The position numbers were made by a program, and so were the translations under genes. A model generated the notes under the pieces. It made no database searches. It saw only the letters and a list, made by a program, of their open reading frames with translations, and was not told the DNA's origin. 64,000 nucleotides of DNA from Salinadaptatus halalkaliphilus (lineage in GTDB: Archaea; Halobacteriota; Halobacteria; Halobacteriales; Natrialbaceae), in assembly GCF_006543045.1 (NCBI RefSeq), contig NZ_RBZW01000042.1, forward strand, positions 1 to 64,000, given 5' to 3'. Positions 1-64,000 of the stretch are shown piece by piece (the first letter of the stretch is position 1; every line of letters starts with the position of its first letter).

Positions 1-72
1 CATATCGCCAGACGGCGTCCATTTCCCAGTTAATCTGACGGAAGATAACCGTGAGAGCGTCTGAGACTGTCG

Positions 73-393
73 TCATTCGGCGGCAAAACAAGGCATTAGT
101 TCTTCAACCGCTATTACACCGACGACGAGAAAATATCCTGATCCGACCAGCACGTTTCGACGGGTGGAGTTTTGTTTATTCATTCCCGGAATCCAATCGA
201 TACCTGATTTCTTTTTCTTTGACTCACCGTCTTCGGAGTCCCTGCTCTTGTCTCGCTTCCAGTGTGCGTAAATCAGAACCCAAATCGAAACTGGCCAGGT
301 GATGAAATAGAGGATGCCGACAAGATAATTCCGTCTTTTCTGACTCGGTCTAAAACCATATGCCCACTCGGTTATCGGAGCTTTTTCTGTCAT
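73..393 (-). CDS. Small two-helix membrane protein, function unknown
   Basis: I do not recognise this 106-residue protein. It has two probable membrane helices, at about residues 23-45 and 80-98. A polar loop between them contains a run of four lysines and ends with Arg-Arg just before helix 2. It is the last of three minus-strand genes that may be co-transcribed (696-1166, 453-692, then this one). I chose the internal ATG at 393; an in-frame ATG at 417 would add eight residues. The gene sits in the low-GC block next to tRNA-Tyr, so a plasmid or viral accessory membrane protein is likely, but nothing shows a specific role. Confidence 0.55.
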   Translation of the reverse strand: MTEKAPITEWAYGFRPSQKRRNYLVGILYFITWPVSIWVLIYAHWKRDKSRDSEDGESKKKKSGIDWIPGMNKQNSTRRNVLVGSGYFLVVGVIAVEELMPCFAAE

Positions 394-452
394 TGCGATC
401 GACCTGTCTACTGGCAAGCATGTTCAAACTTCCTAACCCTTCTCAGGGACTC

Positions 453-692
453 CTACCACCAAATGTGCTGGTCCCCGACTGATTTCTTTTCGAGGTATGG
501 TGACTGGTCGAGAGCGTCGTGTGCCTCCTCCATGCTAACACCGAACTCCTCTGCGACTTCCTCTGTCGAGATGGCCGGGTTATACACCTTGTTCCACTCC
601 ATCTTGACGAACTTCTTGGCCTCCTCCGATAGGTCGGCATCATCCGGCAGGTCTCGGTTGGCTTCGACCTCGTCCTGCAGTGAGTCTTTCAT
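453..692 (-). CDS. Small helix-turn-helix-like protein
   Basis: This is a 79-residue acidic protein. Residues about 40-79 read like a small winged helix-turn-helix: an ISTEEVAEEFGVS segment (helix, turn), then a putative recognition helix, then a short hydrophobic end KKSVGDQHIWW that could form the wing. Proteins of this form are common as accessory regulators on haloarchaeal plasmids and viruses. It starts three bases downstream of the end of the 696-1166 gene, so the two are very likely co-transcribed. The DNA-binding role is inferred from the helix pattern only. Confidence 0.6.
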   Translation of the reverse strand: MKDSLQDEVEANRDLPDDADLSEEAKKFVKMEWNKVYNPAISTEEVAEEFGVSMEEAHDALDQSPYLEKKSVGDQHIWW

Positions 693-695
693 CGG

Positions 696-1166
696 TCAGT
701 CCTCCTGACGGCGCTCCCAGTTGGTCCGACCACCGGCAGGGATCTTCTCGGGATCGACCTCTCGCTCACCCTCTCCGTGGAGCCGTTCGTAAGACCCTTG
801 ACGGCGATTCACCCGTTCCTGTTCCATTTCAGCCTGCATTTCGTTGAGGGTGGCTCTCCACTCCAGAATACTGGGGTCATCATTAACTGAAATCTCTCGC
901 TCGATGGTCCCACCGTTCCCCTGTTCGTAGTTCGACCGACCACCTGTTGGAACTCGAACCTCTTGAGTTTCTGTTCTCGAACCCGTTTGATTAGTCTCGA
1001 GCGATTCCGTCACTCCCTCCTTGTGATTTGTTCGACCTCCGACAGGGATCTCGACAGTTTCGCTCTCGTCATCGTCATCATCGAGACCGTAGGCCTCCAC
1101 CAACTCGTTGACGTTCTTCCGAAGTTGTTCGACCTCCGCTTCTAACTCTTGACTGGGCGTTGCCAT
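696..1166 (-). CDS. Acidic protein with three PxGGRxN repeat motifs
   Basis: This 156-residue protein is of unknown function. Residues 5-25 have a heptad-like pattern suggesting a short coiled coil, followed by an Asp/Glu-rich stretch. Three copies of a short motif follow: IPVGGRTNH (about 40-48), VPTGGRSNY (72-80) and IPAGGRTNW (142-150). Each has the form [IV]P-x-GGR-[ST]-N-[aromatic or His] and each is preceded by an acidic or polar linker. A second helical stretch lies at about 98-125. Repeated short linear motifs in an otherwise disordered acidic chain suggest a multivalent binding or scaffold protein, but this is inference. It is probably the first gene of a minus-strand operon reaching 73. 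Confidence 0.65.
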   Translation of the reverse strand: MATPSQELEAEVEQLRKNVNELVEAYGLDDDDDESETVEIPVGGRTNHKEGVTESLETNQTGSRTETQEVRVPTGGRSNYEQGNGGTIEREISVNDDPSILEWRATLNEMQAEMEQERVNRRQGSYERLHGEGEREVDPEKIPAGGRTNWERRQED

Positions 1167-1254
1167 ATTAGAGAATTATTCGCTTCACGCATATCCGCTG
1201 CGGGAGATCAACCGGCTACACACCCTCACCACACCGATTTGACCAGTAGAGAAA

Positions 1255-1455
1255 TCAATCGGAGGTTGATACCGATTGGAGATTGTACTTTGCGACACCC
1301 GGTCTCTCGGCGATTTTCTCGTCCGACCACAATTGATCCGGTTCGACCTCACCTCGATCCAGTTCCTCCCAGTGTACTTGCCCAGCATGGCCTCGAAGTA
1401 CGTCTTCCTCCAGAAACACCTTCTCGCACCAGGGACAAGGCCATATCTCGGTCAT
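1255..1455 (-). CDS. C2H2 zinc-finger miniprotein
   Basis: This 66-residue protein carries an N-terminal zinc-finger pattern, with Cys7 and Cys10 (CPWC) followed by His23 and His28, spaced as in classical C2H2 fingers. The rest is acidic and polar with no other domain. Single-finger proteins of this size are common on haloarchaeal viruses and plasmids, where they are thought to bind nucleic acid or protein. The gene is separate from the 696-1166 operon, although on the same strand. The zinc ligands are visible; DNA binding is inferred. Confidence 0.6.
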   Translation of the reverse strand: MTEIWPCPWCEKVFLEEDVLRGHAGQVHWEELDRGEVEPDQLWSDEKIAERPGVAKYNLQSVSTSD

Positions 1456-1919
1456 AGCCAGCCGTATGAGACAGCGAGGAATAAAACATCACTATCGGAG
1501 AATATCGTTTCCGTTAGCGTCCGTCAGATTCCGTGTGTCGTATTCCCTTCGGCTGGAGACCAAACGTACTGCTTACCCTTTCGATCAACACTCACGCTCA
1601 ATCTGACGGCGCTATACGAATCTGGGCGATTGATCGGACATCGAAAACGACGATGGAGGGGTCGGTCCCCTCGAACCCAGTCAGGCCGGGTTTTGAACGT
1701 GAGTCCTCATCTCGGAGATCACGGTGAATCTCGGTCGGAGTTTTGATCTCCGACACCTGACAATACGAAAACCACCACGATAAGGGTCATGGGAGAACCC
1801 ACAGCTACCATCGCCGTTGCCGGATTCTCTCTCGGACAGAAACCACCAAACAGGATACGAATAATGTCGAATTTGACCATCGGGCAACACATTTGGAGAT
1901 AGGGGACGTATGGTGTGAT
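1456..1919. other. Non-coding stretch in the integrated element
   Basis: I find no convincing gene in these 464 bases. Frames are open on both strands but lack domain features or a plausible start. The stretch lies between the minus-strand small genes and the plus-strand replication genes, so it may hold divergent promoters and possibly a replication origin. I see no clear iterons. Confidence 0.4.
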
Positions 1920-2063
1920 ATGTCGTCCAGTGAAGTAACGAAACCGCTCATCCAAGCCACAGAATCGACCAGAGACGAAGCGAGAGTCGTGAAAGCAAAA
2001 CTCGGTGTCACCTGGGACGAATTCATCCAGAAGGCCACCGAGGAGTTAGACCCAGACCAGTAG
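1920..2063 (+). CDS. 47-residue helical miniprotein
   Basis: This short gene encodes a 47-residue, charged, mostly helical protein ending in a stretch like KLGVTWDEFIQKATEEL, which resembles short haloarchaeal plasmid proteins related to ribbon-helix-helix or antitoxin tails. It lies directly upstream of a second small gene and the primase gene on the same strand, so the three probably form one transcript. No function can be assigned. The codon bias and Asp/Glu content suit a real gene, but the length leaves doubt. Confidence 0.5.
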   Translation: MSSSEVTKPLIQATESTRDEARVVKAKLGVTWDEFIQKATEELDPDQ

Positions 2064-2072
2064 GTAACAACG

Positions 2073-2219
2073 ATGGAAGGAGCAACGAACAGGGGTCAGG
2101 TGCCCAGCCGGAACCCCTGCCGGATCGGTGATGAAGTCGAGCTTCGATCAAGTGGACCCAGAGGCGATACCGTGGAGGTGACCTCTCGAATCCATGTCCA
2201 ACTTCGAAACCAACAGTGA
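2073..2219 (+). CDS. 48-residue miniprotein overlapping the primase gene
   Basis: A 48-codon frame begins nine bases after the previous stop. Its 3' end overlaps the start of the primase/polymerase gene by 26 bases. The centre (RIGDEVELRSSGPRGDTVEV) looks like one beta hairpin of a small barrel fold, a pattern seen in short haloarchaeal KOW/SH3-like proteins. The tight coupling to both neighbours suggests translation in one operon. I do not recognise the family, and the overlap could be chance. Confidence 0.4.
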   Translation: MEGATNRGQVPSRNPCRIGDEVELRSSGPRGDTVEVTSRIHVQLRNQQ

Positions 2220-4059
2220 AAACGATTTTGCCGGTCGAGAGACCGTCAGCAAGCAAAGAATCGAGGAGAGGCTACGTGAAGTAGGTGTTCGAGTCGCTCG
2301 GAGTGTGAACGTTGAGAATGGAACCAAAGAACCACATGAGAACGACCATACGAACCCGTCGAATCAATTCAGTCCTACCGACATCGACGGGAACTACACC
2401 GTCCACGGTGGCGACGGACTGGTCATTCTCGATATTGACGTAGATGACCTCTCCGAACTACCACAGTGGCTCCGAGACCTGCCTGAAACGTTCATCATTG
2501 AGACTGTCCACGGCGGGTACCATCTCTACTACCGTATCGAGGACGATGGCGGCATCTCGAACACCGGTTCGATGGACTGGGGAAGTATCCGATACGACGG
2601 GTGGGTCGCTATTGGTCCAGGTTCGACCGTCAACCACGACACCTACTGTAAAGACAAGTGCGAGAAAATCGGAACGGACGCCTATACCATCCATACCGAC
2701 AAACCGATAGCGGCGCTCACTGGTGACCATCTCGATGGACTTCGAGAGACTTGTACCGGCACCAGTAGTGGGAGGAGTCGAAGTAAGAGTGAGGAATACA
2801 GTGGTGGTAAAATCACCCTCCCAAACGATGAGATATTCGATGTAGGGAACCACATTCTCTGTAGCGAAGTCCTTCCGAAGACTGACCAGTTCCAGAAAGA
2901 CATAATGGACCTGCTGAAAGGTGGAACCGGTCGGTCAGAACTCCAGAGAGATGAATCAGAAGTCATCGACCGAAGCAGAGCAGATAGTGCCGCCCTCATG
3001 GGACTTTACGGTATCTTCCTCGAATACGGATACGAACCTAACGAAGCGGAAGACATGGCGCTTCAACTGTTCAAACACTACAACATCGAGAATCCTTACG
3101 ATAAGACCGGGAATCTCCGAAAGTGGCTCCAAAAGGGCGAGTCGTATCTGACCGGTGAAGGGGTCAACTGGGACGGAGTGATGGACGGCGTTCGTGAAGA
3201 CTTCGATATAGGTATCTGGCGAAAGTGGTTCCGTTCCGAATATGATGGGGGATGGGACCCCGAGGAAGACGAACCCTGGAAAGACTACGATAAAGACGGT
3301 AGAGCGAGCGATGTCACCCTCGATACAATTCGAGCCACGATGCAGATTCTCACAAAGGGTCGGAGCATCGAGGAGGTGGAGAGGATGTACCGTCTTGACC
3401 TCTCTACCACACACACCAACTGTAGACAAATGTTTACCCCCCTGGGGTCCACATCGGATTGCGATTTGCGACAGTATCCCACAGCGAAAGAAGTCGGGGA
3501 ACTCTGCGCCGAATTGAATCCTGAACGGAAGGCGTCATACTTCGAGGAGGAACTAAAGAAACTCTGTCGAGAGTCCGATGAGATTGCGCACGCTTACTGT
3601 CCGTACAGACCCAACGGAGAGCGCCATGTCTACTACCTCGAAGGACTACCGGACCCAGAGGATGCCAGGTGGGTGAAGGTAAACGGTGAAGAGCGAGAAC
3701 CTGAACCGGAGCCGAACGGTGAGGAGACGGAACAGAAGTTGATGACTGACGGAGGGATTGAAGCGAGACGAGACCTCGAGCGCATTCGAGAAGCGCGGGA
3801 AGGTCGAGAAGACCAGGGCGAGGAACCGGAGGTACTTGTATGCCCGATCGACGGGTGTGATCGAACAGTGATCGATTCTCCAGCCAACCTTCGACACCAT
3901 GTGAAACAGTCGAAGGACGACGCCCATCGGTTCAGAACGCTCAATGAGGATCTGGAAATCGAAGTTGACGAGGAGGCGTATTACTCGCAGTGGGGACCGA
4001 GGGACCAGACCAAACCTAATAAGCCGACAGTGAAGAGCGCCGCAGTGGTCAGTTGGTGA
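2194..4059 (+). CDS. Primase/polymerase-type replication protein with C-terminal zinc finger
   Basis: This 621-residue protein is probably the replication initiator of the element. Residues about 65-175 match the bifunctional primase-polymerase (Prim-Pol) N-terminal fold: a GDGLVILDIDVDD segment supplies metal-binding aspartates (D80, D82), and an HGGYHLYY segment (about 106-113) resembles the conserved His motif of the family. Residues 260-330 form a helical domain. The C-terminus holds a C2H2-like finger (C550, C555, H568/H569, H578) after a Glu-rich linker. No helicase Walker motif is visible, so unwinding would need another protein. A 7-base inverted repeat (GTGGTCA/TGACCAC, 4045-4063) includes the stop codon and may end the transcript. 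Confidence 0.72.
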   Translation: MSNFETNSENDFAGRETVSKQRIEERLREVGVRVARSVNVENGTKEPHENDHTNPSNQFSPTDIDGNYTVHGGDGLVILDIDVDDLSELPQWLRDLPETFIIETVHGGYHLYYRIEDDGGISNTGSMDWGSIRYDGWVAIGPGSTVNHDTYCKDKCEKIGTDAYTIHTDKPIAALTGDHLDGLRETCTGTSSGRSRSKSEEYSGGKITLPNDEIFDVGNHILCSEVLPKTDQFQKDIMDLLKGGTGRSELQRDESEVIDRSRADSAALMGLYGIFLEYGYEPNEAEDMALQLFKHYNIENPYDKTGNLRKWLQKGESYLTGEGVNWDGVMDGVREDFDIGIWRKWFRSEYDGGWDPEEDEPWKDYDKDGRASDVTLDTIRATMQILTKGRSIEEVERMYRLDLSTTHTNCRQMFTPLGSTSDCDLRQYPTAKEVGELCAELNPERKASYFEEELKKLCRESDEIAHAYCPYRPNGERHVYYLEGLPDPEDARWVKVNGEEREPEPEPNGEETEQKLMTDGGIEARRDLERIREAREGREDQGEEPEVLVCPIDGCDRTVIDSPANLRHHVKQSKDDAHRFRTLNEDLEIEVDEEAYYSQWGPRDQTKPNKPTVKSAAVVSW

Positions 4060-4111
4060 CCACATTGGTTATTCGAGGTGATTTATAGGATTCCGTTGAG
4101 TTAGGATATTT

Positions 4112-4825
4112 GTGTCGAACAGTATTTCCAAAGTTTCGAATATTGCAGACCGGGCAAGCTACGAGGTAGTACCGATTGTTGATGAGCCTGTTGTTTATCC
4201 GGGGGATATAATCACAAACGGTGATACGATTAAGATCGATTTTTATTTCTCTGGAAGTGGTTTCCCACCACCAAACACTAAGCTGTATATCAATTTTGGT
4301 GGGTTAAAACTCAATTCTGAGGATCCCGGTGAAATCACCACAGCAGTTGATTTAGTCCCGGCTGAAAAGGCGTCTGAAGAATATGAAGTGATAGAAGATG
4401 AAACTCAGTCGGAAGATGATGTTGCTACAGTAGCAGGCTCAAGTGTGGTAGATGAGTTACAAATTGATGCTGATTCTCCCTCATTTATTCATAGAACTGG
4501 ATTTTATTACTTTGTCGAAAAGGATGATGTTGATCCATCATTTTCTTTCCGTCCGATAGTTTCAGAAGTTGATCATGGTGGATATGCTCCAATTTCAATA
4601 TCTCTTAATTTGGCCTCAGACGCCTCACCCGGTGATTATGAGATTACCTCAATCCTCACCTATGGCGGCGATAATGTCGTCAAGCAGTCAAGGGCCGAAA
4701 GTACAATTCATGTCAATAGTAAGACTGAGCAATATAGGCTCCCTATTGTGATACTCGGATTAATATTAACATTTTCAGCACTATTAGTCGATATTCCATT
4801 GAGTGACTTCGTGGGAGTTTTCTGA
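4112..4825 (+). CDS. Low-GC surface/membrane-anchored protein, unknown
   Basis: This 237-residue protein starts at a GTG, with a TATA-like ATTTATAGG about 28 bases upstream, so the mRNA is probably leaderless. It has no signal peptide at the N-terminus. The body is beta-strand-rich, with an acidic insertion around residues 85-115. One hydrophobic helix lies near the C-terminus (after NIGSLL-type coding in another frame is ignored; the helix reads LPIVILGLILTFSALLV), leaving a short tail. Base composition is strikingly AT-rich beside its neighbours, which suggests separate, recent acquisition. Function unknown; a C-tail-anchored protein facing the cytoplasm or a viral membrane protein are both possible. 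Confidence 0.6.
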   Translation: MSNSISKVSNIADRASYEVVPIVDEPVVYPGDIITNGDTIKIDFYFSGSGFPPPNTKLYINFGGLKLNSEDPGEITTAVDLVPAEKASEEYEVIEDETQSEDDVATVAGSSVVDELQIDADSPSFIHRTGFYYFVEKDDVDPSFSFRPIVSEVDHGGYAPISISLNLASDASPGDYEITSILTYGGDNVVKQSRAESTIHVNSKTEQYRLPIVILGLILTFSALLVDIPLSDFVGVF

Positions 4826-5172
4826 TCCAGGTGTAAGGGTCACCATATTCCGTGAGAAGAGCGAGAGGCGGATTGAGACGATCGGCGATGTTACCCTCTC
4901 CGATCGCTCGCAAGTCCGTGAGTGAGTCGAGACGTTCCGCTACATCGATGCGAGGGTCAGACCGTTCCTCTCGGTTCGTCCCCTTCAAGCGAGTTGGAGT
5001 CCCTCAAGGGTTCATGCGCAGATTCTATTACCTATGCGACCGTCTGCCATAGTGAATCGATGGAAGGCGAGCAGTCCAACTTGGTGACCAAGTTCACCCA
5101 AGGAGGGTTTTGGAGCCAATGAGAGGTGAATCCTCTCGCCGTCCAGTGAATCTGGATAACAAGGTATCCGAG
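4826..5172. other. Gene-free junction between element and tRNA-Tyr
   Basis: I see no gene in these 347 bases. A near-perfect 15-base palindrome, ACTTGGTGACCAAGT, lies at 5079-5093. The stretch ends directly at the 3' end of tRNA-Tyr, the usual integration target of haloarchaeal plasmids and proviruses. No second copy of the tRNA 3' end is present in the window, so the other junction, if it exists, lies to the left. Confidence 0.45.
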
Positions 5173-5246
5173 TCCGCCCTCCCCGATTTGAACGGGGGGC
5201 AAGTCGATCTACAGTCGACTGCTCTACCAGTCTGAGCTAAGGGCGG
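5173..5246 (-). tRNA. tRNA-Tyr (anticodon GTA)
   Basis: The reverse complement folds as a 74-base cloverleaf. The acceptor stem CCGCCCT pairs with AGGGCGG, and the discriminator base is A. The anticodon stem GTCGA/TCGAC carries the loop CTGTAGA, so the anticodon is GTA (tyrosine). The T arm is CCCCG-TTCAAAT-CGGGG. No intron and no encoded CCA are seen. The 3' end faces the low-GC block at 1-5172, which suggests the gene served as an integration site. Confidence 0.95.
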
Positions 5247-5324
5247 TCGCATATTGACGTAGCCGGTGTAGGGGACATAAGGGTTATTATTCTGGATTGC
5301 CGCGGTCCGGCGATGAACGGTGGA

Positions 5325-5368
5325 ATGATTGATATAGGTGGCTGATAATACACCGCATAACGACGCGC
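5325..5368 (+). promoter_or_regulatory. Probable promoter of cdrL
   Basis: A GATATA box at 5331-5336 lies about 33-38 bases before the cdrL ATG, the right distance for an archaeal TATA box giving a very short leader. This is a positional inference; no start site is known from the sequence. Confidence 0.5.
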
Positions 5369-5941
5369 ATGAGCAAGATCACGTTTCGGGCCGATGACGA
5401 TCTCGTCGCCCAACTCGAGGGGCTCGAGCTATCCAAAAGCGAAGCGATGCGGGAGGCACTGCGTGCGTATCTCGAGACCGGCGAGCGCGGGCTCTCCGAC
5501 GGCGACGGCGATCAACGTGATCGAACTGCGACGGCTATCGACGATGTCGTTCGCGAGCGGGTCGACGAGCTGTTGGCCGACCGGTTGGGCCAACGCCGGT
5601 CGCCCGCACACGCAAACGAGACGCAGGATGTCAACGTCTCGATTACGCTCGAGGGTATCGAGGAGGGGAGAGATGTCAGACAGGACGCCCAACCTGCAGC
5701 GACAGGAACGGATGATCCTGTGTCGGGCGATCCGCGCCACGGTCCACAACAGCCACGTCGGACGCAGTGTGGTCAGTGTGGCGAACGCGTCGACGACGAT
5801 CACGTCTACTGTCCGAACTGTGGCGAAAAGGCGACCCACCGGCTGTTCTGTGAGTGTGGTGACGAGCTACGGTCGGACTGGTCGTTCTGTCCGGGCTGTG
5901 GCCGTCGGACACCCACAGCGGATGTCCTCGAGTCCAATTAG
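5369..5941 (+). CDS. cdrL: CdrL-type ribbon-helix-helix regulator with double zinc ribbon
   Basis: This 190-residue protein has an N-terminal ribbon-helix-helix domain (residues 1-42, MSKITFRADDDLVAQLEGLE then a helix-turn-helix pair). A long acidic, probably flexible middle follows, then four C-terminal Cys pairs: C134/C137, C148/C151, C161/C163 and C174/C177, giving two zinc ribbons. In haloarchaea the longer RHH regulator gene upstream of cdrS-ftsZ2 is called cdrL and controls that operon; both position and domain layout fit. The intergenic region downstream carries several palindromic GTAAGAC sites that could be its targets. The name rests on synteny and domain order. Confidence 0.8.
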   Translation: MSKITFRADDDLVAQLEGLELSKSEAMREALRAYLETGERGLSDGDGDQRDRTATAIDDVVRERVDELLADRLGQRRSPAHANETQDVNVSITLEGIEEGRDVRQDAQPAATGTDDPVSGDPRHGPQQPRRTQCGQCGERVDDDHVYCPNCGEKATHRLFCECGDELRSDWSFCPGCGRRTPTADVLESN

Positions 5942-5956
5942 CCCATTCCGCGACTG

Positions 5957-6128
5957 TCGTAAGACACGGGAGATTGTGTCTGACGATAGTTTTATTATCT
6001 AGGCCCGTATTCCGTTTACTCGCGTAAGACGGTCGTCTTACAACGGGCGGCAAACGCCGAAAACTGATCGCCTTCGGGCGGTTCCCGGTGTAAGACACTC
6101 CGCGTCTGACAGGGGCGCGCCGTCTTAC
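5957..6128 (+). promoter_or_regulatory. Cluster of GTAAGAC palindromic sites before cdrS-ftsZ2
   Basis: Between cdrL and cdrS there are seven half-sites of the form GTAAGAC or GTCAGAC. One pair is TCGTAAGACAC (5957-5967) facing GTGTCTGACGA (5976-5986). One is a perfect palindrome with 8-base arms, GTAAGACG-GT-CGTCTTAC (6024-6041). Another pair is GTGTAAGACAC (6088-6098) facing GTCTGAC (6104-6110). A single CGTCTTAC (6121-6128) ends 18 bases before the cdrS ATG. A TATA-like TTTATTAT lies at 5991-5998 between the first two sites. The layout suits binding of dimeric RHH proteins such as CdrL or CdrS; the binding itself is inferred. Confidence 0.65.
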
Positions 6129-6146
6129 CCAACGGGGAATACAACC

Positions 6147-6326
6147 ATGGAGCGTGTGACACTGCGAATTCCGAAACAGCAGATCGAGGAGGTCGAACAG
6201 CTAGTCGAGACGGGCGAGTTCCCGAACCGGAGCGAAGCGATCCGGTCGGCCGTCCGTGAGATGATCAACGAACAGTACGACGGACAGGCCGAGCAGTCCG
6301 GCAAACGAACGTGGGCCAAGGTGTAA
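6147..6326 (+). CDS. cdrS: CdrS, short ribbon-helix-helix cell-division regulator
   Basis: This 59-residue protein is a single RHH domain: the strand [12 protein letters not shown] is followed by helices containing [17 protein letters not shown], the typical ribbon-helix-helix core, and a short polar tail. CdrS is the known transcription factor co-transcribed with ftsZ2 in haloarchaea and required for normal division. Here its stop lies two bases before the ftsZ2 ATG, so the two genes form one operon. The upstream region (5942-6146) carries repeated palindromes consistent with autoregulation or control by CdrL. Confidence 0.92.
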
Positions 6327-6328
6327 CG

Positions 6329-7516
6329 ATGCAGGATATCGTACAAGACGCCCTCGAAAACGCCGAACAGGAAGCCCGAGAGATGGATGCCGACATGGAC
6401 GACGACGAGTTCGGCGATCCCCGAATCGTCATCGTCGGCTGCGGTGGCGCGGGTAACAATACGATCAACCGGCTGTACAACATCGGTGTCGACGGCGCCG
6501 ACACCGTCGCGATCAACACGGACAAACAGCACCTGAAGATGATCGAGGCCGACACGAAGATCCTCGTCGGCAAGTCGCTGACGAACGGCCTCGGCGCGGG
6601 TGGCGATCCGTCGATGGGCGAGCGCGCGACCGAGATGGCCCAGGGGACGGTCAAAGAGGTCCTCGGCGATGCTGATCTCGTGTTCGTGACCGCGGGCATG
6701 GGTGGTGGTACCGGAACCGGTGCCGCCCCCGTCGTCTCGAAGATCGCCAAGGAGCAAGGTGCGATCGTCGTCGGCATGGTCTCGACGCCGTTCAACGTCG
6801 AGCGCGCACGCACGGTCAAGGCCGAAGAAGGCCTCGAGAAGCTGCGCGAGCAGGCCGACTCGATCATCGTGTTGGACAACAACCGACTGCTCGATTACGT
6901 CCCGAACCTCCCGATCGGCAAGGCGTTCTCGGTGATGGACCAGATCATCGCCGAAACCGTCAAGGGTATTTCGGAGACGATCACCCAACCCTCGCTGATC
7001 AACCTGGACTACGCCGACATGTCCACGATCATGAACCAGGGTGGCGTCGCCGTCATGCTCGTCGGGGAGACCCAGGACAAAAATAAGACCAACGAAGTGG
7101 TCAAAGACGCGATGAACCATCCGCTGCTGGACGTCGACTACCGCGGCGCGTCTGGCGGACTGGTCCACATCACTGGCGGTCCCGACCTCACGCTGAAAGA
7201 GGCCGAAGGCATCGCCGACAATATCACCGAACGACTCGAGGCCTCCGCAAACGTGATCTGGGGCGCCCGTATCCAGGAGAACTACAAGGGCAAGGTCCGC
7301 GTCATGGCCATCATGACCGGCGTCCAGAGCGCGCAAGTCCTCGGTCCGACGACCCAAAAGCAAGCCGATAAGTCCCGAAAGAGCATCGAGGGACTGAACG
7401 ATGCCGACTTCGACGCGAGCAACAACGTCGAGAGCGGTGGCTCGAACTTCGGTGCCCAGAGTGACGGCGGCCGAAACGAAGTCGAGAAACAGAACGGCGT
7501 CGACGTCATCCGATAG
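6329..7516 (+). CDS. ftsZ2: Cell division protein FtsZ2
   Basis: This 395-residue tubulin-superfamily GTPase forms part of the division ring. An N-terminal acidic extension (residues 1-33) precedes the nucleotide-binding core [15 protein letters not shown]. The tubulin signature GGGTGTG lies near residue 130, and the T7-loop/GTPase-activating region is present in the C-terminal half ([15 protein letters not shown]). Sequence style and linkage to cdrS identify the FtsZ2 branch, which in haloarchaea acts in constriction while FtsZ1 acts in ring assembly. I chose the ATG two bases after the cdrS stop; an in-frame GTG at 6311 would overlap cdrS and is less likely. The short C-terminal tail ends GVDVIR. 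Confidence 0.96.
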
Positions 7517-7944
7517 GCGACGCGAGCGTCTCACGGGCGTCGATCGTATTACACCGAACTTTCTCTCCAATCGTCGTCGACGGAAGCAACAGCGATGTCA
7601 CCCCAGAGTCGGCGGTGGCCATCGTCGGTTATCATCGACGGTGCGTCGCATCGCAAGTTCGTCGTCGGCTAGTGTGTCCTCTCGTCGCTTCCTCGTATCG
7701 CCGGTCCGGTGTCGCCGGTCCATTTTATCGGCGATCGGTCCTCTCGTCGGTTCGTCTTACACTGTCGACGCTGGCTCCACAGACACGTAGAGAACGGACG
7801 ATGCTGGATCCGAACACACATAAGCCGGGGCTGAGATGATGGTGTCGAATGCGAGGGGTTGTCTCGAGAACCATCGGAGTCGCCGACCGTCGCGCTCGAG
7901 CGACACGAGCGAATCGCGTGTGGTCCTGACGGAGGTGATGGTCG
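7517..7944. other. Gene-free stretch after ftsZ2
   Basis: These 428 bases hold no supported gene. Open frames on both strands are Arg/Ser-rich and look like chance. The sequence just before 7945 probably holds the promoter of the DedA-like gene, but I see no clear TATA box. Confidence 0.4.
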
Positions 7945-8481
7945 GTGGATCTCGTTGCGATAGCTGTCTCGATCGGCGTTCCCTTGCTCGTCGGACTCTT
8001 CTACCTCGAGGGGCTCGTCGTCGGGAAACTCCTGCAGCCGCCGGTCGTCTTCGTCGGCTACGTGACAGTCGTCGATCCGAGCCCCTATCGTGGGGCGGTC
8101 GTCGCGATGCTGTGTGTCGGTGGTGCGACTCTCGGACAGTGGACGCTCTATCGTGGGTTCAACGATGAGTCGCCCGAGTATCTCGGACTGCGTCGGACGA
8201 TCCCCTACCTCGAGGAACTGCCGACGATCGTTCGATCGCGGATCAGTGATCGGCGACTCGGGTACGTTGAACGCCAATTCGAGGCCCACGGTGGCGTCGG
8301 AATCTGCGTGACGAACGCGGTGCCGGGGGTTCGCGGGCTGATGACGATCGTCGCCGGCGTCAGCGAATATCCGCGCCGTCGGTTCCTGCTCGCGTCGGCG
8401 CTCGGGAACTGCCTGTACGTCGCCCTGTTGGTCGGCGCTGCACGGGGAATTCAAGGTGTCGCGTCGCTCGTCGGTGTCTGA
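7945..8481 (+). CDS. DedA/VTT-family membrane protein
   Basis: This 178-residue integral membrane protein starts at a GTG. Hydrophobic segments lie at about residues 3-20, 35-75 and 145-175. The middle contains the family-type segments VERQFEAHGGVGICVTNAVPGVRG (about 112-135, with the conserved Gly/Arg-Pro-Gly-x-Arg pattern) and the following GVSEYPRRRF. Proteins of this family (DedA/VTT, SNARE-associated) act in lipid scrambling or transport and in membrane homeostasis. The N-terminus is shorter than in bacterial DedA proteins. The specific substrate is unknown. Confidence 0.75.
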   Translation: MDLVAIAVSIGVPLLVGLFYLEGLVVGKLLQPPVVFVGYVTVVDPSPYRGAVVAMLCVGGATLGQWTLYRGFNDESPEYLGLRRTIPYLEELPTIVRSRISDRRLGYVERQFEAHGGVGICVTNAVPGVRGLMTIVAGVSEYPRRRFLLASALGNCLYVALLVGAARGIQGVASLVGV

Positions 8482-8558
8482 GACTCGACAGCGAGTAACC
8501 GTCGTCACGTACCCGACTCGAGTGATTCGACTAGCGTCATACGAGTGACTCGGCTGAC

Positions 8559-9518
8559 TTACGCGAGTGATTCGAGCAGCGAGCACTTCCGACAGATCTC
8601 CCGGGTGGTGGTCGAGCCACACTCGCCACACTCCCGGAGGTCGGCGCCGTCGTCGCCGCTGTACTCGTCGGCGAGGACGCCGGCCAGTTCCTCGTAGCCC
8701 GAGATGATCGAGTGGCGGGTGCCGGGATGATTCTCCTCGAGCCCGTAGAGCAACTGCTGAATCTCGCCGCGGTAGGCCTCGCTCGCGTGGGGACACTCGG
8801 TGATGTGTGCGGGCAGGTCCTCGAGGTGGGCGTAGAGTGCGACTTCCTTCTCGGGAACGTCGCGAAGCGGTTTCGCACGCGGGACGAACTCGTCTTGCTC
8901 GTCGCGTTCCGAAAGGGGCCCGAGGCTGGCGTCGAAGTGTTTCGCGATCTGTTCGACGTCGCCCTCGAGGAAGTTCATCAGGGCCGTCTGGGCTTCGTCG
9001 TCTAAATTGTGGCCAGTCAGGAGGAGGTCGGCCTCGAGTTCGTCGGCGTATCTCGAGAGGAGGTCTCGACGGAAGACCCCACAGTAGGCACAGGCGGCCA
9101 TGTTCTCGGGGTCGTCCTCGACGACGTCGTCCATCTCGATGCCGAACTCCTCGGCGTAGGAGACGACTTCGTGGCGAATGTCGAGGTCGTCGGCGAGTTC
9201 GACGCAGGCGTCGACGGACTTGTCGCGATAGCCCTCGATCCCTTCGTGGATCGTCAGGCCGACGAGTTCGATCCGCGGGTCCTCGGCGAACGTTTCGTGG
9301 AGAATCTTCGCGAGGACGACGCTGTCCTTGCCACCCGAGAGACCGATAACCCAGGTTAGCGGATCCTCGGGAGAGATGTCGTGGGGAACCAGATCGTCCC
9401 GTCGGACGCGGCGCCGGACCCGCTTGTCGACCGACTCCCGAAAGTGATCCGCACAGAGGTGGGCCCCGGAGTAGGCGGCGTGCATCACCGCCTCTGCCTC
9501 ACACCGATTACAGTCCAT
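8559..9518 (-). CDS. ncsA: tRNA 2-thiolation protein NcsA/TtuA
   Basis: This 319-residue PP-loop ATPase is expected to activate tRNA U34 (or U54) by adenylation before sulfur transfer from a ubiquitin-like SAMP protein. Visible features are an N-terminal zinc site (C3, C6, C22, H25), the PP-loop SGGKDS at 61-66, and CAYC (C143, C146) plus C242. The last three match the three cysteines that bind an iron-sulfur cluster in TtuA. A C-terminal zinc ribbon follows (C297, C300, C309, C312). Length and motif order fit the family throughout. It stands alone on the minus strand. Confidence 0.92.
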   Translation of the reverse strand: MDCNRCEAEAVMHAAYSGAHLCADHFRESVDKRVRRRVRRDDLVPHDISPEDPLTWVIGLSGGKDSVVLAKILHETFAEDPRIELVGLTIHEGIEGYRDKSVDACVELADDLDIRHEVVSYAEEFGIEMDDVVEDDPENMAACAYCGVFRRDLLSRYADELEADLLLTGHNLDDEAQTALMNFLEGDVEQIAKHFDASLGPLSERDEQDEFVPRAKPLRDVPEKEVALYAHLEDLPAHITECPHASEAYRGEIQQLLYGLEENHPGTRHSIISGYEELAGVLADEYSGDDGADLRECGECGSTTTREICRKCSLLESLA

Positions 9519-9592
9519 TGGCGGGCCCTAGTCGATGACTGCCCATCACGGTTTCGTCTACCGGGTGCTGTCGGCTGTGTCCTCGAGCCGAT

Positions 9593-10315
9593 TTAGACGG
9601 TCACTCGAGCGCGTTCTTCGACGACATCGGCACCGTTCTCGAGGGCTTCGAGTAGGAGGTCGACGTAGCGTTCGCGGGTGGCCGAGGAGAACAGTTCGTG
9701 GCCGCCGTCGTAGAGGACGACGTGTTCGGCGGGGACGCGTTCGCCGATCGCCGAGAGGTCGATGCGGGGGTCCCGAAGTGAACAGAAGACGACGGCGTCG
9801 TGGTCGATCGCGAGCAGTTCCGACTGGGCGTGGCGGGTCTCTCTGACGAAGGCAGGCGAGACCCACCGCGGGAGCGTCGCGAGTTGGTGGGCGGTAGCCT
9901 TCCGGCCGAGGGTCGCTTCGTCCCACTCGCCAGCGGGGAGAAACGGGAACGACGAGGGGATCTTCGAGACGGCCTCGAGTGCGAGTTCCGGGAACTCGTC
10001 GCCGTAGCCCCACCACGGGCTGAGGTAGACGTGGTTGTCCGCGCCGTCTAAGGCCTGTGCCACGAGCGCGCCCGCGCTGTGTCCGAGGAGCTGGTAGCCG
10101 TCCTCGAGTTCGATGACGTACTCGGCGATAGGCTCGAGCCAGTCGGCTTTGAAGTCCTCGATGTTCGTCGGGAGTTCGAAGGCGTGAACTCGGTAGCCGG
10201 CGTCGGTGAGCTGTCCGACGAGCCAGCTGACGTTTTCGTGGGTCCAGCGGTTGCCCCAGCCCATGATGAAGACGAGATCAGCCTCGCCGTCCTCGTTGAA
10301 GACGCGGTGTCGCAT
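9593..10315 (-). CDS. Alpha/beta-hydrolase-like protein
   Basis: This 240-residue protein has an alpha/beta-hydrolase outline. An early strand FIMGWGNRW takes the oxyanion-loop position, the nucleophile elbow is GHSAG (Ser near residue 86), an acidic residue lies in the SLRDPRIDL segment, and a late His occurs in DGGHELFS. These supply a Ser-Asp-His triad. The ATG at 10315 was chosen because a TATA-like GATAAAAACC (on the other strand, about 10335-10345) lies just upstream; the longer frame to 10393 has a non-conserved-looking extension. The substrate is unknown; esterase or lipase-like activity is plausible. Confidence 0.7.
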   Translation of the reverse strand: MRHRVFNEDGEADLVFIMGWGNRWTHENVSWLVGQLTDAGYRVHAFELPTNIEDFKADWLEPIAEYVIELEDGYQLLGHSAGALVAQALDGADNHVYLSPWWGYGDEFPELALEAVSKIPSSFPFLPAGEWDEATLGRKATAHQLATLPRWVSPAFVRETRHAQSELLAIDHDAVVFCSLRDPRIDLSAIGERVPAEHVVLYDGGHELFSSATRERYVDLLLEALENGADVVEERARVTV

Positions 10316-10480
10316 ACCCGTTCCTACGGCCGGATCCGATAAAAACCTGCTCTCTTGACACAAGTTGTGTTGCCGTCGACGACCGAACGCCACGACGATT
10401 CACAGTAGCGCCGACCGGAAGCTGCGTCGGTTCGCCGATGGACTGAAACGATTTTGCGACTCCGGTCCCACGATTCCCGT

Positions 10481-11140
10481 ATGAGTAGTTTTGACCGGAC
10501 CGAGGCGGTCGATCGGCTCGAGGAACTGGTTGATACCGTCGAGACCGAGCGGATGCCGGTTCCGGTTCGCGAGGTCTGGGCCTTCGGCGACATCGCGCTC
10601 GGGCTCGATCCGATCGACCGACTCGACATATACCTCACGAAGGACATACTGATGCGCGACGACAGCGCCGACACCCGCGGAGCGTCGGCTGACGCGGCGT
10701 TCGACGTCGAGGGCGTCGGACAGTCGGTTCGCGCCGACTGGGCCAGCGAGTATCCCGAGTACCTTCGGGCGAACACGAACGGCCACGCGGCCCCCGAGAG
10801 GTGTCTGGCCGCACACCTGCTGGGCGACGACGAGCCGATCCACCTCGAGGTCTGTAACGCCGGCTTCGAGGACAACGTCACCCAGCGCCTGCGCGGGGCC
10901 AAACGACGCGAGGATTACACGCAACTACTCGACCCGCGGGGCGTCTGTCTGTGGGCCGATGGCGTTCGCAGCGACGAGGCTTTTCGTAAACTTCGCGAGA
11001 GCGACCTCGCGCTGCCGACGCTGTCGTCGGCCCTCGAGATGCTCGGGCTGGACGACGAGCAGGCGACCGAAGCAGCCCGGGAACTGCACGCCTGGCGGGA
11101 CGAGCAGGAAGGCGTGACGGTTCGGGGTGATGTCGTCTGA
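10481..11140 (+). CDS. Conserved haloarchaeal protein with nucleotidyltransferase-like start
   Basis: This 219-residue acidic protein has no signal peptide or membrane helix. Residues about 27-52 (EVWAFGDIALGLDPIDRLDIYL) resemble the glycine loop and acidic strand of minimal nucleotidyltransferases, but the usual Gly-Ser is Gly-Asp and the Asp pair is spaced differently, so catalysis is doubtful. The middle shows a His/Cys-containing stretch (ERCLAAHLLGDDEPIHLEVCN). The C-terminal third is helical. It has its own leaderless-type start, divergent from the hydrolase at 9593-10315. I believe the family is widespread in haloarchaea but know no assigned function. Confidence 0.6.
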   Translation: MSSFDRTEAVDRLEELVDTVETERMPVPVREVWAFGDIALGLDPIDRLDIYLTKDILMRDDSADTRGASADAAFDVEGVGQSVRADWASEYPEYLRANTNGHAAPERCLAAHLLGDDEPIHLEVCNAGFEDNVTQRLRGAKRREDYTQLLDPRGVCLWADGVRSDEAFRKLRESDLALPTLSSALEMLGLDDEQATEAARELHAWRDEQEGVTVRGDVV

Positions 11141-11160
11141 TCTGATTTCCTCGCGGCCGG

Positions 11161-11952
11161 TCACACGTCTCGGCGTTTGAACCACACCACGCTCACGGCC
11201 ACCAATAGGAGCGTCATCCCGATGAGGACGCCGACGTCGCCGAGGTCGTAGCTGCTCTCGAGCAGTATCGCGTTGGGATCGTAGTACCGCATCGGTGCGA
11301 TCGCCCCCACTGCCTCGTAATCGGTGTCGACGAGCAACGACTCGAGCATGAACAGGCCGAAGGTGACGCCGAGTGCGATCCGCTGGGCGATGCTCGTGCG
11401 GTCGACGACGACCGAGGCGAGGAGACCGATTCCGGCACAGGCAAAGAGGTAGGGGATCGACAGCGCGTGGACGGCCACGATGTCCCCGATCGAGAGCGAT
11501 TCGCCGACGAGTTCGGCGCTCGCATAGACGACGACCGGCGTCACTACGTTGACGACGACGATCGGCACCGCGAGCGCGAGAAACTTCTCGACGACCGTCT
11601 GAGACCGCGATACCGGCATCGAAAGCAGGATGTCGATCCGACCGCGCTCGATGTCGTCGGCGATCGTCCCCGCCCCGAGGTAGGCCAGATAGAGGCCGAG
11701 CAGGATCGTCCAGCCGAAGATGTAGAGTTCGAACGCGAGAAACCCCTCGAGCGTCGCCATCGTCTGGATGTCGAACAGTTGGATAACCTCGTCGGGATAG
11801 GCCTGCAGGAACGCCTCGTCGACGTCGTCGAACGACTCGCTGAACGAGGGGTAGATCCAGATAACGATGCCTGCCAGCAACGACATCGCGATGGCGAGAT
11901 AGATACTCCCGCGAAGGCGATTTCGACCGTCGTACTGGGCGATCTCAAGCAT
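11161..11952 (-). CDS. ABC-2 type transporter permease
   Basis: This 263-residue membrane protein has about six hydrophobic segments (first near residues 17-37, last near 240-260) and an ABC-2 permease-like order. A large extracytoplasmic loop lies after helix 1, and there is a conserved-type cytoplasmic GTIADDIERGRIDILLSMPV segment that contacts the ATPase. Its start overlaps the end of the ATPase gene by eight bases, so the pair is translationally coupled. A start 15 bases further upstream (11967) is possible. With the ATPase it would form an exporter of unknown cargo. Confidence 0.85.
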   Translation of the reverse strand: MLEIAQYDGRNRLRGSIYLAIAMSLLAGIVIWIYPSFSESFDDVDEAFLQAYPDEVIQLFDIQTMATLEGFLAFELYIFGWTILLGLYLAYLGAGTIADDIERGRIDILLSMPVSRSQTVVEKFLALAVPIVVVNVVTPVVVYASAELVGESLSIGDIVAVHALSIPYLFACAGIGLLASVVVDRTSIAQRIALGVTFGLFMLESLLVDTDYEAVGAIAPMRYYDPNAILLESSYDLGDVGVLIGMTLLLVAVSVVWFKRRDV

Positions 11953-12940
11953 TGTCGTCACCGCCATAGTATCGCAGGAAGATCGACTCGAGTGGCGCTT
12001 CCTCGATCGTCAGGTCGACCAGTTCGACGTCGGAAACGGCTGCGAGCAGGTCGTCGACGTGGCCCGTGAACGTAAACGTGTACTCGCGGTACACGCCGTC
12101 GTCGGTGGCGTCGCCGCGCTGTTTCCTGTCCTCGGCCGCCGTGGAATCGTCTGCTGGTTCGCCACGCGGCGACGCCCTCGTTCGGACTCCAGCGCCGGCC
12201 GCGAGGTCGTGGACGCCCTCGAGGTCACGTTCGAACGTCGTTCGCGGGATGGGATCGACAGTAGCGAGGCGGACGACCTTGCCGCTGCGGTTCAACAGCG
12301 CGTCGACGGGGTCGACGGTGACGAGTTCGCCCGAGCGGATGATACCGACGCGATCGCAGAGCCGGCGCACCTCGCCGAGGATGTGCGAGGAGAAAAAGAG
12401 CGTGTGGCCGCGCTCGCGTTCGCCTCTGACGAACTCGGCGAAACGCTGTTTCATCAGCGGATCGAGGCCGCCGGTCGGCTCGTCCAGAATCACCAGTTCG
12501 GGATCGTGCATGAACGTCGTCACGAGCCCGAGCTTGCGGACGTTGCCGTGTGAATACGCCCGGATCGGTCGCTCGAGTGGCGGATCGAACAGTTCGAGCA
12601 ACTCGTCGCTTCGCTCGTCGCCTTTGATATCGGCGTGGAACTCGAGGATCTCGCGACCGGTCGCGGACTTGTCGAACTGGGGATCGTCCGGTAGATAGCC
12701 GATCTGGCGTTTGGCCCCGATGAGCGCTCGTTCGTCGGTGATATCAGCGCCCAGCACACGAGCCTCACCAGCCGTCGGCGAGAGCAGCCCGAGCAGCATC
12801 CGGAGCGTCGTCGTCTTGCCCGCACCGTTCGGGCCGAGATAGCCGAACACTTCGCCCGACTCCACGGTAAACGAGATGTCCCTGGCCGCCTGCACGTCGC
12901 CGTACGTTTTCGTGAGTCCCTCGAGTTCGATCGCGGCCAT
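11945..12940 (-). CDS. ABC transporter ATP-binding protein
   Basis: This 331-residue ATPase energises the permease encoded just downstream. It has Walker A GPNGAGKTT (about residues 37-45), a degenerate signature loop YSHGNVRKLGL in place of LSGGQ, Walker B LVILDEPTGGLDPL, and the switch His in FFSSHILGE. After the ATPase core, residues about 215-331 form a C-terminal extension with an acidic/basic low-complexity insert, typical of ABC-2/NatA-like exporters. The first 20 residues match the normal family start. The cargo is unknown. Confidence 0.9.
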   Translation of the reverse strand: MAAIELEGLTKTYGDVQAARDISFTVESGEVFGYLGPNGAGKTTTLRMLLGLLSPTAGEARVLGADITDERALIGAKRQIGYLPDDPQFDKSATGREILEFHADIKGDERSDELLELFDPPLERPIRAYSHGNVRKLGLVTTFMHDPELVILDEPTGGLDPLMKQRFAEFVRGERERGHTLFFSSHILGEVRRLCDRVGIIRSGELVTVDPVDALLNRSGKVVRLATVDPIPRTTFERDLEGVHDLAAGAGVRTRASPRGEPADDSTAAEDRKQRGDATDDGVYREYTFTFTGHVDDLLAAVSDVELVDLTIEEAPLESIFLRYYGGDDNA

Positions 12941-13060
12941 ATCGTCGGTTCACGTTGGCCAACAGTATGTAGGCTGTCGTCGTTCTCGAGTTTTGTACTC
13001 CGCCAGTCCGTCTCGAGGTCGAGGACCATGACACTCGAGTCGACGTTCGACCGGCGTTTC

Positions 13061-13142
13061 ATACGGTTTACTGTCCGTCAGTTCCCCCGGACCCGCGACT
13101 TGGGCGGCGGGTGCGCCGGGACATCGGTACAGCAATCCGTAT
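13061..13142. repeat. Palindromic repeat A (ATACGG family)
   Basis: The ends are ATACGGTTTACTGT (13061-13074) and ACAGCAATCCGTAT (13129-13142), inverted with two mismatches. Inside, CCCGGACCCGC faces GCGGGTGCGCCGGG, giving a GC-rich hairpin. The right end overlaps the stop codon (TGATACGG on the minus strand) of the methyltransferase gene. The repeat also lies upstream of the ABC transporter start. Confidence 0.8.
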
Positions 13143-13945
13143 CAGGACTGACTGCCGACGGTGACGAAAAAGGGGACCGACTCCGCTCGGTGGTAGGTTC
13201 TGGCCTCCATCTGCTCGACGACGTCTCGCCCCATCTCGCGCCACGCGCGTCGCAACTCGTCGTAGTCCGATTCGGTCAGCGCGCCGGCGAGCATCGTCTC
13301 CCGATCGTCAGCGAGCCCCGACCCGGTCGCTTTCCGTCGTGCCGCGAGCACAGCAGCCTCGCTGTAGGGTGGTTCGACCGTCTTGACGTGGTCGTAGCGC
13401 CGGGTCTCGAGCACCTCGAGGCCGGCCGCCTCGAAGGCGTCGCGGGCGTCGGCACCGAGTGCGACGTCCGTCGGGACCCCGTCGAGATAAGCCCGGCGCG
13501 CTCGACGCTCGAGGGCGTTCTCGGAATCGACGCTCGAGTCGATCTCGACGGCAGCGTTGTTCGGTTCGACGGCGGCGACGAGGTCGCGAGAGACGCGGGC
13601 GAACTCCCGGATCGCGGCCGCCGGCTCGGGGAGGTTGATCAACAGCGCCTGGCAGACGACCAGATCGAAGCTATCGTCGGGAAACGGTAGCTGGTACGCG
13701 TCGCTCGCGACGACCGGCACGTGCTCGGCCGCGACGGCGAGCAGGTCGGTGTCTGCGTCACAGCCGACCACCTCGCAGTCGGCCGGCGAGTCGCCGGCGA
13801 GGACACGACTCAGTTCGCCGGTGCCACAGCCGACGTCGAGGATACGCTCGCGACCCTCGAGATCGAGTGGCTCGAGCGCCACCCTCGAGTCGTCCCACAT
13901 GCCCTCGCGCGTGCGCTCGAGGTAGGTCTCGGAGAACTCCCGCAC
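13142..13945 (-). CDS. Class I SAM-dependent methyltransferase
   Basis: This 267-residue protein has a Rossmann-type methyltransferase core. Motif I is ILDVGCGTGEL (about 35-45), an acidic residue ends the next strand (VVGCDADTD), then come SDAYQLPFPDDSFDLVVC (motif II region, about 83-98) and LINLPEPAAAI. The C-terminal 100 residues are helical and could form a lid. This resembles small-molecule methyltransferases of the UbiE/Methyltransf_11 type; the substrate is not visible. The last codon and stop are part of palindromic repeat A. The gene is not obviously in an operon. Confidence 0.85.
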   Translation of the reverse strand: MREFSETYLERTREGMWDDSRVALEPLDLEGRERILDVGCGTGELSRVLAGDSPADCEVVGCDADTDLLAVAAEHVPVVASDAYQLPFPDDSFDLVVCQALLINLPEPAAAIREFARVSRDLVAAVEPNNAAVEIDSSVDSENALERRARRAYLDGVPTDVALGADARDAFEAAGLEVLETRRYDHVKTVEPPYSEAAVLAARRKATGSGLADDRETMLAGALTESDYDELRRAWREMGRDVVEQMEARTYHRAESVPFFVTVGSQS

Positions 13946-14012
13946 GGGGGTTCGTTCGCCGGTTACGAGTAAAAACGAGTCGGTTTCCGGGAGGTGGCTC
14001 GATCGGACGGTG

Positions 14013-14384
14013 CTACTCGGTCAGGAGGTCTCGGCCGGCGACGACGAGCAGGACGAGGCCGACCAGGATCATCGACCCCTGTGCGACCGCGGCGACGGTC
14101 GAGTCGGCTGTCCCGCCAGTTACGAGCGCGATCACGTCCGGCACGCCACGGAGCGATCCGAGCACGCCGAGCAGTGCGAGCGCGCCGATCCCGATCGTCG
14201 CGAGTCGAGCGCGGTTCGTCTGTCGACTCACGATCCCCAGCGCCGCGATGACGGCCCCGAAGACGGTCGGGATGAGCGCAGTGACGCTCGCGAACTCCGA
14301 GATGACGTAGGCGGCGATACCCACCACGATGAGGACGATTCCGAGGGCGATACCGACCGTCGGTGTCGATCTGGTGTCTGCCAT
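14013..14384 (-). CDS. Four-helix membrane protein, unknown
   Basis: This 123-residue hydrophobic protein has four probable membrane helices at about residues 9-28, 32-50, 60-78 and 98-117. It carries no charged catalytic residues in the helices and no signal peptide. I chose the ATG at 14384 because the codons upstream to 14495 encode an Arg-rich stretch that looks non-coding. It is a haloarchaeal membrane protein of unknown role and stands alone on the minus strand. Confidence 0.65.
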   Translation of the reverse strand: MADTRSTPTVGIALGIVLIVVGIAAYVISEFASVTALIPTVFGAVIAALGIVSRQTNRARLATIGIGALALLGVLGSLRGVPDVIALVTGGTADSTVAAVAQGSMILVGLVLLVVAGRDLLTE

Positions 14385-14533
14385 ACCTGTCGTTTGGCGT
14401 GAACTACCCTGTATATTCCCCTCGTGAGTCGGCTTCCCGGCGCTCGCGAGTCGGCACCCCAGCGATTGCAAGTCGTCTCTCCGGCGCTCGAGCACCCGGG
14501 CTGAATTCGACCCCCGCCCCGAGTAGAACGCGG

Positions 14534-15409
14534 TCAGTCCTCGCGAAGCTCCTGAACCTTCTCGATGTTCCAGGCGAACCCGCGTCCGTCTTCAGTCGGC
14601 GTCTCGAGGGCGAACGGCAGGTCCCGCAGATCCGGGTGGTTGACGATCGCTTTCATCCCGTCTTCGCCGATGTAGCCCTCGCCGATGTGGGCGTGTTCGT
14701 CCTTGTGCGTGCCGACGTCGTGTTTCGAGTCGTTGAGGTGGATGTACTCGAGGGACTCTAAGCCGACCTCGTCGTCGAAGCGGCCGACGGTTTCGTCGAC
14801 GGCGTCGGGCGTCGTCAGGTCGTTGCCCGCGACCAGCGTGTGGGCGGTATCGATGCAGATCCCGATCTCGGTCTCGGTCCGGTCGATGATGCCCGCGAGA
14901 TGGTCGAACTCGCCGCCGAGTTTCGTACCGCTGCCGGCGTCCGACTCGATCAGAATTTGGACGCCCTCGGGGACCTCGAGTTCGTCGATCAGACTCGCGG
15001 CGTTGTCCAATCCGCCCTCGACGCCGGCGCCCGTGTGGGCGCCGAGGTGGACGTTGACGTACGGAACGCCGAGCCGCTCGGCGGCGTCCAGTTCGGCCTG
15101 CATGCTCTCTTTGGATTTCCGCCGAAGGTCGTCTTTGGGCGTACAGAGGTTCACGAGGTAGGCCGAGTGGATCACCCACGGCCCCTCGAGTAACTCGTCG
15201 GTCTCTTCTTGAAAGCCGTCGGCGGCTTCGTCGCTGATCTCGGGTTGGGCCCAGACCTGTGGCGACGTCGTAAATATCTGGCCGCAGTTCCCGCCGAAGT
15301 TGCGCTGGCGGTGGACTGCGTTGCGAACGTCGTCGTACGGCGGCGTTTCGTCGTCGGAGGAGACGCGCGAGCCGGAAATCGACACGTGTGCGCCGACCTG
15401 CAGTGTCAT
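14534..15409 (-). CDS. nfo: Deoxyribonuclease IV (AP endonuclease)
   Basis: This 291-residue TIM-barrel nuclease cleaves DNA 5' to abasic sites in base excision repair. Family zinc-ligand motifs are visible in order: VGAHVSISG at the N-terminus (His8), [18 protein letters not shown] (about 119-127), [44 protein letters not shown] (split metal site, about 224-247), and the closing ALETPTEDG. Length and order match endonuclease IV. It begins at an ATG with no close upstream neighbour and probably has its own promoter. Confidence 0.95.
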
Positions 15410-15473
15410 ACGATCCCGTCAGCACCGATTCGTGATAGGGATACCGGACTCTCTCGAGTGTCGGTCTTCGATC

Positions 15474-16307
15474 CTATCCGCTCGCCTCGAGGGTCTCCCG
15501 ATCGCGAACCCACGCGTCGGCGCCGTACTTCCGGTCGGCGAGGTCGCAAGCGGCCTCGAGTTCGTCGTCGGCCCACTCCCCTTCCGCGGCGCCACACCAA
15601 TCTCCGAGCGCATCGGCGAGTGTGTCGACCGCCTGCTCGCGGTCGATCCCTGCTTGTTCGCGGATGCTCGTCACCCGATCAGTGAACGTCGTTTCCTCGA
15701 GATCCGTATCGAAGACGCCGACGTGGGCAGTCGCCTCCCGATCGAAGCTGATCGAGCCGTGCTGGATGACGACCTCGCGCTGTCGGTACTGGGCGTTGCC
15801 GCTGATCTTTCCGGCCTCGTCGCCATCTTCGGCGGGTGCGACGACATCGTGGGCGGGGTTGATGTTCCGGAGGTAACACGAGGGCTGGTAGATCGCCGAC
15901 TGCTCGACCCTCGCGAAGTCGGCGTCGACGCCTATTCGCTTGAGTCCCTCGAGGATCGGCTCGCAAAACAGTGCGTAACACTCCATCAGGTCCCCCGGCA
16001 CCTCGTCGGCCGGCGCGACGATCGTATAGGAGATATCGGCGTATCGGTCGTGATAGATGCCGCCGCCGCCGGTCTGGCGTCGCGTCACGTCGATCCCCTT
16101 CTGCTGGCAGTACTCCCAGTCGACCGTTTCGGCGTCCTGTCGGTAGCCAAGCGAGAGCGTGCTCGGCTCCCAGTCGTAGACCCGAACCGTTCGCAGATCC
16201 TCCGAAAGGGCGGTCTCGGCGGCCATTTCCTCGAGTGCCATCTGCGTGGCTCCGGCGCGGGGTTCGTCTCTGATGAGTCGCCAGTCTCGATCGGCGAGTG
16301 TCGTCAT
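15474..16307 (-). CDS. lplA: Lipoate-protein ligase A family protein
   Basis: This 277-residue protein has the LplA/BirA-type fold that attaches lipoate (or a related acyl group) to lipoyl domains. Visible motifs are WEPSTLSLGYRQ (about 47-58), the ligand-binding RRQTGGGGIYH (about 76-86), and GKISGNAQYRQREVVIQHGSI (about 168-188), containing the lysine that contacts the acyl-adenylate. The C-terminal accessory part is short. Haloarchaea need it for 2-oxoacid dehydrogenase-type and glycine-cleavage H proteins. Family membership is clear; octanoyl transferase activity cannot be excluded. Confidence 0.85.
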   Translation of the reverse strand: MTTLADRDWRLIRDEPRAGATQMALEEMAAETALSEDLRTVRVYDWEPSTLSLGYRQDAETVDWEYCQQKGIDVTRRQTGGGGIYHDRYADISYTIVAPADEVPGDLMECYALFCEPILEGLKRIGVDADFARVEQSAIYQPSCYLRNINPAHDVVAPAEDGDEAGKISGNAQYRQREVVIQHGSISFDREATAHVGVFDTDLEETTFTDRVTSIREQAGIDREQAVDTLADALGDWCGAAEGEWADDELEAACDLADRKYGADAWVRDRETLEASG

Positions 16308-16523
16308 ATCTCGAGAGACGATTGCGAGTAGGAAATCGGTTCCGCACGACGACGGCCATCGCCGCGCAGGGCCGGTTCGTGGGAACCGACTGAATTTTGT
16401 ATCGCGATATGGAATTTATAATTCCACTCGTTCGAACTGCTAGCTGGTCGGCGAGTGGTCTCGACCGAGGCGCGGCTACTCGGCTCACGCGACGTTTTTA
16501 GGTCCCGGCCGGCAACGACACCT

Positions 16524-17435
16524 ATGGTGCGCAACGTCGCCGGGTTGCTCCCGGAACTCGAGGACGAAGACTACTATCTGCTCTCTGGGGTCGAACAGGG
16601 GATGCGGTTTTCGGAGTGGGTCCAACGCGAGAAGTTGCCCTCCTTTGCGAATCTCACCGAGGAGGAGATCGACTACCGCCTCGAGCGCTGTCTCAAACGG
16701 GGGCTGATCGAGAAAAAGACGATCCAGTACGAAGGATACACCCTCCAGTTCGAGGGGTACGATCTGCTCGCCTTGCGGTCGCTGGTCGAACGCGATACCA
16801 TCTCGGAATTCGGTTCGCCACTCGGCGTCGGCAAGGAAAGTGATGTCTACGAAGTCCGATCCTACAAACCGCTCGCGCTGAAGTACCATCGTGAGGGCTA
16901 CACCAACTTTCGGGAAGTTCACAAGGAACGTGATTACACGTCCGATCGCGATCACGTCTCCTGGATGTACACTGCCCGGAAGGCCGCCGAACGCGAATAC
17001 GGGATCATCGAGGAGCTCTACCCCGAGGTCTCGGTACCCCAGCCCATCGACCAAAATCGCCACGCCATCGTCATGGAGAAGATGGACGGCGTCGAACTTT
17101 CGCGAGCGAAACTCGAAGACCAACAGGTTGTTGGCGTCCTCGAGTTGTTGCTCTCGGAACTTGCCCGCGCACACGAAATCGGATACGTCCACGCCGACAT
17201 GAGCGAGTACAACATCTTTATCGACGAGAGCGGCGTGACGATTTTCGACTGGCCCCAGGCAGTTTCGACCGACCACGACAACGCGAGCGAGTTCCTCGAG
17301 CGAGACGTGGACAATCTCGTTGGGTACTTCCGGCGCAAGTACCCCCAACTCATTCCCGAGGACCCCACACCAGCCGATATCGCGGCCTCGATCGAGGATG
17401 GTTCGTTCGGTGCCCTCGACGATCTCAGCGAATAA
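16524..17435 (+). CDS. rio2: RIO-type serine/threonine kinase Rio2
   Basis: This 303-residue atypical kinase works in ribosome small-subunit maturation. An N-terminal winged helix (about 1-85) is followed by the RIO kinase core: a P-loop-like GVGKESDVYEV (about 101-111), a catalytic lysine in LALKYHREG, the catalytic loop HADMSEYN (about 223-230) with Asp and Asn, and the metal-binding Asp of IFDWPQ (about 240-245). All key residues are present, and the N-terminal winged helix separates it from Rio1. I chose the ATG at 16524, just downstream of a TTTTTAGG box at about 16496-16503, giving a leaderless-type mRNA. Confidence 0.95.
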   Translation: MVRNVAGLLPELEDEDYYLLSGVEQGMRFSEWVQREKLPSFANLTEEEIDYRLERCLKRGLIEKKTIQYEGYTLQFEGYDLLALRSLVERDTISEFGSPLGVGKESDVYEVRSYKPLALKYHREGYTNFREVHKERDYTSDRDHVSWMYTARKAAEREYGIIEELYPEVSVPQPIDQNRHAIVMEKMDGVELSRAKLEDQQVVGVLELLLSELARAHEIGYVHADMSEYNIFIDESGVTIFDWPQAVSTDHDNASEFLERDVDNLVGYFRRKYPQLIPEDPTPADIAASIEDGSFGALDDLSE

Positions 17436-17548
17436 ATCCGTTATTGCTATATCGAATTACCAGCTCGCGTGTGGTTCTCGAACCCGAGTCTAGACTACTG
17501 ATTCGAGGGAGCATCGGACGCCCAACCACACGCGATACCGCTGGCAGC

Positions 17549-17644
17549 CTACTCATCCCACTGGGTCGAAATATACAGGAGCGCGATAAGACAGAGAATT
17601 ACGATGACGAACAGTGCGATCGTCATGAGCTGTGGTGCGTCCAT
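17549..17644 (-). CDS. 31-residue single-helix membrane miniprotein
   Basis: A short frame encodes a 31-residue protein consisting of one hydrophobic helix (LMTIALFVIVILCLIALLYI, about residues 6-25) with a Met-Asp-Ala-Pro start and a Gln-Trp-Asp-Glu end. It lies in the space between rio2 and the HD-domain gene, divergent from the latter. The clean helix with polar ends suggests a real small membrane protein rather than chance, but no family is known to me. Confidence 0.5.
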   Translation of the reverse strand: MDAPQLMTIALFVIVILCLIALLYISTQWDE

Positions 17645-17741
17645 AACGAGCGTTCGAATTCGGCGATGAAAACCGTACCGATCGCTGTAGTCGGTGTGTG
17701 GCGACACGACAGTTTTTGTGCGAACCAGACCAACGACAGGT

Positions 17742-18974
17742 ATGAAGGTCATCAAGGATAGCGTCCACGACCACATCCAGGTCGACGGCGTCGCGCGTGA
17801 TCTGCTCGATACGCCGGCCCTCCAGCGACTTCGGCGGATCAGCCAACTCGGGACCGTTTCGTTGGTCTACCCCTCGGCCAACCACACGCGCTTCGAGCAC
17901 AGCCTCGGCGTCTACCACCTGGCCTGTCAGGCCCTCGAACAGCTGGGCGTCGACGGGAAACGGGCCACGCGCATTCGGGCCGCCGCGCTGTTACACGACG
18001 TCGGTCACGGACCGTTCAGTCACAACCTCGAGTCACTGACCTATCGACGAACCGGACGCTACCACGACGATGTCCACGATCTCCTCGCTGGCGGAACGGT
18101 TGGCGATGTCCTCCGTGATCACGATCTGGATCCCGAAGCCGTCGCCGAGCTCGTCGCTGGCGACGGTCAGTTCGGCCAACTGGTCTCCGGCGAACTCGAC
18201 GTCGATCGGATGGATTATCTCGTTCGGGACGCCCACCACACCGGCGTCCCCTACGGGACGATCGACCACGGCCGCCTGGTCCGGGAACTGACGTTTACCG
18301 ACGGGACACTCGTGCTCGACGAGGGGAACGTCCAGACCGCCGAGAGCCTGCTGGTCGCTCGAGCATTAATGAACCCGACGGTCTACAGCCACAGCGTCGC
18401 CCGGATCAGTAAGGCGATGCTCCGACGGGGAACCGAACAACTCCTCGAGTCACCGTCGGCAGATCTCGACGCAGCGACGCTACAGCGAATGGACGACGCC
18501 GACTTGCTCGTTGCCCTGCGCTCGAGCGAGGCGACCGACGAATTCTCGCGACGGCTGGACGAGCGCGACCTCTTCAAACGAGCCGTCTGGGCCGAGATGG
18601 ACGACGTTCCGGGTGGTGTTATCGAAGCTGATCACGAGACGATCCGAGCGTTCGAGCGCGACATCGCCGACGCCGCGGCCGTCGATTCCGACTGCGTTAT
18701 TCTCGACGTTCCGGGTCGCCCCTCGATGACCGAGTCGACCTCTCGAGTGCTGGTAAACGGTGATATCCGGCGGCTCGACGAACAGTCGCCACTAGTGGAG
18801 GCGCTTCGAGCAGCCCAGCACTCTCAGTGGCGTCTCGGCGTCTACTCACCCGCCGCGATGCGCGACCGCGTCGGTCGTGGGGCCGTCGAGGTGCTCGGGC
18901 TGGACATCGACGGCGCACTGGTTAGCGACGTTCGAAACGGTCTCGAGACGACGCTGGACCAGTTCACCGATTAA
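17742..18974 (+). CDS. HD-domain phosphohydrolase (dGTPase-like)
   Basis: This 410-residue protein belongs to the HD superfamily of metal-dependent phosphohydrolases, close to the dGTP triphosphohydrolase/YdhJ group. Metal-site motifs are RFEHSLGVYHL (His, about 47-57), LLHDVGHGPFSH (His-Asp pair, about 84-95) and a further Asp in DVDRMDYLVRDA. The N-terminus (SVHDHIQ...LQRLRRI) is the typical start of the group. The C-terminal third is variable and may bind substrate or an allosteric nucleotide. I chose the ATG at 17742, with a TTTTTGTG stretch upstream; the longer frame from 17694 has no support. Confidence 0.85.
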   Translation: MKVIKDSVHDHIQVDGVARDLLDTPALQRLRRISQLGTVSLVYPSANHTRFEHSLGVYHLACQALEQLGVDGKRATRIRAAALLHDVGHGPFSHNLESLTYRRTGRYHDDVHDLLAGGTVGDVLRDHDLDPEAVAELVAGDGQFGQLVSGELDVDRMDYLVRDAHHTGVPYGTIDHGRLVRELTFTDGTLVLDEGNVQTAESLLVARALMNPTVYSHSVARISKAMLRRGTEQLLESPSADLDAATLQRMDDADLLVALRSSEATDEFSRRLDERDLFKRAVWAEMDDVPGGVIEADHETIRAFERDIADAAAVDSDCVILDVPGRPSMTESTSRVLVNGDIRRLDEQSPLVEALRAAQHSQWRLGVYSPAAMRDRVGRGAVEVLGLDIDGALVSDVRNGLETTLDQFTD

Positions 18975-19399
18975 TCTGACGCAGTTAGCTATACTCGATT
19001 AGCTGTATTTCAAACTGATATGTGTGCGAATGCTGGTCGCTACACAGCCACGAAGAATCGACATAGCTCGATGAGCAGCAGCTGCCACACCGTTCGTCCA
19101 GACGCTCGAGGCGATATCTGAACCTCGTTGGACGGACGGGTCGTTCGTGATCGAACGCGATGGGTGCGCCTCGGCCGATTCGTCGAGGACACGCACTCGA
19201 GTACGTGCGGTCGAGACGCTGTTGCTCTCGACGGGACTCGAGGGGCGCAGTTACGGACCCTCGTCGACCGGGCGACGAAGCAGGATAGCGAAACCGTAGT
19301 GATTCTTGGGAACGTTCCGGACGGGAAACGGTTGCTCGAGGCGTTCGACGGGATCCGTGCGGTATTCGGGGGCGTCCGAGCGAGTGGCGAAGTCGTCGC
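18975..19399. other. Gene-free stretch between convergent genes
   Basis: This is the 425-base gap between the HD gene and rdfA, which converge. A plus-strand frame through 19230-19420 reads in places like a real protein (TVVILGNVPDGKRLLEAF) but has no good start and runs into rdfA antisense. A decayed gene is possible; I do not call it. Confidence 0.35.
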
Positions 19400-20032
19400 T
19401 TACTGCGTCGCACAGTCACAACCGCCCTGTTCGAGCAGATCCCGAACCGTATACTGCTGTTTACACTCCTTGCAATTGACGCTGACGGTGACGAGAACGT
19501 CGAACTCGCCTATCTCGAGGACATCGTTGCGCTCGAGTTGGGCGATCGTATCCTCGGTGACGGCGCTGGTTCGATTGCGCAGCGCGCCGAGTTTGTCGCG
19601 GCTGCGCTCGAGTCGCTCCTCGTCGCTCGGCGAGGAGAGTTCCGCCTCGAGACAGTCCGTCAAGTGGTTGTACACCGTCTGGTGGGAGACGAAATCGCTG
19701 ACGACGTCCTCGACCGGGACGTCGTCGCGTTCGAGTTCTTTCCGGGTCTGAACGCGGGTCCCGCTACTGACGTCGTCGTCGGTAAGCAGCCGGTGGAGAT
19801 TCTCGATTTCGCCGTCTTTGTACTGGAGTCCGGCGTCGTCCAGTGCCGCTTCGAGGACGCGTTGATTGACGTGTGTCGCCAGTGCTCGGGTACTGTATCG
19901 GTCGTCCGTCTCGTCGGTCCAGTAACGGACGAGTTCGTCGTCGAGGTCTGTGAGGTCGTATCGACCGCCAATTCGACCGACCTTGCAATTGCAGGACGAA
20001 CTGTCCGCTGCATCGGTGGGTTGTTGGCTCAT
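19400..20032 (-). CDS. rdfA: Rod-determining factor RdfA-like protein
   Basis: This 210-residue protein matches the haloarchaeal RdfA family, which takes its name from a protein needed for rod-shaped cells in Haloferax. Family hallmarks, from memory, are the N-terminal Cys-Lys-Val-Gly-Arg followed by RYDLTDLDDELVRYW (about 25-39), the helical YSTRALATHVNQRVLEAAL, the NLHRLLTDDDVSSGTRVQ segment (about 78-95) and DFVSHQTVYNHLTDCL (about 112-127). The C-terminus has an extra CKECKQQYTV...CDC zinc-like cluster (about 190-208). Many paralogues exist in haloarchaea, so its exact role here is uncertain. The upstream 298 bases (20033-20330) are AT-rich and hold its promoter plus a half-repeat. Confidence 0.7.
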   Translation of the reverse strand: MSQQPTDAADSSSCNCKVGRIGGRYDLTDLDDELVRYWTDETDDRYSTRALATHVNQRVLEAALDDAGLQYKDGEIENLHRLLTDDDVSSGTRVQTRKELERDDVPVEDVVSDFVSHQTVYNHLTDCLEAELSSPSDEERLERSRDKLGALRNRTSAVTEDTIAQLERNDVLEIGEFDVLVTVSVNCKECKQQYTVRDLLEQGGCDCATQ

Positions 20033-20274
20033 TACCCCGTTAGTAGTCTACTCACCATCAAAAACGTTCCGACAACGGAGAGTTTACGGTAATACGTCCG
20101 TAACGAACGGCCGGCCGCTGCTCTGGAAGCGTTTTCTCGCTGATCGCCGATAGTAGCTCCATTCGCCATCGCTCGGCGAGTCTCTACTGCGATCAGACCA
20201 CTACACAAAATATGATGGTTATCTCTATCTGTATGGCATATAATATATAGGTCGGCTATAATGAGTACCGGCTG

Positions 20275-20310
20275 CTGATACGGATTGCTGGCAGTCAGGT
20301 TTCCCAGCCG
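20275..20310 (+). repeat. Half copy of the ATACGG repeat
   Basis: TGATACGGATTGCTGG followed by GTTTCCCAGC resembles the left arm of palindromic repeat D (ATACGGATTGTTGTAG...GTTTTCCCGG). No matching right arm is seen. It lies about 20 bases beyond the stop codon of the glycerate kinase gene, within the AT-rich gap 20033-20330. Confidence 0.5.
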
Positions 20311-20330
20311 AATAACTACTCAACGTGTCG

Positions 20331-21683
20331 CTACGAGTCGATTACGAGTACCCGGAGGTCGTTGACGTTGGTGCCGGTCGGTCCCGTCTCGAGGAGTGCC
20401 CCGTGGGCGTCGAGCAGCGGGTAGACATCGTGGCACTCGAGTGCACGACGACCGTCGGCGGCCAGGACCGTGGTCCCGTCGGCGATCGCTCCTGCGGCGT
20501 CGGTCGCGCCGTCGATGCCGTCGGTATCGATGCTGGCGATGACGACATCCTCGATTTCGAGCGCGAGCGAACCGCTCGTTACGAACTCCTGATTGGGACC
20601 GCCCCGGCCGGATCGATCGGATAGCGTCACGGTCGTTTCGCCACCCGAGAGCAGTACGGCGGGTGGTTCGATCGGTGTCCCGGTTTCGTGACACTCCTCG
20701 GCGATCGCGACGTGTGTGAGTGCGGCCTCGCGTGCCTCGCCACGGACTCGCGAAGAGAGGATCAGCGGCGTGTACCCGCGCTCGGTTGCGACTGCGCTCG
20801 CTGTCTCGAGTGCCGTCCGGTTGGTTCCAAGCAAATGCGTGGCGACGTTTCTGAAGGCTGGTTCGGTCGCGGTAGGCGTTTCCGGTCGGTCGCCGTCGTT
20901 GCCGGCGCTGAGATGGTTGCGAACGGCCGCTGGAACGTCGATCTCGTACCGGTCGAGGACCGCGATCGCGTCGGCGTAAGTCGTCGGGTCGGGGGCAGTC
21001 GGTCCACTGCCGATGGTGCTCGGATCGTCGCCGATTACGTCACTCAAGACGAGTGTCACGACGGTTGCGGGTGCACCTGCTCGAGCCAGTTGGCCACCCT
21101 TGATCGCCGAACAGTGTTTTCTGACGGCGTTGATCTCTTCGATCGAGGCGCCACAGGCCAGCAGCTGTTCGGTCAGGTTTCGAAGGGCCGACAGCGACAG
21201 TTGCCCCGCGGGAGCCGCGAGCAGGGCACTCGCACCGCCGGTGATGACGGTGAGCAAGAGATCGTTCTCGCCGGCCCGATCAGCACGTTCGAGTACCCGA
21301 GCACTGTTGTGGACCCCTTCGGGGCTCGGGAGCGGGTGATCGCCGGTTAGTACGTCGACTGTCGTCGTCGGTTCGGGGGCGTCTGTAACGACGACCCCAT
21401 CGGTCAGCCGATCGTCAAGGCGGTCCTCGAGCGCCGCGGCGAATGCACCTGCAGCGTTACCGCCGCCCACGATGACGATGTCGTCGTAGGTCTCGAGATC
21501 GTAGCTGGCAGTCGTCCCGTCGACGCCCTCGACGGACAGTTGCTCCGCTTGAAGGGAGAGTGTTTCGGCAACGCGCGTGGCGGGATGTGCGGCTTCGATT
21601 CCACTCCGAAGGGCCTCCACAGCGGTCTCGTGCGCTGGCGTCCAACTGACCGATCCGTCCCGCGGGCGTCTGATATCGACCAT
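20331..21683 (-). CDS. Glycerate 2-kinase, MOFRL family
   Basis: This 450-residue protein has the two-domain layout of MOFRL-type glycerate kinases, which phosphorylate D-glycerate to 2-phosphoglycerate. The N-terminal domain contains a glycine-rich VGGGNAAGAFAAAL (about 73-86), DHPLPSPEG (about 122-130) and TGGASALLAAP (about 151-161). The C-terminal MOFRL domain contains LLSGGETTVTL and GRGGPNQEFV, then a late IASIDTDGIDG. All are as expected for the family. I chose the ATG at 21683; the longer frame reaches into repeat elements. It may serve glycerate or sugar-acid catabolism with the downstream catabolic region. The iron alcohol dehydrogenase lies upstream on the same strand, separated by two palindromes. 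Confidence 0.88.
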   Translation of the reverse strand: MVDIRRPRDGSVSWTPAHETAVEALRSGIEAAHPATRVAETLSLQAEQLSVEGVDGTTASYDLETYDDIVIVGGGNAAGAFAAALEDRLDDRLTDGVVVTDAPEPTTTVDVLTGDHPLPSPEGVHNSARVLERADRAGENDLLLTVITGGASALLAAPAGQLSLSALRNLTEQLLACGASIEEINAVRKHCSAIKGGQLARAGAPATVVTLVLSDVIGDDPSTIGSGPTAPDPTTYADAIAVLDRYEIDVPAAVRNHLSAGNDGDRPETPTATEPAFRNVATHLLGTNRTALETASAVATERGYTPLILSSRVRGEAREAALTHVAIAEECHETGTPIEPPAVLLSGGETTVTLSDRSGRGGPNQEFVTSGSLALEIEDVVIASIDTDGIDGATDAAGAIADGTTVLAADGRRALECHDVYPLLDAHGALLETGPTGTNVNDLRVLVIDS

Positions 21684-21807
21684 GCGTACGTTATCGTTGG
21701 CCTCGAGAAAGTATGTGTCGCAGGAAGGGAACGTGTATAAGACAGTATGACGGTCACTGTACTCCCGATCATACGAGGGGTGTGCAATCGGTGTGTACTT
21801 CCTTTTG

Positions 21808-21888
21808 GACGGTCTGTTGTACCGTTTTACCGGCACGACCCTACGGTGGGCCGCGGTCGTGGGGGTCCCGACGTACAGCAGTCCGTAT
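21808..21888. repeat. Palindromic repeat B1 (ATACGG family)
   Basis: The left end GACGGTCTGTTGTAC (21808-21822) and right end GTACAGCAGTCCGTAT (21873-21888) are inverted with two mismatches over the shared core. The inner arms CGGCACGACC and GGTCGTGGGG pair imperfectly. It is joined head to tail to repeat B2, with one base between them. Confidence 0.7.
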
Positions 21889-21889
21889 C

Positions 21890-21971
21890 ATACGGTTTAC
21901 TGTAACGATTTACCGGCCCAGCCGCCGCCCGGGTCGCGGCTGGGCCGGAAATGACTTACAGTAAACCGTAT
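21890..21971. repeat. Palindromic repeat B2 (ATACGG family), near-perfect
   Basis: The ends ATACGGTTTACTGTAA and TTACAGTAAACCGTAT are perfect inverted repeats of 16 bases. The inner arms CCGGCCCAGCCGC and GCGGCTGGGCCGG are perfectly complementary over 13 bases around a 10-base loop. The right end shares bases with the stop codon of the iron alcohol dehydrogenase (TGATACGG on the minus strand). It could act as a transcription terminator hairpin or as a mobile palindrome. Confidence 0.9.
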
Positions 21972-23212
21972 CAGTCGGCACGATAGGCGTTCTCGAAGAT
22001 CGTCTCGAGGTCGGTTTGGTCGACGCGACGGGGGTTTCCGACCAGGAGTCGCTGTATCTGTTCGGTCTTTTCGGCCAGTCGCGACAGGTCGTCGCGCTCG
22101 ACGCCGAGGTGCTCGAGATCGTCGGGAACGCCGACGTCGTCGCGTAGCGATTCGACCGCAGCCACGGCACGTTCGCTCGCCTCGCGGTCGCTGAGTCCGT
22201 CGACCGGTTCGCCCAGCCGTTGGGCGACGGTACCGTACTGCTCGCGTGCCGTCGGCGCGTTGTAACGCATGACGTGGGGCAGGAGGACGGCGACAGTAAC
22301 CCCGTGTGGCGTGTGATTTTCCCCGGCGACGGGGTAGGCCATCGCGTGGGTCGCACCCAATCCCGCGTTCGTGAACGCGATACCGGCGAGGAGACTGGCA
22401 AGGGACATGTCCCGACGAGCCTCGAGGTCCGAACCGTTGTCGACCGCCTGGCGGAGACTGTCACCGATGAGCTCGATCGCCTTCTCGGCGTAGAGGTCCG
22501 TGAGTTCGGTTCGACCGCCGTAATCCGGTCGTTCGTCGGCTCGATCGGGCGCCGGTTTCGTCTCGAAGTGACGAGTCGTGTATGCTTCGATCGCGTGTGT
22601 GAGCGCATCTAACCCCGACGCTGCAGTGACTGCGGGTGGCAGCGAAACGGTCAACAGCGGATCGACGATCGCGAGATCGGGATAGAGACGGCGACTCGAG
22701 ATACCGACTTTGAGTTCACGGTCGGGCAAGGAGACGACCGCGGCAGGCGAACTCTCCGAGCCGGTTCCGGCTGTCGTGGGTATCGCGATAACGGGTGTGT
22801 CAGCTGCAGGGACGTCGACACCGTCACCGATAGGCGGGGCGACGTACTCGAGAACGTCCCGATCGGACGCGACGAGTCCACCGGTCACTTTCGCGACGTC
22901 TATAGAACTTCCGCCGCCCAGCCCGACGATGACATCGGGCCCACACTCCCGAGCGGCCTCGATTGCGGCCTCGTAGATGTCCAGTCCAGGATCCGGCTCG
23001 ACGCCCTCGAACACCGAGACAGCCGTCTCCTCGGGTACCGACTCGAGGGCGGTTTCGACGACACCGGCGTCTCGAAGTTCGTCGTCGGTAATGACGAGCA
23101 GGCTCGAGGCGTCTCGAGCGAGGAGGTCGTCGCCCAGTTCGCTACTGGCACCCATGCCGAACGTGATTCGATCTGTGATCGAAAATTCCCACACAGTATC
23201 GGATTCGTACAT
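21971..23212 (-). CDS. Iron-containing (group III) alcohol dehydrogenase
   Basis: This 413-residue NAD(P)-dependent dehydrogenase of the Fe-ADH superfamily has the dinucleotide motif GLGGGSSIDVAK (about 89-100), IPTTAGTGSE (about 138-147), and the metal ligands Asp/His in SGLDALTHAIEAY, His in GATHAMAYP and His in HTPHGV. All ligands are present, so it should be active. Substrates in the family include small alcohols, lactaldehyde and hydroxyacids; none can be chosen from sequence. I chose the ATG at 23212. It is divergent from an IclR regulator gene 363 bases away, which suggests regulation by that protein. Confidence 0.88.
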   Translation of the reverse strand: MYESDTVWEFSITDRITFGMGASSELGDDLLARDASSLLVITDDELRDAGVVETALESVPEETAVSVFEGVEPDPGLDIYEAAIEAARECGPDVIVGLGGGSSIDVAKVTGGLVASDRDVLEYVAPPIGDGVDVPAADTPVIAIPTTAGTGSESSPAAVVSLPDRELKVGISSRRLYPDLAIVDPLLTVSLPPAVTAASGLDALTHAIEAYTTRHFETKPAPDRADERPDYGGRTELTDLYAEKAIELIGDSLRQAVDNGSDLEARRDMSLASLLAGIAFTNAGLGATHAMAYPVAGENHTPHGVTVAVLLPHVMRYNAPTAREQYGTVAQRLGEPVDGLSDREASERAVAAVESLRDDVGVPDDLEHLGVERDDLSRLAEKTEQIQRLLVGNPRRVDQTDLETIFENAYRAD

Positions 23213-23574
23213 TCGTTTGAAACGACACGCCCTGACCAATTATAGATGCTGGTCCGTCGACGAAGGGCGCTGTTGGCGCCCGGTTGTTCGGAAATAGCGA
23301 ACTCGACAGCATTTACACAAGTATGGTTGTAATATGTTGGACGATTATCGTAGATTCCAGGCCACTATGGATCGGTATTATGGGTTCTATATGAACGATT
23401 TGTGGGTATCTGCCACACCAAATTTTCGTCGATACCGAACACTCTACCCGGCGATCAGTCGGATGGCGGTGTCCGTTACCGGAGACAGCGAACTGACGTT
23501 CGGTATCTCCGAACGATGCTTGCTCGAGCGCGGAAAATCACGGTGCTTATGGTATGTGACAGCAATGGCCAACT
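23213..23574. promoter_or_regulatory. Divergent control region between Fe-ADH and IclR
   Basis: These 362 bases separate the two divergent genes. AT-rich patches such as GAAAATTCC near the dehydrogenase start and TATTATGGG around 23376 could be promoter elements. I see no clear operator palindrome. A repeated ATGGTATG-like motif is probably chance. Confidence 0.4.
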
Positions 23575-24336
23575 ATGCCGGATACGCAAGATCGGACGGT
23601 CAAATCAGCGGACAACCTCTTTGGGGTACTCCACGCCGTTCACGAACTCGATGGTGCTGGAACGACCGACGTCGCTAGCCGGCTCGATATCGCCAAGAGT
23701 ACGGCCCACGATCACCTCACCACGCTCGTCGAACACGAATTTCTGATCAAAGACGGATCGACCTATCGGGTCGGACTCAAGTGTCTCTACTACGGCATTC
23801 AGGCGAAAAATAGGATCGAACTCGCCCAGGTGGCAAAGCCCTCACTCGAGCAACTGGCCGACGAAACGGGTGAGATCGTCTGGTTACTGGTCGAGGAGTA
23901 CGGCAAAGGCGTTTTCATCGAAAAAGCAAAGGGTGAGCGCGCGGTCCAACCCTACGGCGAAGTCGGAAAGCGCGTCCCGCTGTACGATATCGCTTCCGGC
24001 AAGGCCATTCTCGCTCACCTGCCCGAGAAACGGGTCAGGGAGATCTGTGACCAACAGCAGCTATCGAAGCACACGGAGAACACGCTCGCCGATATCGACG
24101 ATCTGCTTGCAGACCTCGAGGCGACGCGGGAGCGCGGTTATTCGTTGAACGACGGCGAGACCTTCGAGGGATTCCGTGCTGTCGGCGCGCCGCTGGTTCA
24201 CGATGGGGAGTTGCTGGGCTCGATCGCAGTGTCTGGGCCGGAAAACCGGTTTCGCGGCGATCGATTCAGACAGGAGCTCCCGGAGGTCGTCACCGGGGCA
24301 GCGAACGCGATCGAGTTGAGTATGGCCAGTCGTTAA
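23575..24336 (+). CDS. IclR-family transcription regulator
   Basis: This 253-residue regulator has an N-terminal winged helix-turn-helix (about 5-65: SADNLFGVLHAVHEL, VASRLDIAKSTAHDHLTTLVE) and a C-terminal effector-binding domain (about 80-250) with SGKAILAHLP and GYSLNDGETFEGFRAVGAPL, both typical of IclR. The domain normally binds a small organic acid. It probably controls the divergent iron alcohol dehydrogenase. A second IclR gene lies at 51538-52341 with a different effector domain, so two different signals may be read in this region. Confidence 0.9.
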   Translation: MPDTQDRTVKSADNLFGVLHAVHELDGAGTTDVASRLDIAKSTAHDHLTTLVEHEFLIKDGSTYRVGLKCLYYGIQAKNRIELAQVAKPSLEQLADETGEIVWLLVEEYGKGVFIEKAKGERAVQPYGEVGKRVPLYDIASGKAILAHLPEKRVREICDQQQLSKHTENTLADIDDLLADLEATRERGYSLNDGETFEGFRAVGAPLVHDGELLGSIAVSGPENRFRGDRFRQELPEVVTGAANAIELSMASR

Positions 24337-24465
24337 GCCGCTCACACCCTCGATCGGTGCTGTCAGCGTGATATTTGTACGGTCTCGAGGACGAACGATC
24401 TGTGTTCCCGGCTGGTGGAAATACGCACACATCTATAACTACCTACACTCGAAACCTCCTGGCGT

Positions 24466-24900
24466 ATGTACGATACCATTCTCTTTCCGACGGACGGAAG
24501 CGAACTCGCCGAACAAGGCATCGACAACGCTGTAACCCTCGCAGAGACCTACGACGCTGACTTGCACACGCTGTTTGTCGTCGATCAGACGACCTACGCA
24601 GGTCATCCCAACGATATGGACCGCGAAGCGATCCAGAACCAGCTCCGTGAGGCTGGCTCGCGCTCGCTTGCGGAACTCGAGGAAACGGCCGCGGACGCTG
24701 GTATTTCACTGACGACGGCCGTCCGCGAGGGCGTTCCACACGAGCAGATCATCGAGTATACGGAGGCGACCGGCGTCGATCTCATCGTGATGGGAACGCA
24801 CGGCCGATCCGGACTCGATCGCGTGTTGCTCGGCAGTACGGCGGAGAAAGTTCTTCGATTGAGCCCGGTGCCGGTCCACTGTGTCCCGCGCGAAAGCTGA
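24466..24900 (+). CDS. Universal stress protein (UspA family)
   Basis: This 144-residue single-domain protein has the full UspA pattern: an N-terminal strand YDTILFPTDGSELAE, then VGVIVDQ-type positions replaced here by LFVVDQTTY, and the C-terminal ATP-binding loop MGTHGRSGLDRVLLGSTAEKV (G-2x-G-9x-G-S/T, about 112-132). The loop predicts ATP binding. Haloarchaea have many such genes and the specific role is unknown. It lies between the IclR gene and hisD on the same strand but is likely separately expressed. Confidence 0.92.
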   Translation: MYDTILFPTDGSELAEQGIDNAVTLAETYDADLHTLFVVDQTTYAGHPNDMDREAIQNQLREAGSRSLAELEETAADAGISLTTAVREGVPHEQIIEYTEATGVDLIVMGTHGRSGLDRVLLGSTAEKVLRLSPVPVHCVPRES

Positions 24901-24950
24901 ACGAACCATACGTCATTTATACGGCGGTACCGTTATCGCGACGTGCCCAT

Positions 24951-26249
24951 ATGGCTACCATCGAGTATCTCAAGGAAGCGGACGATGCCTCGATCGAAAT
25001 CGATCAGGAGGTAACGGACGCAGTTCAGGATATCGTCGGCGCCGTCAGAGACCGCGGTGACGACGCCGTCTACGAGTTCACCGAGCGGTTCGACGGCATC
25101 GAGGTCGACGACGTTCGGATCGGCGACGCCGAAATCGACGCGGCCCGCGAGGAATTGACCGACATCGAGAAGGAGACGATCGACAACACGATCGCAAACG
25201 TCCGTGCGTTTCACGAGCAACAGCGCGAGCACATCTCGGACTTCGAGACGGAGTTCGAGGAAGGCGTTCGGCTCGGACAGCGTATCGTCCCGGTCGAATC
25301 CGCCGGGACGTACGTCCCTGGCGGTCGTCACCCACTCGTCGCTGCGCCCGCCATGACGATCGTTCCTGCCGACGTCGTCGGCGTCGAACGGATCGTTACG
25401 TGTGCGCCGCCCCAGGATGACGGGAGCATCCAGCCGGCCCAGTTGTACGCGATGGACCAGGCCGGTGCCGACGAAATCTACAGCGTCGGCGGTGCACAGG
25501 CGATCGCCGCGATGGCCTACGGCACCGAGACGGTTCCCAGCGTCGCGAAGATTACCGGCCCGGGCAACGTCTTTACGACCGAAGCCAAGCGACAGGTCTT
25601 CGGCCACGTCGGCATCGACTTCCTCGCCGGCCCCTCGGAGGTGCTGATCCTTACCGACGAGACGGCTGATCCCGACCTCGTCGCGACGGACCTGCTGGCC
25701 CAGGCCGAACACGATCCCAACTCGCGACCGATCCTGGTCTCGACCGATCGGGACATCGCCGAAGCGACTGTCGGCGCACTCTCCGAGCAGTTACCGAACT
25801 TGGAGACCGAAGATGTCGCCCGGGAATGCTGGACGGAAAACGGTGAAGTCGTCCTCGCGGAGACGATGGCCGACGCCATCGAGGTCGCTAACGAGTACGC
25901 GATCGAACACCTGCAGGTCATGATCGACGAGCCACGCTCGATCGTCGACGAGCTGACGAACTACGGATCGCTGTTTCTCGGCGCCCACTCCCCCGTCGTC
26001 TTTGGCGACAAAGCCGTCGGAACCAACCACAGTCTCCCGACCCTCGAGGTCGCTCGCTACAGCGGCGGTATCTGGGCCGGTACCTACTGCAAGACGCTCA
26101 CCCATCAGGAGGCCACCGAAGCTGGTGGCGCCCGGATCGCGCCGTGGGCGGCCAAAATCTGTGAACTCGAGGGGACACACGCCCACCGGCTCTCCGCGGA
26201 GGCGCGGCTCCGAGACGACATCAGCCCGGAGTACGGCCCCGGGAAGTAA
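24951..26249 (+). CDS. hisD: Histidinol dehydrogenase
   Basis: This 432-residue enzyme oxidises L-histidinol to L-histidine in the last two steps of histidine synthesis. Family features are PVESAGTYVPGGRHPL (about 105-120), YSVGGAQAIAAMAYGT (about 164-179), ITGPGNVFTTEAKR, the zinc ligands in LAQAEHDPNS (Gln/His, about 251-260), and the C-terminal GTNHSLPTLEVARYSGGIW and LTHQEATEAGG region with the last His ligand. All are present. No other his genes are nearby, as is usual in haloarchaea. The stop TAA shares its last base with the start of palindromic repeat C. Confidence 0.96.
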   Translation: MATIEYLKEADDASIEIDQEVTDAVQDIVGAVRDRGDDAVYEFTERFDGIEVDDVRIGDAEIDAAREELTDIEKETIDNTIANVRAFHEQQREHISDFETEFEEGVRLGQRIVPVESAGTYVPGGRHPLVAAPAMTIVPADVVGVERIVTCAPPQDDGSIQPAQLYAMDQAGADEIYSVGGAQAIAAMAYGTETVPSVAKITGPGNVFTTEAKRQVFGHVGIDFLAGPSEVLILTDETADPDLVATDLLAQAEHDPNSRPILVSTDRDIAEATVGALSEQLPNLETEDVARECWTENGEVVLAETMADAIEVANEYAIEHLQVMIDEPRSIVDELTNYGSLFLGAHSPVVFGDKAVGTNHSLPTLEVARYSGGIWAGTYCKTLTHQEATEAGGARIAPWAAKICELEGTHAHRLSAEARLRDDISPEYGPGK

Positions 26250-26388
26250 TACGGTTTGCTGTACCGATGTCCTGGCGGTGAGTCGAACTGTGTGAGACGA
26301 GCCTCGGTTGCAGAGCGAAGCGAATCAACCGGTGCAACCGCCGTCCGGATCGCGGTTGCGCCGGTAAATGACGTACAGCAGACCGTAT
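26249..26388. repeat. Palindromic repeat C (ATACGG family), long form
   Basis: The ends ATACGGTTTGCTGTA (26249-26263) and TACAGCAGACCGTAT (26374-26388) are inverted with one mismatch. The inner arms CCGGTGCAACCGC and GCGGTTGCGCCGG pair except at one position around a 10-base loop. Compared with copy B2, this one has about 60 extra bases before the inner left arm. It starts on the last base of the hisD stop codon. Confidence 0.85.
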
Positions 26389-26630
26389 AACGTCCGAGCG
26401 CGTGTTCGAGTCGCACTACTACTGCCGGACGAACTACTGTGAGAATTCGCCGCTCTTGTCCGGCGGATTCGCTGCAGTGATTGCTGTCGGACAGGATAAC
26501 TGCAAGTGAGCGTCGCGTCGTCTCACGGCCGGTGAGTTGCCCCGTTCTATCTGTTCGTTTTGTTTCAATATCTATAAAGAACATCATAATTATTAAGTGA
26601 TGGGGATGTGGATGGGTGGGTGTAGCATAC
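26389..26630. other. Gene-free stretch with promoter of the symporter unit
   Basis: After repeat C this stretch holds no gene. Near its end, TATCTATAAAG and TATTAAGTG (26571-26600) form an AT-rich patch about 30-60 bases before the small symporter partner and probably hold its promoter. Confidence 0.5.
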
Positions 26631-26819
26631 ATGAACGTATTAGAAGTGCTTGCAACGACGTCAATACTGTTCGTCGTCTTCGCGATTGTTTGGGTGGTGT
26701 ACGTCGAAGAATGGCTCGAACAGCGGGAGTTGTCTCGAACGCAACGTCGGCGTAACTCGAGCGCAGAGACATCCCCCGAGGGGGATACTGTCGAACAGAC
26801 CCAGCAGGGTGGTAGCTGA
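26631..26819 (+). CDS. Small membrane partner of the sodium:solute symporter
   Basis: This 62-residue protein has one membrane helix (about 8-27, TSILFVVFAIVWVVYV), followed by a charged tail of about 35 residues rich in Arg, Glu and Gln. Its stop codon overlaps the symporter start (TGATG), so translation is coupled. Small subunits of this kind occur beside some SSS-family transporters and are thought to aid their stability or function. The role here is inferred from the coupling alone. I chose the ATG at 26631. Confidence 0.7.
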   Translation: MNVLEVLATTSILFVVFAIVWVVYVEEWLEQRELSRTQRRRNSSAETSPEGDTVEQTQQGGS

Positions 26820-28474
26820 TGATGGGGGAGACGGCTGCTGCAGCGTTCGTCTTGCAGGCCGACCAGTTGGGTCACGAGACGGTTATCCAGTGGGGATGGA
26901 TCTTCCTGGCAGCGTACCTGATCCTGATTCTCTTCCTGGGCTATCTCGGTTACCGGCGAGTCGAAGACGGGATGGGTGGGACGAGTGCGCAAGACGAGTA
27001 CGCAACTGCTCGCGGCGGCTTCGGATTCCTCGCGTTGGCACTCGCGTATGCGGCGACGGTCGCCTCCGGTGCGACGTTCATGAGTATTCCGGGGATGGGG
27101 TACGACATGGGATTCATGGCGGGCTACTACGCGATGATCTATCCTATCGGTATCTTCCTCGGCGCGTTGATCGTCGCCCGCGTGAGCAAGAAGGTCAGTG
27201 ACCGGTTCAACTCGCAGTCGGTGCCGGACTTGCTCGGTGACCGATTCCAGAGTCCCGCACTCAGAGTCATTACGGCATTGCTGTCGCTGTTCCTGATTTT
27301 CTACGCGATGGCACAGATTTCGGCGGCCGGCTGGATGTTCGAGGTCATCCTCGGCGTCGAGTACGTCATCGGTATCTGGGTCGCTGGACTCCTGTTGTTG
27401 ATTTACTTGGCGGCAGGTGGCTCCCACGCCGACATCCTGACGGACGCGATCCAGGGGGCGATCATGATCGGAATCACGTTTTTGATCTTCGTCATGTTCG
27501 TGACCGGCTGGGGGATGGACGGCGGTATCAGCTCCGTCAACGCCGCCCTCGAGAGCAGTCAGCAGTGGGACCAACACACTGACTCGGATAACGCGATCTT
27601 CCCAGGCTGGTGGGCGATCGTCCTGCTGATGGTCGCACACATCGGCTTTACCGCACAGCCACATCTCGGCAACAAGTTCTTCGCGATCAAGAGCAACCGA
27701 TACATCCGTCGGTTCCTGCTCGTGACGTCGCTGGTCGGGATCTTCCTTCCGGTGATGTTCCTCGGCGGCGTCCTCGGGGCCGCACAGGGAATCGAAGTCG
27801 CTGACCCCGACGCGGTCATCCCGACGTTGTTCGTCGAGAACATCCATCCGATCATGGCGGCGTTCCTGGGAGTGGCGATCCTCAGCGCGATCGTCTCGAC
27901 GTCTGACGGATTGGTCATCTCGATCTCACAGATCTTCGCGAACGACCTCTACCGCAAGTCCTACGTGCCCTGGAAAGGGGGCGATCCGGAAGCCGAGGAG
28001 GTCCAACAGCGCGCCCTGCTCATCTCGCGTATCTCGACGATTTTCATCGTCTTCATCGCCGTTGCAGCGGTCATCTCGCCGCCACAGTATCTCGTCGTCT
28101 TCATGTGGACGGGAATTGGCGGTATCATCGCCTCCTTCGGTGGACCGTACCTCGTCGGGACCCTGTGGCGACGGACGACCAAACACGCGGCCCTCGCCGC
28201 AACGGTGATCGGATTCGCGGTGTACTTCTACATCCACCTCGGGCCGCAGTTCGGCGTTATGGAGGGTATTTGGCCCTTGAACGAGAACCCGTACGCGTCG
28301 ACCGGTATCGGTCTCATCGTCAGTGCGGTGACCACGGTCGTCGTGAGCTTCGTCACCGAGCCGCCCAGCGACGAACACCTCGAGAAGGTGTTCTCCGCCG
28401 AGCAGCGACTCATCGAGGATGACACACACGACGGTGCGCCGGGCGGCATAAGCGCGTCCGAAAGCGACGACTAA
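26819..28474 (+). CDS. Sodium:solute symporter (SSS family)
   Basis: This 551-residue membrane protein has about 13 hydrophobic helices. Family-type features are the early ARGGFGFLALALAYAATVASGATF segment (sodium- and substrate-site helix 1), GYYAMIYPIG, the GGSHADILTDAIQG segment (about 200-213, matching the SSS consensus), and ISTSDGL-like SAIVSTSDGLVISI in a late helix. The N-terminus is extended and the C-terminus is acidic and cytoplasmic. It probably imports a small organic acid or sugar with sodium. Its start overlaps the small partner gene; an ATG three bases later (26822) is equally possible. Confidence 0.88.
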   Translation: MMGETAAAAFVLQADQLGHETVIQWGWIFLAAYLILILFLGYLGYRRVEDGMGGTSAQDEYATARGGFGFLALALAYAATVASGATFMSIPGMGYDMGFMAGYYAMIYPIGIFLGALIVARVSKKVSDRFNSQSVPDLLGDRFQSPALRVITALLSLFLIFYAMAQISAAGWMFEVILGVEYVIGIWVAGLLLLIYLAAGGSHADILTDAIQGAIMIGITFLIFVMFVTGWGMDGGISSVNAALESSQQWDQHTDSDNAIFPGWWAIVLLMVAHIGFTAQPHLGNKFFAIKSNRYIRRFLLVTSLVGIFLPVMFLGGVLGAAQGIEVADPDAVIPTLFVENIHPIMAAFLGVAILSAIVSTSDGLVISISQIFANDLYRKSYVPWKGGDPEAEEVQQRALLISRISTIFIVFIAVAAVISPPQYLVVFMWTGIGGIIASFGGPYLVGTLWRRTTKHAALAATVIGFAVYFYIHLGPQFGVMEGIWPLNENPYASTGIGLIVSAVTTVVVSFVTEPPSDEHLEKVFSAEQRLIEDDTHDGAPGGISASESDD

Positions 28475-28535
28475 CGTCGGCCGACTCATTTTTCGACCGA
28501 CGGATTAAACGAGGGTCGCTGCTATCGGTGTAGAT

Positions 28536-29108
28536 ATGGAGATCACCGCGTTCGAGAAACGCCTCGACGAGACGACGGCGATCGAGCGGACACGGAATCT
28601 GAGTACCAAAGAGTACGTCTATACCTGGCTCGCCGATCGTCTCGGCTGGGAGCTCGACGATCAGGAGTTCGACGTGATGATCGTATATTATCCCGATTAC
28701 ATCGCCTATACGACTGCGACGATCCGCCAGACGTTGCGGGGAAACAAGACGCTCAAATTTCTTGCAGCCGTCGACGCCGTCACGGGCCGGGCGGGTGAAG
28801 TCGATGTCGAGTTACCCACCCAGCGAACGATCGACGCCGACCAGGAACTGGTGATCCCGCCACAGATCGACGCGGAGGAAGCCGAATCGACGTGGCGCGA
28901 GTGGCTGTTCAAGTACGTCGGGCGATACCACCGCGCGACGGAGATGCCCGAGTACTCCCTCGACGAGCTGGAACTCGTCTACACGCCCTACTGGGTCATC
29001 GACTACGGCAGCATGGAAGAGAGTCTCGCCGTCAGCGACCTGACCGGCCGCACCGCGAGAATCGAGGAGATCGAGGTACTCGAGGAGTTCTACACTCGCC
29101 ACATGTGA
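28536..29108 (+). CDS. Conserved acidic protein next to the symporter
   Basis: I do not recognise this 190-residue protein. It has no signal peptide, membrane helix or Cys pairs. Aromatic residues are frequent (VMIVYYPDYIAYTT, about 47-60; LVYTPYWVIDYGSM, about 147-160). It follows the symporter gene by 61 bases on the same strand and may be co-expressed with it. A ligand-binding or regulatory role for transport is possible but unsupported. Confidence 0.55.
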   Translation: MEITAFEKRLDETTAIERTRNLSTKEYVYTWLADRLGWELDDQEFDVMIVYYPDYIAYTTATIRQTLRGNKTLKFLAAVDAVTGRAGEVDVELPTQRTIDADQELVIPPQIDAEEAESTWREWLFKYVGRYHRATEMPEYSLDELELVYTPYWVIDYGSMEESLAVSDLTGRTARIEEIEVLEEFYTRHM

Positions 29109-29317
29109 CGGGCGGTCGGTTCCGTCGATCCCGCCGACGCTTTGCTGAGCAGACGGTGGTGTGTTGCACTGGCGGCCCGGCCCCAACTTGTCCGCCCTCG
29201 CCATACCGTCTCGGTGCGGTGTCGTTTCGAACGCCGTAATCACGTGTCTTCACTCGAGACATTGCTACGTGGTCGCACAACGCAAACGTATAGTAACGGC
29301 CGACAAAATGCGGGGGT

Positions 29318-30520
29318 ATGGATGGAACCCACACGGACGGACGGCAACTCGAGTCGATGTCGGTTGCGTTCAAGGCTCCCGACGCCCGGATCGGAAGGGG
29401 CGTCGCGACGACCGTCGGCGACGTGCTCGAACGCGCGGGTGTCACGGACCCGCTCGTCGTTACCGACGAGGGAATCGAGGCAGCCGGGCTCCTCGGGCCG
29501 ATCGTCGATGCGATCGACGCCGACGCGACGGTCCACTACGCGACGACCGAACCAGCGGTCGCGGATTTCGAGAACCTCCCGACCGAGACCGTCGACGGCG
29601 TCGTCGCGATCGGCGGCGGGTCCTGCATGGACACCGCGAAAGTCGTCGCGACCCTGCTGGCCCACGGCGGCGACGCCGCGGACTACCTCGGCGTCGACGC
29701 GGTTCCCGGGCCGGTCGCGTCGCTGATCGCCATTCCGACCACCAGCGGCACCGGCTCGCAGGCCACCCAGACCGCGGTCGTCTCTCACGACGGCGTCAAA
29801 CGCGGCATCAGCGACGAACACCTCCGCCCGGATTACGCCCTCGTCGACCCGTCGCTTACGTCCGACCTCCCGTCGGCACAGACCGCCCGGTCGGGGTTCG
29901 ACGCCTTCGTCCACGCCCTCGAGTCCCTGACTGCACGCGACTACCGGTGGGTCGAATCGCGCCCGATCACCTATCAGGGAGCGAATCCGGCCTCGCGGGC
30001 GCTCGCTCGCGAAGCACTCCTGCAGGTTCACGACTCGCTCGAGCGGGCGACGTTCGACGGCGACGACCGCGATGCGCGGGAAGCGATGAGCGTCGGCTCG
30101 CACCTCGCGGGAACGGCGTTTTCGATCTCCGGACTGGGCATCGTCCACGCGATCGCGAGTACCCTCGGTGGACTCACGAACGACCCTCACGGTGCGTGTC
30201 TGGCCGCGTCGATCGAGGCCGGACTCACCTACAACCTTCCCGTCCGGCGGGCCGAGTACGCCGACGTCGCCCGCACGCTCGAGGTCGTCGACGCCGGCGC
30301 GTCCGATCGCGAGGCGGCCACCGCGCTGATCGCAGAGTGTGGTCGGCTGCGAACGTCGCTGAACCTCCCGACGGGGATGGCGGCGCTGGGTCTCGGCCCC
30401 GAGGATGTCGACACCATCGTCGAGAACACCCTGATCCAGGAGCGGCGACTGCCGACGAACCCGCGGGCCGCTGGCGAAGACCTCGGCGAGCATCTGCTCG
30501 AGATCGAATTCGACGGGTGA
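29318..30520 (+). CDS. Iron-containing alcohol dehydrogenase (second copy type)
   Basis: This 400-residue Fe-ADH superfamily enzyme has GGGSCMDTAK (about 100-109, NAD(P) site), IPTTSGTGSQATQ (about 145-157), Asp and His in SGFDAFVHALESL (about 200-212), and His in GIVHAIAST and DPHGACL. It is clearly divergent from the enzyme at 21971-23212 (different loop lengths and ends), so the two probably act on different alcohols. Zinc alcohol dehydrogenase and aldehyde dehydrogenase genes follow on the same strand, making a consistent alcohol-to-acid oxidation set. An internal ATG at 29357 is an alternative start. Confidence 0.88.
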   Translation: MDGTHTDGRQLESMSVAFKAPDARIGRGVATTVGDVLERAGVTDPLVVTDEGIEAAGLLGPIVDAIDADATVHYATTEPAVADFENLPTETVDGVVAIGGGSCMDTAKVVATLLAHGGDAADYLGVDAVPGPVASLIAIPTTSGTGSQATQTAVVSHDGVKRGISDEHLRPDYALVDPSLTSDLPSAQTARSGFDAFVHALESLTARDYRWVESRPITYQGANPASRALAREALLQVHDSLERATFDGDDRDAREAMSVGSHLAGTAFSISGLGIVHAIASTLGGLTNDPHGACLAASIEAGLTYNLPVRRAEYADVARTLEVVDAGASDREAATALIAECGRLRTSLNLPTGMAALGLGPEDVDTIVENTLIQERRLPTNPRAAGEDLGEHLLEIEFDG

Positions 30521-30632
30521 ACCGCGATGCGAGTGACCGGCGGCGAGGCGTCGCGCGATCGGCTGTCCGTCGCTTCGACGCCGCTGATACAGGGGACGGA
30601 AGTTTTATTTTCCGTGCCGGAAACATCGTGGT

Positions 30633-31742
30633 ATGGGAGCACGACCCAGTGGCAAGCTCGTTTATTTATCGGAGCCGGAACAGCTCGAGATCAAAGAATA
30701 CGACGTCCCCGAGCCCGAACCGGGGGCCGTGTTGACCGAGATCGAACAAGCCAACGTCTGTGGGTCCGAACTCCACATCTGGCGTGGCCATCATCCGGAG
30801 GTCAAAGAAGGCGTTCTGGGCCACGAGGCGGTGTGTCGCGTCAGCGAACTCGGGGACGGTGTCGAAACCGATTTCGCCGGCGAACCGCTTGAGGAAGGCG
30901 ACATCGTCGCTCCCGCCTACTTCTTGACGTGTCAGCGCTGTGCGCCCTGTCGGAACGGCCAGTTCAACCTCTGTGAGAACGCCTACAAGTTCTGGTCGAA
31001 ACCGCCGGAAGAGCCGCCACACTTCCACGGCACCTTCTCGACGCACTACTTCATCCACCCTGACCAGTACTTCTACAAGGTCCCCGAGGACGTGAATCCG
31101 AACGTCGCCGCCGCGGCCAACTGCGCGCTCTCGCAGATGCTGTACGGGCTCGACGAGGTCGGCGTCGGTTGGGACGACACCGTCGTCGTCCAGGGCGCGG
31201 GCGGTCTCGGTCTGAACACGATCGCGATCGCTCGCGAACGCGGCGCAGACACCATCGTCGTCGAGGGCATCGACGGCCGAATCGAACGCGCCAAGGAGTT
31301 CGGCGTCGACCACGTGATCGACTTCCGCGAGTACGGGACCGTCGAGGAACGGGCCGAGCGCGTCCGCGAACTGACCGACGGCGTCGGTGCCGACGTCGGT
31401 GTCGAGGTCGCTGGCGTCCCCGAAGCCTTCGCCGAGGGTCCGTTTCTCCTGCGCGATGGCGGACGGTATCTCGAGGTCGGTAACGTCAATCCGGGCATCA
31501 ACGCCGATTTCGATACCGGGACGCTCACCCGGAAGGGAATCGATATCACCACCGCGATCCGGTATCAGCCGTGGTATCTCCGGAAGGCGCTTCGGTTCCT
31601 CTCGAAACACGGCGACGACTATCCCTACGAGGATCTCATCGACGCGGAGTTCGACCTCGTGGATGTCGAGGAGGCGCTGGCCAAGTCCGATACGCGGGAG
31701 ATCACCCGCGCGGCGCTGCATCCCCACTCCCACGCCGACTAA
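30633..31742 (+). CDS. Zinc-dependent alcohol dehydrogenase
   Basis: This 369-residue medium-chain dehydrogenase has catalytic zinc ligands in NVCGSELHIWRG (Cys, about 43) and GHEAVCRV (His-Glu, about 64-65). The structural-zinc lobe is CQRCAPCRNGQFNLC (four Cys, about 98-112), and the NAD(P) fold is VVQGAGGLGLNTIAIA (about 185-200). The following VVEGIDGRIERAKEFG has Glu at the end of the second strand, which favours NAD over NADP. It resembles threonine/sorbitol dehydrogenase-like enzymes. It starts 113 bases after the iron alcohol dehydrogenase and 112 bases before the aldehyde dehydrogenase, on the same strand. Confidence 0.88.
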   Translation: MGARPSGKLVYLSEPEQLEIKEYDVPEPEPGAVLTEIEQANVCGSELHIWRGHHPEVKEGVLGHEAVCRVSELGDGVETDFAGEPLEEGDIVAPAYFLTCQRCAPCRNGQFNLCENAYKFWSKPPEEPPHFHGTFSTHYFIHPDQYFYKVPEDVNPNVAAAANCALSQMLYGLDEVGVGWDDTVVVQGAGGLGLNTIAIARERGADTIVVEGIDGRIERAKEFGVDHVIDFREYGTVEERAERVRELTDGVGADVGVEVAGVPEAFAEGPFLLRDGGRYLEVGNVNPGINADFDTGTLTRKGIDITTAIRYQPWYLRKALRFLSKHGDDYPYEDLIDAEFDLVDVEEALAKSDTREITRAALHPHSHAD

Positions 31743-31853
31743 TTCGGGAGACGTTCGATCGATCGCCGTTTTCGACACTTCCGTTCAACAACCGCCTGGG
31801 AGTATCCGAGCGAAGCGTTCATTTCGCTCCCGGGCAAACTACCGGTGACCACC

Positions 31854-33350
31854 ATGTCAGAGCCTATCGATCAGCAACGCGACGAGGGGACACTCGAGTC
31901 GCTTCCGAGCACCGACCTCTACATCGACGGGGAGTGGGTCCCGGCGGCCGATGGCGAGACGTTCGCGACGGTCGATCCGGCGACGGGAGACGCGATCACG
32001 GACGTCGCCGCGGCCCAGGAACCCGATGTCGACGCTGCCGTCGATGCGGCGCGGGCGGCGTTCCCGGCGTGGCGAGACGTCGATCCTGACGAGCGCGGGC
32101 GGATCGTCTATCGGATCGGCCAACTCATTCGCGAACACAAAGACGAACTCGCGGCCATCGAGAGTCTCGATCAGGGGAAACCCCGTTCGCAGGCCGAAAG
32201 CGACATGATCGGTGCAGCCCGGTACTTCGAGTACTACGCCGGCGCAGCCGACAAACTCGAGGGCAAAAGCGTCCCCATCGGGACGGACCAGGTCGATTAC
32301 ACCGTTCGTGAACCCTACGGCGTCAGCGCACAGATCACGCCGTGGAACTTCCCCGGCAATCTCTTCGCCCGCGGCGTCGCACCGGCACTCGTCGCCGGCA
32401 ACGCGACGGTCGTCAAGCCGGCCGAGCAGACGCCGCTGTCCTCGCTTCGGTTGACCGAACTCTGCGTCGAGGCCGGCGTTCCCGAGGGCGTCGTCAACAC
32501 GATTCCCGGCTTCGGGGATCCAACGGGACAGGCACTGACCGAACACGAGGGCGTCGACCAGATCACGTTCACCGGGAGCGTCCCGACCGGCCAGCACATC
32601 ATGCAGACGGCCGCCGAGACGATCACGCCCGTCACGCTCGAGTTGGGCGGGAAGAACCCCGCGATCGTCTTCCCCGACGCGGATCTCGATGCCGCAGCCG
32701 AGTGGATTACCACCGGCATCTTCACGAACGCCGGACAGATCTGTTCGGCCGCGGATCGGGCCCTCGTCCACGAGTCCGTCTACGACGACCTCGTCGAGAA
32801 GATCGTCGATATCGCGGCGTCGACGGTCGTCGCTGCCGGGGACGAAGACGAAGATATGGGCCCGGTCGTCTCCGAGACCCAACTCGAGAAGATCACACGC
32901 TACATCGAGGTCGGTCGGAAAGAGGGCGCGACCCTCGCGACCGGTGGCCAGCAACAGGACCGAGACGGCTATTTCGTCGAGCCGACGGTCTTTACCGACG
33001 TCGAGCCCGATATGCGCATCGCTCGCGAGGAAATTTTCGGACCGGTCCTCTCGGTTCTCTCGTTCTCGGACGTCGAGGAGGCCGTCGAGATCGCAAACGA
33101 CTCCGACTACGGACTCGTAGCCGGTGTCTTCACCGCAGATATCACGCGCGCTCATCAACTTACCCGCGACCTCGAGGCCGGCAACGTCTACGTCAACAAG
33201 TGGTTCGGCGACACCAACCAGACGCCGTTCGGGGGCTACAAACGAAGCGGCATCGGCCGGGAAAAGGGACTCGAAGCCCTCGATTCCTACCTGCAGACGA
33301 AAAACGTCGCGATCAATCTCGAGGGTGACGCCGATCTGCCGGCATCGTAA
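31854..33350 (+). CDS. Aldehyde dehydrogenase (NAD(P)-dependent)
   Basis: This 498-residue enzyme oxidises an aldehyde to a carboxylic acid. The general base lies in LELGGKNP (Glu, about 263) and the nucleophile in NAGQICSAADRAL (Cys, about 297). The oxyanion-hole Asn lies in PWNFP (about 163), and the C-terminal FGGYKRSGIGREKG is intact. All catalytic residues are in their usual places. It follows two alcohol dehydrogenase genes, so an alcohol-aldehyde-acid sequence is likely. I chose the ATG at 31854; a GTG nine bases upstream is in frame. The substrate is unknown; succinate-semialdehyde, glycolaldehyde and related aldehydes are possible. Confidence 0.9.
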   Translation: MSEPIDQQRDEGTLESLPSTDLYIDGEWVPAADGETFATVDPATGDAITDVAAAQEPDVDAAVDAARAAFPAWRDVDPDERGRIVYRIGQLIREHKDELAAIESLDQGKPRSQAESDMIGAARYFEYYAGAADKLEGKSVPIGTDQVDYTVREPYGVSAQITPWNFPGNLFARGVAPALVAGNATVVKPAEQTPLSSLRLTELCVEAGVPEGVVNTIPGFGDPTGQALTEHEGVDQITFTGSVPTGQHIMQTAAETITPVTLELGGKNPAIVFPDADLDAAAEWITTGIFTNAGQICSAADRALVHESVYDDLVEKIVDIAASTVVAAGDEDEDMGPVVSETQLEKITRYIEVGRKEGATLATGGQQQDRDGYFVEPTVFTDVEPDMRIAREEIFGPVLSVLSFSDVEEAVEIANDSDYGLVAGVFTADITRAHQLTRDLEAGNVYVNKWFGDTNQTPFGGYKRSGIGREKGLEALDSYLQTKNVAINLEGDADLPAS

Positions 33351-34025
33351 CTCGTTCTCGAGCGTCAGTCGCCTTTTCGACAGCGTGCGTCGCTCTCGAG
33401 TCGGCTGTCGGTAGCGTCTCACGAATTTAACAGCTATCTAGTACGATCGATATATAATAAATATAGTTATATTTCGACGCGGCGGTTCGGTTCCCTCGTG
33501 TTCTATCCTGGATCGGCGTCCGCGATCGGTGCAGCCATCAGTGGGCGAGGAATACAACCGTGGCTGGAGTTTGGTACCGTACTGTCTTTACCCGACAACT
33601 GTCGCGACGAATCGATGCGCCATCGGTAGGCCTACGCTGTCAACGGGACGACGGTACCGGTCATACGGTCCGTTGCCGTTCGTTGCTACTGATCGCTCGA
33701 GTGGGGCATCGATCAGCGGTAATACGCTACAACGATCCGCACCAGCCAGCGTGCACGCCAGGGACGAACAGCCGGGGTCGGACGAGCGGTCGTGTTCCGC
33801 CTATCGATCGTCGATCGGTTGTCGGCCTCGGCTGATCCCTGTCCCAAATATACTAAGTCTGTCATACTACATCTTTATATATTTGTGGCGCTTTCAGCTC
33901 GACTCGTTCTTGTGACGGTCGAGGCCGTCGAGAGTGGCTGGTCGTTTCTGCTCGAGCGACGCGCTGGGCCAACGAGGGTGCCGGTCGCGTTCCGCAGTGT
34001 GGAATTACCCGGCTCGCTCGCGGTG
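33351..34025. other. Long gene-free stretch between convergent genes
   Basis: These 675 bases lie between the aldehyde dehydrogenase and malic enzyme genes, which converge. It contains an AT-rich patch (GATATATAATAAATATAG, 33448-33465) and palindromic repeat E. Frames are Ser/Arg-rich and show no domain. The large gap between two 3' ends suggests gene loss or repeat insertion. Confidence 0.5.
33663..33742. repeat. Palindromic repeat E (ATACGG family), decayed
   Basis: The left end ATACGGTCCGTTG (33663-33675) and right part CGGTAATACGCTACAACGATCCGC (about 33717-33740; matches CGGTAAAGAACTACAACGGTCCGT of copy D) face each other with several mismatches. The inner GATCG/CGATC pair is short. It is probably an old copy. 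Confidence 0.55.
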
Positions 34026-36299
34026 TTACTCCCGTTGCTGGGCCTCGACCGTCGCGACCGCCGCCAGATTCACGATATCTCTGACCTCGTCGTCGCGCTG
34101 GAGGACGTGAACCGGTTCTGCCATCCCGGCGAGCATCGGGCCGACGGCGTCGGCGCCGCCGAGTCGCTGGAGCAGCTTGTAGGCGATGTTGCCGGCCTCG
34201 AGATTCGGCAGGACCAGCACGTTCGCCGGCTGCTCGAGGTCGGTGAACTCGTAGGTGCCCTGCAGGACGTCTTCGATGACGGCGGTGTCGGCCTGCATTT
34301 CCCCGTCGACCGGAAAGTCGACGTCGTGATCGGTTCGCAGTCGGTCGGCGGCACGGCGCGGTTTGCGGGTACCCTCGTTGTCGACGCTACCGAAATCGGA
34401 GTACGAGAGCAACGCCGCACGCGGTTCGACGTCGAACCGGCGCGCGATATCGGCGGCGTGACGGGTCACTTCTGCGAGGGTCTCGGCGTCGGGATCCTGG
34501 TTGACCGTGGCGTCAGCGAGGAAGACGACGCGGTTCTTGAACGTCAGCATGTAGACGCCGGCCGCGTGATCGACGCCGTCGGCGGTGCCGACGACCTGCA
34601 AGAGCGGGCGAAGCGCGGAGGGGTAGTGGTAGGTCAACCCCGTCAGCATGGCGTCGGCGTCGCCCTGCTCGACCATCACCGACGCGAAGTAGTTGCTCTC
34701 CTGGATCCGCTCGGCAGCTTCGGTTCGGGTGATTCCCTTTCGTTTCCGGCGTTCGTAGAGCGCATCGGCGTAGGCCTCGGTGTCGGCGGTTTCGGGGTCG
34801 ACGATCTCCGGCTCGAACGCCAACTCGAGGTCGGCGACGACGCGTTCGATGCGCGTTCGATTCCCGATCAAGATCGGCTTGGCGATGTTTCGGTCGGCGA
34901 GCTGGGCGGCCGCGCGGACGATCGTCTCGTCGTGGCCCTCTGCCAGTGCGAGCCGTTTGGGGTCGCTCTGGGCTTTGTTCAGGACGACGCGCATCATCTC
35001 GCGGGATTTGCCCAATCGCGCCTCGAGTTCCTCGACGTAGCTCGCACGCTCGAAGTCGGCTCGGGCCGCGCCGCTGTCGATGGCCGCTTGGGCCACCGCG
35101 GGCGCGACCTCGAACAGGACGCGGGGATCCATCGGTTTCGGAATGATGTACTCGGGACCGAACTGGAGGGGTTGATCGCCGTAGGCCTTGCGGACGGCGT
35201 CGGGGACGTCGGCTTTCGCGAGGTCGGCGAGGGCGCTGGCGGCGGCGACTTTCATCGCTTCGTTGATCTCGGTCGCGCGGACGTCGAGTGCGCCCCGGAA
35301 GAGGAACGGAAAGCCCAGCACGTTGTTGACCTGATTCGGGTAGTCGGAGCGACCGGTGGCCATGATCACTCGGTCGTCGCGGGCCGCCTTCGCTTGCTCG
35401 TAGCCGATTTCGGGGTCGGGATTCGCCATCGCGAAGACGATCGGATCGTCGGCCATCGAGCGGATCATCTCCTGGGAGACGATCCCGCCTGCGCTTAGCC
35501 CGACGAAGACGTCCGCCCCCGCGATCGCGTCCCCGAGGTCGCCTTCGGGAACGTCTCGAGCGAACTCGCGGTTGTGGGGATTTAGTTCGCCCGCCTCTGC
35601 GCGTTCGGTCGTGAGAATGCCGTCGATATCGACCATCGTCACGTTTTCTCTGCGGACGCCGAGTGAGACGTAGAAGCGAGCCGTCGCGACCGCCGCCGCA
35701 CCGGCGCCGGCGAACGTTACCTCGAGGTTCTCGAGGTCTTTCCCGACGAGTTCGGTCGCGTTCAACAGCGCCGCCCCGGTGATGATCGCGGTGCCGTGTT
35801 GGTCGTCGTGAAAGACCGGAACGTCCATTCGCTCGCGTAGCGCCTGTTCGATTTCGAAACAGGCCGGGGCGGCGATATCCTCGACGTTGATCCCGCCGAA
35901 GGTCGGCTCCATCCCCGCGACGGCGTCGACGAACCGGTCAGGGTCGTCGTACTCGAGTTCGATGTCGAAGACGTCGATGTCGGCAAAGCGTTTGAACAAC
36001 ACACCTTTCCCTTCCATCACCGGTTTGGACGCCTCGGGACCGATATCTCCGAGCCCGAGCACGGCCGAGCCGTTCGAGACGACGCCGACCAGATTTCCCT
36101 TCCCCGTATACCGGTAGACATCGTCGGTCTCGTCGGCGATCGCCCGACACGGCCCCGCGACCCCCGGGGAGTACGCGAGGCTCAATTCTCGCTGGCTGGT
36201 CGTTGGCTTCGTTGTCGTTACCTCGAGCTTTCCGGGTGGCTCACGTTCGTGGTACTCGAGTGAGTCGTCTTCTAATGACATACCAGTCACTTCGGACAT
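34026..36299 (-). CDS. maeB: Malic enzyme with phosphotransacetylase-like C-terminal domain
   Basis: This 757-residue two-domain enzyme decarboxylates malate to pyruvate. The malic-enzyme part (about 1-430) shows [38 protein letters not shown] (about 66-92), [10 protein letters not shown] (about 156-165) and the nucleotide-binding [14 protein letters not shown] (about 193-206). The C-terminal part (about 440-757) resembles phosphate acetyltransferase, as in MaeB enzymes, where it is thought to be allosteric rather than catalytic. The layout is complete. The ATG at 36281 (removing six residues) is an alternative start. The enzyme could supply pyruvate from C4 acids made in the adjacent catabolic region. 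Confidence 0.95.
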
Positions 36300-36811
36300 G
36301 CGACCAAAAATCTGTGGATGAGCGGCACGATAGTGTGCTAATAGTGATTTAAATTATAGATCACGAACTTACTGTCGGGCTAACTCTCGAGAACGTATCT
36401 CGGTCGTCGTCCGGAGAGCGCTCGAGGCTAATACTCCCCACGCGTCGACTGGTGAGCGACATTGATACCCACCGCATGATTTCACTCATCAGTCGACGGT
36501 TGGGAAGGCACTAGTCGTAATACCATAGATTTCTGATAGTAGGGTCGATGTACCGACACGTCGGTTACCGTCCGCCGGTTCGAAACGTACTGATCCATTG
36601 GTTAATAAGTAAAGTGTCACGTCGGGCTTGTGATTGTCTCGATTATCCGGTCCAGCCAGGCCGACCACGGTGGGCGTTCGTCGTGAGCCCCGCTGGTGGC
36701 ATATTCGTTCTTGCAGATAGACTGTCTATTTCACGACCCATACTCGAGTGGTCATCTCAACGTTGTCGGAGTAGCGAATACGCATAAGTAACTGGACATC
36801 ATCAGTTCGCT
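36300..36811. other. Gene-free stretch with divergent promoters
   Basis: This is the 512-base divergent gap between malic enzyme and the first enolase-type gene. AT-rich GATTTAAATTATAG (36346-36359) may be the malic enzyme promoter. CGCATAAGTAAC (36781-36792) lies about 25 bases before the ATG of the plus-strand gene and probably is its TATA region. Confidence 0.5.
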
Positions 36812-37915
36812 ATGGAGATTGCCGAGGTAACGTCAGTACCGATCGAGATTCCCCTCGAGGAGCCGGTTTCGTTTTCGAATCGGACACTCACGTATCGGGA
36901 TCACGCGATCACATACGTTCGAACGACCGACGGCCGGAACGGCGTCGGTTACACGCTCGGCTACGAGGCCGCCGAGCTGATCGCCGATGCGGTCGAATCG
37001 GTGCTCGCGCCGATGCTCGTCGGGGAGGATCCGCGCGATACCGAACGACTCTGGCACGAGATGTACGAGGGGACCATCCAGGTGGGCCGTACGGGTATCC
37101 TGCTCCGTGCGATTTCGACGGTCGATATCGCGCTGTGGGACGTGAAGGCCAGAGCGGCGGACCAGCCGCTGTACAAGCTGCTGGGTGGATACGCGGACGC
37201 AGTGCCGTCCTACGCCAGCGGCGGCTACTACCGCGACGAGAAGGGCCACGAGGGGCTCCGTGCGGAAGTACGCCGGTACGTCGACGAGGGCCACGACGTC
37301 GTGAAGATGAAGGTCGGCCGACGATCGATCGACGAAGAGGTCGACCGCGTTGCCGCCGTTCGCGACGAGATCGGGGAGGAACGAACGCTGTTGCTCGACG
37401 CCAACGGCGCCTGGTCGAACGCGACCGAGGCGACCCGCGTGTGTCGGGCGTTCGAACCGTACGATCCGTACTTCGTCGAGGAACCAGTGATGATCGACAA
37501 GGTAGCGACGATGGCGCAGGTCAACGACGCCATCTCGTATCCGGTCGCGACCGGCGAACTCGAGGGGACCCGTCACAACTTTGCTCGACTGCGCGATCAG
37601 GGGGCTGCAACTATCCTGCAGCCCGACGCCACGGTCTGTGGCGGCATTACGGAGTGGCTCAGGATCGCCCACCACGCGGCCGCCTACGACGTCCCAATCG
37701 CGCCCCACTACAACTGGAACCTCCACGCGCCACTCGTCGGCGCGATCGAAAACGGCTGCTGGGTCGAGTACTTCTATCGCGACATGGACGTGGTCGTCTT
37801 CGACGATGTCGTCGAGTCACCGCTCCGGCCCGATGCGGGGACGATCCGGCTGTCTGACGAGCCCGGACACGGTGTGGAACTGGACGACGATGCCGTCGAT
37901 TCGTTCCGCGAGTGA
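36812..37915 (+). CDS. Mandelate racemase/muconate lactonizing family enzyme, copy 1
   Basis: This 367-residue enolase-superfamily enzyme abstracts a proton next to a carboxylate to racemise, dehydrate or cyclise an acid. Catalytic KMK lies near 163-165 (KxK motif, as in mandelate racemase), metal ligands are in LLLDANGAW (Asp), YFVEEPV (Glu) and ATGELEG (Glu), the Asp of the Asp-His dyad is in LQPDATVCGG and the His in APHYNWN. A Glu in WVEYFYRD matches the electrophilic Glu. All are present. A close paralogue (50282-51391) lies in opposite orientation 12 kb away. The KxK and His-Asp layout favours racemase or dehydratase chemistry. The start is leaderless-like. Confidence 0.9.
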   Translation: MEIAEVTSVPIEIPLEEPVSFSNRTLTYRDHAITYVRTTDGRNGVGYTLGYEAAELIADAVESVLAPMLVGEDPRDTERLWHEMYEGTIQVGRTGILLRAISTVDIALWDVKARAADQPLYKLLGGYADAVPSYASGGYYRDEKGHEGLRAEVRRYVDEGHDVVKMKVGRRSIDEEVDRVAAVRDEIGEERTLLLDANGAWSNATEATRVCRAFEPYDPYFVEEPVMIDKVATMAQVNDAISYPVATGELEGTRHNFARLRDQGAATILQPDATVCGGITEWLRIAHHAAAYDVPIAPHYNWNLHAPLVGAIENGCWVEYFYRDMDVVVFDDVVESPLRPDAGTIRLSDEPGHGVELDDDAVDSFRE

Positions 37916-37961
37916 CGCCGAGGGGGTGAATTTTTAATATCTTCGGGTTTATAGACCAACT

Positions 37962-38168
37962 ATGTCTTCGGAGAACGCTCCCGATCGGTCGGTCGGTGAC
38001 CGCGTGGCCGGCTATCTCTCTCAGGTTCACGATACGTACGACCGGGTCGAAAATCGCGTCCGCCACTATACGCCCTCGGTCGTCCGGGTGATCGAGGTCG
38101 TACTGGCACTGGCCCTCCTTGCGGTTCTTTCCCACTGGGTCTACTGGGTCTACGTCACCGGTGCGTAG
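37962..38168 (+). CDS. Small C-terminal-helix membrane protein
   Basis: This 68-residue protein has one membrane helix at about 43-66 (VIEVVLALALLAVLSHWVYWVYV) after a charged N-terminal part. It lies 46 bases after the racemase-family gene and 74 bases before the CoA-transferase gene on the same strand, within one likely transcript. Position suggests a role linked to acid uptake or enzyme docking at the membrane, but this is only inference. No family recognised. Confidence 0.6.
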   Translation: MSSENAPDRSVGDRVAGYLSQVHDTYDRVENRVRHYTPSVVRVIEVVLALALLAVLSHWVYWVYVTGA

Positions 38169-38242
38169 TCCGGGATGGACCGTCCCGCCCGAGCGGGGAC
38201 GGAATGCATTATGCTGTCTGGGACGAAAGGGTGTACCAATCG

Positions 38243-39427
38243 ATGGCCACCGATACGTCAACGGCGCCGCTCGAGGGTGTTCGGGTGCTCGACTGTACGC
38301 AGATGCTCGCCGGTCCGTTCGCGACGCAACTGCTCGCCGATCTGGGTGCGGACGTGGTCAAGATCGAGCGCCCAGGTCACGGTGATATCACGCGATCAAC
38401 CGGTCCCGATGTCGGTGATTCGGGACTCTCCGCGTACTTTTCGTCGCTGAACCGGGGCAAACGAAGCGTCGAACTCGACCTCTCGAGCGAGGACGGCGCA
38501 GCGGCGTTCGCGTGTCTCGCCGCGGACGCCGACGTTCTCGTCGAGAACTACCGACCGGGAACGATGGCGAAGTGGGGACTCGGCGACGACGACGTCAGGA
38601 CGTTCAACGAGGAAATCGTCTACTGCTCGATCTCCGGCTTCCTCGAAGGTCCCTACCGCGACCTCCCGGCGTTCGATATGGTCGCACAGGCTCTCAGCGG
38701 CAGTATGAGTATCACCGGCCAGGAAGATGGCCCACCGATGCGACCGGGGATCGCGATCGGCGACATCTGTGCCGGCATGTACGCCGTCGTCGGTGTCGTC
38801 ACCTCGCTGTACGGCGGTGGCGGCGAGTACGTCGAGGTACCGATGTTCGAGGGACTGGTCTCGTGGCTCACCGAGCGGGCCGGACGGACGTTCGCCACCG
38901 GCAAACCGTACCCCCGGTTGGGAACGACCCACCCGACGCTTGCCCCCTACCAGACGTTCGAGACGGCCGACGGCTGGTTCGCGGTGGCGATTGCGAGCGA
39001 CGGAACCTGGCAGTCGTTCTGTACGGCCATCGACCGACCGGACCTCCTCGAGGACCAGCGGTTCACGACGAACAACGATCGGGTCGAGCACCGCGAGGAA
39101 CTGGTGAGCGAGCTCGAACCGCTGTTTCGCGACCGCACTAACGCGGCGTGGTTCGAGACGTTCCGCCAGCACGGACTTCCCGGCGCGCCGGTCAAGAACA
39201 CGCACGAACTCTTCGAGGACGAACACATCCGTGAAAGCGGCATCCTCGACGACGAACTCACTATCGGCGGCGAAGAATTTCCGTATCCGCGCTGCCCGAT
39301 CGACTTCGCCGGCGGGACGACTCGATCCGGGCACACGCCGCCGCAGCTCGGCGAACACACCGAAAGCGTTCTTTCTGAGGTCGTCGACGACGCGACACTC
39401 GCGCGGATCGTCGACGACCGAGAGTGA
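38243..39427 (+). CDS. Class III (CaiB/BaiF) CoA-transferase
   Basis: This 394-residue enzyme moves coenzyme A between carboxylic acids. Family features are the N-terminal PLEGVRVLDCTQMLAGPFATQLLADLGADVVKIE stretch (split: PLEGVRVLDCTQMLAGPFA, about 9-27, and LADLGADVVKIE), the RGKRSVELDL segment, VENYRPGTM (about 99-107) and FDMVAQALSG with the catalytic Asp (about 144). These are the normal landmarks of formyl-CoA/carnitine CoA-transferases. I chose the ATG at 38243. The ThDP enzyme, which converges on it, is of the type that may decarboxylate oxalyl-CoA-like products, so a CoA-activation then decarboxylation step is conceivable. Substrate unknown. Confidence 0.9.
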   Translation: MATDTSTAPLEGVRVLDCTQMLAGPFATQLLADLGADVVKIERPGHGDITRSTGPDVGDSGLSAYFSSLNRGKRSVELDLSSEDGAAAFACLAADADVLVENYRPGTMAKWGLGDDDVRTFNEEIVYCSISGFLEGPYRDLPAFDMVAQALSGSMSITGQEDGPPMRPGIAIGDICAGMYAVVGVVTSLYGGGGEYVEVPMFEGLVSWLTERAGRTFATGKPYPRLGTTHPTLAPYQTFETADGWFAVAIASDGTWQSFCTAIDRPDLLEDQRFTTNNDRVEHREELVSELEPLFRDRTNAAWFETFRQHGLPGAPVKNTHELFEDEHIRESGILDDELTIGGEEFPYPRCPIDFAGGTTRSGHTPPQLGEHTESVLSEVVDDATLARIVDDRE

Positions 39428-39485
39428 GCGCCGGTCTGGCTGATTGCAAGCGGGATCGTCGACGACGGACGACACTCGAACGGAC

Positions 39486-41126
39486 TCAGTACGGCGGAAA
39501 GCCGGGCCGCGAGACCTCAGGAATCGTTCGCACGTCGAGGACCAGCGGCACGTCCGGATCCGAGTCGAGGTAGTCGTCGACGACGTCCAGTTCGTCGGCC
39601 GACCGAATCGTCGCCGCTTTGGCGCCGAACCCTCTCGCGATGTCGGCGTACGCGGGGCTGTCGTAGCTGCTCGCGGTCTCGCGCTCGTAAACGAGATTTT
39701 GTCGGTGGCGGATGATGCCGTAGCTTCGATCGTTGAGCACCGCGAGGACGATCGGCAAACCGAGGCGAACGCCGGTTTCGATCTCCTGGATCACCTGTAG
39801 CGTCGCGCCGTCGCCGATGTAGCAGACGACGGGGCGGTCGGGCGCCGCCGCCTTCGCGCCCAGTGCGGCCGGCAGGGCGTACCCCATCGTCCCGAAGTTA
39901 CCGTTGACCAGCAGCCGTCCGGACGCCCCGATGTCGTGGAAGACTGCCGGAAACCCGGTGTTGTTCCCCGAGTCGACCGCGACGATCGAATCGTCGGGGA
40001 CGCGATCGGACAGCGCCATCGTGAACTCGCGGGGATCGATCTCGCCCGACCGCTTCTCGAAGCCGTCCGCCCAGGGATCGGGTGCGCTCTCGATCGCGTC
40101 GGCGACGCGCGACGCACGATCCGGGCTCGCGTCGAGTCGCGCCGTCACCTCCTCGAGTGCCGCTCGAGCGTCGGCGACGATGCCGACCGCCGGCTGCTGG
40201 TAGGCACCGATCCCCTCTCGATCGAGGTCGATCTGGATCACGTCGGTGTCGGCGTACAGCTCGCCGTATCGCGTTGTCTTCCCCGAGAGTCGCGCGCCGA
40301 CCGCGACGAGGACGTCCACGTCCCACGCCAGTTCGTCGTTCGCCGGTGACAGGAACGTGCCCGCGATCCCGCTCACCATCGGATGGGCGTCCGGTAACAC
40401 GCCGCGGCCGAAGTACGTCGTCGCGATGGGTGCACCCAGGTGCTCGGCCAGCGTCTCGAGTGCTTCGCCGGCGTCCGACCGCAGCGCACCGCCGCCGGCC
40501 AGCAGCATCGGCTCGTCGGCATCCTCGAGGACCGAGACGGCCTCCGCGAGGCGTCCGTCGTCGGGACGCGGTCGCTGGCTCGGGCGCGAAACCGGCCGGT
40601 AGGATGACTCGGGTGGCTCGCGCTCCTGGATCTCTTCTGGAATCTCGACGACGACCGGGCCGCTGCGGGTCCGAGCACGGTCGAACGCCCGGGAGAGGGT
40701 TTCGGGGATCGTCTTCGGGCGCTCGATCCGAGTCGTGTACCTGGTGATCGGCGCCGCAAATGCCTGGTGGTCGAGATACTGCAGCGAGGTCTCTCGTCCC
40801 TCGACGCTCGTGTCGCCGACGAGGACGACCAGCGGGACGTTGTCGCGATCCGCGGCGGCGATTCCCGTCGCGCCGTTCGTGAGGCCGGGTCCGTGCGTGA
40901 GCGTACAGACCGAGACCTGTTGAACTGTTCGGGCGTGACCGTCGGCCATCGAAACGGCTGCCTGTTCGTGACGAGCTTGGCTAAACTCGAGATCGTGGTC
41001 GTTCATCGCGTCGATCAGATGCGCGTTCCCCTCGCCGATGATCCCGAACACCGTCTCCACACCTTCCGCAGCGATCGCCTCGAGGATGTACTCGCTGCCG
41101 GTGGCTGTCTCGTCTGTGTTCGCCAT
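39486..41126 (-). CDS. ThDP-dependent enzyme (acetolactate synthase-like)
   Basis: This 546-residue thiamine-diphosphate enzyme has the three-domain layout of acetolactate synthases and relatives. The ThDP-activating Glu lies in RHEQAAVSMADGHAR (about 54). A central Rossmann-like domain (about 190-330) follows. The ThDP-Mg motif GDGATLQVIQEIETG...LNDRSYG (about 440-468) is typical: GDG then a downstream Asn. No regulatory small-subunit gene is nearby, which argues against acetolactate synthase proper. Oxalyl-CoA decarboxylase, benzoylformate decarboxylase and sulfoacetaldehyde acetyltransferase are alternatives. It is convergent with the CoA-transferase, with only 58 bases between the stops. 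Confidence 0.88.
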   Translation of the reverse strand: MANTDETATGSEYILEAIAAEGVETVFGIIGEGNAHLIDAMNDHDLEFSQARHEQAAVSMADGHARTVQQVSVCTLTHGPGLTNGATGIAAADRDNVPLVVLVGDTSVEGRETSLQYLDHQAFAAPITRYTTRIERPKTIPETLSRAFDRARTRSGPVVVEIPEEIQEREPPESSYRPVSRPSQRPRPDDGRLAEAVSVLEDADEPMLLAGGGALRSDAGEALETLAEHLGAPIATTYFGRGVLPDAHPMVSGIAGTFLSPANDELAWDVDVLVAVGARLSGKTTRYGELYADTDVIQIDLDREGIGAYQQPAVGIVADARAALEEVTARLDASPDRASRVADAIESAPDPWADGFEKRSGEIDPREFTMALSDRVPDDSIVAVDSGNNTGFPAVFHDIGASGRLLVNGNFGTMGYALPAALGAKAAAPDRPVVCYIGDGATLQVIQEIETGVRLGLPIVLAVLNDRSYGIIRHRQNLVYERETASSYDSPAYADIARGFGAKAATIRSADELDVVDDYLDSDPDVPLVLDVRTIPEVSRPGFPPY

Positions 41127-41191
41127 ACCTCCCGTGAGGTGTGAGCTTACGTCATGGTTTCGGTCCCGGTACCCGAATTCGCCGACCGACT

Positions 41192-41503
41192 CTACGCGTC
41201 CGGAAGCTCCATTCCGGCGACGAGCGACGAGAGGGACTTGCCGTGGCTGTCGAGCCGAAGGGAGGTCGTCACGCCGCCCGCCAGCACCCCGTCGATAACG
41301 AAGTTCAGCGCGCTCGTCGACGGGACCTCGTAGCGGGTGACTCCCTCGGCGCCGAGATGAGCGAACCGCTCCTGGATACGGTCGGCGGTGAGCCCCGCCT
41401 CGAGGCGGTCGTAGGCTGTGTCCGAGTTGGCGACGACGACGATGTTCGAGGTGTTGCCCTTGTCGCCCGCTCGAACGAGCGCGAGATCGCGAACGGTCGT
41501 CAT
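41192..41503 (-). CDS. AtuA-like ferredoxin-fold domain protein
   Basis: This 103-residue protein matches the C-terminal ferredoxin-fold domain that is often fused to AtuA-family proteins. Here it is a separate gene overlapping the AtuA gene by four bases (ATGA), so they are translationally coupled. Landmarks are ARAGDKGN-like LVRAGDKGNTSNIVVVA (about 9-25), VPSTSALNFVIDGVLAGGVTTSL (split: VPSTSALNFVIDGVLAGGV, about 60-78) and the closing RLDSHGKSLSSLVAG. Function is known only as part of acyclic terpene/organic acid catabolism; the chemistry is unresolved. Confidence 0.8.
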   Translation of the reverse strand: MTTVRDLALVRAGDKGNTSNIVVVANSDTAYDRLEAGLTADRIQERFAHLGAEGVTRYEVPSTSALNFVIDGVLAGGVTTSLRLDSHGKSLSSLVAGMELPDA

Positions 41504-42852
41504 GCGCCCACCTCCGTGACCGAGACGGTCGGCGCGACGCGGTCGCGATCGATCAGTGTCGAGACGATACCGACGACTCGAGTAACGTCCTTGCGCGCGC
41601 CGCCACCGCCAGCGGGGCCGTTCGTGTACAGCGTTTCGACTTCGCGAGCGACGCCGCAGGCCGTCGCCTCGTCCTCACAGTGGGCGGCCACGCGGAGGGT
41701 AACTTCGTAGGGATCGGCCGCGCCAACGTCGCCGTGAAGCGCGTCGACGCCGACGAGGTCGGTGTGGAGCCGATCGGGCTCGAGGCCGCGAATCTCGAGG
41801 CGTTCGCGAACGATGCGATCGGCGAGTGCCGCTCGCCCGCGGGCGTTCGGTCCGGCGTACGAGATTTCGCCGACGCCACGGTAGCCGGCGTCGTAGCCGA
41901 GCGAGACCTTCAGCGTGTCGGGCGGGGCCTCGGCGACGGCGCCGTCGACGCTGATCGTATCGGGGCCGGTCTCGCCGAACGTAACCGCCGAGAGATTCAC
42001 GACGCCGTCGGGGACGAGGTAGGCCGTGGGATCGTGGACCTCGTAGAGGAGTTGCTGGGTGCAGGTCTCGGTCGTCACCGCGCCGCCGGTGTCGGGACGT
42101 TTCGTGATCGTCACGTCGCCGTCGGCCGTGATCTCGCCGATCGGAAAGCCGAGTTCGGCCAGCCCGTCGACGTCCGCACGGCCGGGGTCCGCGAAGTAGC
42201 CGCCCGTGATCTGTCCGGCACACTCGAGCAGGTGGCCGGCGGTGATCCCCTGTCCGATCTTCCGGGAGGGTTCGGCGTGGGGAAACGCCCAGCCGAACTC
42301 GTGGATCATCGGCGCGAGAAACAGCGAGGAGTCCGCGACGCGACCGGTGATGACGACGTCCGCGTCCGCCTCGAGCGCGTCGACGATCGGGCCCACACCC
42401 AGGTACGCGCTCGCGGCGATCGTCCGCTCGCGGTAGTTCTCGACCGGGTCGCCGTCGAACGTTTCGGCGTGAAGATCGTCGAACCGGTCGGCGACGTCGG
42501 AGCCGGTGATCGAGGCGACGCGAACTCCCTCGAGTCCCGCTTGGGCCGCCAGTTCGGTCGTCGCCGTCGCCGCCGCGGACGGATCGGCCGCGCCCATGTT
42601 CGTGACGATGGTGATATCGTTGTCGACGCAGTTCGACAGCACCGCGCGGAATCGGTCCTCGAGTTGCGGATTGTATCCGGTTCCGTCGGCCAGTTGGCGC
42701 TGTTGGGCGAGGGCAACGGTTCGCTCGCCCAGACACTCGAAACAGAGGTAATCGAGCGTCGGATCCCCCGACAACTCGACTGCCGGCTCGATTCGGTCGC
42801 CTGCGTACCCCGCGCCGCTGCCGAGACGGAGCGGATCGTCGGTCGAAGCCAT
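41500..42852 (-). CDS. AtuA-family (DUF1446) protein
   Basis: This 450-residue protein belongs to the AtuA/DUF1446 family. Landmarks are GSGAGYAGDRIEPAVEL (about 11-27), LDYLCFECLGERTVALAQ (about 33-50), ITIVTNMGAADPSAAA (about 80-95), DVVITGRVADSSLFLAP (about 165-181) and HLLECAGQITGGYFADP (about 207-223). In Pseudomonas, AtuA is required for acyclic terpene degradation, though its exact reaction is unsettled; in many bacteria homologues sit with CoA-transferases, racemase-family enzymes and TRAP transporters, as here. It overlaps the downstream small gene by four bases. Confidence 0.85.
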   Translation of the reverse strand: MASTDDPLRLGSGAGYAGDRIEPAVELSGDPTLDYLCFECLGERTVALAQQRQLADGTGYNPQLEDRFRAVLSNCVDNDITIVTNMGAADPSAAATATTELAAQAGLEGVRVASITGSDVADRFDDLHAETFDGDPVENYRERTIAASAYLGVGPIVDALEADADVVITGRVADSSLFLAPMIHEFGWAFPHAEPSRKIGQGITAGHLLECAGQITGGYFADPGRADVDGLAELGFPIGEITADGDVTITKRPDTGGAVTTETCTQQLLYEVHDPTAYLVPDGVVNLSAVTFGETGPDTISVDGAVAEAPPDTLKVSLGYDAGYRGVGEISYAGPNARGRAALADRIVRERLEIRGLEPDRLHTDLVGVDALHGDVGAADPYEVTLRVAAHCEDEATACGVAREVETLYTNGPAGGGGARKDVTRVVGIVSTLIDRDRVAPTVSVTEVGA

Positions 42853-42964
42853 GGGCTGTGTTCACGTGCCGACGGATAAAAACCCGCGGGCCGCCCCGGT
42901 GAGCGTTCCGGAGAGACTCCCGCTATTGCAAACGTTCATTCCGGTCGCCGACCGTGTGGCGGGT

Positions 42965-43996
42965 ATGCGCTCCGTTGTGATCACGACGAGCCGATCTCGG
43001 CCCGTCCGAGCGGACGTCCTCGAGAGTGAACTAGCCGACGACTGGCGCGTCGAGACCCACGAGGTCGACGCGGCCGGTCTCGAGAACGCCTCACCGGCCG
43101 AGCTGGCAGCGGCCGTGGACGGACACGACGCGTTGGTGCTTCGCCCCGGCACGGTCACTCGAGACGTCTTCGAACGCGCGCCCTCGCTCCGGGCGTTGGC
43201 CGTCTACGGCTCCGGGTACGACCGCGTCGACCTCGCGGCCGCCACCGACCACGACGTCGTCGTCACGCACTCGCCGGGGGCACCCGGTCCCGCCGTCGTC
43301 GAGTACACGCTCGCGGCGATGACCGCGTTGCTCCGGGACTTTCTCGGCATCCACGAGCGGACGACCGGCGGCGAGTGGCAGGCCGCAAAGAGCATGGGCC
43401 GCGAACTCGGCCGGACCACGGTCGGCGTCGTCGGTCTCGGCACTATCGGGCTCGACGTCGCACGCAAGGTCGACGCGTTCGGGGCCGACGTGCTCGGCTA
43501 CGATCCCTACGTTACGGGCGATCGATCGGACTCGGCGATCTACCCGCGCACCGACCGCGCGACAGTCGAAGCCGCGGGCGTCGACCTGGTCGAGTTCGAT
43601 GCCTTGCTCGAGCGAGCGGACGTCGTCTCGTTACACGCCCCTCTGACCGACGTTACCCGCGGCATGATCGGTGCCGACGAACTGGCGGCGCTTTCGGGGG
43701 ACTACTTACTCAACGTCGCTCGCGGCGGCATCGTCGACGAGGACGCGCTGGCCGACGCCGTCGCCGAGGACCGTCTCGGCGGCGTCGTCCTCGACGTTCT
43801 CGAGGCCGAACCGCCGACAGCCGACGACCCGCTACTTACGTCGCCCGAGGTGCTGGTAACGCCCCACGTCGCCGGGGTAACCGACGGCTACCTCGAGCGC
43901 GGCGCTCGTCTCGCCGCCGAGAAAATCGAGACGATCCTCGACGGCGGGCGGCCGGATACCGTCGTCAACCCGGCGGTGTTCGACGAACAAGTATAA
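42965..43996 (+). CDS. D-isomer-specific 2-hydroxyacid dehydrogenase
   Basis: This 343-residue NAD(P)-dependent enzyme interconverts 2-hydroxy and 2-oxo acids. The dinucleotide fold GVVGLGTIGLDVARK (about 153-167), an Asp in GYDPYV after the second strand (NAD preference), LHAPLTDVTRGMIG (about 226-239), NVARGGIVDEDAL (Arg, about 251-263) and PHVAGVTDG (His, about 300-308) are all in place. The Arg-Glu-His catalytic set is complete, with Glu in VLEAEPP. I chose the ATG at 42965. The RraA-like gene follows 25 bases after its stop on the same strand, so both are in one unit. Confidence 0.9.
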   Translation: MRSVVITTSRSRPVRADVLESELADDWRVETHEVDAAGLENASPAELAAAVDGHDALVLRPGTVTRDVFERAPSLRALAVYGSGYDRVDLAAATDHDVVVTHSPGAPGPAVVEYTLAAMTALLRDFLGIHERTTGGEWQAAKSMGRELGRTTVGVVGLGTIGLDVARKVDAFGADVLGYDPYVTGDRSDSAIYPRTDRATVEAAGVDLVEFDALLERADVVSLHAPLTDVTRGMIGADELAALSGDYLLNVARGGIVDEDALADAVAEDRLGGVVLDVLEAEPPTADDPLLTSPEVLVTPHVAGVTDGYLERGARLAAEKIETILDGGRPDTVVNPAVFDEQV

Positions 43997-44021
43997 GCGG
44001 TCGGAAGATCCACTCTGAGTT

Positions 44022-44660
44022 ATGTCACGGAGTATCACGGATGTGTATCGATCGTTCGGGACGAGCATCGTGTCGGATGCACTCGACGAGCACGGCATCG
44101 ACGGCGTGATCACCGGCCTCGAGCCCGTCCACCCGAGCCACGCTGCCGTCGGTCGGGCGCACACGCTTCGTCTCGAGGCGGCGCCGAACCCGGGCACGGA
44201 GACGAACTTTCCGTACGCGATGCTTCACGAACTCGTCGCCGACAGGGTGCTGGTACTCGACGGCGGCGGTCCAGGGCTCTCCTGCTGGGGCGGCAACGCG
44301 TCCCAGCTCGCGGCCAACGCCGGCGTCGAAGGGCTCGTCGTCGACGGCGGCTATCGCGATGTCGCCGAAATTCGTGCGGGGTCGTTCCCGGTATTTGGCC
44401 GCGCGCCGACGCCGAAGACCGGACAGAAACGGCTCACCGTCGAGGAAATCGGCGAGCCGGTGACGATCGGCGACGTCACCGTCTCCCCCGACGACTTGCT
44501 TGTCGCCGACGCGACCGGCGTCGTCGCGGTCCCGGCCGACGCGGTCGCCGATGTCGCCGAGACTGCGGAGGAGATCCTGGGCGAAGAACTGCTGGTCGAG
44601 TCGAAGATCGACGGGGGCGCGACGGTCGCCGACCTCGAGCGAGACGCCCACGAATTCTGA
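44022..44660 (+). CDS. RraA-family / HMG-aldolase-like protein
   Basis: This 212-residue protein belongs to the RraA superfamily, which includes 4-hydroxy-4-methyl-2-oxoglutarate aldolase/oxaloacetate decarboxylase as well as RNase regulators. The catalytic-type motif GLVVDGGYRDVAEI (Arg and Asp that bind metal-pyruvate, about 104-117) is intact, as is GGPGLSCWGGNASQLAANAGVEG (about 86-108, phosphate/substrate loop). Context with hydroxyacid and dehydratase genes favours aldolase or decarboxylase function over RNase control. It follows the hydroxyacid dehydrogenase closely on the same strand. Confidence 0.85.
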   Translation: MSRSITDVYRSFGTSIVSDALDEHGIDGVITGLEPVHPSHAAVGRAHTLRLEAAPNPGTETNFPYAMLHELVADRVLVLDGGGPGLSCWGGNASQLAANAGVEGLVVDGGYRDVAEIRAGSFPVFGRAPTPKTGQKRLTVEEIGEPVTIGDVTVSPDDLLVADATGVVAVPADAVADVAETAEEILGEELLVESKIDGGATVADLERDAHEF

Positions 44661-44712
44661 TCCGCTCGAGACGCGACGAGCGCTGATTTTCGCGTGCCGA
44701 TCGATGGTACAG

Positions 44713-45510
44713 TTACAGGTTCGATCCGAGCGATCCGCCGTCGACCGGAACTGCAGCGCCGTTGACGTATCCGGACAGCGGCGAGGAGAGGAACGCGACC
44801 GTCGCCCCGAACTCCTCGGTCGTCCCGAGACGATCGAGGGGGACCTCGGCGACGCGGTCGGCGTACCCCTCCTCGTAGGAGTCGAAGTCACCGCGGTCGA
44901 CCCCCTGTTCGATAAGATTCTCGACGCGTTCGGTTTCGTGTGACCCCGGCAACACCGCGTTCGCTCGCACCTCGGGAGCCAACTCCTGGGAGAGCGTCTT
45001 CTCGAGTCCCACGACGCCCATACGCACCGAGTTCGAGAGGACCATCTGATCGACGGCCTCTTTCACCGTTCGAGACGCGATCGTCACGATGGTTCCGCCG
45101 TCGTCGGCCCGGAGATGCGGCGCCGCCTCCCGGATCGTTCGGACGACGCTCATCACGAGCAGGTCGTAGGCGTCGTACCAGTCCTCGTCGTCGGTCTCGA
45201 GAAACGGACCGGAGGGCGGGCCGCCCGCGCTGGTCACGAGGTGGTCGATGCCGCCGAACTCGTCGACGGTCGTCTCGATTAACCGGGAAACGTCGTCCGG
45301 ATCGGTGAGATCCGCGCTGACTGGCAGTACCGTCGCCCCGTCGGCTGCCTCCGCTTGGAGCTCTTCGGCCGTCGCGTCCAGGCTCGCTTCCGTGCGGCCG
45401 TTGACGACGACGGACGCTCCGTTTTGGACGAGCGCTCGAGCGGCGGCTTTGCCGAGTCCGCCGCTCGAGGCGGTGACGAGTGCAACGTTACTGTCGATCT
45501 GGAGATCCAT
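44713..45510 (-). CDS. SDR-family oxidoreductase, copy 1 (no YxxxK)
   Basis: This 265-residue short-chain dehydrogenase has the nucleotide motif TASSGGLGKAAA (about 12-23), DHLVTSAGGPPSGP (NAG-equivalent region, about 84-97) and the C-terminal SDR end PVDGGSLGSN. The usual Tyr-x-x-x-Lys is replaced: where YSASK is expected, the sequence reads LSNSV, with Arg-Met next. A paralogue at 55138-55923 has the same substitution, so it is a subfamily trait. The frame is open further upstream but I chose the ATG at 45510. It is divergent from the TAXI binding protein, from which it is separated by 161 bases. Confidence 0.85.
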   Translation of the reverse strand: MDLQIDSNVALVTASSGGLGKAAARALVQNGASVVVNGRTEASLDATAEELQAEAADGATVLPVSADLTDPDDVSRLIETTVDEFGGIDHLVTSAGGPPSGPFLETDDEDWYDAYDLLVMSVVRTIREAAPHLRADDGGTIVTIASRTVKEAVDQMVLSNSVRMGVVGLEKTLSQELAPEVRANAVLPGSHETERVENLIEQGVDRGDFDSYEEGYADRVAEVPLDRLGTTEEFGATVAFLSSPLSGYVNGAAVPVDGGSLGSNL

Positions 45511-45671
45511 GTGGAGACGTTTCAAAGCCCATCGGTATAATCGTTGTCCAGCAGGTGCCCACCACGGCGATGGAGGCGGAACGTATAGCCTAGAAATAAC
45601 ATAACCTGACATATTGATCATCATCTTCGAAGAGTATATATGCAATAGCCACACTACCGTGTAATGTTACC

Positions 45672-46805
45672 ATGCCAAACCGCAGTTCGAACCGACGACG
45701 GTTCCTGAAAGCTGCTGCAATTACGGGGACAGTAGGTATCGCAGGGTGCATCGGAGACGACGATGTCGATCCGGATGGCGACGATCCGCTCGATGACGAC
45801 GATGGCGGCAACGGGACGGGAAGTGACCCAGACGAGGATCGCGAGTATCACATCGATAGCGGGACCTCCTCCGGTGGGACGATGGACGTCGGCCTCGCAG
45901 TCGAACAAGGTGTCGCCAACGGCAGCGATACGCTGAGTTACTCAACGGTCGAGAGTCCGGGCTACGTCGGCACGATGTACCGGATGAACGAGGACGCCTT
46001 CGACGCCGGGTTCATCGACATCAACACGATGAACAAGGCACAAAACAACCTGGACATGTTCGAGGACGATCCTGTCGATCAACTCGCCTGGCAGGGGTTC
46101 CGGGCGTTCGACTACAACATCTACATGATGGCCGTCGACGGGACGGGGATCGAAACGTTCGACGACCTCGCTGGGGCGGATGTCTATCCGGCGGAACCCG
46201 GCTACTCGACGCGAGCGACGTCGCTCGACGTGTGGAGTCAGGAGCCGACCGCCGACATCTACGAGGAGATGAACATCATCGACATGGACGTCTCCGACGC
46301 GCCGGGGGCGATGGAGGAGGGTCGAATCGAAGCCGCTATCGCGTACGGGACGCCCGGGATCGGTAACACGGGCTGGAACGTCGAGTACGACGCCCGCGTC
46401 GATGTCCACTACGTCGAACACACCGACGCGCTCGTCGATTCGATCGAGGCGTTCGACGGTGCGGGACTCTCCGAGTTCGAAGATCCGGAGGATACGTTCC
46501 TGTGGGATCAGGACATCGGCACGGACGAGATCGTCACGTGGGACTTCACCCCGACGATCGCGATCCACCCCGAGACGGAAGACGACGCTGCGTACGAACT
46601 GGCTCGCGTCGCCGGCGAGGAGAACGACCTCATTCGCGAGGCCGAAGAGCGCTTCCTCCCCGAAGATCCGGAGGGTCTCGTCCAGGGGGCACTCGACGAG
46701 TACCCGTTCCATCCGGGTGTCGCCGAGTACTACCAGGACGAAGGCGTCTGGAACGACGACTGGGTCGTCGGCGACCGCGACAACGTCGGCGGATACTTCA
46801 ACTAA
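45672..46805 (+). CDS. TAXI-family TRAP transporter solute-binding lipoprotein
   Basis: This 377-residue extracellular binding protein has a twin-arginine signal (NRRRFLKAA, about 7-15) and a lipobox ending IAGC (Cys26), followed by a long Asp/Gly-rich linker (about 27-58). It is thus exported folded and lipid-anchored. The mature domain matches TAXI proteins (TVESPGYVGTMYRM, NDAFDAGFI-type, PGIGNTGWNVEY). It should deliver a carboxylate to the permease encoded 63 bases downstream. Start ATG at 45672. Confidence 0.88.
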   Translation: MPNRSSNRRRFLKAAAITGTVGIAGCIGDDDVDPDGDDPLDDDDGGNGTGSDPDEDREYHIDSGTSSGGTMDVGLAVEQGVANGSDTLSYSTVESPGYVGTMYRMNEDAFDAGFIDINTMNKAQNNLDMFEDDPVDQLAWQGFRAFDYNIYMMAVDGTGIETFDDLAGADVYPAEPGYSTRATSLDVWSQEPTADIYEEMNIIDMDVSDAPGAMEEGRIEAAIAYGTPGIGNTGWNVEYDARVDVHYVEHTDALVDSIEAFDGAGLSEFEDPEDTFLWDQDIGTDEIVTWDFTPTIAIHPETEDDAAYELARVAGEENDLIREAEERFLPEDPEGLVQGALDEYPFHPGVAEYYQDEGVWNDDWVVGDRDNVGGYFN

Positions 46806-46868
46806 CGGCGGCGGGACCACCTGGCCCCACGTACAGATATTTATGATAGATACACACACCCAATACAA

Positions 46869-48938
46869 ATGAGCACAACCACTGAATCACGAGCGTCGAC
46901 CATACAGGTTAGGGTGCTCGACAACCTCATCACCGTCGGTGCGCTTGCGTTCTGGGCGATCGTCCTGTGGTGGGCAGCGACGCAAGGGATCGGTCGAACG
47001 CAGTATGCCATACTGTTCCTCGGTGGGATCCTCCTTTTGTATCTCATCACGGAAGCCAAGGAATCGGTCGAAGCTGGCGACTATCTCGACCTGCTGATAC
47101 TGGTCGCCTGTGGGGCCGTGATGGTTGCCGCGACGTATTACATCTACACCGGGTACGAAGGCTTCTACATCAATAGACAGGGGTGGGCCTACGACCACGA
47201 GTACCGACTCGCGTGGCTGGTGATCGGGGTCATCCTCTATCTGACCTGGCGGTCGTACGGCAACGTCTTCCTCGCGCTCATCGGCGGCGTGATGCTGTAC
47301 GCGATGTACGGTAACTACGTGCCGGGCCTCTTCGGTCACAGCGGCCTCGATACGATTTTCATGCTGCAGATGCTGATCACCGATCTCGCCGGCTTCTACG
47401 GCTCACTCACACAACTGACGGCCGCGTGGATCGCCCCGTTCTTGCTGTATGCAGGGTTGCTGTTCGCGTTCGGGGCGTTCGACCTCATCCTGCGAATCGC
47501 GATCATCAGTGCCAAATACATCGAATCCGGCGTCGCCCAGACGGCCGTCATCTCGAGCGCGATCATCGGCTCGATAAACGGCAGTTACGCGGCCAACGCC
47601 GGTATGACCGGTTCCTTTACGATCCCGACGATGATGGACTCGGGACTCTCGGGCCGGACCGCAGCCGGCATCGAGGGAACCGCCTCGACCTCCGGACAGG
47701 TCCTCCCGCCGGTGATGGGAGCGTCCGCCTTCGTGATGGCGTCGGTGCTTGGCATTCCCTACTGGAACATCATCGTCGCCGGACTCATTCCGGCTACGAT
47801 CCTCGTCCTCAGTATCCTGGTCGCCGTCCACTACACGTCGATCAACGAGATCGGTGAACAGGAGATGGACTTCGACGAGTACTTCGACGAAGAGATGACC
47901 CAGAGCGACAAAATCGTGCAGGGAGTCCGCTTTGGCATCCCCTTCGCGATATTGCTCATCACGCTTGGTTACCTCCAGTACACCGTCATGACGGCGGCGC
48001 TGTACACGATCGTTGCGATGATTGGCCTCGGGATCACGACGCCGGTGCTTCAGAGCATCTACGATGTCTCGAACGGTGCCAAATCGAGACACGTCGACCT
48101 CGAGGAGGAGTGGTCGTCGGGACTGGTCCGGCCGAAACTATCCGTCGTTCGACGCAACCGCGTCGTCGATAGTTTCCTCGCGGAAGTCGGGAACACGATC
48201 CATGGCTTCCGACGCGGCGCAGTTATCCTCGCGCCGATCGCGATCATTCTGGCGGCCGTCAACGGGGTCGTCGACTTGCTGATGACGACCGGTGTCCCCT
48301 CGAGAATCGCGATCATGCTGATGCAACTGTCCGGCGGCATACTGCTGCTTGCGGTGCTGTTCGGGATGGCCGTCTGTATCGTCATGGGCGTCGGTATGCC
48401 GACGGTCGCAGCCTACGTCATCGTCTCAACGCTGGTTGCGCCGACGTTCATCAGTGTCTTCGAGGTTCCCGAGCTGGCGGCTCACTTCATGGTCTTCTAC
48501 GCGGCGGTGATGGCTGGGGTGACACCGCCGGTCGCCATCGCAGTCGTGGTTGCCTCCGGGATTGCGGGGTCGAACTTCTGGAAATCGTGTGCGACGGCGA
48601 TCACTATCGCCGCACCGCTTTTCGTGTTGCCGATCTCCTTTATCTATCATCCGGAGATCGTCTCGACGGCGATCGATGTCGAGTCGCTGATCAGCGGTGG
48701 CATCATCCTGATGGGTTCGTTTACCATCATCTACGCGCTCAACTACTCGTTCCCGTTGAAACGGCGGTATACGTATCCGGTACGCTTCGTGCTGTTCTGG
48801 CTCGGGGCGTTCGTGATGGTCTATCCCGGCTGGCTGTTGCAGGGAATTGGCGCTGCCGTGTTCGTGATCGTCTTCCTCGGCGAGAAGTACGTAGCAAACG
48901 GAAACAAACTCCCGTTCGCGTCGGCGACCGATCGCTAA
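46869..48938 (+). CDS. TRAP transporter fused permease (TAXI type)
   Basis: This 689-residue membrane protein is a fused small and large TRAP permease with about 16-18 hydrophobic helices. The N-terminal part (about 1-165) corresponds to the small subunit, and the rest to the DctM-like large subunit. Large-subunit landmarks include MMDSGLSGRTAAGIEGTAST (about 256-275), GQVLPPVMGASAFVMAS and GVGMPTVAAYVIVST (about 500-514). It is powered by a sodium gradient in known relatives. It forms a two-gene unit with the TAXI protein upstream. Substrate is probably a carboxylate fed to the enzymes around it. Confidence 0.92.
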   Translation: MSTTTESRASTIQVRVLDNLITVGALAFWAIVLWWAATQGIGRTQYAILFLGGILLLYLITEAKESVEAGDYLDLLILVACGAVMVAATYYIYTGYEGFYINRQGWAYDHEYRLAWLVIGVILYLTWRSYGNVFLALIGGVMLYAMYGNYVPGLFGHSGLDTIFMLQMLITDLAGFYGSLTQLTAAWIAPFLLYAGLLFAFGAFDLILRIAIISAKYIESGVAQTAVISSAIIGSINGSYAANAGMTGSFTIPTMMDSGLSGRTAAGIEGTASTSGQVLPPVMGASAFVMASVLGIPYWNIIVAGLIPATILVLSILVAVHYTSINEIGEQEMDFDEYFDEEMTQSDKIVQGVRFGIPFAILLITLGYLQYTVMTAALYTIVAMIGLGITTPVLQSIYDVSNGAKSRHVDLEEEWSSGLVRPKLSVVRRNRVVDSFLAEVGNTIHGFRRGAVILAPIAIILAAVNGVVDLLMTTGVPSRIAIMLMQLSGGILLLAVLFGMAVCIVMGVGMPTVAAYVIVSTLVAPTFISVFEVPELAAHFMVFYAAVMAGVTPPVAIAVVVASGIAGSNFWKSCATAITIAAPLFVLPISFIYHPEIVSTAIDVESLISGGIILMGSFTIIYALNYSFPLKRRYTYPVRFVLFWLGAFVMVYPGWLLQGIGAAVFVIVFLGEKYVANGNKLPFASATDR

Positions 48939-48999
48939 CGATTCGTTTGCCGTTTCTGTCTCGGACCGTCACCGGCGCCGGTCGACGGTTGGGAAGGTC

Positions 49000-50217
49000 C
49001 TAGAACGTAGACGTTCCCTCGAGCGCGTGTTCTTCGACGACATCTTCGTCCAACTCGACGCCAATACCGGGCTCCTCGGGGACGTCGATGTAGCCGTCTT
49101 GGATCAGCGCCTCGTCGCGTGCGAGCAGGTCGTCCCACCACTCGACTTCCAGCGCGTGGTACTCGAGGAGATCAAAGTTCGGAATCGCCGCACCCAGATG
49201 GACGCAGGCCATCGTGCCGACGGGGCTACAGACGTTGTGTGGCGAGATGGGGATGTAGTTTTCCTCGGCCCGATCCGCGATGCGCATCGTCTCGGCGAGG
49301 CCGCCGACGGTGGTCGGATCCGGGGTGGCGATGTCGACGCCGTGGTCGTAGAGCAACTCGGAAAGTTCGTGCACCCGGAACCGGTTCTCGCCGGTCGCGA
49401 CCGGCGTCCGTGTCGCCTTCGTTACTTCCGTCTGGGCGTCCATGTTCTCTGGTGGGATCAGATCCTCGAGCCACATCAGGTCGTAGGGCTCGAGTTCGTA
49501 GGCGAGTCGCTTCGCGCTCTCGACGGAGTAATCCCAGTGACAGTCGAACGCGAGATCGATGTCGTCGCCGATCTCCTCACGCACCGCGTCGACGATCTCG
49601 CGTTTGTGCTCGATCGCGGCGTTGGTCAGCCGGCCGTTGAACGGGTCCGGATCGTTGTCCATCTCGAGGTCGAGATCGAACTTCAGCGCGGTAAAGCCCA
49701 TGTCGACGACGCGTCGGGCCTCGTTCGCGTAGGCCTGTGGCGTGTAGGCGTCGGCTTCGGCGTACTCGGTCGAGCCGTCGTCGACGGCGTAGGCTTCGCC
49801 GGCGTGGCAGTCACAGTAGATCCGCACCTCGTCGCGGAACTTGCCGCCGAGTAGCTGGTAGACCGGTAGCTCGAGGACTTTTCCGGCGATATCCCAGAGC
49901 GCGATCTCGATGCCGGAGGCGGCGGTGACGACTTTCCCGGTCGTCCCGCCGTGGCCCGACATCTCCTGGATGATCTGGCGGTAGAGTCGTTGGACGTCGA
50001 GGGGATTTTCGCCGATGAGGAACCGCTTGGTGTACTCGACGAGTTCGGGGACGCCGCCGCCGCGATAGGATTCGCCAATCCCGGTGATGCCGGCGTCGGT
50101 TTCGATTTTGATCAGGTTCCACTCGAAGTTGCCCTCGACGACGGCGGTGCTGATGTCGGTGATTTCGACGTCGCGCGATTCGGCTCGGTTCGATATCTGG
50201 TTGGAGAAGTCTTTCAT
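49000..50217 (-). CDS. Enolase-superfamily sugar-acid dehydratase
   Basis: This 405-residue enzyme is of the mandelate-racemase group but different from the two paralogues. Landmarks are ALKFDLDLEM (Lys-Phe-Asp, about 179-188), LAFDCHWDYS (Asp, about 222-231), WLEDLIPPEN (Glu, about 248-257), ATGENRFR (Glu, about 275-282), TPDPTTVGG (Asp, about 296-304) and ISPHNVCSPVG (His, about 326-336). This layout resembles gluconate/galactonate/xylonate dehydratases and the archaeal sugar-acid dehydratases. It should turn a sugar acid into a 2-keto-3-deoxy acid. It ends 62 bases before the TRAP stop on the other strand; the second paralogue lies just upstream on the same strand. Confidence 0.85.
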   Translation of the reverse strand: MKDFSNQISNRAESRDVEITDISTAVVEGNFEWNLIKIETDAGITGIGESYRGGGVPELVEYTKRFLIGENPLDVQRLYRQIIQEMSGHGGTTGKVVTAASGIEIALWDIAGKVLELPVYQLLGGKFRDEVRIYCDCHAGEAYAVDDGSTEYAEADAYTPQAYANEARRVVDMGFTALKFDLDLEMDNDPDPFNGRLTNAAIEHKREIVDAVREEIGDDIDLAFDCHWDYSVESAKRLAYELEPYDLMWLEDLIPPENMDAQTEVTKATRTPVATGENRFRVHELSELLYDHGVDIATPDPTTVGGLAETMRIADRAEENYIPISPHNVCSPVGTMACVHLGAAIPNFDLLEYHALEVEWWDDLLARDEALIQDGYIDVPEEPGIGVELDEDVVEEHALEGTSTF

Positions 50218-50281
50218 ATCTCGTCGTTTCGTGTACGTTTCGTTTTGTGTGGCCTGTTTCGTCTGGCGTCTCGTCGGTTCG

Positions 50282-51391
50282 TTATTCGATTCGGAACTCG
50301 TCGATCGCGTCGGGGTCTAGTTCGACGCCGTGGCCGGGGTCGTCCGGAAGCTCGATCGTCCCGTCGCCGTCGGGCTCGAGGGGATCGACGACGAGGTCGT
50401 CGAAGACCTTGACGTCCATGTCGCGATAGAAGTACTCGACCCAGCAGCCGTTCTCGATCGCGCCAAGCAGCGACGCGTGGAGATTCCAGTTGTAGTGGGG
50501 GGCGATCTGAACATCTAGCGCGGCCGCGTGATGGGCGATCTTGAGCCACTCCGTGATGCCGCCACAGACCGTGGCGTCGGGCTGCAGGATGGTTGCTGCA
50601 CCCTCGCTATAGAGTCGCTCGAAGTCGTAGCGTGGCCCCTCGAGTTCGCCGGTCGCGACCGGGTAGGGAATGGCCTCGTTGACCTCGCGCATGGCTTCGA
50701 CGCTGTCGATCATGACCGGTTCCTCGATGAAGTACGGATCGTACGGTTCGAACGCCCGACACGCACGAATCGCCTCGGTCGCGTGCGACCACGCGCCGTT
50801 GGCGTCGAGCAACAGCGTTCGTTCCTCCCCGATCTCGTCGCGAACGGCGGCGACGCGGTCGACCTCTTCGTCGATCGATCGTCGGCCGACCTTCATCTTC
50901 ACGACATCGTGACCCTCCTCGAGATACCGCTGTATCTCCTCACGGAGTCCCTCGTGGCCCTTCTCGTCGCGGTAGTAGCCGCCGCTGGCGTAGGACGGCA
51001 CTGCGTCGGCGTATCCACCCAGCAGCTTGTACAGCGGCTGGTCCGCGGCTTTGGCCTTCACGTCCCACAGCGCGATATCGACCGTCGAAATCGCGCGCAG
51101 GACGAGTCCTGAACGACCGATCTGGACCGTGCCGTCGAACATCTTTCGCCAGAGTCGTTCGGTATCGCGTGGATCCTCCCCGACGAGCATCGGCGCGAGC
51201 ACCGATTCGACGGTGTCGGCGATCAGCTCGGCGGCCTCGTAGCCGAGCGAGTAGCCGACCCCTTCGCGACCGTCGGCGGTACGGACGTACGTGATCGCGT
51301 GGTCGCGGTACGTAAGCGTCCGGTTCGAAAACGAGACTGGCTCGGCCAGCGGGATCGCTACCGGAACGCTCGTGATCTCTGTGATCTCCAC
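50282..51391 (-). CDS. Mandelate racemase/muconate lactonizing family enzyme, copy 2
   Basis: This 369-residue paralogue of the enzyme at 36812-37915 shares most residues, including long identical runs around FSNRTLTYRDHAITYVRT and PSYASGGYYRDEKGHEGLR, and all catalytic landmarks: KMKVG, LLLDANGAW, FIEEPV, ATGELEG, LQPDATVCGG and APHYNWN. Differences lie mostly at surface positions. The opposite orientation and distance of about 12 kb mark an inverted duplication. It lies 64 bases upstream of the sugar-acid dehydratase, on the same strand, so these two may form an operon. The start was taken at the first ATG. Confidence 0.9.
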   Translation of the reverse strand: MEITEITSVPVAIPLAEPVSFSNRTLTYRDHAITYVRTADGREGVGYSLGYEAAELIADTVESVLAPMLVGEDPRDTERLWRKMFDGTVQIGRSGLVLRAISTVDIALWDVKAKAADQPLYKLLGGYADAVPSYASGGYYRDEKGHEGLREEIQRYLEEGHDVVKMKVGRRSIDEEVDRVAAVRDEIGEERTLLLDANGAWSHATEAIRACRAFEPYDPYFIEEPVMIDSVEAMREVNEAIPYPVATGELEGPRYDFERLYSEGAATILQPDATVCGGITEWLKIAHHAAALDVQIAPHYNWNLHASLLGAIENGCWVEYFYRDMDVKVFDDLVVDPLEPDGDGTIELPDDPGHGVELDPDAIDEFRIE

Positions 51392-51537
51392 AGCATACCC
51401 TTGCGAACGAATGGCAAAAGCGATCGTCTCGCGGCAATTTTCCCCTCTTCGATCGATGTCGTCGACCCGGTTATCACCCGCTTGCCGGCAGTTCGGCTGA
51501 TCTGGGGCGACGAGTATGTCTGCCAGCCGTCACTGGC

Positions 51538-52341
51538 TTATTCGACGACGTAGTCGGCGGCGTTTTGCCCGTCGTAGGTGATGTTCAACTCGAGTTCGTT
51601 GACGGCGGCGAGCATCGCGTTTGGGAGCGTCTCCTCGAGTCGTTCACCGGTCAGTCGGTGGGAGGGACCCGCAACGGCGATCGCACCTAGTACCGTGCCG
51701 TCGCGGACGACCGGTACGCCGGCCGCGTTGATCCCTTCGACGTGTTCTTCGCGGTTGAACGCGACGCCACGTTCGGCGGTCGCCTCGAGTTCGGCGTGGA
51801 GATTCTCGCGTTCGGTGATCGTCTTGTCGGTGTGGGCCGGCAGTCCCCAACGGTCGACGACCTCGTCGACTCGATCGCGTGGATACTGGGAGAGGATCGC
51901 TTTCCCCGCCGACGAACAGTGGAGGTGGATCTGGTGTCCAACGCCGAAGACCACCCTGACGGCGCGGTCGCCGGTTCCCATGTGAAGGTACGTACCGAGC
52001 CCGTGCTCCTCGACGACGAACTGCGCCCGTTCGTCGGTCTCGTCTGCCAGCGTCTGGACGTAGGGTTCGACCTGTTCGTAGGCCGAGTCTCGCGTTCGAG
52101 CACCCCGCCCCAACCGGACGAACCGAAGGCCGATCTGGTACATTTCACCGTCTTTCGAGACGTAACGGAGGTCGCGTAAGGTACTGAGATGGCGATGGGT
52201 GGTGCTTTCGGCGAGCTCGAGATGATCTGCGATCTCCGAGAGCCGTGCCGGCCCGAGCTCTTCGAGTGCGTGGACGACCGCGAAACTCGTTTTCGTGCTC
52301 TGAATGCCGCCGTCCCCCGTGGCCTGATTTTCGCCTGTCAT
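51538..52341 (-). CDS. IclR-family transcription regulator
   Basis: This 267-residue protein has an N-terminal winged helix (about 12-75: TSFAVVHALEELG, IADHLELAESTTHRHLSTLRD) and an effector domain (about 90-260) with the family signatures CSSAGKAILSQYP (about 142-154) and GVAFNREEHVEGINAAGVPV. It probably regulates the racemase/dehydratase genes downstream and possibly the TRAP system. An AATATATAAATACG box at 52362-52375 (on the minus strand) lies about 25-30 bases before its ATG, giving a leaderless-type mRNA. Confidence 0.92.
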   Translation of the reverse strand: MTGENQATGDGGIQSTKTSFAVVHALEELGPARLSEIADHLELAESTTHRHLSTLRDLRYVSKDGEMYQIGLRFVRLGRGARTRDSAYEQVEPYVQTLADETDERAQFVVEEHGLGTYLHMGTGDRAVRVVFGVGHQIHLHCSSAGKAILSQYPRDRVDEVVDRWGLPAHTDKTITERENLHAELEATAERGVAFNREEHVEGINAAGVPVVRDGTVLGAIAVAGPSHRLTGERLEETLPNAMLAAVNELELNITYDGQNAADYVVE

Positions 52342-53053
52342 ACGTTCATTTGTTACTCGGCGTATTTATATATTCTGCACAGCGGAATCCTATTTAACTC
52401 TCGGCTAGCAACTAGAACGGTAAAATGGAGTGCAGAGGGACGATCTCGAACGTCCGTGGCTGGTTCTGGTCTTTATCACTCCACGGAACCAGCTAATCTA
52501 TTAGTGGGGTTTTTCCACCAATGTTATTACATACATACTTCTGTAAATGATGTCGTCGTCAGTCCCGAAAACGACCCACGAATCCAGGAATGCGTCCGAT
52601 TCCGTCCGCCCGTGTCGTTCGACGGGATTCTGTGCTCCGGAATGTGCTGAACGTCGTTTGTGTCGGTCCTGAATTACCACTCGGCGGGCAAAACCACGCG
52701 AAATCTCACCGATTTATACCACCATACTCGTTCGATTATCCTCATACGGCCTGTTGTCGGCCAGTGCCGACGCGACTGCAGGACGGGTTGCGATTGCGTT
52801 TGGCCGTCGTACCTCGGACCGTATTCAGGTTGTCTCGAGCGCCACTTGAACGGCTCGGGGCCGGCTTACCGATGCGACGACGACGCGTGTCGTCCGCTCT
52901 TTCGGTCCCAAACCGATATATTTGGGCACTGTTTAACCCTATTGAGTAACAGCAGAATATTGTCCACTACTTTCTGCCATCGGACGAACTCGAGTCGAAC
53001 AGGATTCCGTATTGCAAAATATTATGTTCTTCCGCACCGTGTCCGCTAGTACC
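52342..53053. other. Gene-free divergent control region
   Basis: This 712-base stretch between the IclR and class III aminotransferase genes, which diverge, has no supported gene. A TATA box for IclR lies at 52362-52375. A GCAAAATATTATG box at 53014-53026 lies about 30 bases before the aminotransferase ATG. The middle holds weak frames without domains. Confidence 0.5.
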
Positions 53054-54361
53054 ATGACACGTACTGACGGTCCGTCTATTCCACACTGGTACGATCCGGA
53101 GAAGCCGCCGATCTCGATTACCGACGGCGACGGCGTTCGCGTGACCGACGAAGACGGAACCGACTATCTCGACTTTCTCTCCCAGCTGTACTGCGTCAAT
53201 GCGGGCCACGGCAACCAGGCGATCCAGGAGGCCATGACCGAGCAACTCGAGCGGGTGCAGTACGTCTCGGCCTCGAAGCGCACCCCCGTGCGGGCCGAAC
53301 TCGGGGAACGGCTCGAGCAGGTCGCCCCAGGTTCGCTTTCCGACGTCGTCCTCTCGGTATCGGGTAGCGAAGCCAACGAACTTGCGGTCCAGTTCGCTCG
53401 AGAGTATACCGACGCCTCGACGGTGTTGACGCGATGGCGATCCTACCACGGGTCGACCTACGGTGCCGGGAGCCTGACCGGCGATCCCTCGACGCGGAAG
53501 GCGGTCGAATCTCACGCTGGGACGACCGGCGCCACGAAGTTCCTACCGGCGGTCTCACATCGCTCGCCCTTCGACGCCGACTCGCCCGAGGAGTTGGCCG
53601 AGCAGGCCGCCGACCACCTCGAGTACGTCATCCGCAACGAAGGCCCCGACAGCGTCGCCGCAATCGTCATGGAACCGGTCGCCGGAACGAGTGGCGCGTA
53701 CACGGCGCCGCCGGGCTACTTCGAGCGGGTGCGAGAACTGTGTGACGAGTACGACGTCTTGCTGATCGCCGACGAGGTCATCACCGGCTTTGGGCGCTGT
53801 GGCGACTGGTTTGGGATCGAGACGGAGGGCGTCGAACCCGACATGATCACGTTCGCGAAAGGCGTTACGAGCGCCTACGCGCCACTCGCTGGCGTCGTCG
53901 CGCGCCCGGAGATAACCCAGTCGATCCGCGAGGACGGCTTCCCGATCGGCCAGACCTTCGGCGGCCACCCCGTCGCGTGTGCCGCCGCCAACGCCGCCAT
54001 CGAGGAGTACCGCGACGGTATCATCGACAACGTCCGCGAGCAGTCACCGACGTTCGAGGCCGCGTTGGCCGACCTCGAGGCCAATCACGACGCCGTCGGC
54101 GACGTACGCGGCCGTGGCTTTCACCGTGCGATCGAGTTTACGGATCCGGATACAGGCGATCCGTACCACGATCCGCTGGCCGAGGACGGGCACAATCCCG
54201 TCGACGACGTCGTCGACGGCGCAGCCGACCGCGGCGTCCTCATCGGTAGCGGCCGACCGGGCTACCAGGTTATGCTGTCGCCACCGCTGGTCGCCGACGA
54301 GGACGACATCACGACGGCCGTCGACGCGGTGAGCGAAGCGATCGCGGATGTCTTCGACTGA
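53054..54361 (+). CDS. Class III aminotransferase, copy 1
   Basis: This 435-residue PLP enzyme belongs to the omega-/beta-alanine or diaminobutyrate-type class III aminotransferases. The PLP lysine lies in TFAKGVTSAY (about 268), the PLP-binding Asp in LIADEVITGFGRCGDW (about 238), and the YHGSTYGAG and SGSEANELA motifs are present. I chose the ATG at 53054, shortly downstream of a TATA box. Its stop TGA is followed directly by TACGG, part of an ATACGG half-repeat. An Lrp/AsnC regulator follows, which might control it. The substrate cannot be named. Confidence 0.88.
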   Translation: MTRTDGPSIPHWYDPEKPPISITDGDGVRVTDEDGTDYLDFLSQLYCVNAGHGNQAIQEAMTEQLERVQYVSASKRTPVRAELGERLEQVAPGSLSDVVLSVSGSEANELAVQFAREYTDASTVLTRWRSYHGSTYGAGSLTGDPSTRKAVESHAGTTGATKFLPAVSHRSPFDADSPEELAEQAADHLEYVIRNEGPDSVAAIVMEPVAGTSGAYTAPPGYFERVRELCDEYDVLLIADEVITGFGRCGDWFGIETEGVEPDMITFAKGVTSAYAPLAGVVARPEITQSIREDGFPIGQTFGGHPVACAAANAAIEEYRDGIIDNVREQSPTFEAALADLEANHDAVGDVRGRGFHRAIEFTDPDTGDPYHDPLAEDGHNPVDDVVDGAADRGVLIGSGRPGYQVMLSPPLVADEDDITTAVDAVSEAIADVFD

Positions 54362-54375
54362 TACGGACCGTTGAA
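54359..54375 (+). repeat. Half copy of the ATACGG repeat at a stop codon
   Basis: TGATACGGACCGTTG starts with the stop codon of the aminotransferase. ATACGGACCGTTG is identical over 13 bases to the reverse complement of the right end of repeat D. No second arm is clear. Confidence 0.5.
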
Positions 54376-54528
54376 CGCCACCGCGTCGGTGTCAGTTCGG
54401 TATCGGGCGTACGGATCCGATACGCGAGCGGCACCGATCCCCGCCTATTTTCGATCGTATTGGACGCTGTCCGAATACTCCTCCACTCGAGCCGAGAGTA
54501 TTAAACGCCGTCCAATCGAACCCCGAGT

Positions 54529-55044
54529 ATGGAACACGCGGAACGAACCGACGTCGACCTCGACGAGACCGACCTCGCGATCTTAGAACGCGTCGAGCGC
54601 GACGACGAGGCGAACCTCGAGGAACTCGCCGCCGAACTGGGCCTCTCGAAGTCGGCGGTTCACTACCGGCTCAACAAGCTCAAAGACGCCGACGTCATCA
54701 CGTCGGTGTCGGCGGACATCGATCCGCTCGCACTCGGGCTCAATATGCTCGTCATCACCGAGGTTTCGGTCGTCCACGAGCGGGGCTACGCCGAGGGAAT
54801 CGGTCAGCAACTCACCGATCTCGACGGGACGTCGCAGGTCTACTATACGATGGGTGACATCGATTTCGTCGTCATCTCACGGCTCCAGGACCGAGAGCAA
54901 CTCAACGACCTCATCGACGAGATGGTCAGCATCGACGGCGTCAACGAAACCGCCTCGACGTTCGTCATGAACGAACTGAAGACTGGCGACCGAACCGTCG
55001 CCAACATGTCCGAGACGATGCTCGCAAACGTCGTCGACGACTGA
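54529..55044 (+). CDS. Lrp/AsnC-family transcription regulator
   Basis: This 171-residue regulator has an N-terminal helix-turn-helix (about 13-60: DLAILERVERDDEANLEEL then LGLSKSAVHYRLNKL) and a C-terminal ligand-binding RAM domain (about 75-150) containing VSVVHERGYAEGIG and DIDFVVISRL. Length and layout match archaeal Lrp-like regulators, which sense amino acids. It lies between the aminotransferase and the SDR-cupin-FAH genes on the same strand, so both could be targets. A TTAAACGCC stretch about 25-30 bases before the ATG may be its promoter. Confidence 0.9.
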   Translation: MEHAERTDVDLDETDLAILERVERDDEANLEELAAELGLSKSAVHYRLNKLKDADVITSVSADIDPLALGLNMLVITEVSVVHERGYAEGIGQQLTDLDGTSQVYYTMGDIDFVVISRLQDREQLNDLIDEMVSIDGVNETASTFVMNELKTGDRTVANMSETMLANVVDD

Positions 55045-55137
55045 TGCGGCCGGGCGAGCGATGCCCCGGAAACCACGACCCTTCGCATTACCGGAACGGT
55101 AATCTTTTTGCCTCTCTCGTGGGGCGTTACGGACGAG

Positions 55138-55923
55138 ATGGACCTACAGATCGACGGCAACACGGCACTGGTAACGGCCTCCTCGAGTGGGCTCGGCAAA
55201 GCCTCGGCGAAAGCACTGGCTCGCGAAGGGGCACACGTGGTCATCAACGGCCGCGACGAGGATCGACTCGAGGATGCAGTCGACGCAATCGAATCGGTCG
55301 CCACCGGCGAGGTCGTCGCCCAGCAGGGCGATCTCACCGACGAAGACGACCTCGAAGCGATGGTCGAACGAACCGTCGACGAGTTCGGCGGCATCGACCA
55401 CCTCGTGACCAGCGCTGGCGGCCCGCCCTCCGGTCCGTTTCTCGAGACCGACGACGAGGACTGGTACGACGCCTACGACCTGCTCGTGATGAGCGTCGTC
55501 CGGCTCGCTCGCGAGGCCGAACCCCACCTCCGCGACGGCGAGGGAACGATCGTCAACATCACCTCCCGAAGCGTCAAGGAATCTATCGATAGCCTGGTGT
55601 TATCGAACTCGGTCCGAATGAGCGTTATCGGCCTCGAGAAGACGCTTTCGAAGGAGTTCGCGCCGGATATCCGAACGAACGCCGTCCTCCCCGGCCCCCA
55701 CGAGACGGCACGCATCCAGGATCTCGTCGAACAGGCCGTCGACCGCGGCGACTACGACTCCTACGAGGAGGGGCTCGACGACTGGGCCGGTAACCCACTC
55801 GAGCGCGTCGGCGACCCGATGGAACTCGGGAATACGGTCGCCTATCTCTCCTCGCCAGTGTCCGGATTCATCAACGGCGAGAGCGTGCTCATCGACGGCG
55901 GCTCGACGGGGGCGAACCTATGA
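55138..55923 (+). CDS. SDR-family oxidoreductase, copy 2 (no YxxxK)
   Basis: This 261-residue enzyme is a paralogue of the SDR at 44713-45510, with identical runs such as DHLVTSAGGPPSGPFLETDD and WYDAYDLLVMSVVR. The nucleotide motif TASSSGLGKASA (about 12-23) is normal, but the catalytic Tyr-Lys pair is again absent (VLSNSVRM at the expected place). The C-terminus LIDGGSTGANL is SDR-like. It overlaps the cupin gene by four bases and is followed by the FAH gene, forming a three-gene unit. The ATG at 55138 was chosen by homology with copy 1 (both start MDLQID). Confidence 0.85.
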   Translation: MDLQIDGNTALVTASSSGLGKASAKALAREGAHVVINGRDEDRLEDAVDAIESVATGEVVAQQGDLTDEDDLEAMVERTVDEFGGIDHLVTSAGGPPSGPFLETDDEDWYDAYDLLVMSVVRLAREAEPHLRDGEGTIVNITSRSVKESIDSLVLSNSVRMSVIGLEKTLSKEFAPDIRTNAVLPGPHETARIQDLVEQAVDRGDYDSYEEGLDDWAGNPLERVGDPMELGNTVAYLSSPVSGFINGESVLIDGGSTGANL

Positions 55924-56270
55924 AACCCGTCGAGTTCGATGCGGCCGAAACCTACGAGCCCGACGAGGGCTGGCAGCGCCGTTCGCTCGCGGGCAGCGAT
56001 CAGTTCTCCTTCGAGTGGTTCGAGAAGCCGCCGGGCCACAGCTCCCCGATGCACCACCACGAGAACGAACAGGTCTGTCTCTGCTTGCACGGCGAGTTGA
56101 CCGTCACGACCGAGGACGGCGACGCCGTCACCCTCGAGCAGTACGATTCGGTCCTCCTCGAGTCCGACGAGCCACACAAAGTCGAAAATACCGGCGACGA
56201 ACTGGCGGTCGGCCTCGATGTCTTCGCACCGGGTCGCTCGTTCGACTTCTGGACGGATCGGGACGACTGA
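55920..56270 (+). CDS. Cupin-domain protein
   Basis: This 116-residue single cupin has metal-binding positions in SPMHHHENEQVCLCLHGEL (His-x-His and Glu; about 42-60) and the later GDAVTLEQYDSVLLESDEPHKVEN with His. These match cupin motifs 1 and 2, so a metal ion is likely bound. Small stand-alone cupins act as isomerases, dioxygenases or sensors. Coupling to the SDR (four-base overlap) and FAH gene (two bases apart) suggests it works in the same pathway. Confidence 0.85.
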   Translation: MKPVEFDAAETYEPDEGWQRRSLAGSDQFSFEWFEKPPGHSSPMHHHENEQVCLCLHGELTVTTEDGDAVTLEQYDSVLLESDEPHKVENTGDELAVGLDVFAPGRSFDFWTDRDD

Positions 56271-56272
56271 CG

Positions 56273-57094
56273 ATGCAGTATCTCGCACGAACCACCGACG
56301 GGCGAGCGCTGCTCGGTGACGAAGACGGCTACGTTCCGCTCTCGGCGGCCGATCCCGCCCTCGAGCGCGTCCAGGACGCACTCCCGCGTGCTGCGGCCGG
56401 AACGCTGCCGGCCGTCGAGGACGCACCCGCCGATCGGATCGATCCCGAGCACGTCCAGTTCGGTCCACCCCTCGAGCGGTTCGGCAAACTGTGGGGAATC
56501 GGGCTGAACTACGAGGAACACGCCGGCGATTTAGACGAACAGCGCCCCGAGGAACCGGCGAGTTTCATGAAACCCAACACCGCCCTGACGGGGCCGGGCG
56601 GTCCCATTCGCCTGCCGCCGGCCGAACGGACCGACGGCGTGACGGCGGAAGCCGAACTCGCCGTCGTGATGGGTCGGGAGTGTTGCGATGTCGACGAAGC
56701 GGCTGTCGACGATGTCGTTGCGGGCTATCTCCCAGTCATCGACATGACCGCGGAGGACATTCTCGAGCGCAATCCGCGATTCCTGACGCGCTCGAAGAGC
56801 TTCGACTCGTTTCTCGTCGTCGGTCCGGCGCTCGTCGTGCCCGAGGAGCCCCTGGATCTCGAAGAGCTGACGGTCCGGACGATCGTCAACGACAGTGTGG
56901 CTGCCGAAAACGAGGTTCGCAACATGCTGTTTCCGCCGGCGGAAATCGTCTCGTTTCACTCCAGCGTCATGAGCCTACAGCCCGGTGATCTCTTTAGTAC
57001 CGGTACCCCTGGGGCGGAGCCGATCGAACCCGGCGATCACGTTCGCGCGAGCGTCGAGACGATCGGCGACGTCGAGGCACCGGTTGTGCGGTGA
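56273..57094 (+). CDS. Fumarylacetoacetate hydrolase-family protein
   Basis: This 273-residue FAH-superfamily protein would cleave or decarboxylate a keto acid. Landmarks are KLWGIGLNYEEHA (about 71-83), the metal-binding TAEAELAVVMGREC (Glu and Glu, about 124-137), YLPVIDMTAEDI (Asp), RSKSFDSFLVVGP (Lys) and the C-terminal FSTGTPGAEPIEPGD (about 238-252). All metal ligands (Glu, Glu, Asp) are present. The family includes 2-keto-3-deoxy-sugar-acid hydrolases/dehydratases and oxaloacetate decarboxylases, which suits the sugar-acid dehydratase in the region. It is the last gene of the SDR-cupin-FAH unit. Confidence 0.88.
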   Translation: MQYLARTTDGRALLGDEDGYVPLSAADPALERVQDALPRAAAGTLPAVEDAPADRIDPEHVQFGPPLERFGKLWGIGLNYEEHAGDLDEQRPEEPASFMKPNTALTGPGGPIRLPPAERTDGVTAEAELAVVMGRECCDVDEAAVDDVVAGYLPVIDMTAEDILERNPRFLTRSKSFDSFLVVGPALVVPEEPLDLEELTVRTIVNDSVAAENEVRNMLFPPAEIVSFHSSVMSLQPGDLFSTGTPGAEPIEPGDHVRASVETIGDVEAPVVR

Positions 57095-57191
57095 CCGCGG
57101 TCGCGGGGTCGACGAATCGCTCACCGCCGTTTCGGACGCCCTTGGGAAAACTACACGTCGTCCCGTCCCCTACGCTCCCGTAGTGACTCAG

Positions 57192-57425
57192 ATGGACGAG
57201 AGACAGGACGGCACCGGCGTTCAGTTCGACCGGGAGTGGTTTCGGTTCGGCATCGTGCTCGCAATCCTCTACGCCGCGTTTACCGTCGTCCTCGTCTCTC
57301 TCCTCCAGTTCGACCAGTCGATCGCAATCGCCGTCGCCGCCGGTGCGAGTGTCGTCTTCGGCGTGGCCGTTATGCTCTACGTCATCTACGTGAAAGGTGT
57401 CGACGTCAGTGTGCCCGGCCGATAG
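57192..57425 (+). CDS. Two-helix membrane protein, unknown
   Basis: This 77-residue protein has two probable membrane helices (about 17-38 and 43-65) with a short loop and a charged N-terminus. No family recognised. An in-frame GTG at 57183 is an alternative start. Single small membrane proteins of this kind are common in haloarchaea with no known role. It stands between the FAH gene and the threonine-synthase-like gene on the same strand. Confidence 0.6.
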   Translation: MDERQDGTGVQFDREWFRFGIVLAILYAAFTVVLVSLLQFDQSIAIAVAAGASVVFGVAVMLYVIYVKGVDVSVPGR

Positions 57426-57488
57426 GATCCGGCCGATCGCCGCTGACGACCGAACTGATTTATCCGTCGGGCGAGACCACTCTCCCGA

Positions 57489-58709
57489 ATGACTCGAGGG
57501 CTCGAGTGCTACGACTGTGGCTATACGTCCGACGATCAGACCGAATCGCGCTGTCGGTGTGGCGAATCGCTCTGGTTCAGCACCGACACGAACGAGTTCG
57601 CGTGGCCGACGGAAGCCTGGACGAACGGGATGTGGCGCTACGCGGATGTCCTTCCGGTTTCGAAGCCGGTCGGCGTGACACCCGGTGGGACGCCGCTCGT
57701 CCGGGCCGACCGACTCGACGAGTACGCCGGCTGTCGGCTCTCGTTGAAGGTCGAGGCCCAGAATCCGACTGGTAGTTTCAAAGACCGCGGCAGCGCGGTC
57801 GGCGTCCGTCACGCGACCGAGATTGGCCGCGATTGGGTCGGCACCGTCTCGCACGGGAATATGGCACTGAGTACGAGCGCCTACGCCGCCGCGGCCGGCC
57901 TCGAGTGTGCGGTGTTTGTGCCGGCCGAGACCCCGGAACAGCGCCTCGAGTTGATCGCGCGCCACGACCCCCACATCTTCCGGGTCGAGGGCGATTACGG
58001 CAGGCTGTACGAGCAAACGCTTGCACTCGAGGCCCCAATCACGTTCGTCAACTCCGATACGCCGTTGCGGGTCGCGGGCCAGAAGACGGTCGCCTACGAG
58101 ATTTGCGAGCAACTGGCGCCGTCGGTCCCCGACGCGATCGTCCTGCCGATCAGCAGCGGCGGGCAGGCAAGCGGCGTCTGGACGGCCCTTCGGGAACTCG
58201 AGGCGGCGGGGCTGATCGACGACCTGCCGCGACTGTACGGCGTGCAGGCCGCGGCGTGCGATCCGATCGCGACGGCATATCGCGAGGGACGCGAGAGCGT
58301 CACCGCGGTCGACGCGGCGGAGACGATCGCCGTCTCGATTGCCAACAGCGATCCGCCGAGTGGCACCCGCGCGCTCGCGGCCGCTCGAGCGACCGACGGC
58401 GCGGTCGTCTCCGTTTCCGACGACGCCACTCGGAAGGCGATGGATCGACTGGCAACGGCGGTCGGGCTCTCGGTCGAACCCTCGAGCGCCGTCGCCCTCG
58501 CCGGCGTCCGAAAACTGTCCGACGCGGGCGAACTCGCGGCCGACGACGAGGTCGTGACGATCCTGACCGGCTCGGGTTACAAAGAGCGATACGAGACGGA
58601 TGTCGAGTCACGAACGAAGACGATCGATCTCGAGGCGCTCGAGGCCGAACTCGAGGGGATTCTCGAGGGCAGCGAGGGCGACGTATCCCGGCAAACGAAC
58701 GACCGTTGA
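57489..58709 (+). CDS. Threonine synthase-like PLP enzyme
   Basis: This 406-residue fold-type II PLP enzyme has an N-terminal zinc-ribbon-like part (C7, C10, then Cys pair in RCRCG, about 21-24), as in archaeal threonine synthases. The PLP lysine lies in NPTGSFKDRGSAVG (about 97-110), the phosphate loop in SSGGQASGVW (about 219-228), and STSAYAAAAGL is typical. The substrate-binding end is divergent from canonical ThrC. Known relatives also include diaminopropionate ammonia-lyase, cysteate synthase and threonine deaminase-like enzymes. Its neighbours (aminotransferases, hydroxyacid genes) leave this open. Confidence 0.8.
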   Translation: MTRGLECYDCGYTSDDQTESRCRCGESLWFSTDTNEFAWPTEAWTNGMWRYADVLPVSKPVGVTPGGTPLVRADRLDEYAGCRLSLKVEAQNPTGSFKDRGSAVGVRHATEIGRDWVGTVSHGNMALSTSAYAAAAGLECAVFVPAETPEQRLELIARHDPHIFRVEGDYGRLYEQTLALEAPITFVNSDTPLRVAGQKTVAYEICEQLAPSVPDAIVLPISSGGQASGVWTALRELEAAGLIDDLPRLYGVQAAACDPIATAYREGRESVTAVDAAETIAVSIANSDPPSGTRALAAARATDGAVVSVSDDATRKAMDRLATAVGLSVEPSSAVALAGVRKLSDAGELAADDEVVTILTGSGYKERYETDVESRTKTIDLEALEAELEGILEGSEGDVSRQTNDR

Positions 58710-58729
58710 ACACGCCACGTCTCCCACAG

Positions 58730-59208
58730 TTAGGTTCTCACGGAGACGGATGACCAGTCGGGAGGCCACCAGTCTCGGCCGTGAATCTCCAGATGAACCT
58801 GTGCGATGATGCCCAACAGCGGCAATTCTAAGAGCGGTCCGATAAGCGGCTCATTCGGGAAAGCAACGACTGCAATCGCAAGTGCTGTCGATGAGTTCCG
58901 GGATAGAATCGTATTGTTGAAACAGACCATCTCATCGTACGAAAACGAAAGTATCTGCCCGATTCCAAACCCAACCCCGAGATTGATTGCTTAACCAGCA
59001 GACTCGATCCAACGACGCGCCGGTTCCCAAACGCTGCCCGGAGTCGAGAGAGTGGGATGCCGACGAACGCAGCGAACAGCATTCCCATCAGAAACGGGAG
59101 AATCACGGAGTCTGCAACGGCAGGCACACCGGATACCCGTCCGACTGTGAGCCCTCCGGCGATGGCGATCAACACAAATATCGTCTGATACTTTTCGACG
59201 AAATCCAT
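58730..59208 (-). pseudogene. Arsenic-resistance (ACR3/BASS-type) transporter, internally deleted
   Basis: The minus strand starts with an ATG at 59208 and reads like the N-terminus of an ACR3/BASS-type transporter (LIAIAGGLTVGRVSGVP, then VILPFLMGMLFAAFVGIPL and RLRAAFGNRRVVGSSLL). After about 70 residues the frame shifts near 59000. A second frame then gives transporter C-terminal helices (AINLGVGFGIGQILSF, then ILSRNSSTALAIAVVAFP and GPLLELPLLGIIAQV) before a stop at 58730. The helices normally lying between (about 150-200 residues) are missing. This is a gene with a central deletion and frameshift, unlikely to make a working pump. Identification rests on remembered family segments. Confidence 0.7.
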
Positions 59209-59246
59209 CGTTCCTTGGTATTATCGATTGCAGCCGATAATCCGTA

Positions 59247-60590
59247 TCACGCCACCTCGTCGGCGACGGTCTCGACGGCGTCGACGACGACCTCGCCGAC
59301 GGTCTGGACGGCGTCCTCGCCGATCGTCAGCGGCGGTGCGAGCATGAGATGATCGCCGGCGACGCCATCGATCGATCCCGACCCAGGATAGGTGTAGACG
59401 CCCCGATCCATCGCGTGCTCGTAGATCCGCGTGGCGACGTTCAGATCGGGGTCGAACGGCGCTTTCGTCTCGCGATCCGCGACGAATTCGAGACCGATCA
59501 TGGCACCTGCGCGGCGGAAATCCCCGACCATCGGGTGATCGCGCAGCGTCTCGAGTTCCGCCTCGAGTTGGGCACCGCGTTCGCGCCCGGTCGCCAGCAG
59601 GTCGTCCGTGTAGCGCTCGAGGACGTCTGCGGCGATCGCGGCCGAGAGCGGGTTGCCACTGAACGTGTGGCCATGATCGAACGAACGCTCTCGGTCGGCG
59701 GCAAACGTCTCGGCGATGTCGTCACAGACGAGTGCAGCACTGATCGGCGTGTAGCCGCCGGAGAGCCCTTTGCCGACCGTCAGGATATCCGGCACGACGT
59801 CGAATCGCTCCACCGCGAACTGCGGACCGGTTCGACCGAGCCCGGTCATGATCTCGTCGGCGATAAACAACACGTCGTACTCGTCGCAGATGCGTCGAAC
59901 CTCCGCGTAGTACGCCGGATGGGGATGGGCCGCGGGAATACTCGAGCCCGACACCGGCTCGGCGACGAACGCCGCGATCGTTTCGGGTCCCTCCTGTTTG
60001 ATCACGGTCTCGAGTTCACCGGCGGCGGCGACTGCCTGTTGTTCGGGCGTTCCGTCGTACTGCCAGCGATAGGGATACGCAGGCGGAATGTGAGGCCAGT
60101 TCTGGAGCTGTGGCTCGTAGGCGGCTCGCCGGGAGGTGTTGCCCGACGCCGAGAGTGCACCGAGGGTCGCGCCGTGATAGGATTGCCACCGGCCGACGAC
60201 CTGGTGTTTGGTCGGACTCCCGCGCTCGCGGTGGTAGGCCCGCGCCAGCTTGAACGCGGTTTCGTTCGCCTCGCTTCCGGAGTTCGCGAAGAACGCGGCG
60301 TTGAGATCGCCCGGCGCTCGCGTCGTCAACTCGTCGGCCAGTCGCTCGGGGGCCTCGTTCGTGAAATGCGAGAGGCTGAGATAGGCCACGTCCTCGAGCT
60401 GATCGCTAATGGTGTCCTCGAGTCCGTCGAGCGAGTGGCCGAGGTTGACCACGGCAGCGCCTGCTGCGGCGTCGACGATCTCGCGACCGTCGTCGGTGAC
60501 GAGAAATTCGTCGTAGGCGCGATCGATCGCGAGAAACTCGGGGTCGATACCGCCGCCCCACTTGTAGAAGACGTCGTTTTGATCTTCCAT
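59247..60590 (-). CDS. Class III aminotransferase, copy 2
   Basis: This 447-residue PLP enzyme differs from copy 1 (53054-54361) in length and sequence but has the same family landmarks: ANSGSEANETAFKL (about 98-111), YHGATLGALSASGN (about 131-144), FIADEIMTGLGRTG (Asp, about 245-258) and LTVGKGLSGGYTP (PLP Lys, about 270-282). It may use beta-alanine, 4-aminobutyrate or a related omega-amino acid. I chose the ATG at 60590, with a TTTTAC box about 25 bases upstream; an ATG at 60605 is possible. Its stop reads TGATACGG, as at other repeat-bearing genes. Confidence 0.88.
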   Translation of the reverse strand: MEDQNDVFYKWGGGIDPEFLAIDRAYDEFLVTDDGREIVDAAAGAAVVNLGHSLDGLEDTISDQLEDVAYLSLSHFTNEAPERLADELTTRAPGDLNAAFFANSGSEANETAFKLARAYHRERGSPTKHQVVGRWQSYHGATLGALSASGNTSRRAAYEPQLQNWPHIPPAYPYRWQYDGTPEQQAVAAAGELETVIKQEGPETIAAFVAEPVSGSSIPAAHPHPAYYAEVRRICDEYDVLFIADEIMTGLGRTGPQFAVERFDVVPDILTVGKGLSGGYTPISAALVCDDIAETFAADRERSFDHGHTFSGNPLSAAIAADVLERYTDDLLATGRERGAQLEAELETLRDHPMVGDFRRAGAMIGLEFVADRETKAPFDPDLNVATRIYEHAMDRGVYTYPGSGSIDGVAGDHLMLAPPLTIGEDAVQTVGEVVVDAVETVADEVA

Positions 60591-60839
60591 GGGGTTGGAT
60601 CGCATAACGACCGAGGTAAAACTTTCCAGTCGGATCGACGACCGACCGCGACGATCGGTGCAACTCGCGACGGTGGTTCGTCGTTTCGCTCGACAGTCAC
60701 CGGGCGCTGAAATCACGCCGCTTTCGGAGACGACGATCGATCCCGGGGCCTCTTCGAGACGCTCTCGTCGGGTGCGTGCACCGACCTCGCGGATCGCCAC
60801 GAGGATCTTTTCGACTGACCGTCGGCGCGGTCTCCGTCG

Positions 60840-61289
60840 CTACTCCTCGGTTGGAACCGCGGACTCGCCCGTCCTCCCAATCCGAACCGGCTCGGCGTGC
60901 CACTCGATCTCGAGGCGGCGGCGCGAGAGATACGGCGCGAGCGTCTCGGCCGAGACGAGTCCACAGTAGGTTTCTCCGCGACCCACCGGCAGGTGGGTGA
61001 CGCCGTCGTCGCGCATTCGCCGTGCTGCGGTCGTCACCGACTCGCTCGGCGCGACCGTCGTCACCGGCGCCGACATGATCGTCTCGACGGGGTGGGACTC
61101 GAGCGTTTCGGCGACGAACGCGACGATGTCGGATTCGGTCACGATCCCGACGACTGTCCCCTCCTCGAGGACGACGAGTGCCGGCACGTCCGGATCGCGG
61201 AGCCGTTGTGCGGCGTCGTCGACTGGCGTCTTCGGCTCGATCGAGTTTGCAGTGGTGGCCGTGACGGTTTCGATCGGTATGTCGATCAT
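60840..61289 (-). CDS. Two-CBS-domain protein
   Basis: This 149-residue protein consists of two CBS domains (about 1-60 and 65-125): LVVLEEGTVVGIVTESDIVAF and THLPVGRGETYCGLVSAETLA are the typical strand-helix ends, and each is preceded by an MSAPVTTVAPSES-like start. Such pairs bind adenine nucleotides. The 25-residue tail is polar. A TATATAGTG-type box lies about 20-30 bases upstream of the ATG at 61289. It is a likely stand-alone energy sensor with unknown partner. Confidence 0.85.
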   Translation of the reverse strand: MIDIPIETVTATTANSIEPKTPVDDAAQRLRDPDVPALVVLEEGTVVGIVTESDIVAFVAETLESHPVETIMSAPVTTVAPSESVTTAARRMRDDGVTHLPVGRGETYCGLVSAETLAPYLSRRRLEIEWHAEPVRIGRTGESAVPTEE

Positions 61290-61841
61290 TGGTTGGTGCT
61301 TGGTATCACTACACACTATATATCGGTTGTGTATATGTGATGTATATTCCCTAGAGAACCGATCGATCGGGCACATTTTGGTTTCGTTTCACCCTCTCTC
61401 TTTTCCCACCCGTCACGATTGGTTCCTACCGGTTGATCGGTCTCCGCGACCGTTTCTCGGCCACTGGTTGGCCTCGAGATCCGTTCGTGAAACTGATCGG
61501 TGGTACTATGAACTCCAACTAGAATGATACTAAGTATATAATTTATTTATTATTATGGGGGCTCCGTAGCTAGTATGTGATACTAGTTGAAATATGGATA
61601 ACGCACTAAAAAGAGCGTCTAATCGCTTCCAGATTATCGAGCCAATCTTGGGGGCGCCAGATGTCAATATAAAATCACTCACTAGATCTTGACTTCTGAA
61701 TCGAAGACGGGTTGGTCACGACCGGTGTGATCGCCTGTCACGGATTGACTCCGCCTCCTGTTTTCCAGTCCCACCACGAGCGGTATAGTTCCACTGGAAC
61801 GTTTGTCCAGCAATCCGTACGTACGGGCACTCACAACGGCG
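61290..61841. other. Gene-free AT-rich stretch
   Basis: These 552 bases are AT-rich with no convincing gene (TATA-like TATTATTATGGGGGCT around 61549-61562). GTTCCACTGGAAC near 61790-61802 is a small palindrome, and CAGCAATCCGTACG at about 61809-61822 resembles a repeat end of the ATACGG family. A minus-strand frame through 61682-61927 seems spurious because a better-supported small gene overlaps its upstream part. Confidence 0.4.
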
Positions 61842-61973
61842 TCAAGTCGGGTTTTTCCGAATGCGCGTGGGCCGCAGTGAGCCGCCACAGTCCGGGCAAC
61901 TCGAGCGATAGGAGACGGGATGAACATCAGACGAACAATCGATGCACTCGTAGCGACTTTCGTATTGTTTCAT
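61842..61973 (-). CDS. 43-residue zinc-ribbon miniprotein (rubrerythrin-like domain)
   Basis: This tiny gene encodes a 43-residue protein with two Cys pairs, YECIDCSS (C10, C13) and SCPDCGG (about C26, C29), a complete rubredoxin/rubrerythrin-like zinc ribbon, followed by a short basic tail. Haloarchaea carry many such miniproteins, and several are now thought to be regulators. The ATG at 61973 has a TTTTAATTG box (on the minus strand, about 62008-62018) upstream. The function here is unknown. Confidence 0.7.
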   Translation of the reverse strand: MKQYESRYECIDCSSDVHPVSYRSSCPDCGGSLRPTRIRKNPT

Positions 61974-62070
61974 ATTCTTTTCCTCGCGTATGGCTGATTG
62001 CCACACGCACAATTAAAACTTTTGCTGGACAAATGTTTGGTTGTTCTATCGTTACGTGGTACGATTACGT

Positions 62071-63738
62071 TCACTCGGCTGGTTCGGACTCGTCGCGTTC
62101 GTCGTCGGCCTCGAGGACGATATCGTACTGATCGCGCAGCCGTTTCTTGTCGAATTTGCCGGTCGAGGTCTTGGGGATCTCGTCGATGAACTCGTACTTA
62201 TCGGGGAGCCACCAGGACGGGAACGTCTCCGAGAGGTGGCCGTCGAGGTCTTCGGCGGTGAGATCCGCGTCCGGCGTCGGGACGATGGTCGCCAGCGGTC
62301 GCTCTTGCCAGCGTTCGTGCTCGACCGCGATGACGGTCGCCTCGGCGATGCCCTCGTGGGCCATCAGTTCGTTCTCGAGTTGGACCGACGAGATCCACTC
62401 GCCGCCGGATTTGATCATGTCCTTATCGCGGTCGACGAGGTCGACGTAGCCCATCTCGTCGCGGACGGCGATGTCGCCGGTCTTGAGGTAGCCGTCGTCG
62501 GTGAACGACTGTTCGTTTTCCTCGGGCCGGTTGTGGTAGCCGTCCGTGATCCACGGGCCACGAACCTGCAGTTCACCCATCGTCTCGTCGTCGTGTGGCA
62601 CTTCGTTGCCGTCGTCGTCGATGACGCGAATGTCTACGCCGGGAACCGGGAACCCTGCTTTGGAGCGATATTCGTACTGCTCCTCCGGCGAAAGCGCTTT
62701 GACTTCCTTTCGGAGCGTACTCAGCGTACACAGCGGCGAGGTCTCGGTCATCCCCCACCCCTGGATGATCGGCGCATCGTACTCCTCGTCGTACTTCCGA
62801 ATCAGCGACTCGGGCGGCGCGGAGCCCCCGACGGTCAGCCGATCGATGTTCGAGATGTCGACCTCCGGGTTGTCGTCGAGATACTCGGCCATCTCGAGCC
62901 AGATGGTTGGGACGCCCGCCGAGACCGTCACCTCCTCGTCGGCGATCAGGTGGGCGATCGACTCGGGGTCGGTATGGACCGACGGGAAGACCTGTTTCGC
63001 TCCGGCAAAGGTCGCAGCGTAGGGGATCCCCCAGCCGTTGGCGTGAAACATCGGGACGATCGGCAACGCGACGTCGCTCTCGCTGACCTGATTCGCGTCG
63101 ACGTGGCCACACATCACGCTGTGGAGGTACATCGCCCGGTGGCTGTAGGTGACACCCTTTGGCAGCCCCGTCGTCCCGGACGTGTGGCACATGCCGTACT
63201 CGGTGTCCTCGTCGATGTCGGGCCACTCGTACTCGGTCGGCTGGCCTGCAAGCAGCGACTCGTAGTCCGTCACGGGCTCGAGGTCCGTTTCCGGCACCTC
63301 GTCGGCTAACACGACGTACTGCTCGACCGACTCGAGGTCGTCGGCGTTGGCCTCGACTTTCTCGACGAGGGCCGGATCGACGAAGATCACCTCGTCGCCG
63401 GCGTCTTCGATCGTGTGGACGAAGTGGTGATCGGGCAGGCGCATGTTACACATGTGAAACGACCGCCCCGTACACGCCGGCCCGAAGTAGAGTTCGAAGT
63501 GGCGGTAGTGATTCGTCGCGACGACGCCGACGCGGGAGTCGTCGTCGACCTCGAGCTCGTCGAGAGCGTGTGCGAGCTGGCAGATTCGGTCGTGGGCGTC
63601 GGCGTACGTATACCGGTGGATACTGCCATCCGGACGTTTCGTTACGAGTTCTCGATCAGGGAACAGTTCGGCCGCACGATCGATTACCTTGTCAAGCGTT
63701 AACTGCACACCCATCATGGCTGCCAGAATTGTACTCAT
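62071..63738 (-). CDS. Acyl-CoA synthetase (AMP-binding, medium/long-chain type)
   Basis: This 555-residue adenylate-forming enzyme activates a carboxylic acid to an acyl-CoA. The ATP loop is HTSGTTGLPKG (about 188-198), with the aromatic A-motif GWGMTETSP (about 306-314), GYLKTGD (about 425-431), the RDKDMIKSGGEWIS hinge (about 443-456) and the C-terminal catalytic Lys in TSTGKFDKKRL (about 529-539). The gene is complete. In-frame ATGs at 63717 and 63714 are alternative starts. It may activate fatty or aryl/short-chain acids; the CoA-transferase and other genes are 24 kb away, so a link is not certain. Confidence 0.92.
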   Translation of the reverse strand: MSTILAAMMGVQLTLDKVIDRAAELFPDRELVTKRPDGSIHRYTYADAHDRICQLAHALDELEVDDDSRVGVVATNHYRHFELYFGPACTGRSFHMCNMRLPDHHFVHTIEDAGDEVIFVDPALVEKVEANADDLESVEQYVVLADEVPETDLEPVTDYESLLAGQPTEYEWPDIDEDTEYGMCHTSGTTGLPKGVTYSHRAMYLHSVMCGHVDANQVSESDVALPIVPMFHANGWGIPYAATFAGAKQVFPSVHTDPESIAHLIADEEVTVSAGVPTIWLEMAEYLDDNPEVDISNIDRLTVGGSAPPESLIRKYDEEYDAPIIQGWGMTETSPLCTLSTLRKEVKALSPEEQYEYRSKAGFPVPGVDIRVIDDDGNEVPHDDETMGELQVRGPWITDGYHNRPEENEQSFTDDGYLKTGDIAVRDEMGYVDLVDRDKDMIKSGGEWISSVQLENELMAHEGIAEATVIAVEHERWQERPLATIVPTPDADLTAEDLDGHLSETFPSWWLPDKYEFIDEIPKTSTGKFDKKRLRDQYDIVLEADDERDESEPAE

Positions 63739-63840
63739 ACAACCCCTTATACTATTTGCCGGTTTGCGGCCAATGTATCCGCAACCCCGCCGAGAGCCGC
63801 TGGTGTGGCTCGTTTATGTTATGTGGCCTGTGTCCATCTG

Positions 63841-63921
63841 ATACGGATTGTTGTAGCGTTTTCCCGGTGATCACCCGGACGGGGTCGGTGATCACCGGTA
63901 AAGAACTACAACGGTCCGTAT
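63841..63921. repeat. Palindromic repeat D (ATACGG family)
   Basis: The ends ATACGGATTGTTGTAG (63841-63856) and CTACAACGGTCCGTAT (63906-63921) are inverted with two mismatches. The inner arms CCGGTGATCACC (63864-63875) and GGTGATCACCGG (63887-63898) are fully complementary around an 11-base loop. The inner arms differ in sequence from copies B2 and C yet keep full pairing. It lies upstream of the acyl-CoA synthetase start; what lies to its right is outside the window. Confidence 0.85.
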
Positions 63922-64000
63922 GAGACGTGCTCGACCCTTCGTTTCGGAGTGATACGGCAACAATTATAACAGTCTGCTTGGATACCAGGGTATGATCACC

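Follow-up and report, generated by a model that had tools for sequence, protein, structure and literature searches.

A cluster of half-sites upstream of cdrS-ftsZ2

The window analysed here is a 64-kb stretch of DNA from Salinadaptatus halalkaliphilus that includes cdrL, cdrS and ftsZ2 (Table 1). These gene names had been proposed in a sequence-only reading of the window, and Pfam bears them out. A stretch of 172 bp between cdrL and cdrS contains seven related 7-mers (S1–S7), namely five exact copies of GTAAGAC and two variants, GTCAGAC/GTCTGAC at 5978–5984 and 6104–6110, that each differ from it by a single mismatch. GTAAGAC occurs eight times in the 64 kb, compared to 4.7 expected, and five of the eight copies lie inside this array; the Poisson P value for five copies within 172 bp is about 3e-12. 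The array of seven half-sites described earlier is therefore real, and so is the perfect palindrome at 6024–6041, GTAAGACGGTCGTCTTAC. The three inverted pairs also stand, with spacers of 12, 4 and 7 bp when counted from 7-mer to 7-mer; the spacings first given (8, 2 and 5) arose because arms of unequal length were used.

Table 1. Features of the cdrL-cdrS-ftsZ2 region, in window coordinates
Feature	Position	Strand	Basis
cdrL, encoding RHH, middle and double zinc-ribbon domains	5369–5941	+	Pfam PF01402 (RHH_1), PF24252 (CdrL_M), PF12773
S1, half-site GTAAGAC, 5' of TATA	5959–5965	+	Sequence; clade-specific position
S2, half-site GTCTGAC (CdrS-type), adjoins BRE/TATA	5978–5984	-	Sequence
TATA-like box, TTTTATTA	5990–5997	+	Sequence; spacing to S3 across loci
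S3, left arm of core palindrome; also 5' arm of proposed RNA helix P0	6024–6030	+	
S4, right arm of core palindrome, doubling as 5' arm of RNA helix P1	6035–6041	-	
P1 interior with hairpin(s) M	6042–6089	+	Folding z, covariation
S5, partner of S4 in RNA helix P1 (3' arm)	6090–6096	+	Covariation
S6, GTCTGAC, restricted to Natrialbaceae-like loci	6104–6110	-	Locus counts
S7, GTCTTAC, proposed 3' arm of P0 (partner S3)	6122–6128	-	Conservation
cdrS, RHH protein of 59 aa	6147–6326	+	Pfam RHH_1
ftsZ2	6329–7516	+	Pfam Tubulin, FtsZ_C

Given the position of the TATA-like box, the five sites from S3 to S7 would all belong to the predicted 5' UTR. The last of them, S7, lies just 5' of GGGGAAT and the cdrS start. 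GGGGAAT or a similar sequence (6134–6146) is strongly conserved in all related loci, about 9–12 nt 5' of the cdrS start, and is perhaps a weak ribosome-binding site. Further upstream in the window, a Prim-Pol-like protein is encoded near a tRNA-Tyr gene (2194–4059 and 5172–5246). No second copy of the 3' end of tRNA-Tyr was found within the 64 kb; two related loci (L116 and L171) have extra partial copies of it, as integrating elements leave.

The central palindrome is nearly invariant in Halobacteria

Conservation was assessed by reading 80 cdrS loci and about 110 further loci, and by scanning 392 Halobacteria genomes for GTAAGAC-N4,5-GTCTTAC, with the reversed pattern as a control. The palindrome is present in 369 of the 392 genomes, as exactly one copy in 367, and the control pattern was seen in a single genome. 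Three of the 23 genomes without a match (G230, G350 and G364) have no convincing cdrS in the assembly. About half of the other 20 retain exact arms separated by a spacer of 2, 3 or 6 bp, and the remainder have one arm altered: the right arm in Haloquadratum-like loci, genus g65 and L104, and the left arm in L103. When Halobacteria were compared with other Halobacteriota, the palindrome was found in 31/33 versus 1/164 genomes, and outside Halobacteria its frequency is at chance level.

The position of the palindrome is equally constrained. The TATA element starts 30–34 nt 5' of S3 in 165 of 181 loci (32–34 nt in 149). From this spacing, transcription would start near 6020, putting the palindrome at about +1 to +20. 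Hfx. volcanii cdrS is reported to have a strong promoter/start site and a 5' UTR (PMC8406309). Across 183 UTRs, the 14 half-site columns of the palindrome show 0–1 parsimony changes each, compared to typically 20–50 for columns in the leader interior. Its near-invariance, its usual single copy in a genome and its constant distance from TATA strongly support an operator function for the palindrome.

Flanking half-sites differ between clades

While the palindrome is kept in relatives, the sites at 5959, 5978, 6090 and 6104 are partly lost. GTAAGAC corresponding to S1 is found at −65 to −61 relative to S3 in 55/181 loci, and this is the form seen in Natrialbaceae-like loci. Equivalents of S2 at −53 to −51 read GTCTTAC in Haloferacales-like loci (at −53/−52) and GTCATAC in Haloarcula-like loci, and no upstream half-site was found in others. 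S6 is present in 41 of 43 Natrialbaceae-like loci versus 2 of 138 elsewhere. Within the leader, S5 is exact in 129/181 loci and S7 in 165/181. The earlier idea of layered control by all seven sites thus survives in part, as the upstream sites vary by clade and the pair at 6035 and 6090 forms an RNA helix (see below). The leader copies of the half-site are not simply extra operators.

Several Haladaptatus-like loci, L146 and L147 among them, have a second palindrome with variant half-sites, GTAAAAC-N4-GTTTTAC, 5' of TATA. Another of this kind, GTAAAC-N5-GTTTAC, occupies the same place in L124/L125.

Palindrome retention does not require CdrL

CdrL was the natural first candidate for the reader of the palindrome, since ChIP-seq in Hbt. 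salinarum yielded one reproducible genomic site, located 5' of cdrS-ftsZ2 and mapped without base resolution (PMC7439475). A rival reading takes CdrL as a dedicated single-target regulator that uses all seven half-sites as its operators. In line with this, the single ChIP site matches the single palindrome per genome, and both CdrL and the palindrome are restricted to Halobacteria (for CdrL, PMC7439475). In CdrL itself, the strand K-I-T-F-R hardly varies. Upstream half-sites are found in 144 of 173 cdrL-bearing loci but in 3 of 8 cdrL-less loci (Fisher P = 0.007, uncorrected for phylogeny), and S5 is exact in 1/8 of the latter, a count likewise uncorrected.

CdrL is stated to be present in all sequenced Halobacteria (PMC7439475). 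In contrast, we found cdrL absent beside cdrS in eight loci (L116, L124, L125, L145, L171, L180, L181 and L203), most of which have a tRNA-Tyr gene directly upstream in its place. Masked sequence was rejected as the cause: none of the eight loci contains any, and a ninth locus (L172), in which Ns do form a run, was set aside. Whole-genome searches of these eight genomes detected no CdrL: the only two hits were short zinc-ribbon matches, with E of about 4e-4 and about 9e-4, against values below 1e-49 for each of three controls. Hence, cdrL has been lost in at least eight genomes from at least six genera. In some of these genera sister species retain the gene (both states are found in g45, g60 and g74), suggesting that in some cases cdrL was lost recently.

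The exact palindrome and S7 are kept in 8/8 cdrL-less loci, with no case among the eight of the palindrome being lost together with cdrL. In a class-wide CdrL search, 12 of 12 locus-bearing genomes without a convincing CdrL keep the palindrome (eight were scored exhaustively). These data show that CdrL is not required for keeping the palindrome. They weaken the CdrL part of the sequence-only reading, which had assigned the sites to CdrL and/or CdrS, and leave its operator part intact for the central palindrome. DNA binding by CdrL also leaves unexplained the covariation described below, and we consider it unlikely that all seven sites serve as CdrL operators.

The double zinc ribbon of CdrL (5760–5920) weakly matches archaeal zinc-ribbon RNA-binding ribosomal proteins (E 0.13–0.5).

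A shared frame with ftsZ1 promoters points to CdrS as a probable reader

In Hfx. volcanii, CdrS binds a symmetric motif 5' of ftsZ1, centred at −50 (PMC8406309, Table 1). We analysed ftsZ1 promoters from 30 genera and found GTCWGAC-N4-GTCWGAC, or a degenerate form of it, a few bases 5' of GGGGAAA and TATA. With at most one mismatch, GTCNGAC-N4-GTCNGAC is present in 23/30 of these promoters versus 0.1% of shuffles. Each 7-mer of the element is itself palindromic (L210–L239). Because its position fits that of the ChIP motif (PMC8406309), the element is probably a CdrS operator.

The cdrS palindrome has the same 18-bp 7-4-7 frame but reads A in place of C in each outer arm, such that a GTMWGAC-N4 frame is common to both promoters, the CdrS motif being derived from those of ftsZ1. 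The exact CdrS 7-mer GTCWGAC is not found in the palindrome arms (GTAAGAC), and only S2 and S6 of the array conform to it. As the two elements share this frame and differ by a single base in each arm, an RHH protein is the likelier main reader of the palindrome, and that protein is probably CdrS itself. The CdrS beta strand MERVTLRIP is identical in 191/191 loci, and CdrS is distantly similar in sequence to NikR (E 6.5e-4).

One caveat here is that ChIP-seq of CdrS in Hfx. volcanii identified 18 sites, with the cdrS promoter not among them (PMC8406309). The protein used carried an N-terminal FLAG tag, beside the DNA-reading strand (PMC8406309). This absence is one reason to ask whether, instead of CdrS or CdrL alone, some other conserved factor or assemblies containing both proteins might read the palindrome; CdrL is dispensable, and haloarchaea have further RHH paralogues (weaker matches in our searches). 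However, linkage to the locus is known for no other gene, whereas CdrS is always adjacent, has an invariant strand and has an inferred motif in the same frame. We therefore give this alternative a small chance and favour CdrS as the probable main reader.

Exact GTCNGAC-N4-GTCNGAC was rejected as a complete list of CdrS targets, as it yields only 3–4 sites per genome compared to the 18 ChIP sites; the true CdrS motif must thus be looser. A CdrS-type site was noticed in Haloferax marinum (L243, 1501–1518), beside a gene that by eye resembles Orc1/Cdc6.

The predicted cdrS leader contains a covarying RNA helix

The predicted leader of cdrS-ftsZ2 folds strongly (z = −4.1). To avoid circularity, 183 leaders were aligned by sequence only, and all 4-bp helices were scanned and compared with columns simulated independently on a protein tree. 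S4:S5 was the only helix register to exceed every simulated maximum (0.182 versus a null maximum of 0.121, 0/150). In this helix (P1), pairing extends beyond the half-sites, with bases 6042–6046 after S4 pairing with those preceding S5. In a second alignment of 75 representatives, these five additional pairs gave a covariation score of 0.360, compared to 0.170 ± 0.020 for shuffles (0/500) and at most 0.104 for slid registers. By parsimony, four pairs account for 46 compensatory events, versus 4–27 in shifted registers. The S4–S5 interior also shows a lowered folding z (mean −1.97 over 129 loci) relative to an upstream control (−0.24). Hence P1 (6035–6041 with 6090–6096) is a covarying, conserved RNA helix whose compensatory changes fall in the pairs beyond the half-sites.

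A second helix, P0, probably forms between 6122–6128 and 6024–6030. Variation is possible only in its two extension pairs, the second having 7 compensatory events, and the evidence for P0 (mainly this one variable pair) and for the inner hairpins is suggestive. S5:S7 was rejected as an extended helix, as complementarity of the flanks is no better than chance. The four segments can pair either as S3:S4 with S5:S7 or as S4:S5 with S3:S7, and the latter is by computation about 5 kcal/mol more stable on average (117 leaders). RNAalifold selects just the invariant S3:S4 hairpin, without covariation, which counts against the P1/P0 fold. Drift in S5 and S7 is sometimes G-U-preserving (GTGAGAC, GTAGGAC, GTCTTGC); the commonest S5 variants, GTAA-AC and GTAAAAC, each break one pair. 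No pair reached E < 0.05 in pairwise G-tests that used an average-product correction and were set against a tree null. Phylogeny and alignment noise dominate such tests, and pairing was scored helix by helix instead, in the scan above. There was no match to an Rfam covariance model at E up to 1.

We considered whether the palindrome and its leader copies might be kept mainly as a four-segment RNA, with the DNA palindrome read by no protein and alternative pairings controlling translation or mRNA decay. The P1 covariation, the P0 extension signal, the strong folding and the G-U-preserving variants of S5 and S7 would fit, but this is improbable given that the same half-sites occur 5' of TATA, outside the transcript, that S3 and S4 are invariant and never covary, which points to sequence-specific recognition, that the ftsZ1 promoter has the same 7-4-7 frame, and that ChIP places CdrL at this promoter (PMC7439475).

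A model for control of cdrS-ftsZ2

We propose, with moderate confidence, that the cdrS-ftsZ2 operon is controlled by a class-wide promoter-plus-leader module, made up of an RHH operator and a structured 5' UTR. In this model, GTAAGAC-N4-GTCTTAC over the inferred transcription start would be the operator for neighbouring RHH dimers spaced 11 bp from each other, with the clade-specific half-sites just 5' of BRE/TATA assisting this core. CdrS would most likely be the main reader, in negative autoregulation, because dimers bound at the start would obstruct RNA polymerase; CdrL, where present, would join at the same promoter region. Data from Hbt. salinarum suggest that CdrS activates ftsZ2, which argues against simple repression. 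In the leader of roughly 125 nt, S4 would pair with S5 to enclose a hairpin and S3 would probably pair with S7, and this folded 5' end beside the ribosome-binding region could tune translation or stability.

Bacterial RHH operators, such as the met boxes of MetJ and those of Arc, CopG and NikR, consist of short half-sites about one helical turn apart that bind dimers cooperatively. The cdrS promoter resembles them in its short repeated half-sites. It differs in that its 7-4-7 site, near-universal and as a rule present in a single copy, lies at the transcription start of an archaeal gene and has variant spacers of 2–6 bp. In the trp-type leader attenuators of bacteria, segments pair as 1:2 and 3:4 or as 2:3. 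The cdrS leader likewise has four complementary segments with two mutually exclusive pairings, a candidate switch, although here, unlike in trp attenuators, the pairing arms are at the same time operator sequences in the DNA.

The genes and the promoter studied here are those of the CdrS/CdrL system (PMC7439475, PMC8406309), including the region to which CdrL binding was mapped in Hbt. salinarum. The regulators are thus already known, while the base-level operator and the RNA leader are apparently undescribed. No operator sequence for cdrS-ftsZ2 was found in the available portions of these two papers or in a literature search lacking most subscription journals, and the same sources yielded no mention of palindrome persistence without CdrL, the ftsZ1 parallel or the leader RNA.

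For the question of how archaea time the expression of division genes, a precise, near-class-wide cis-element is now offered for mutation. This element is separated from CdrL, which has been lost repeatedly while the element is kept, and is tied to the promoter element of ftsZ1. Most messages in haloarchaea are leaderless, and a conserved RNA leader for cdrS-ftsZ2 is notable in such a group. A more speculative and quite improbable idea is that the 7-mer works twice, as the operator of an RHH autoregulator in DNA and as the arms of a switchable leader in RNA, and that the same protein family, perhaps through the zinc ribbons of CdrL, also senses that leader. If this were true, one repeated 7-mer would couple the transcription and translation of archaeal division genes.
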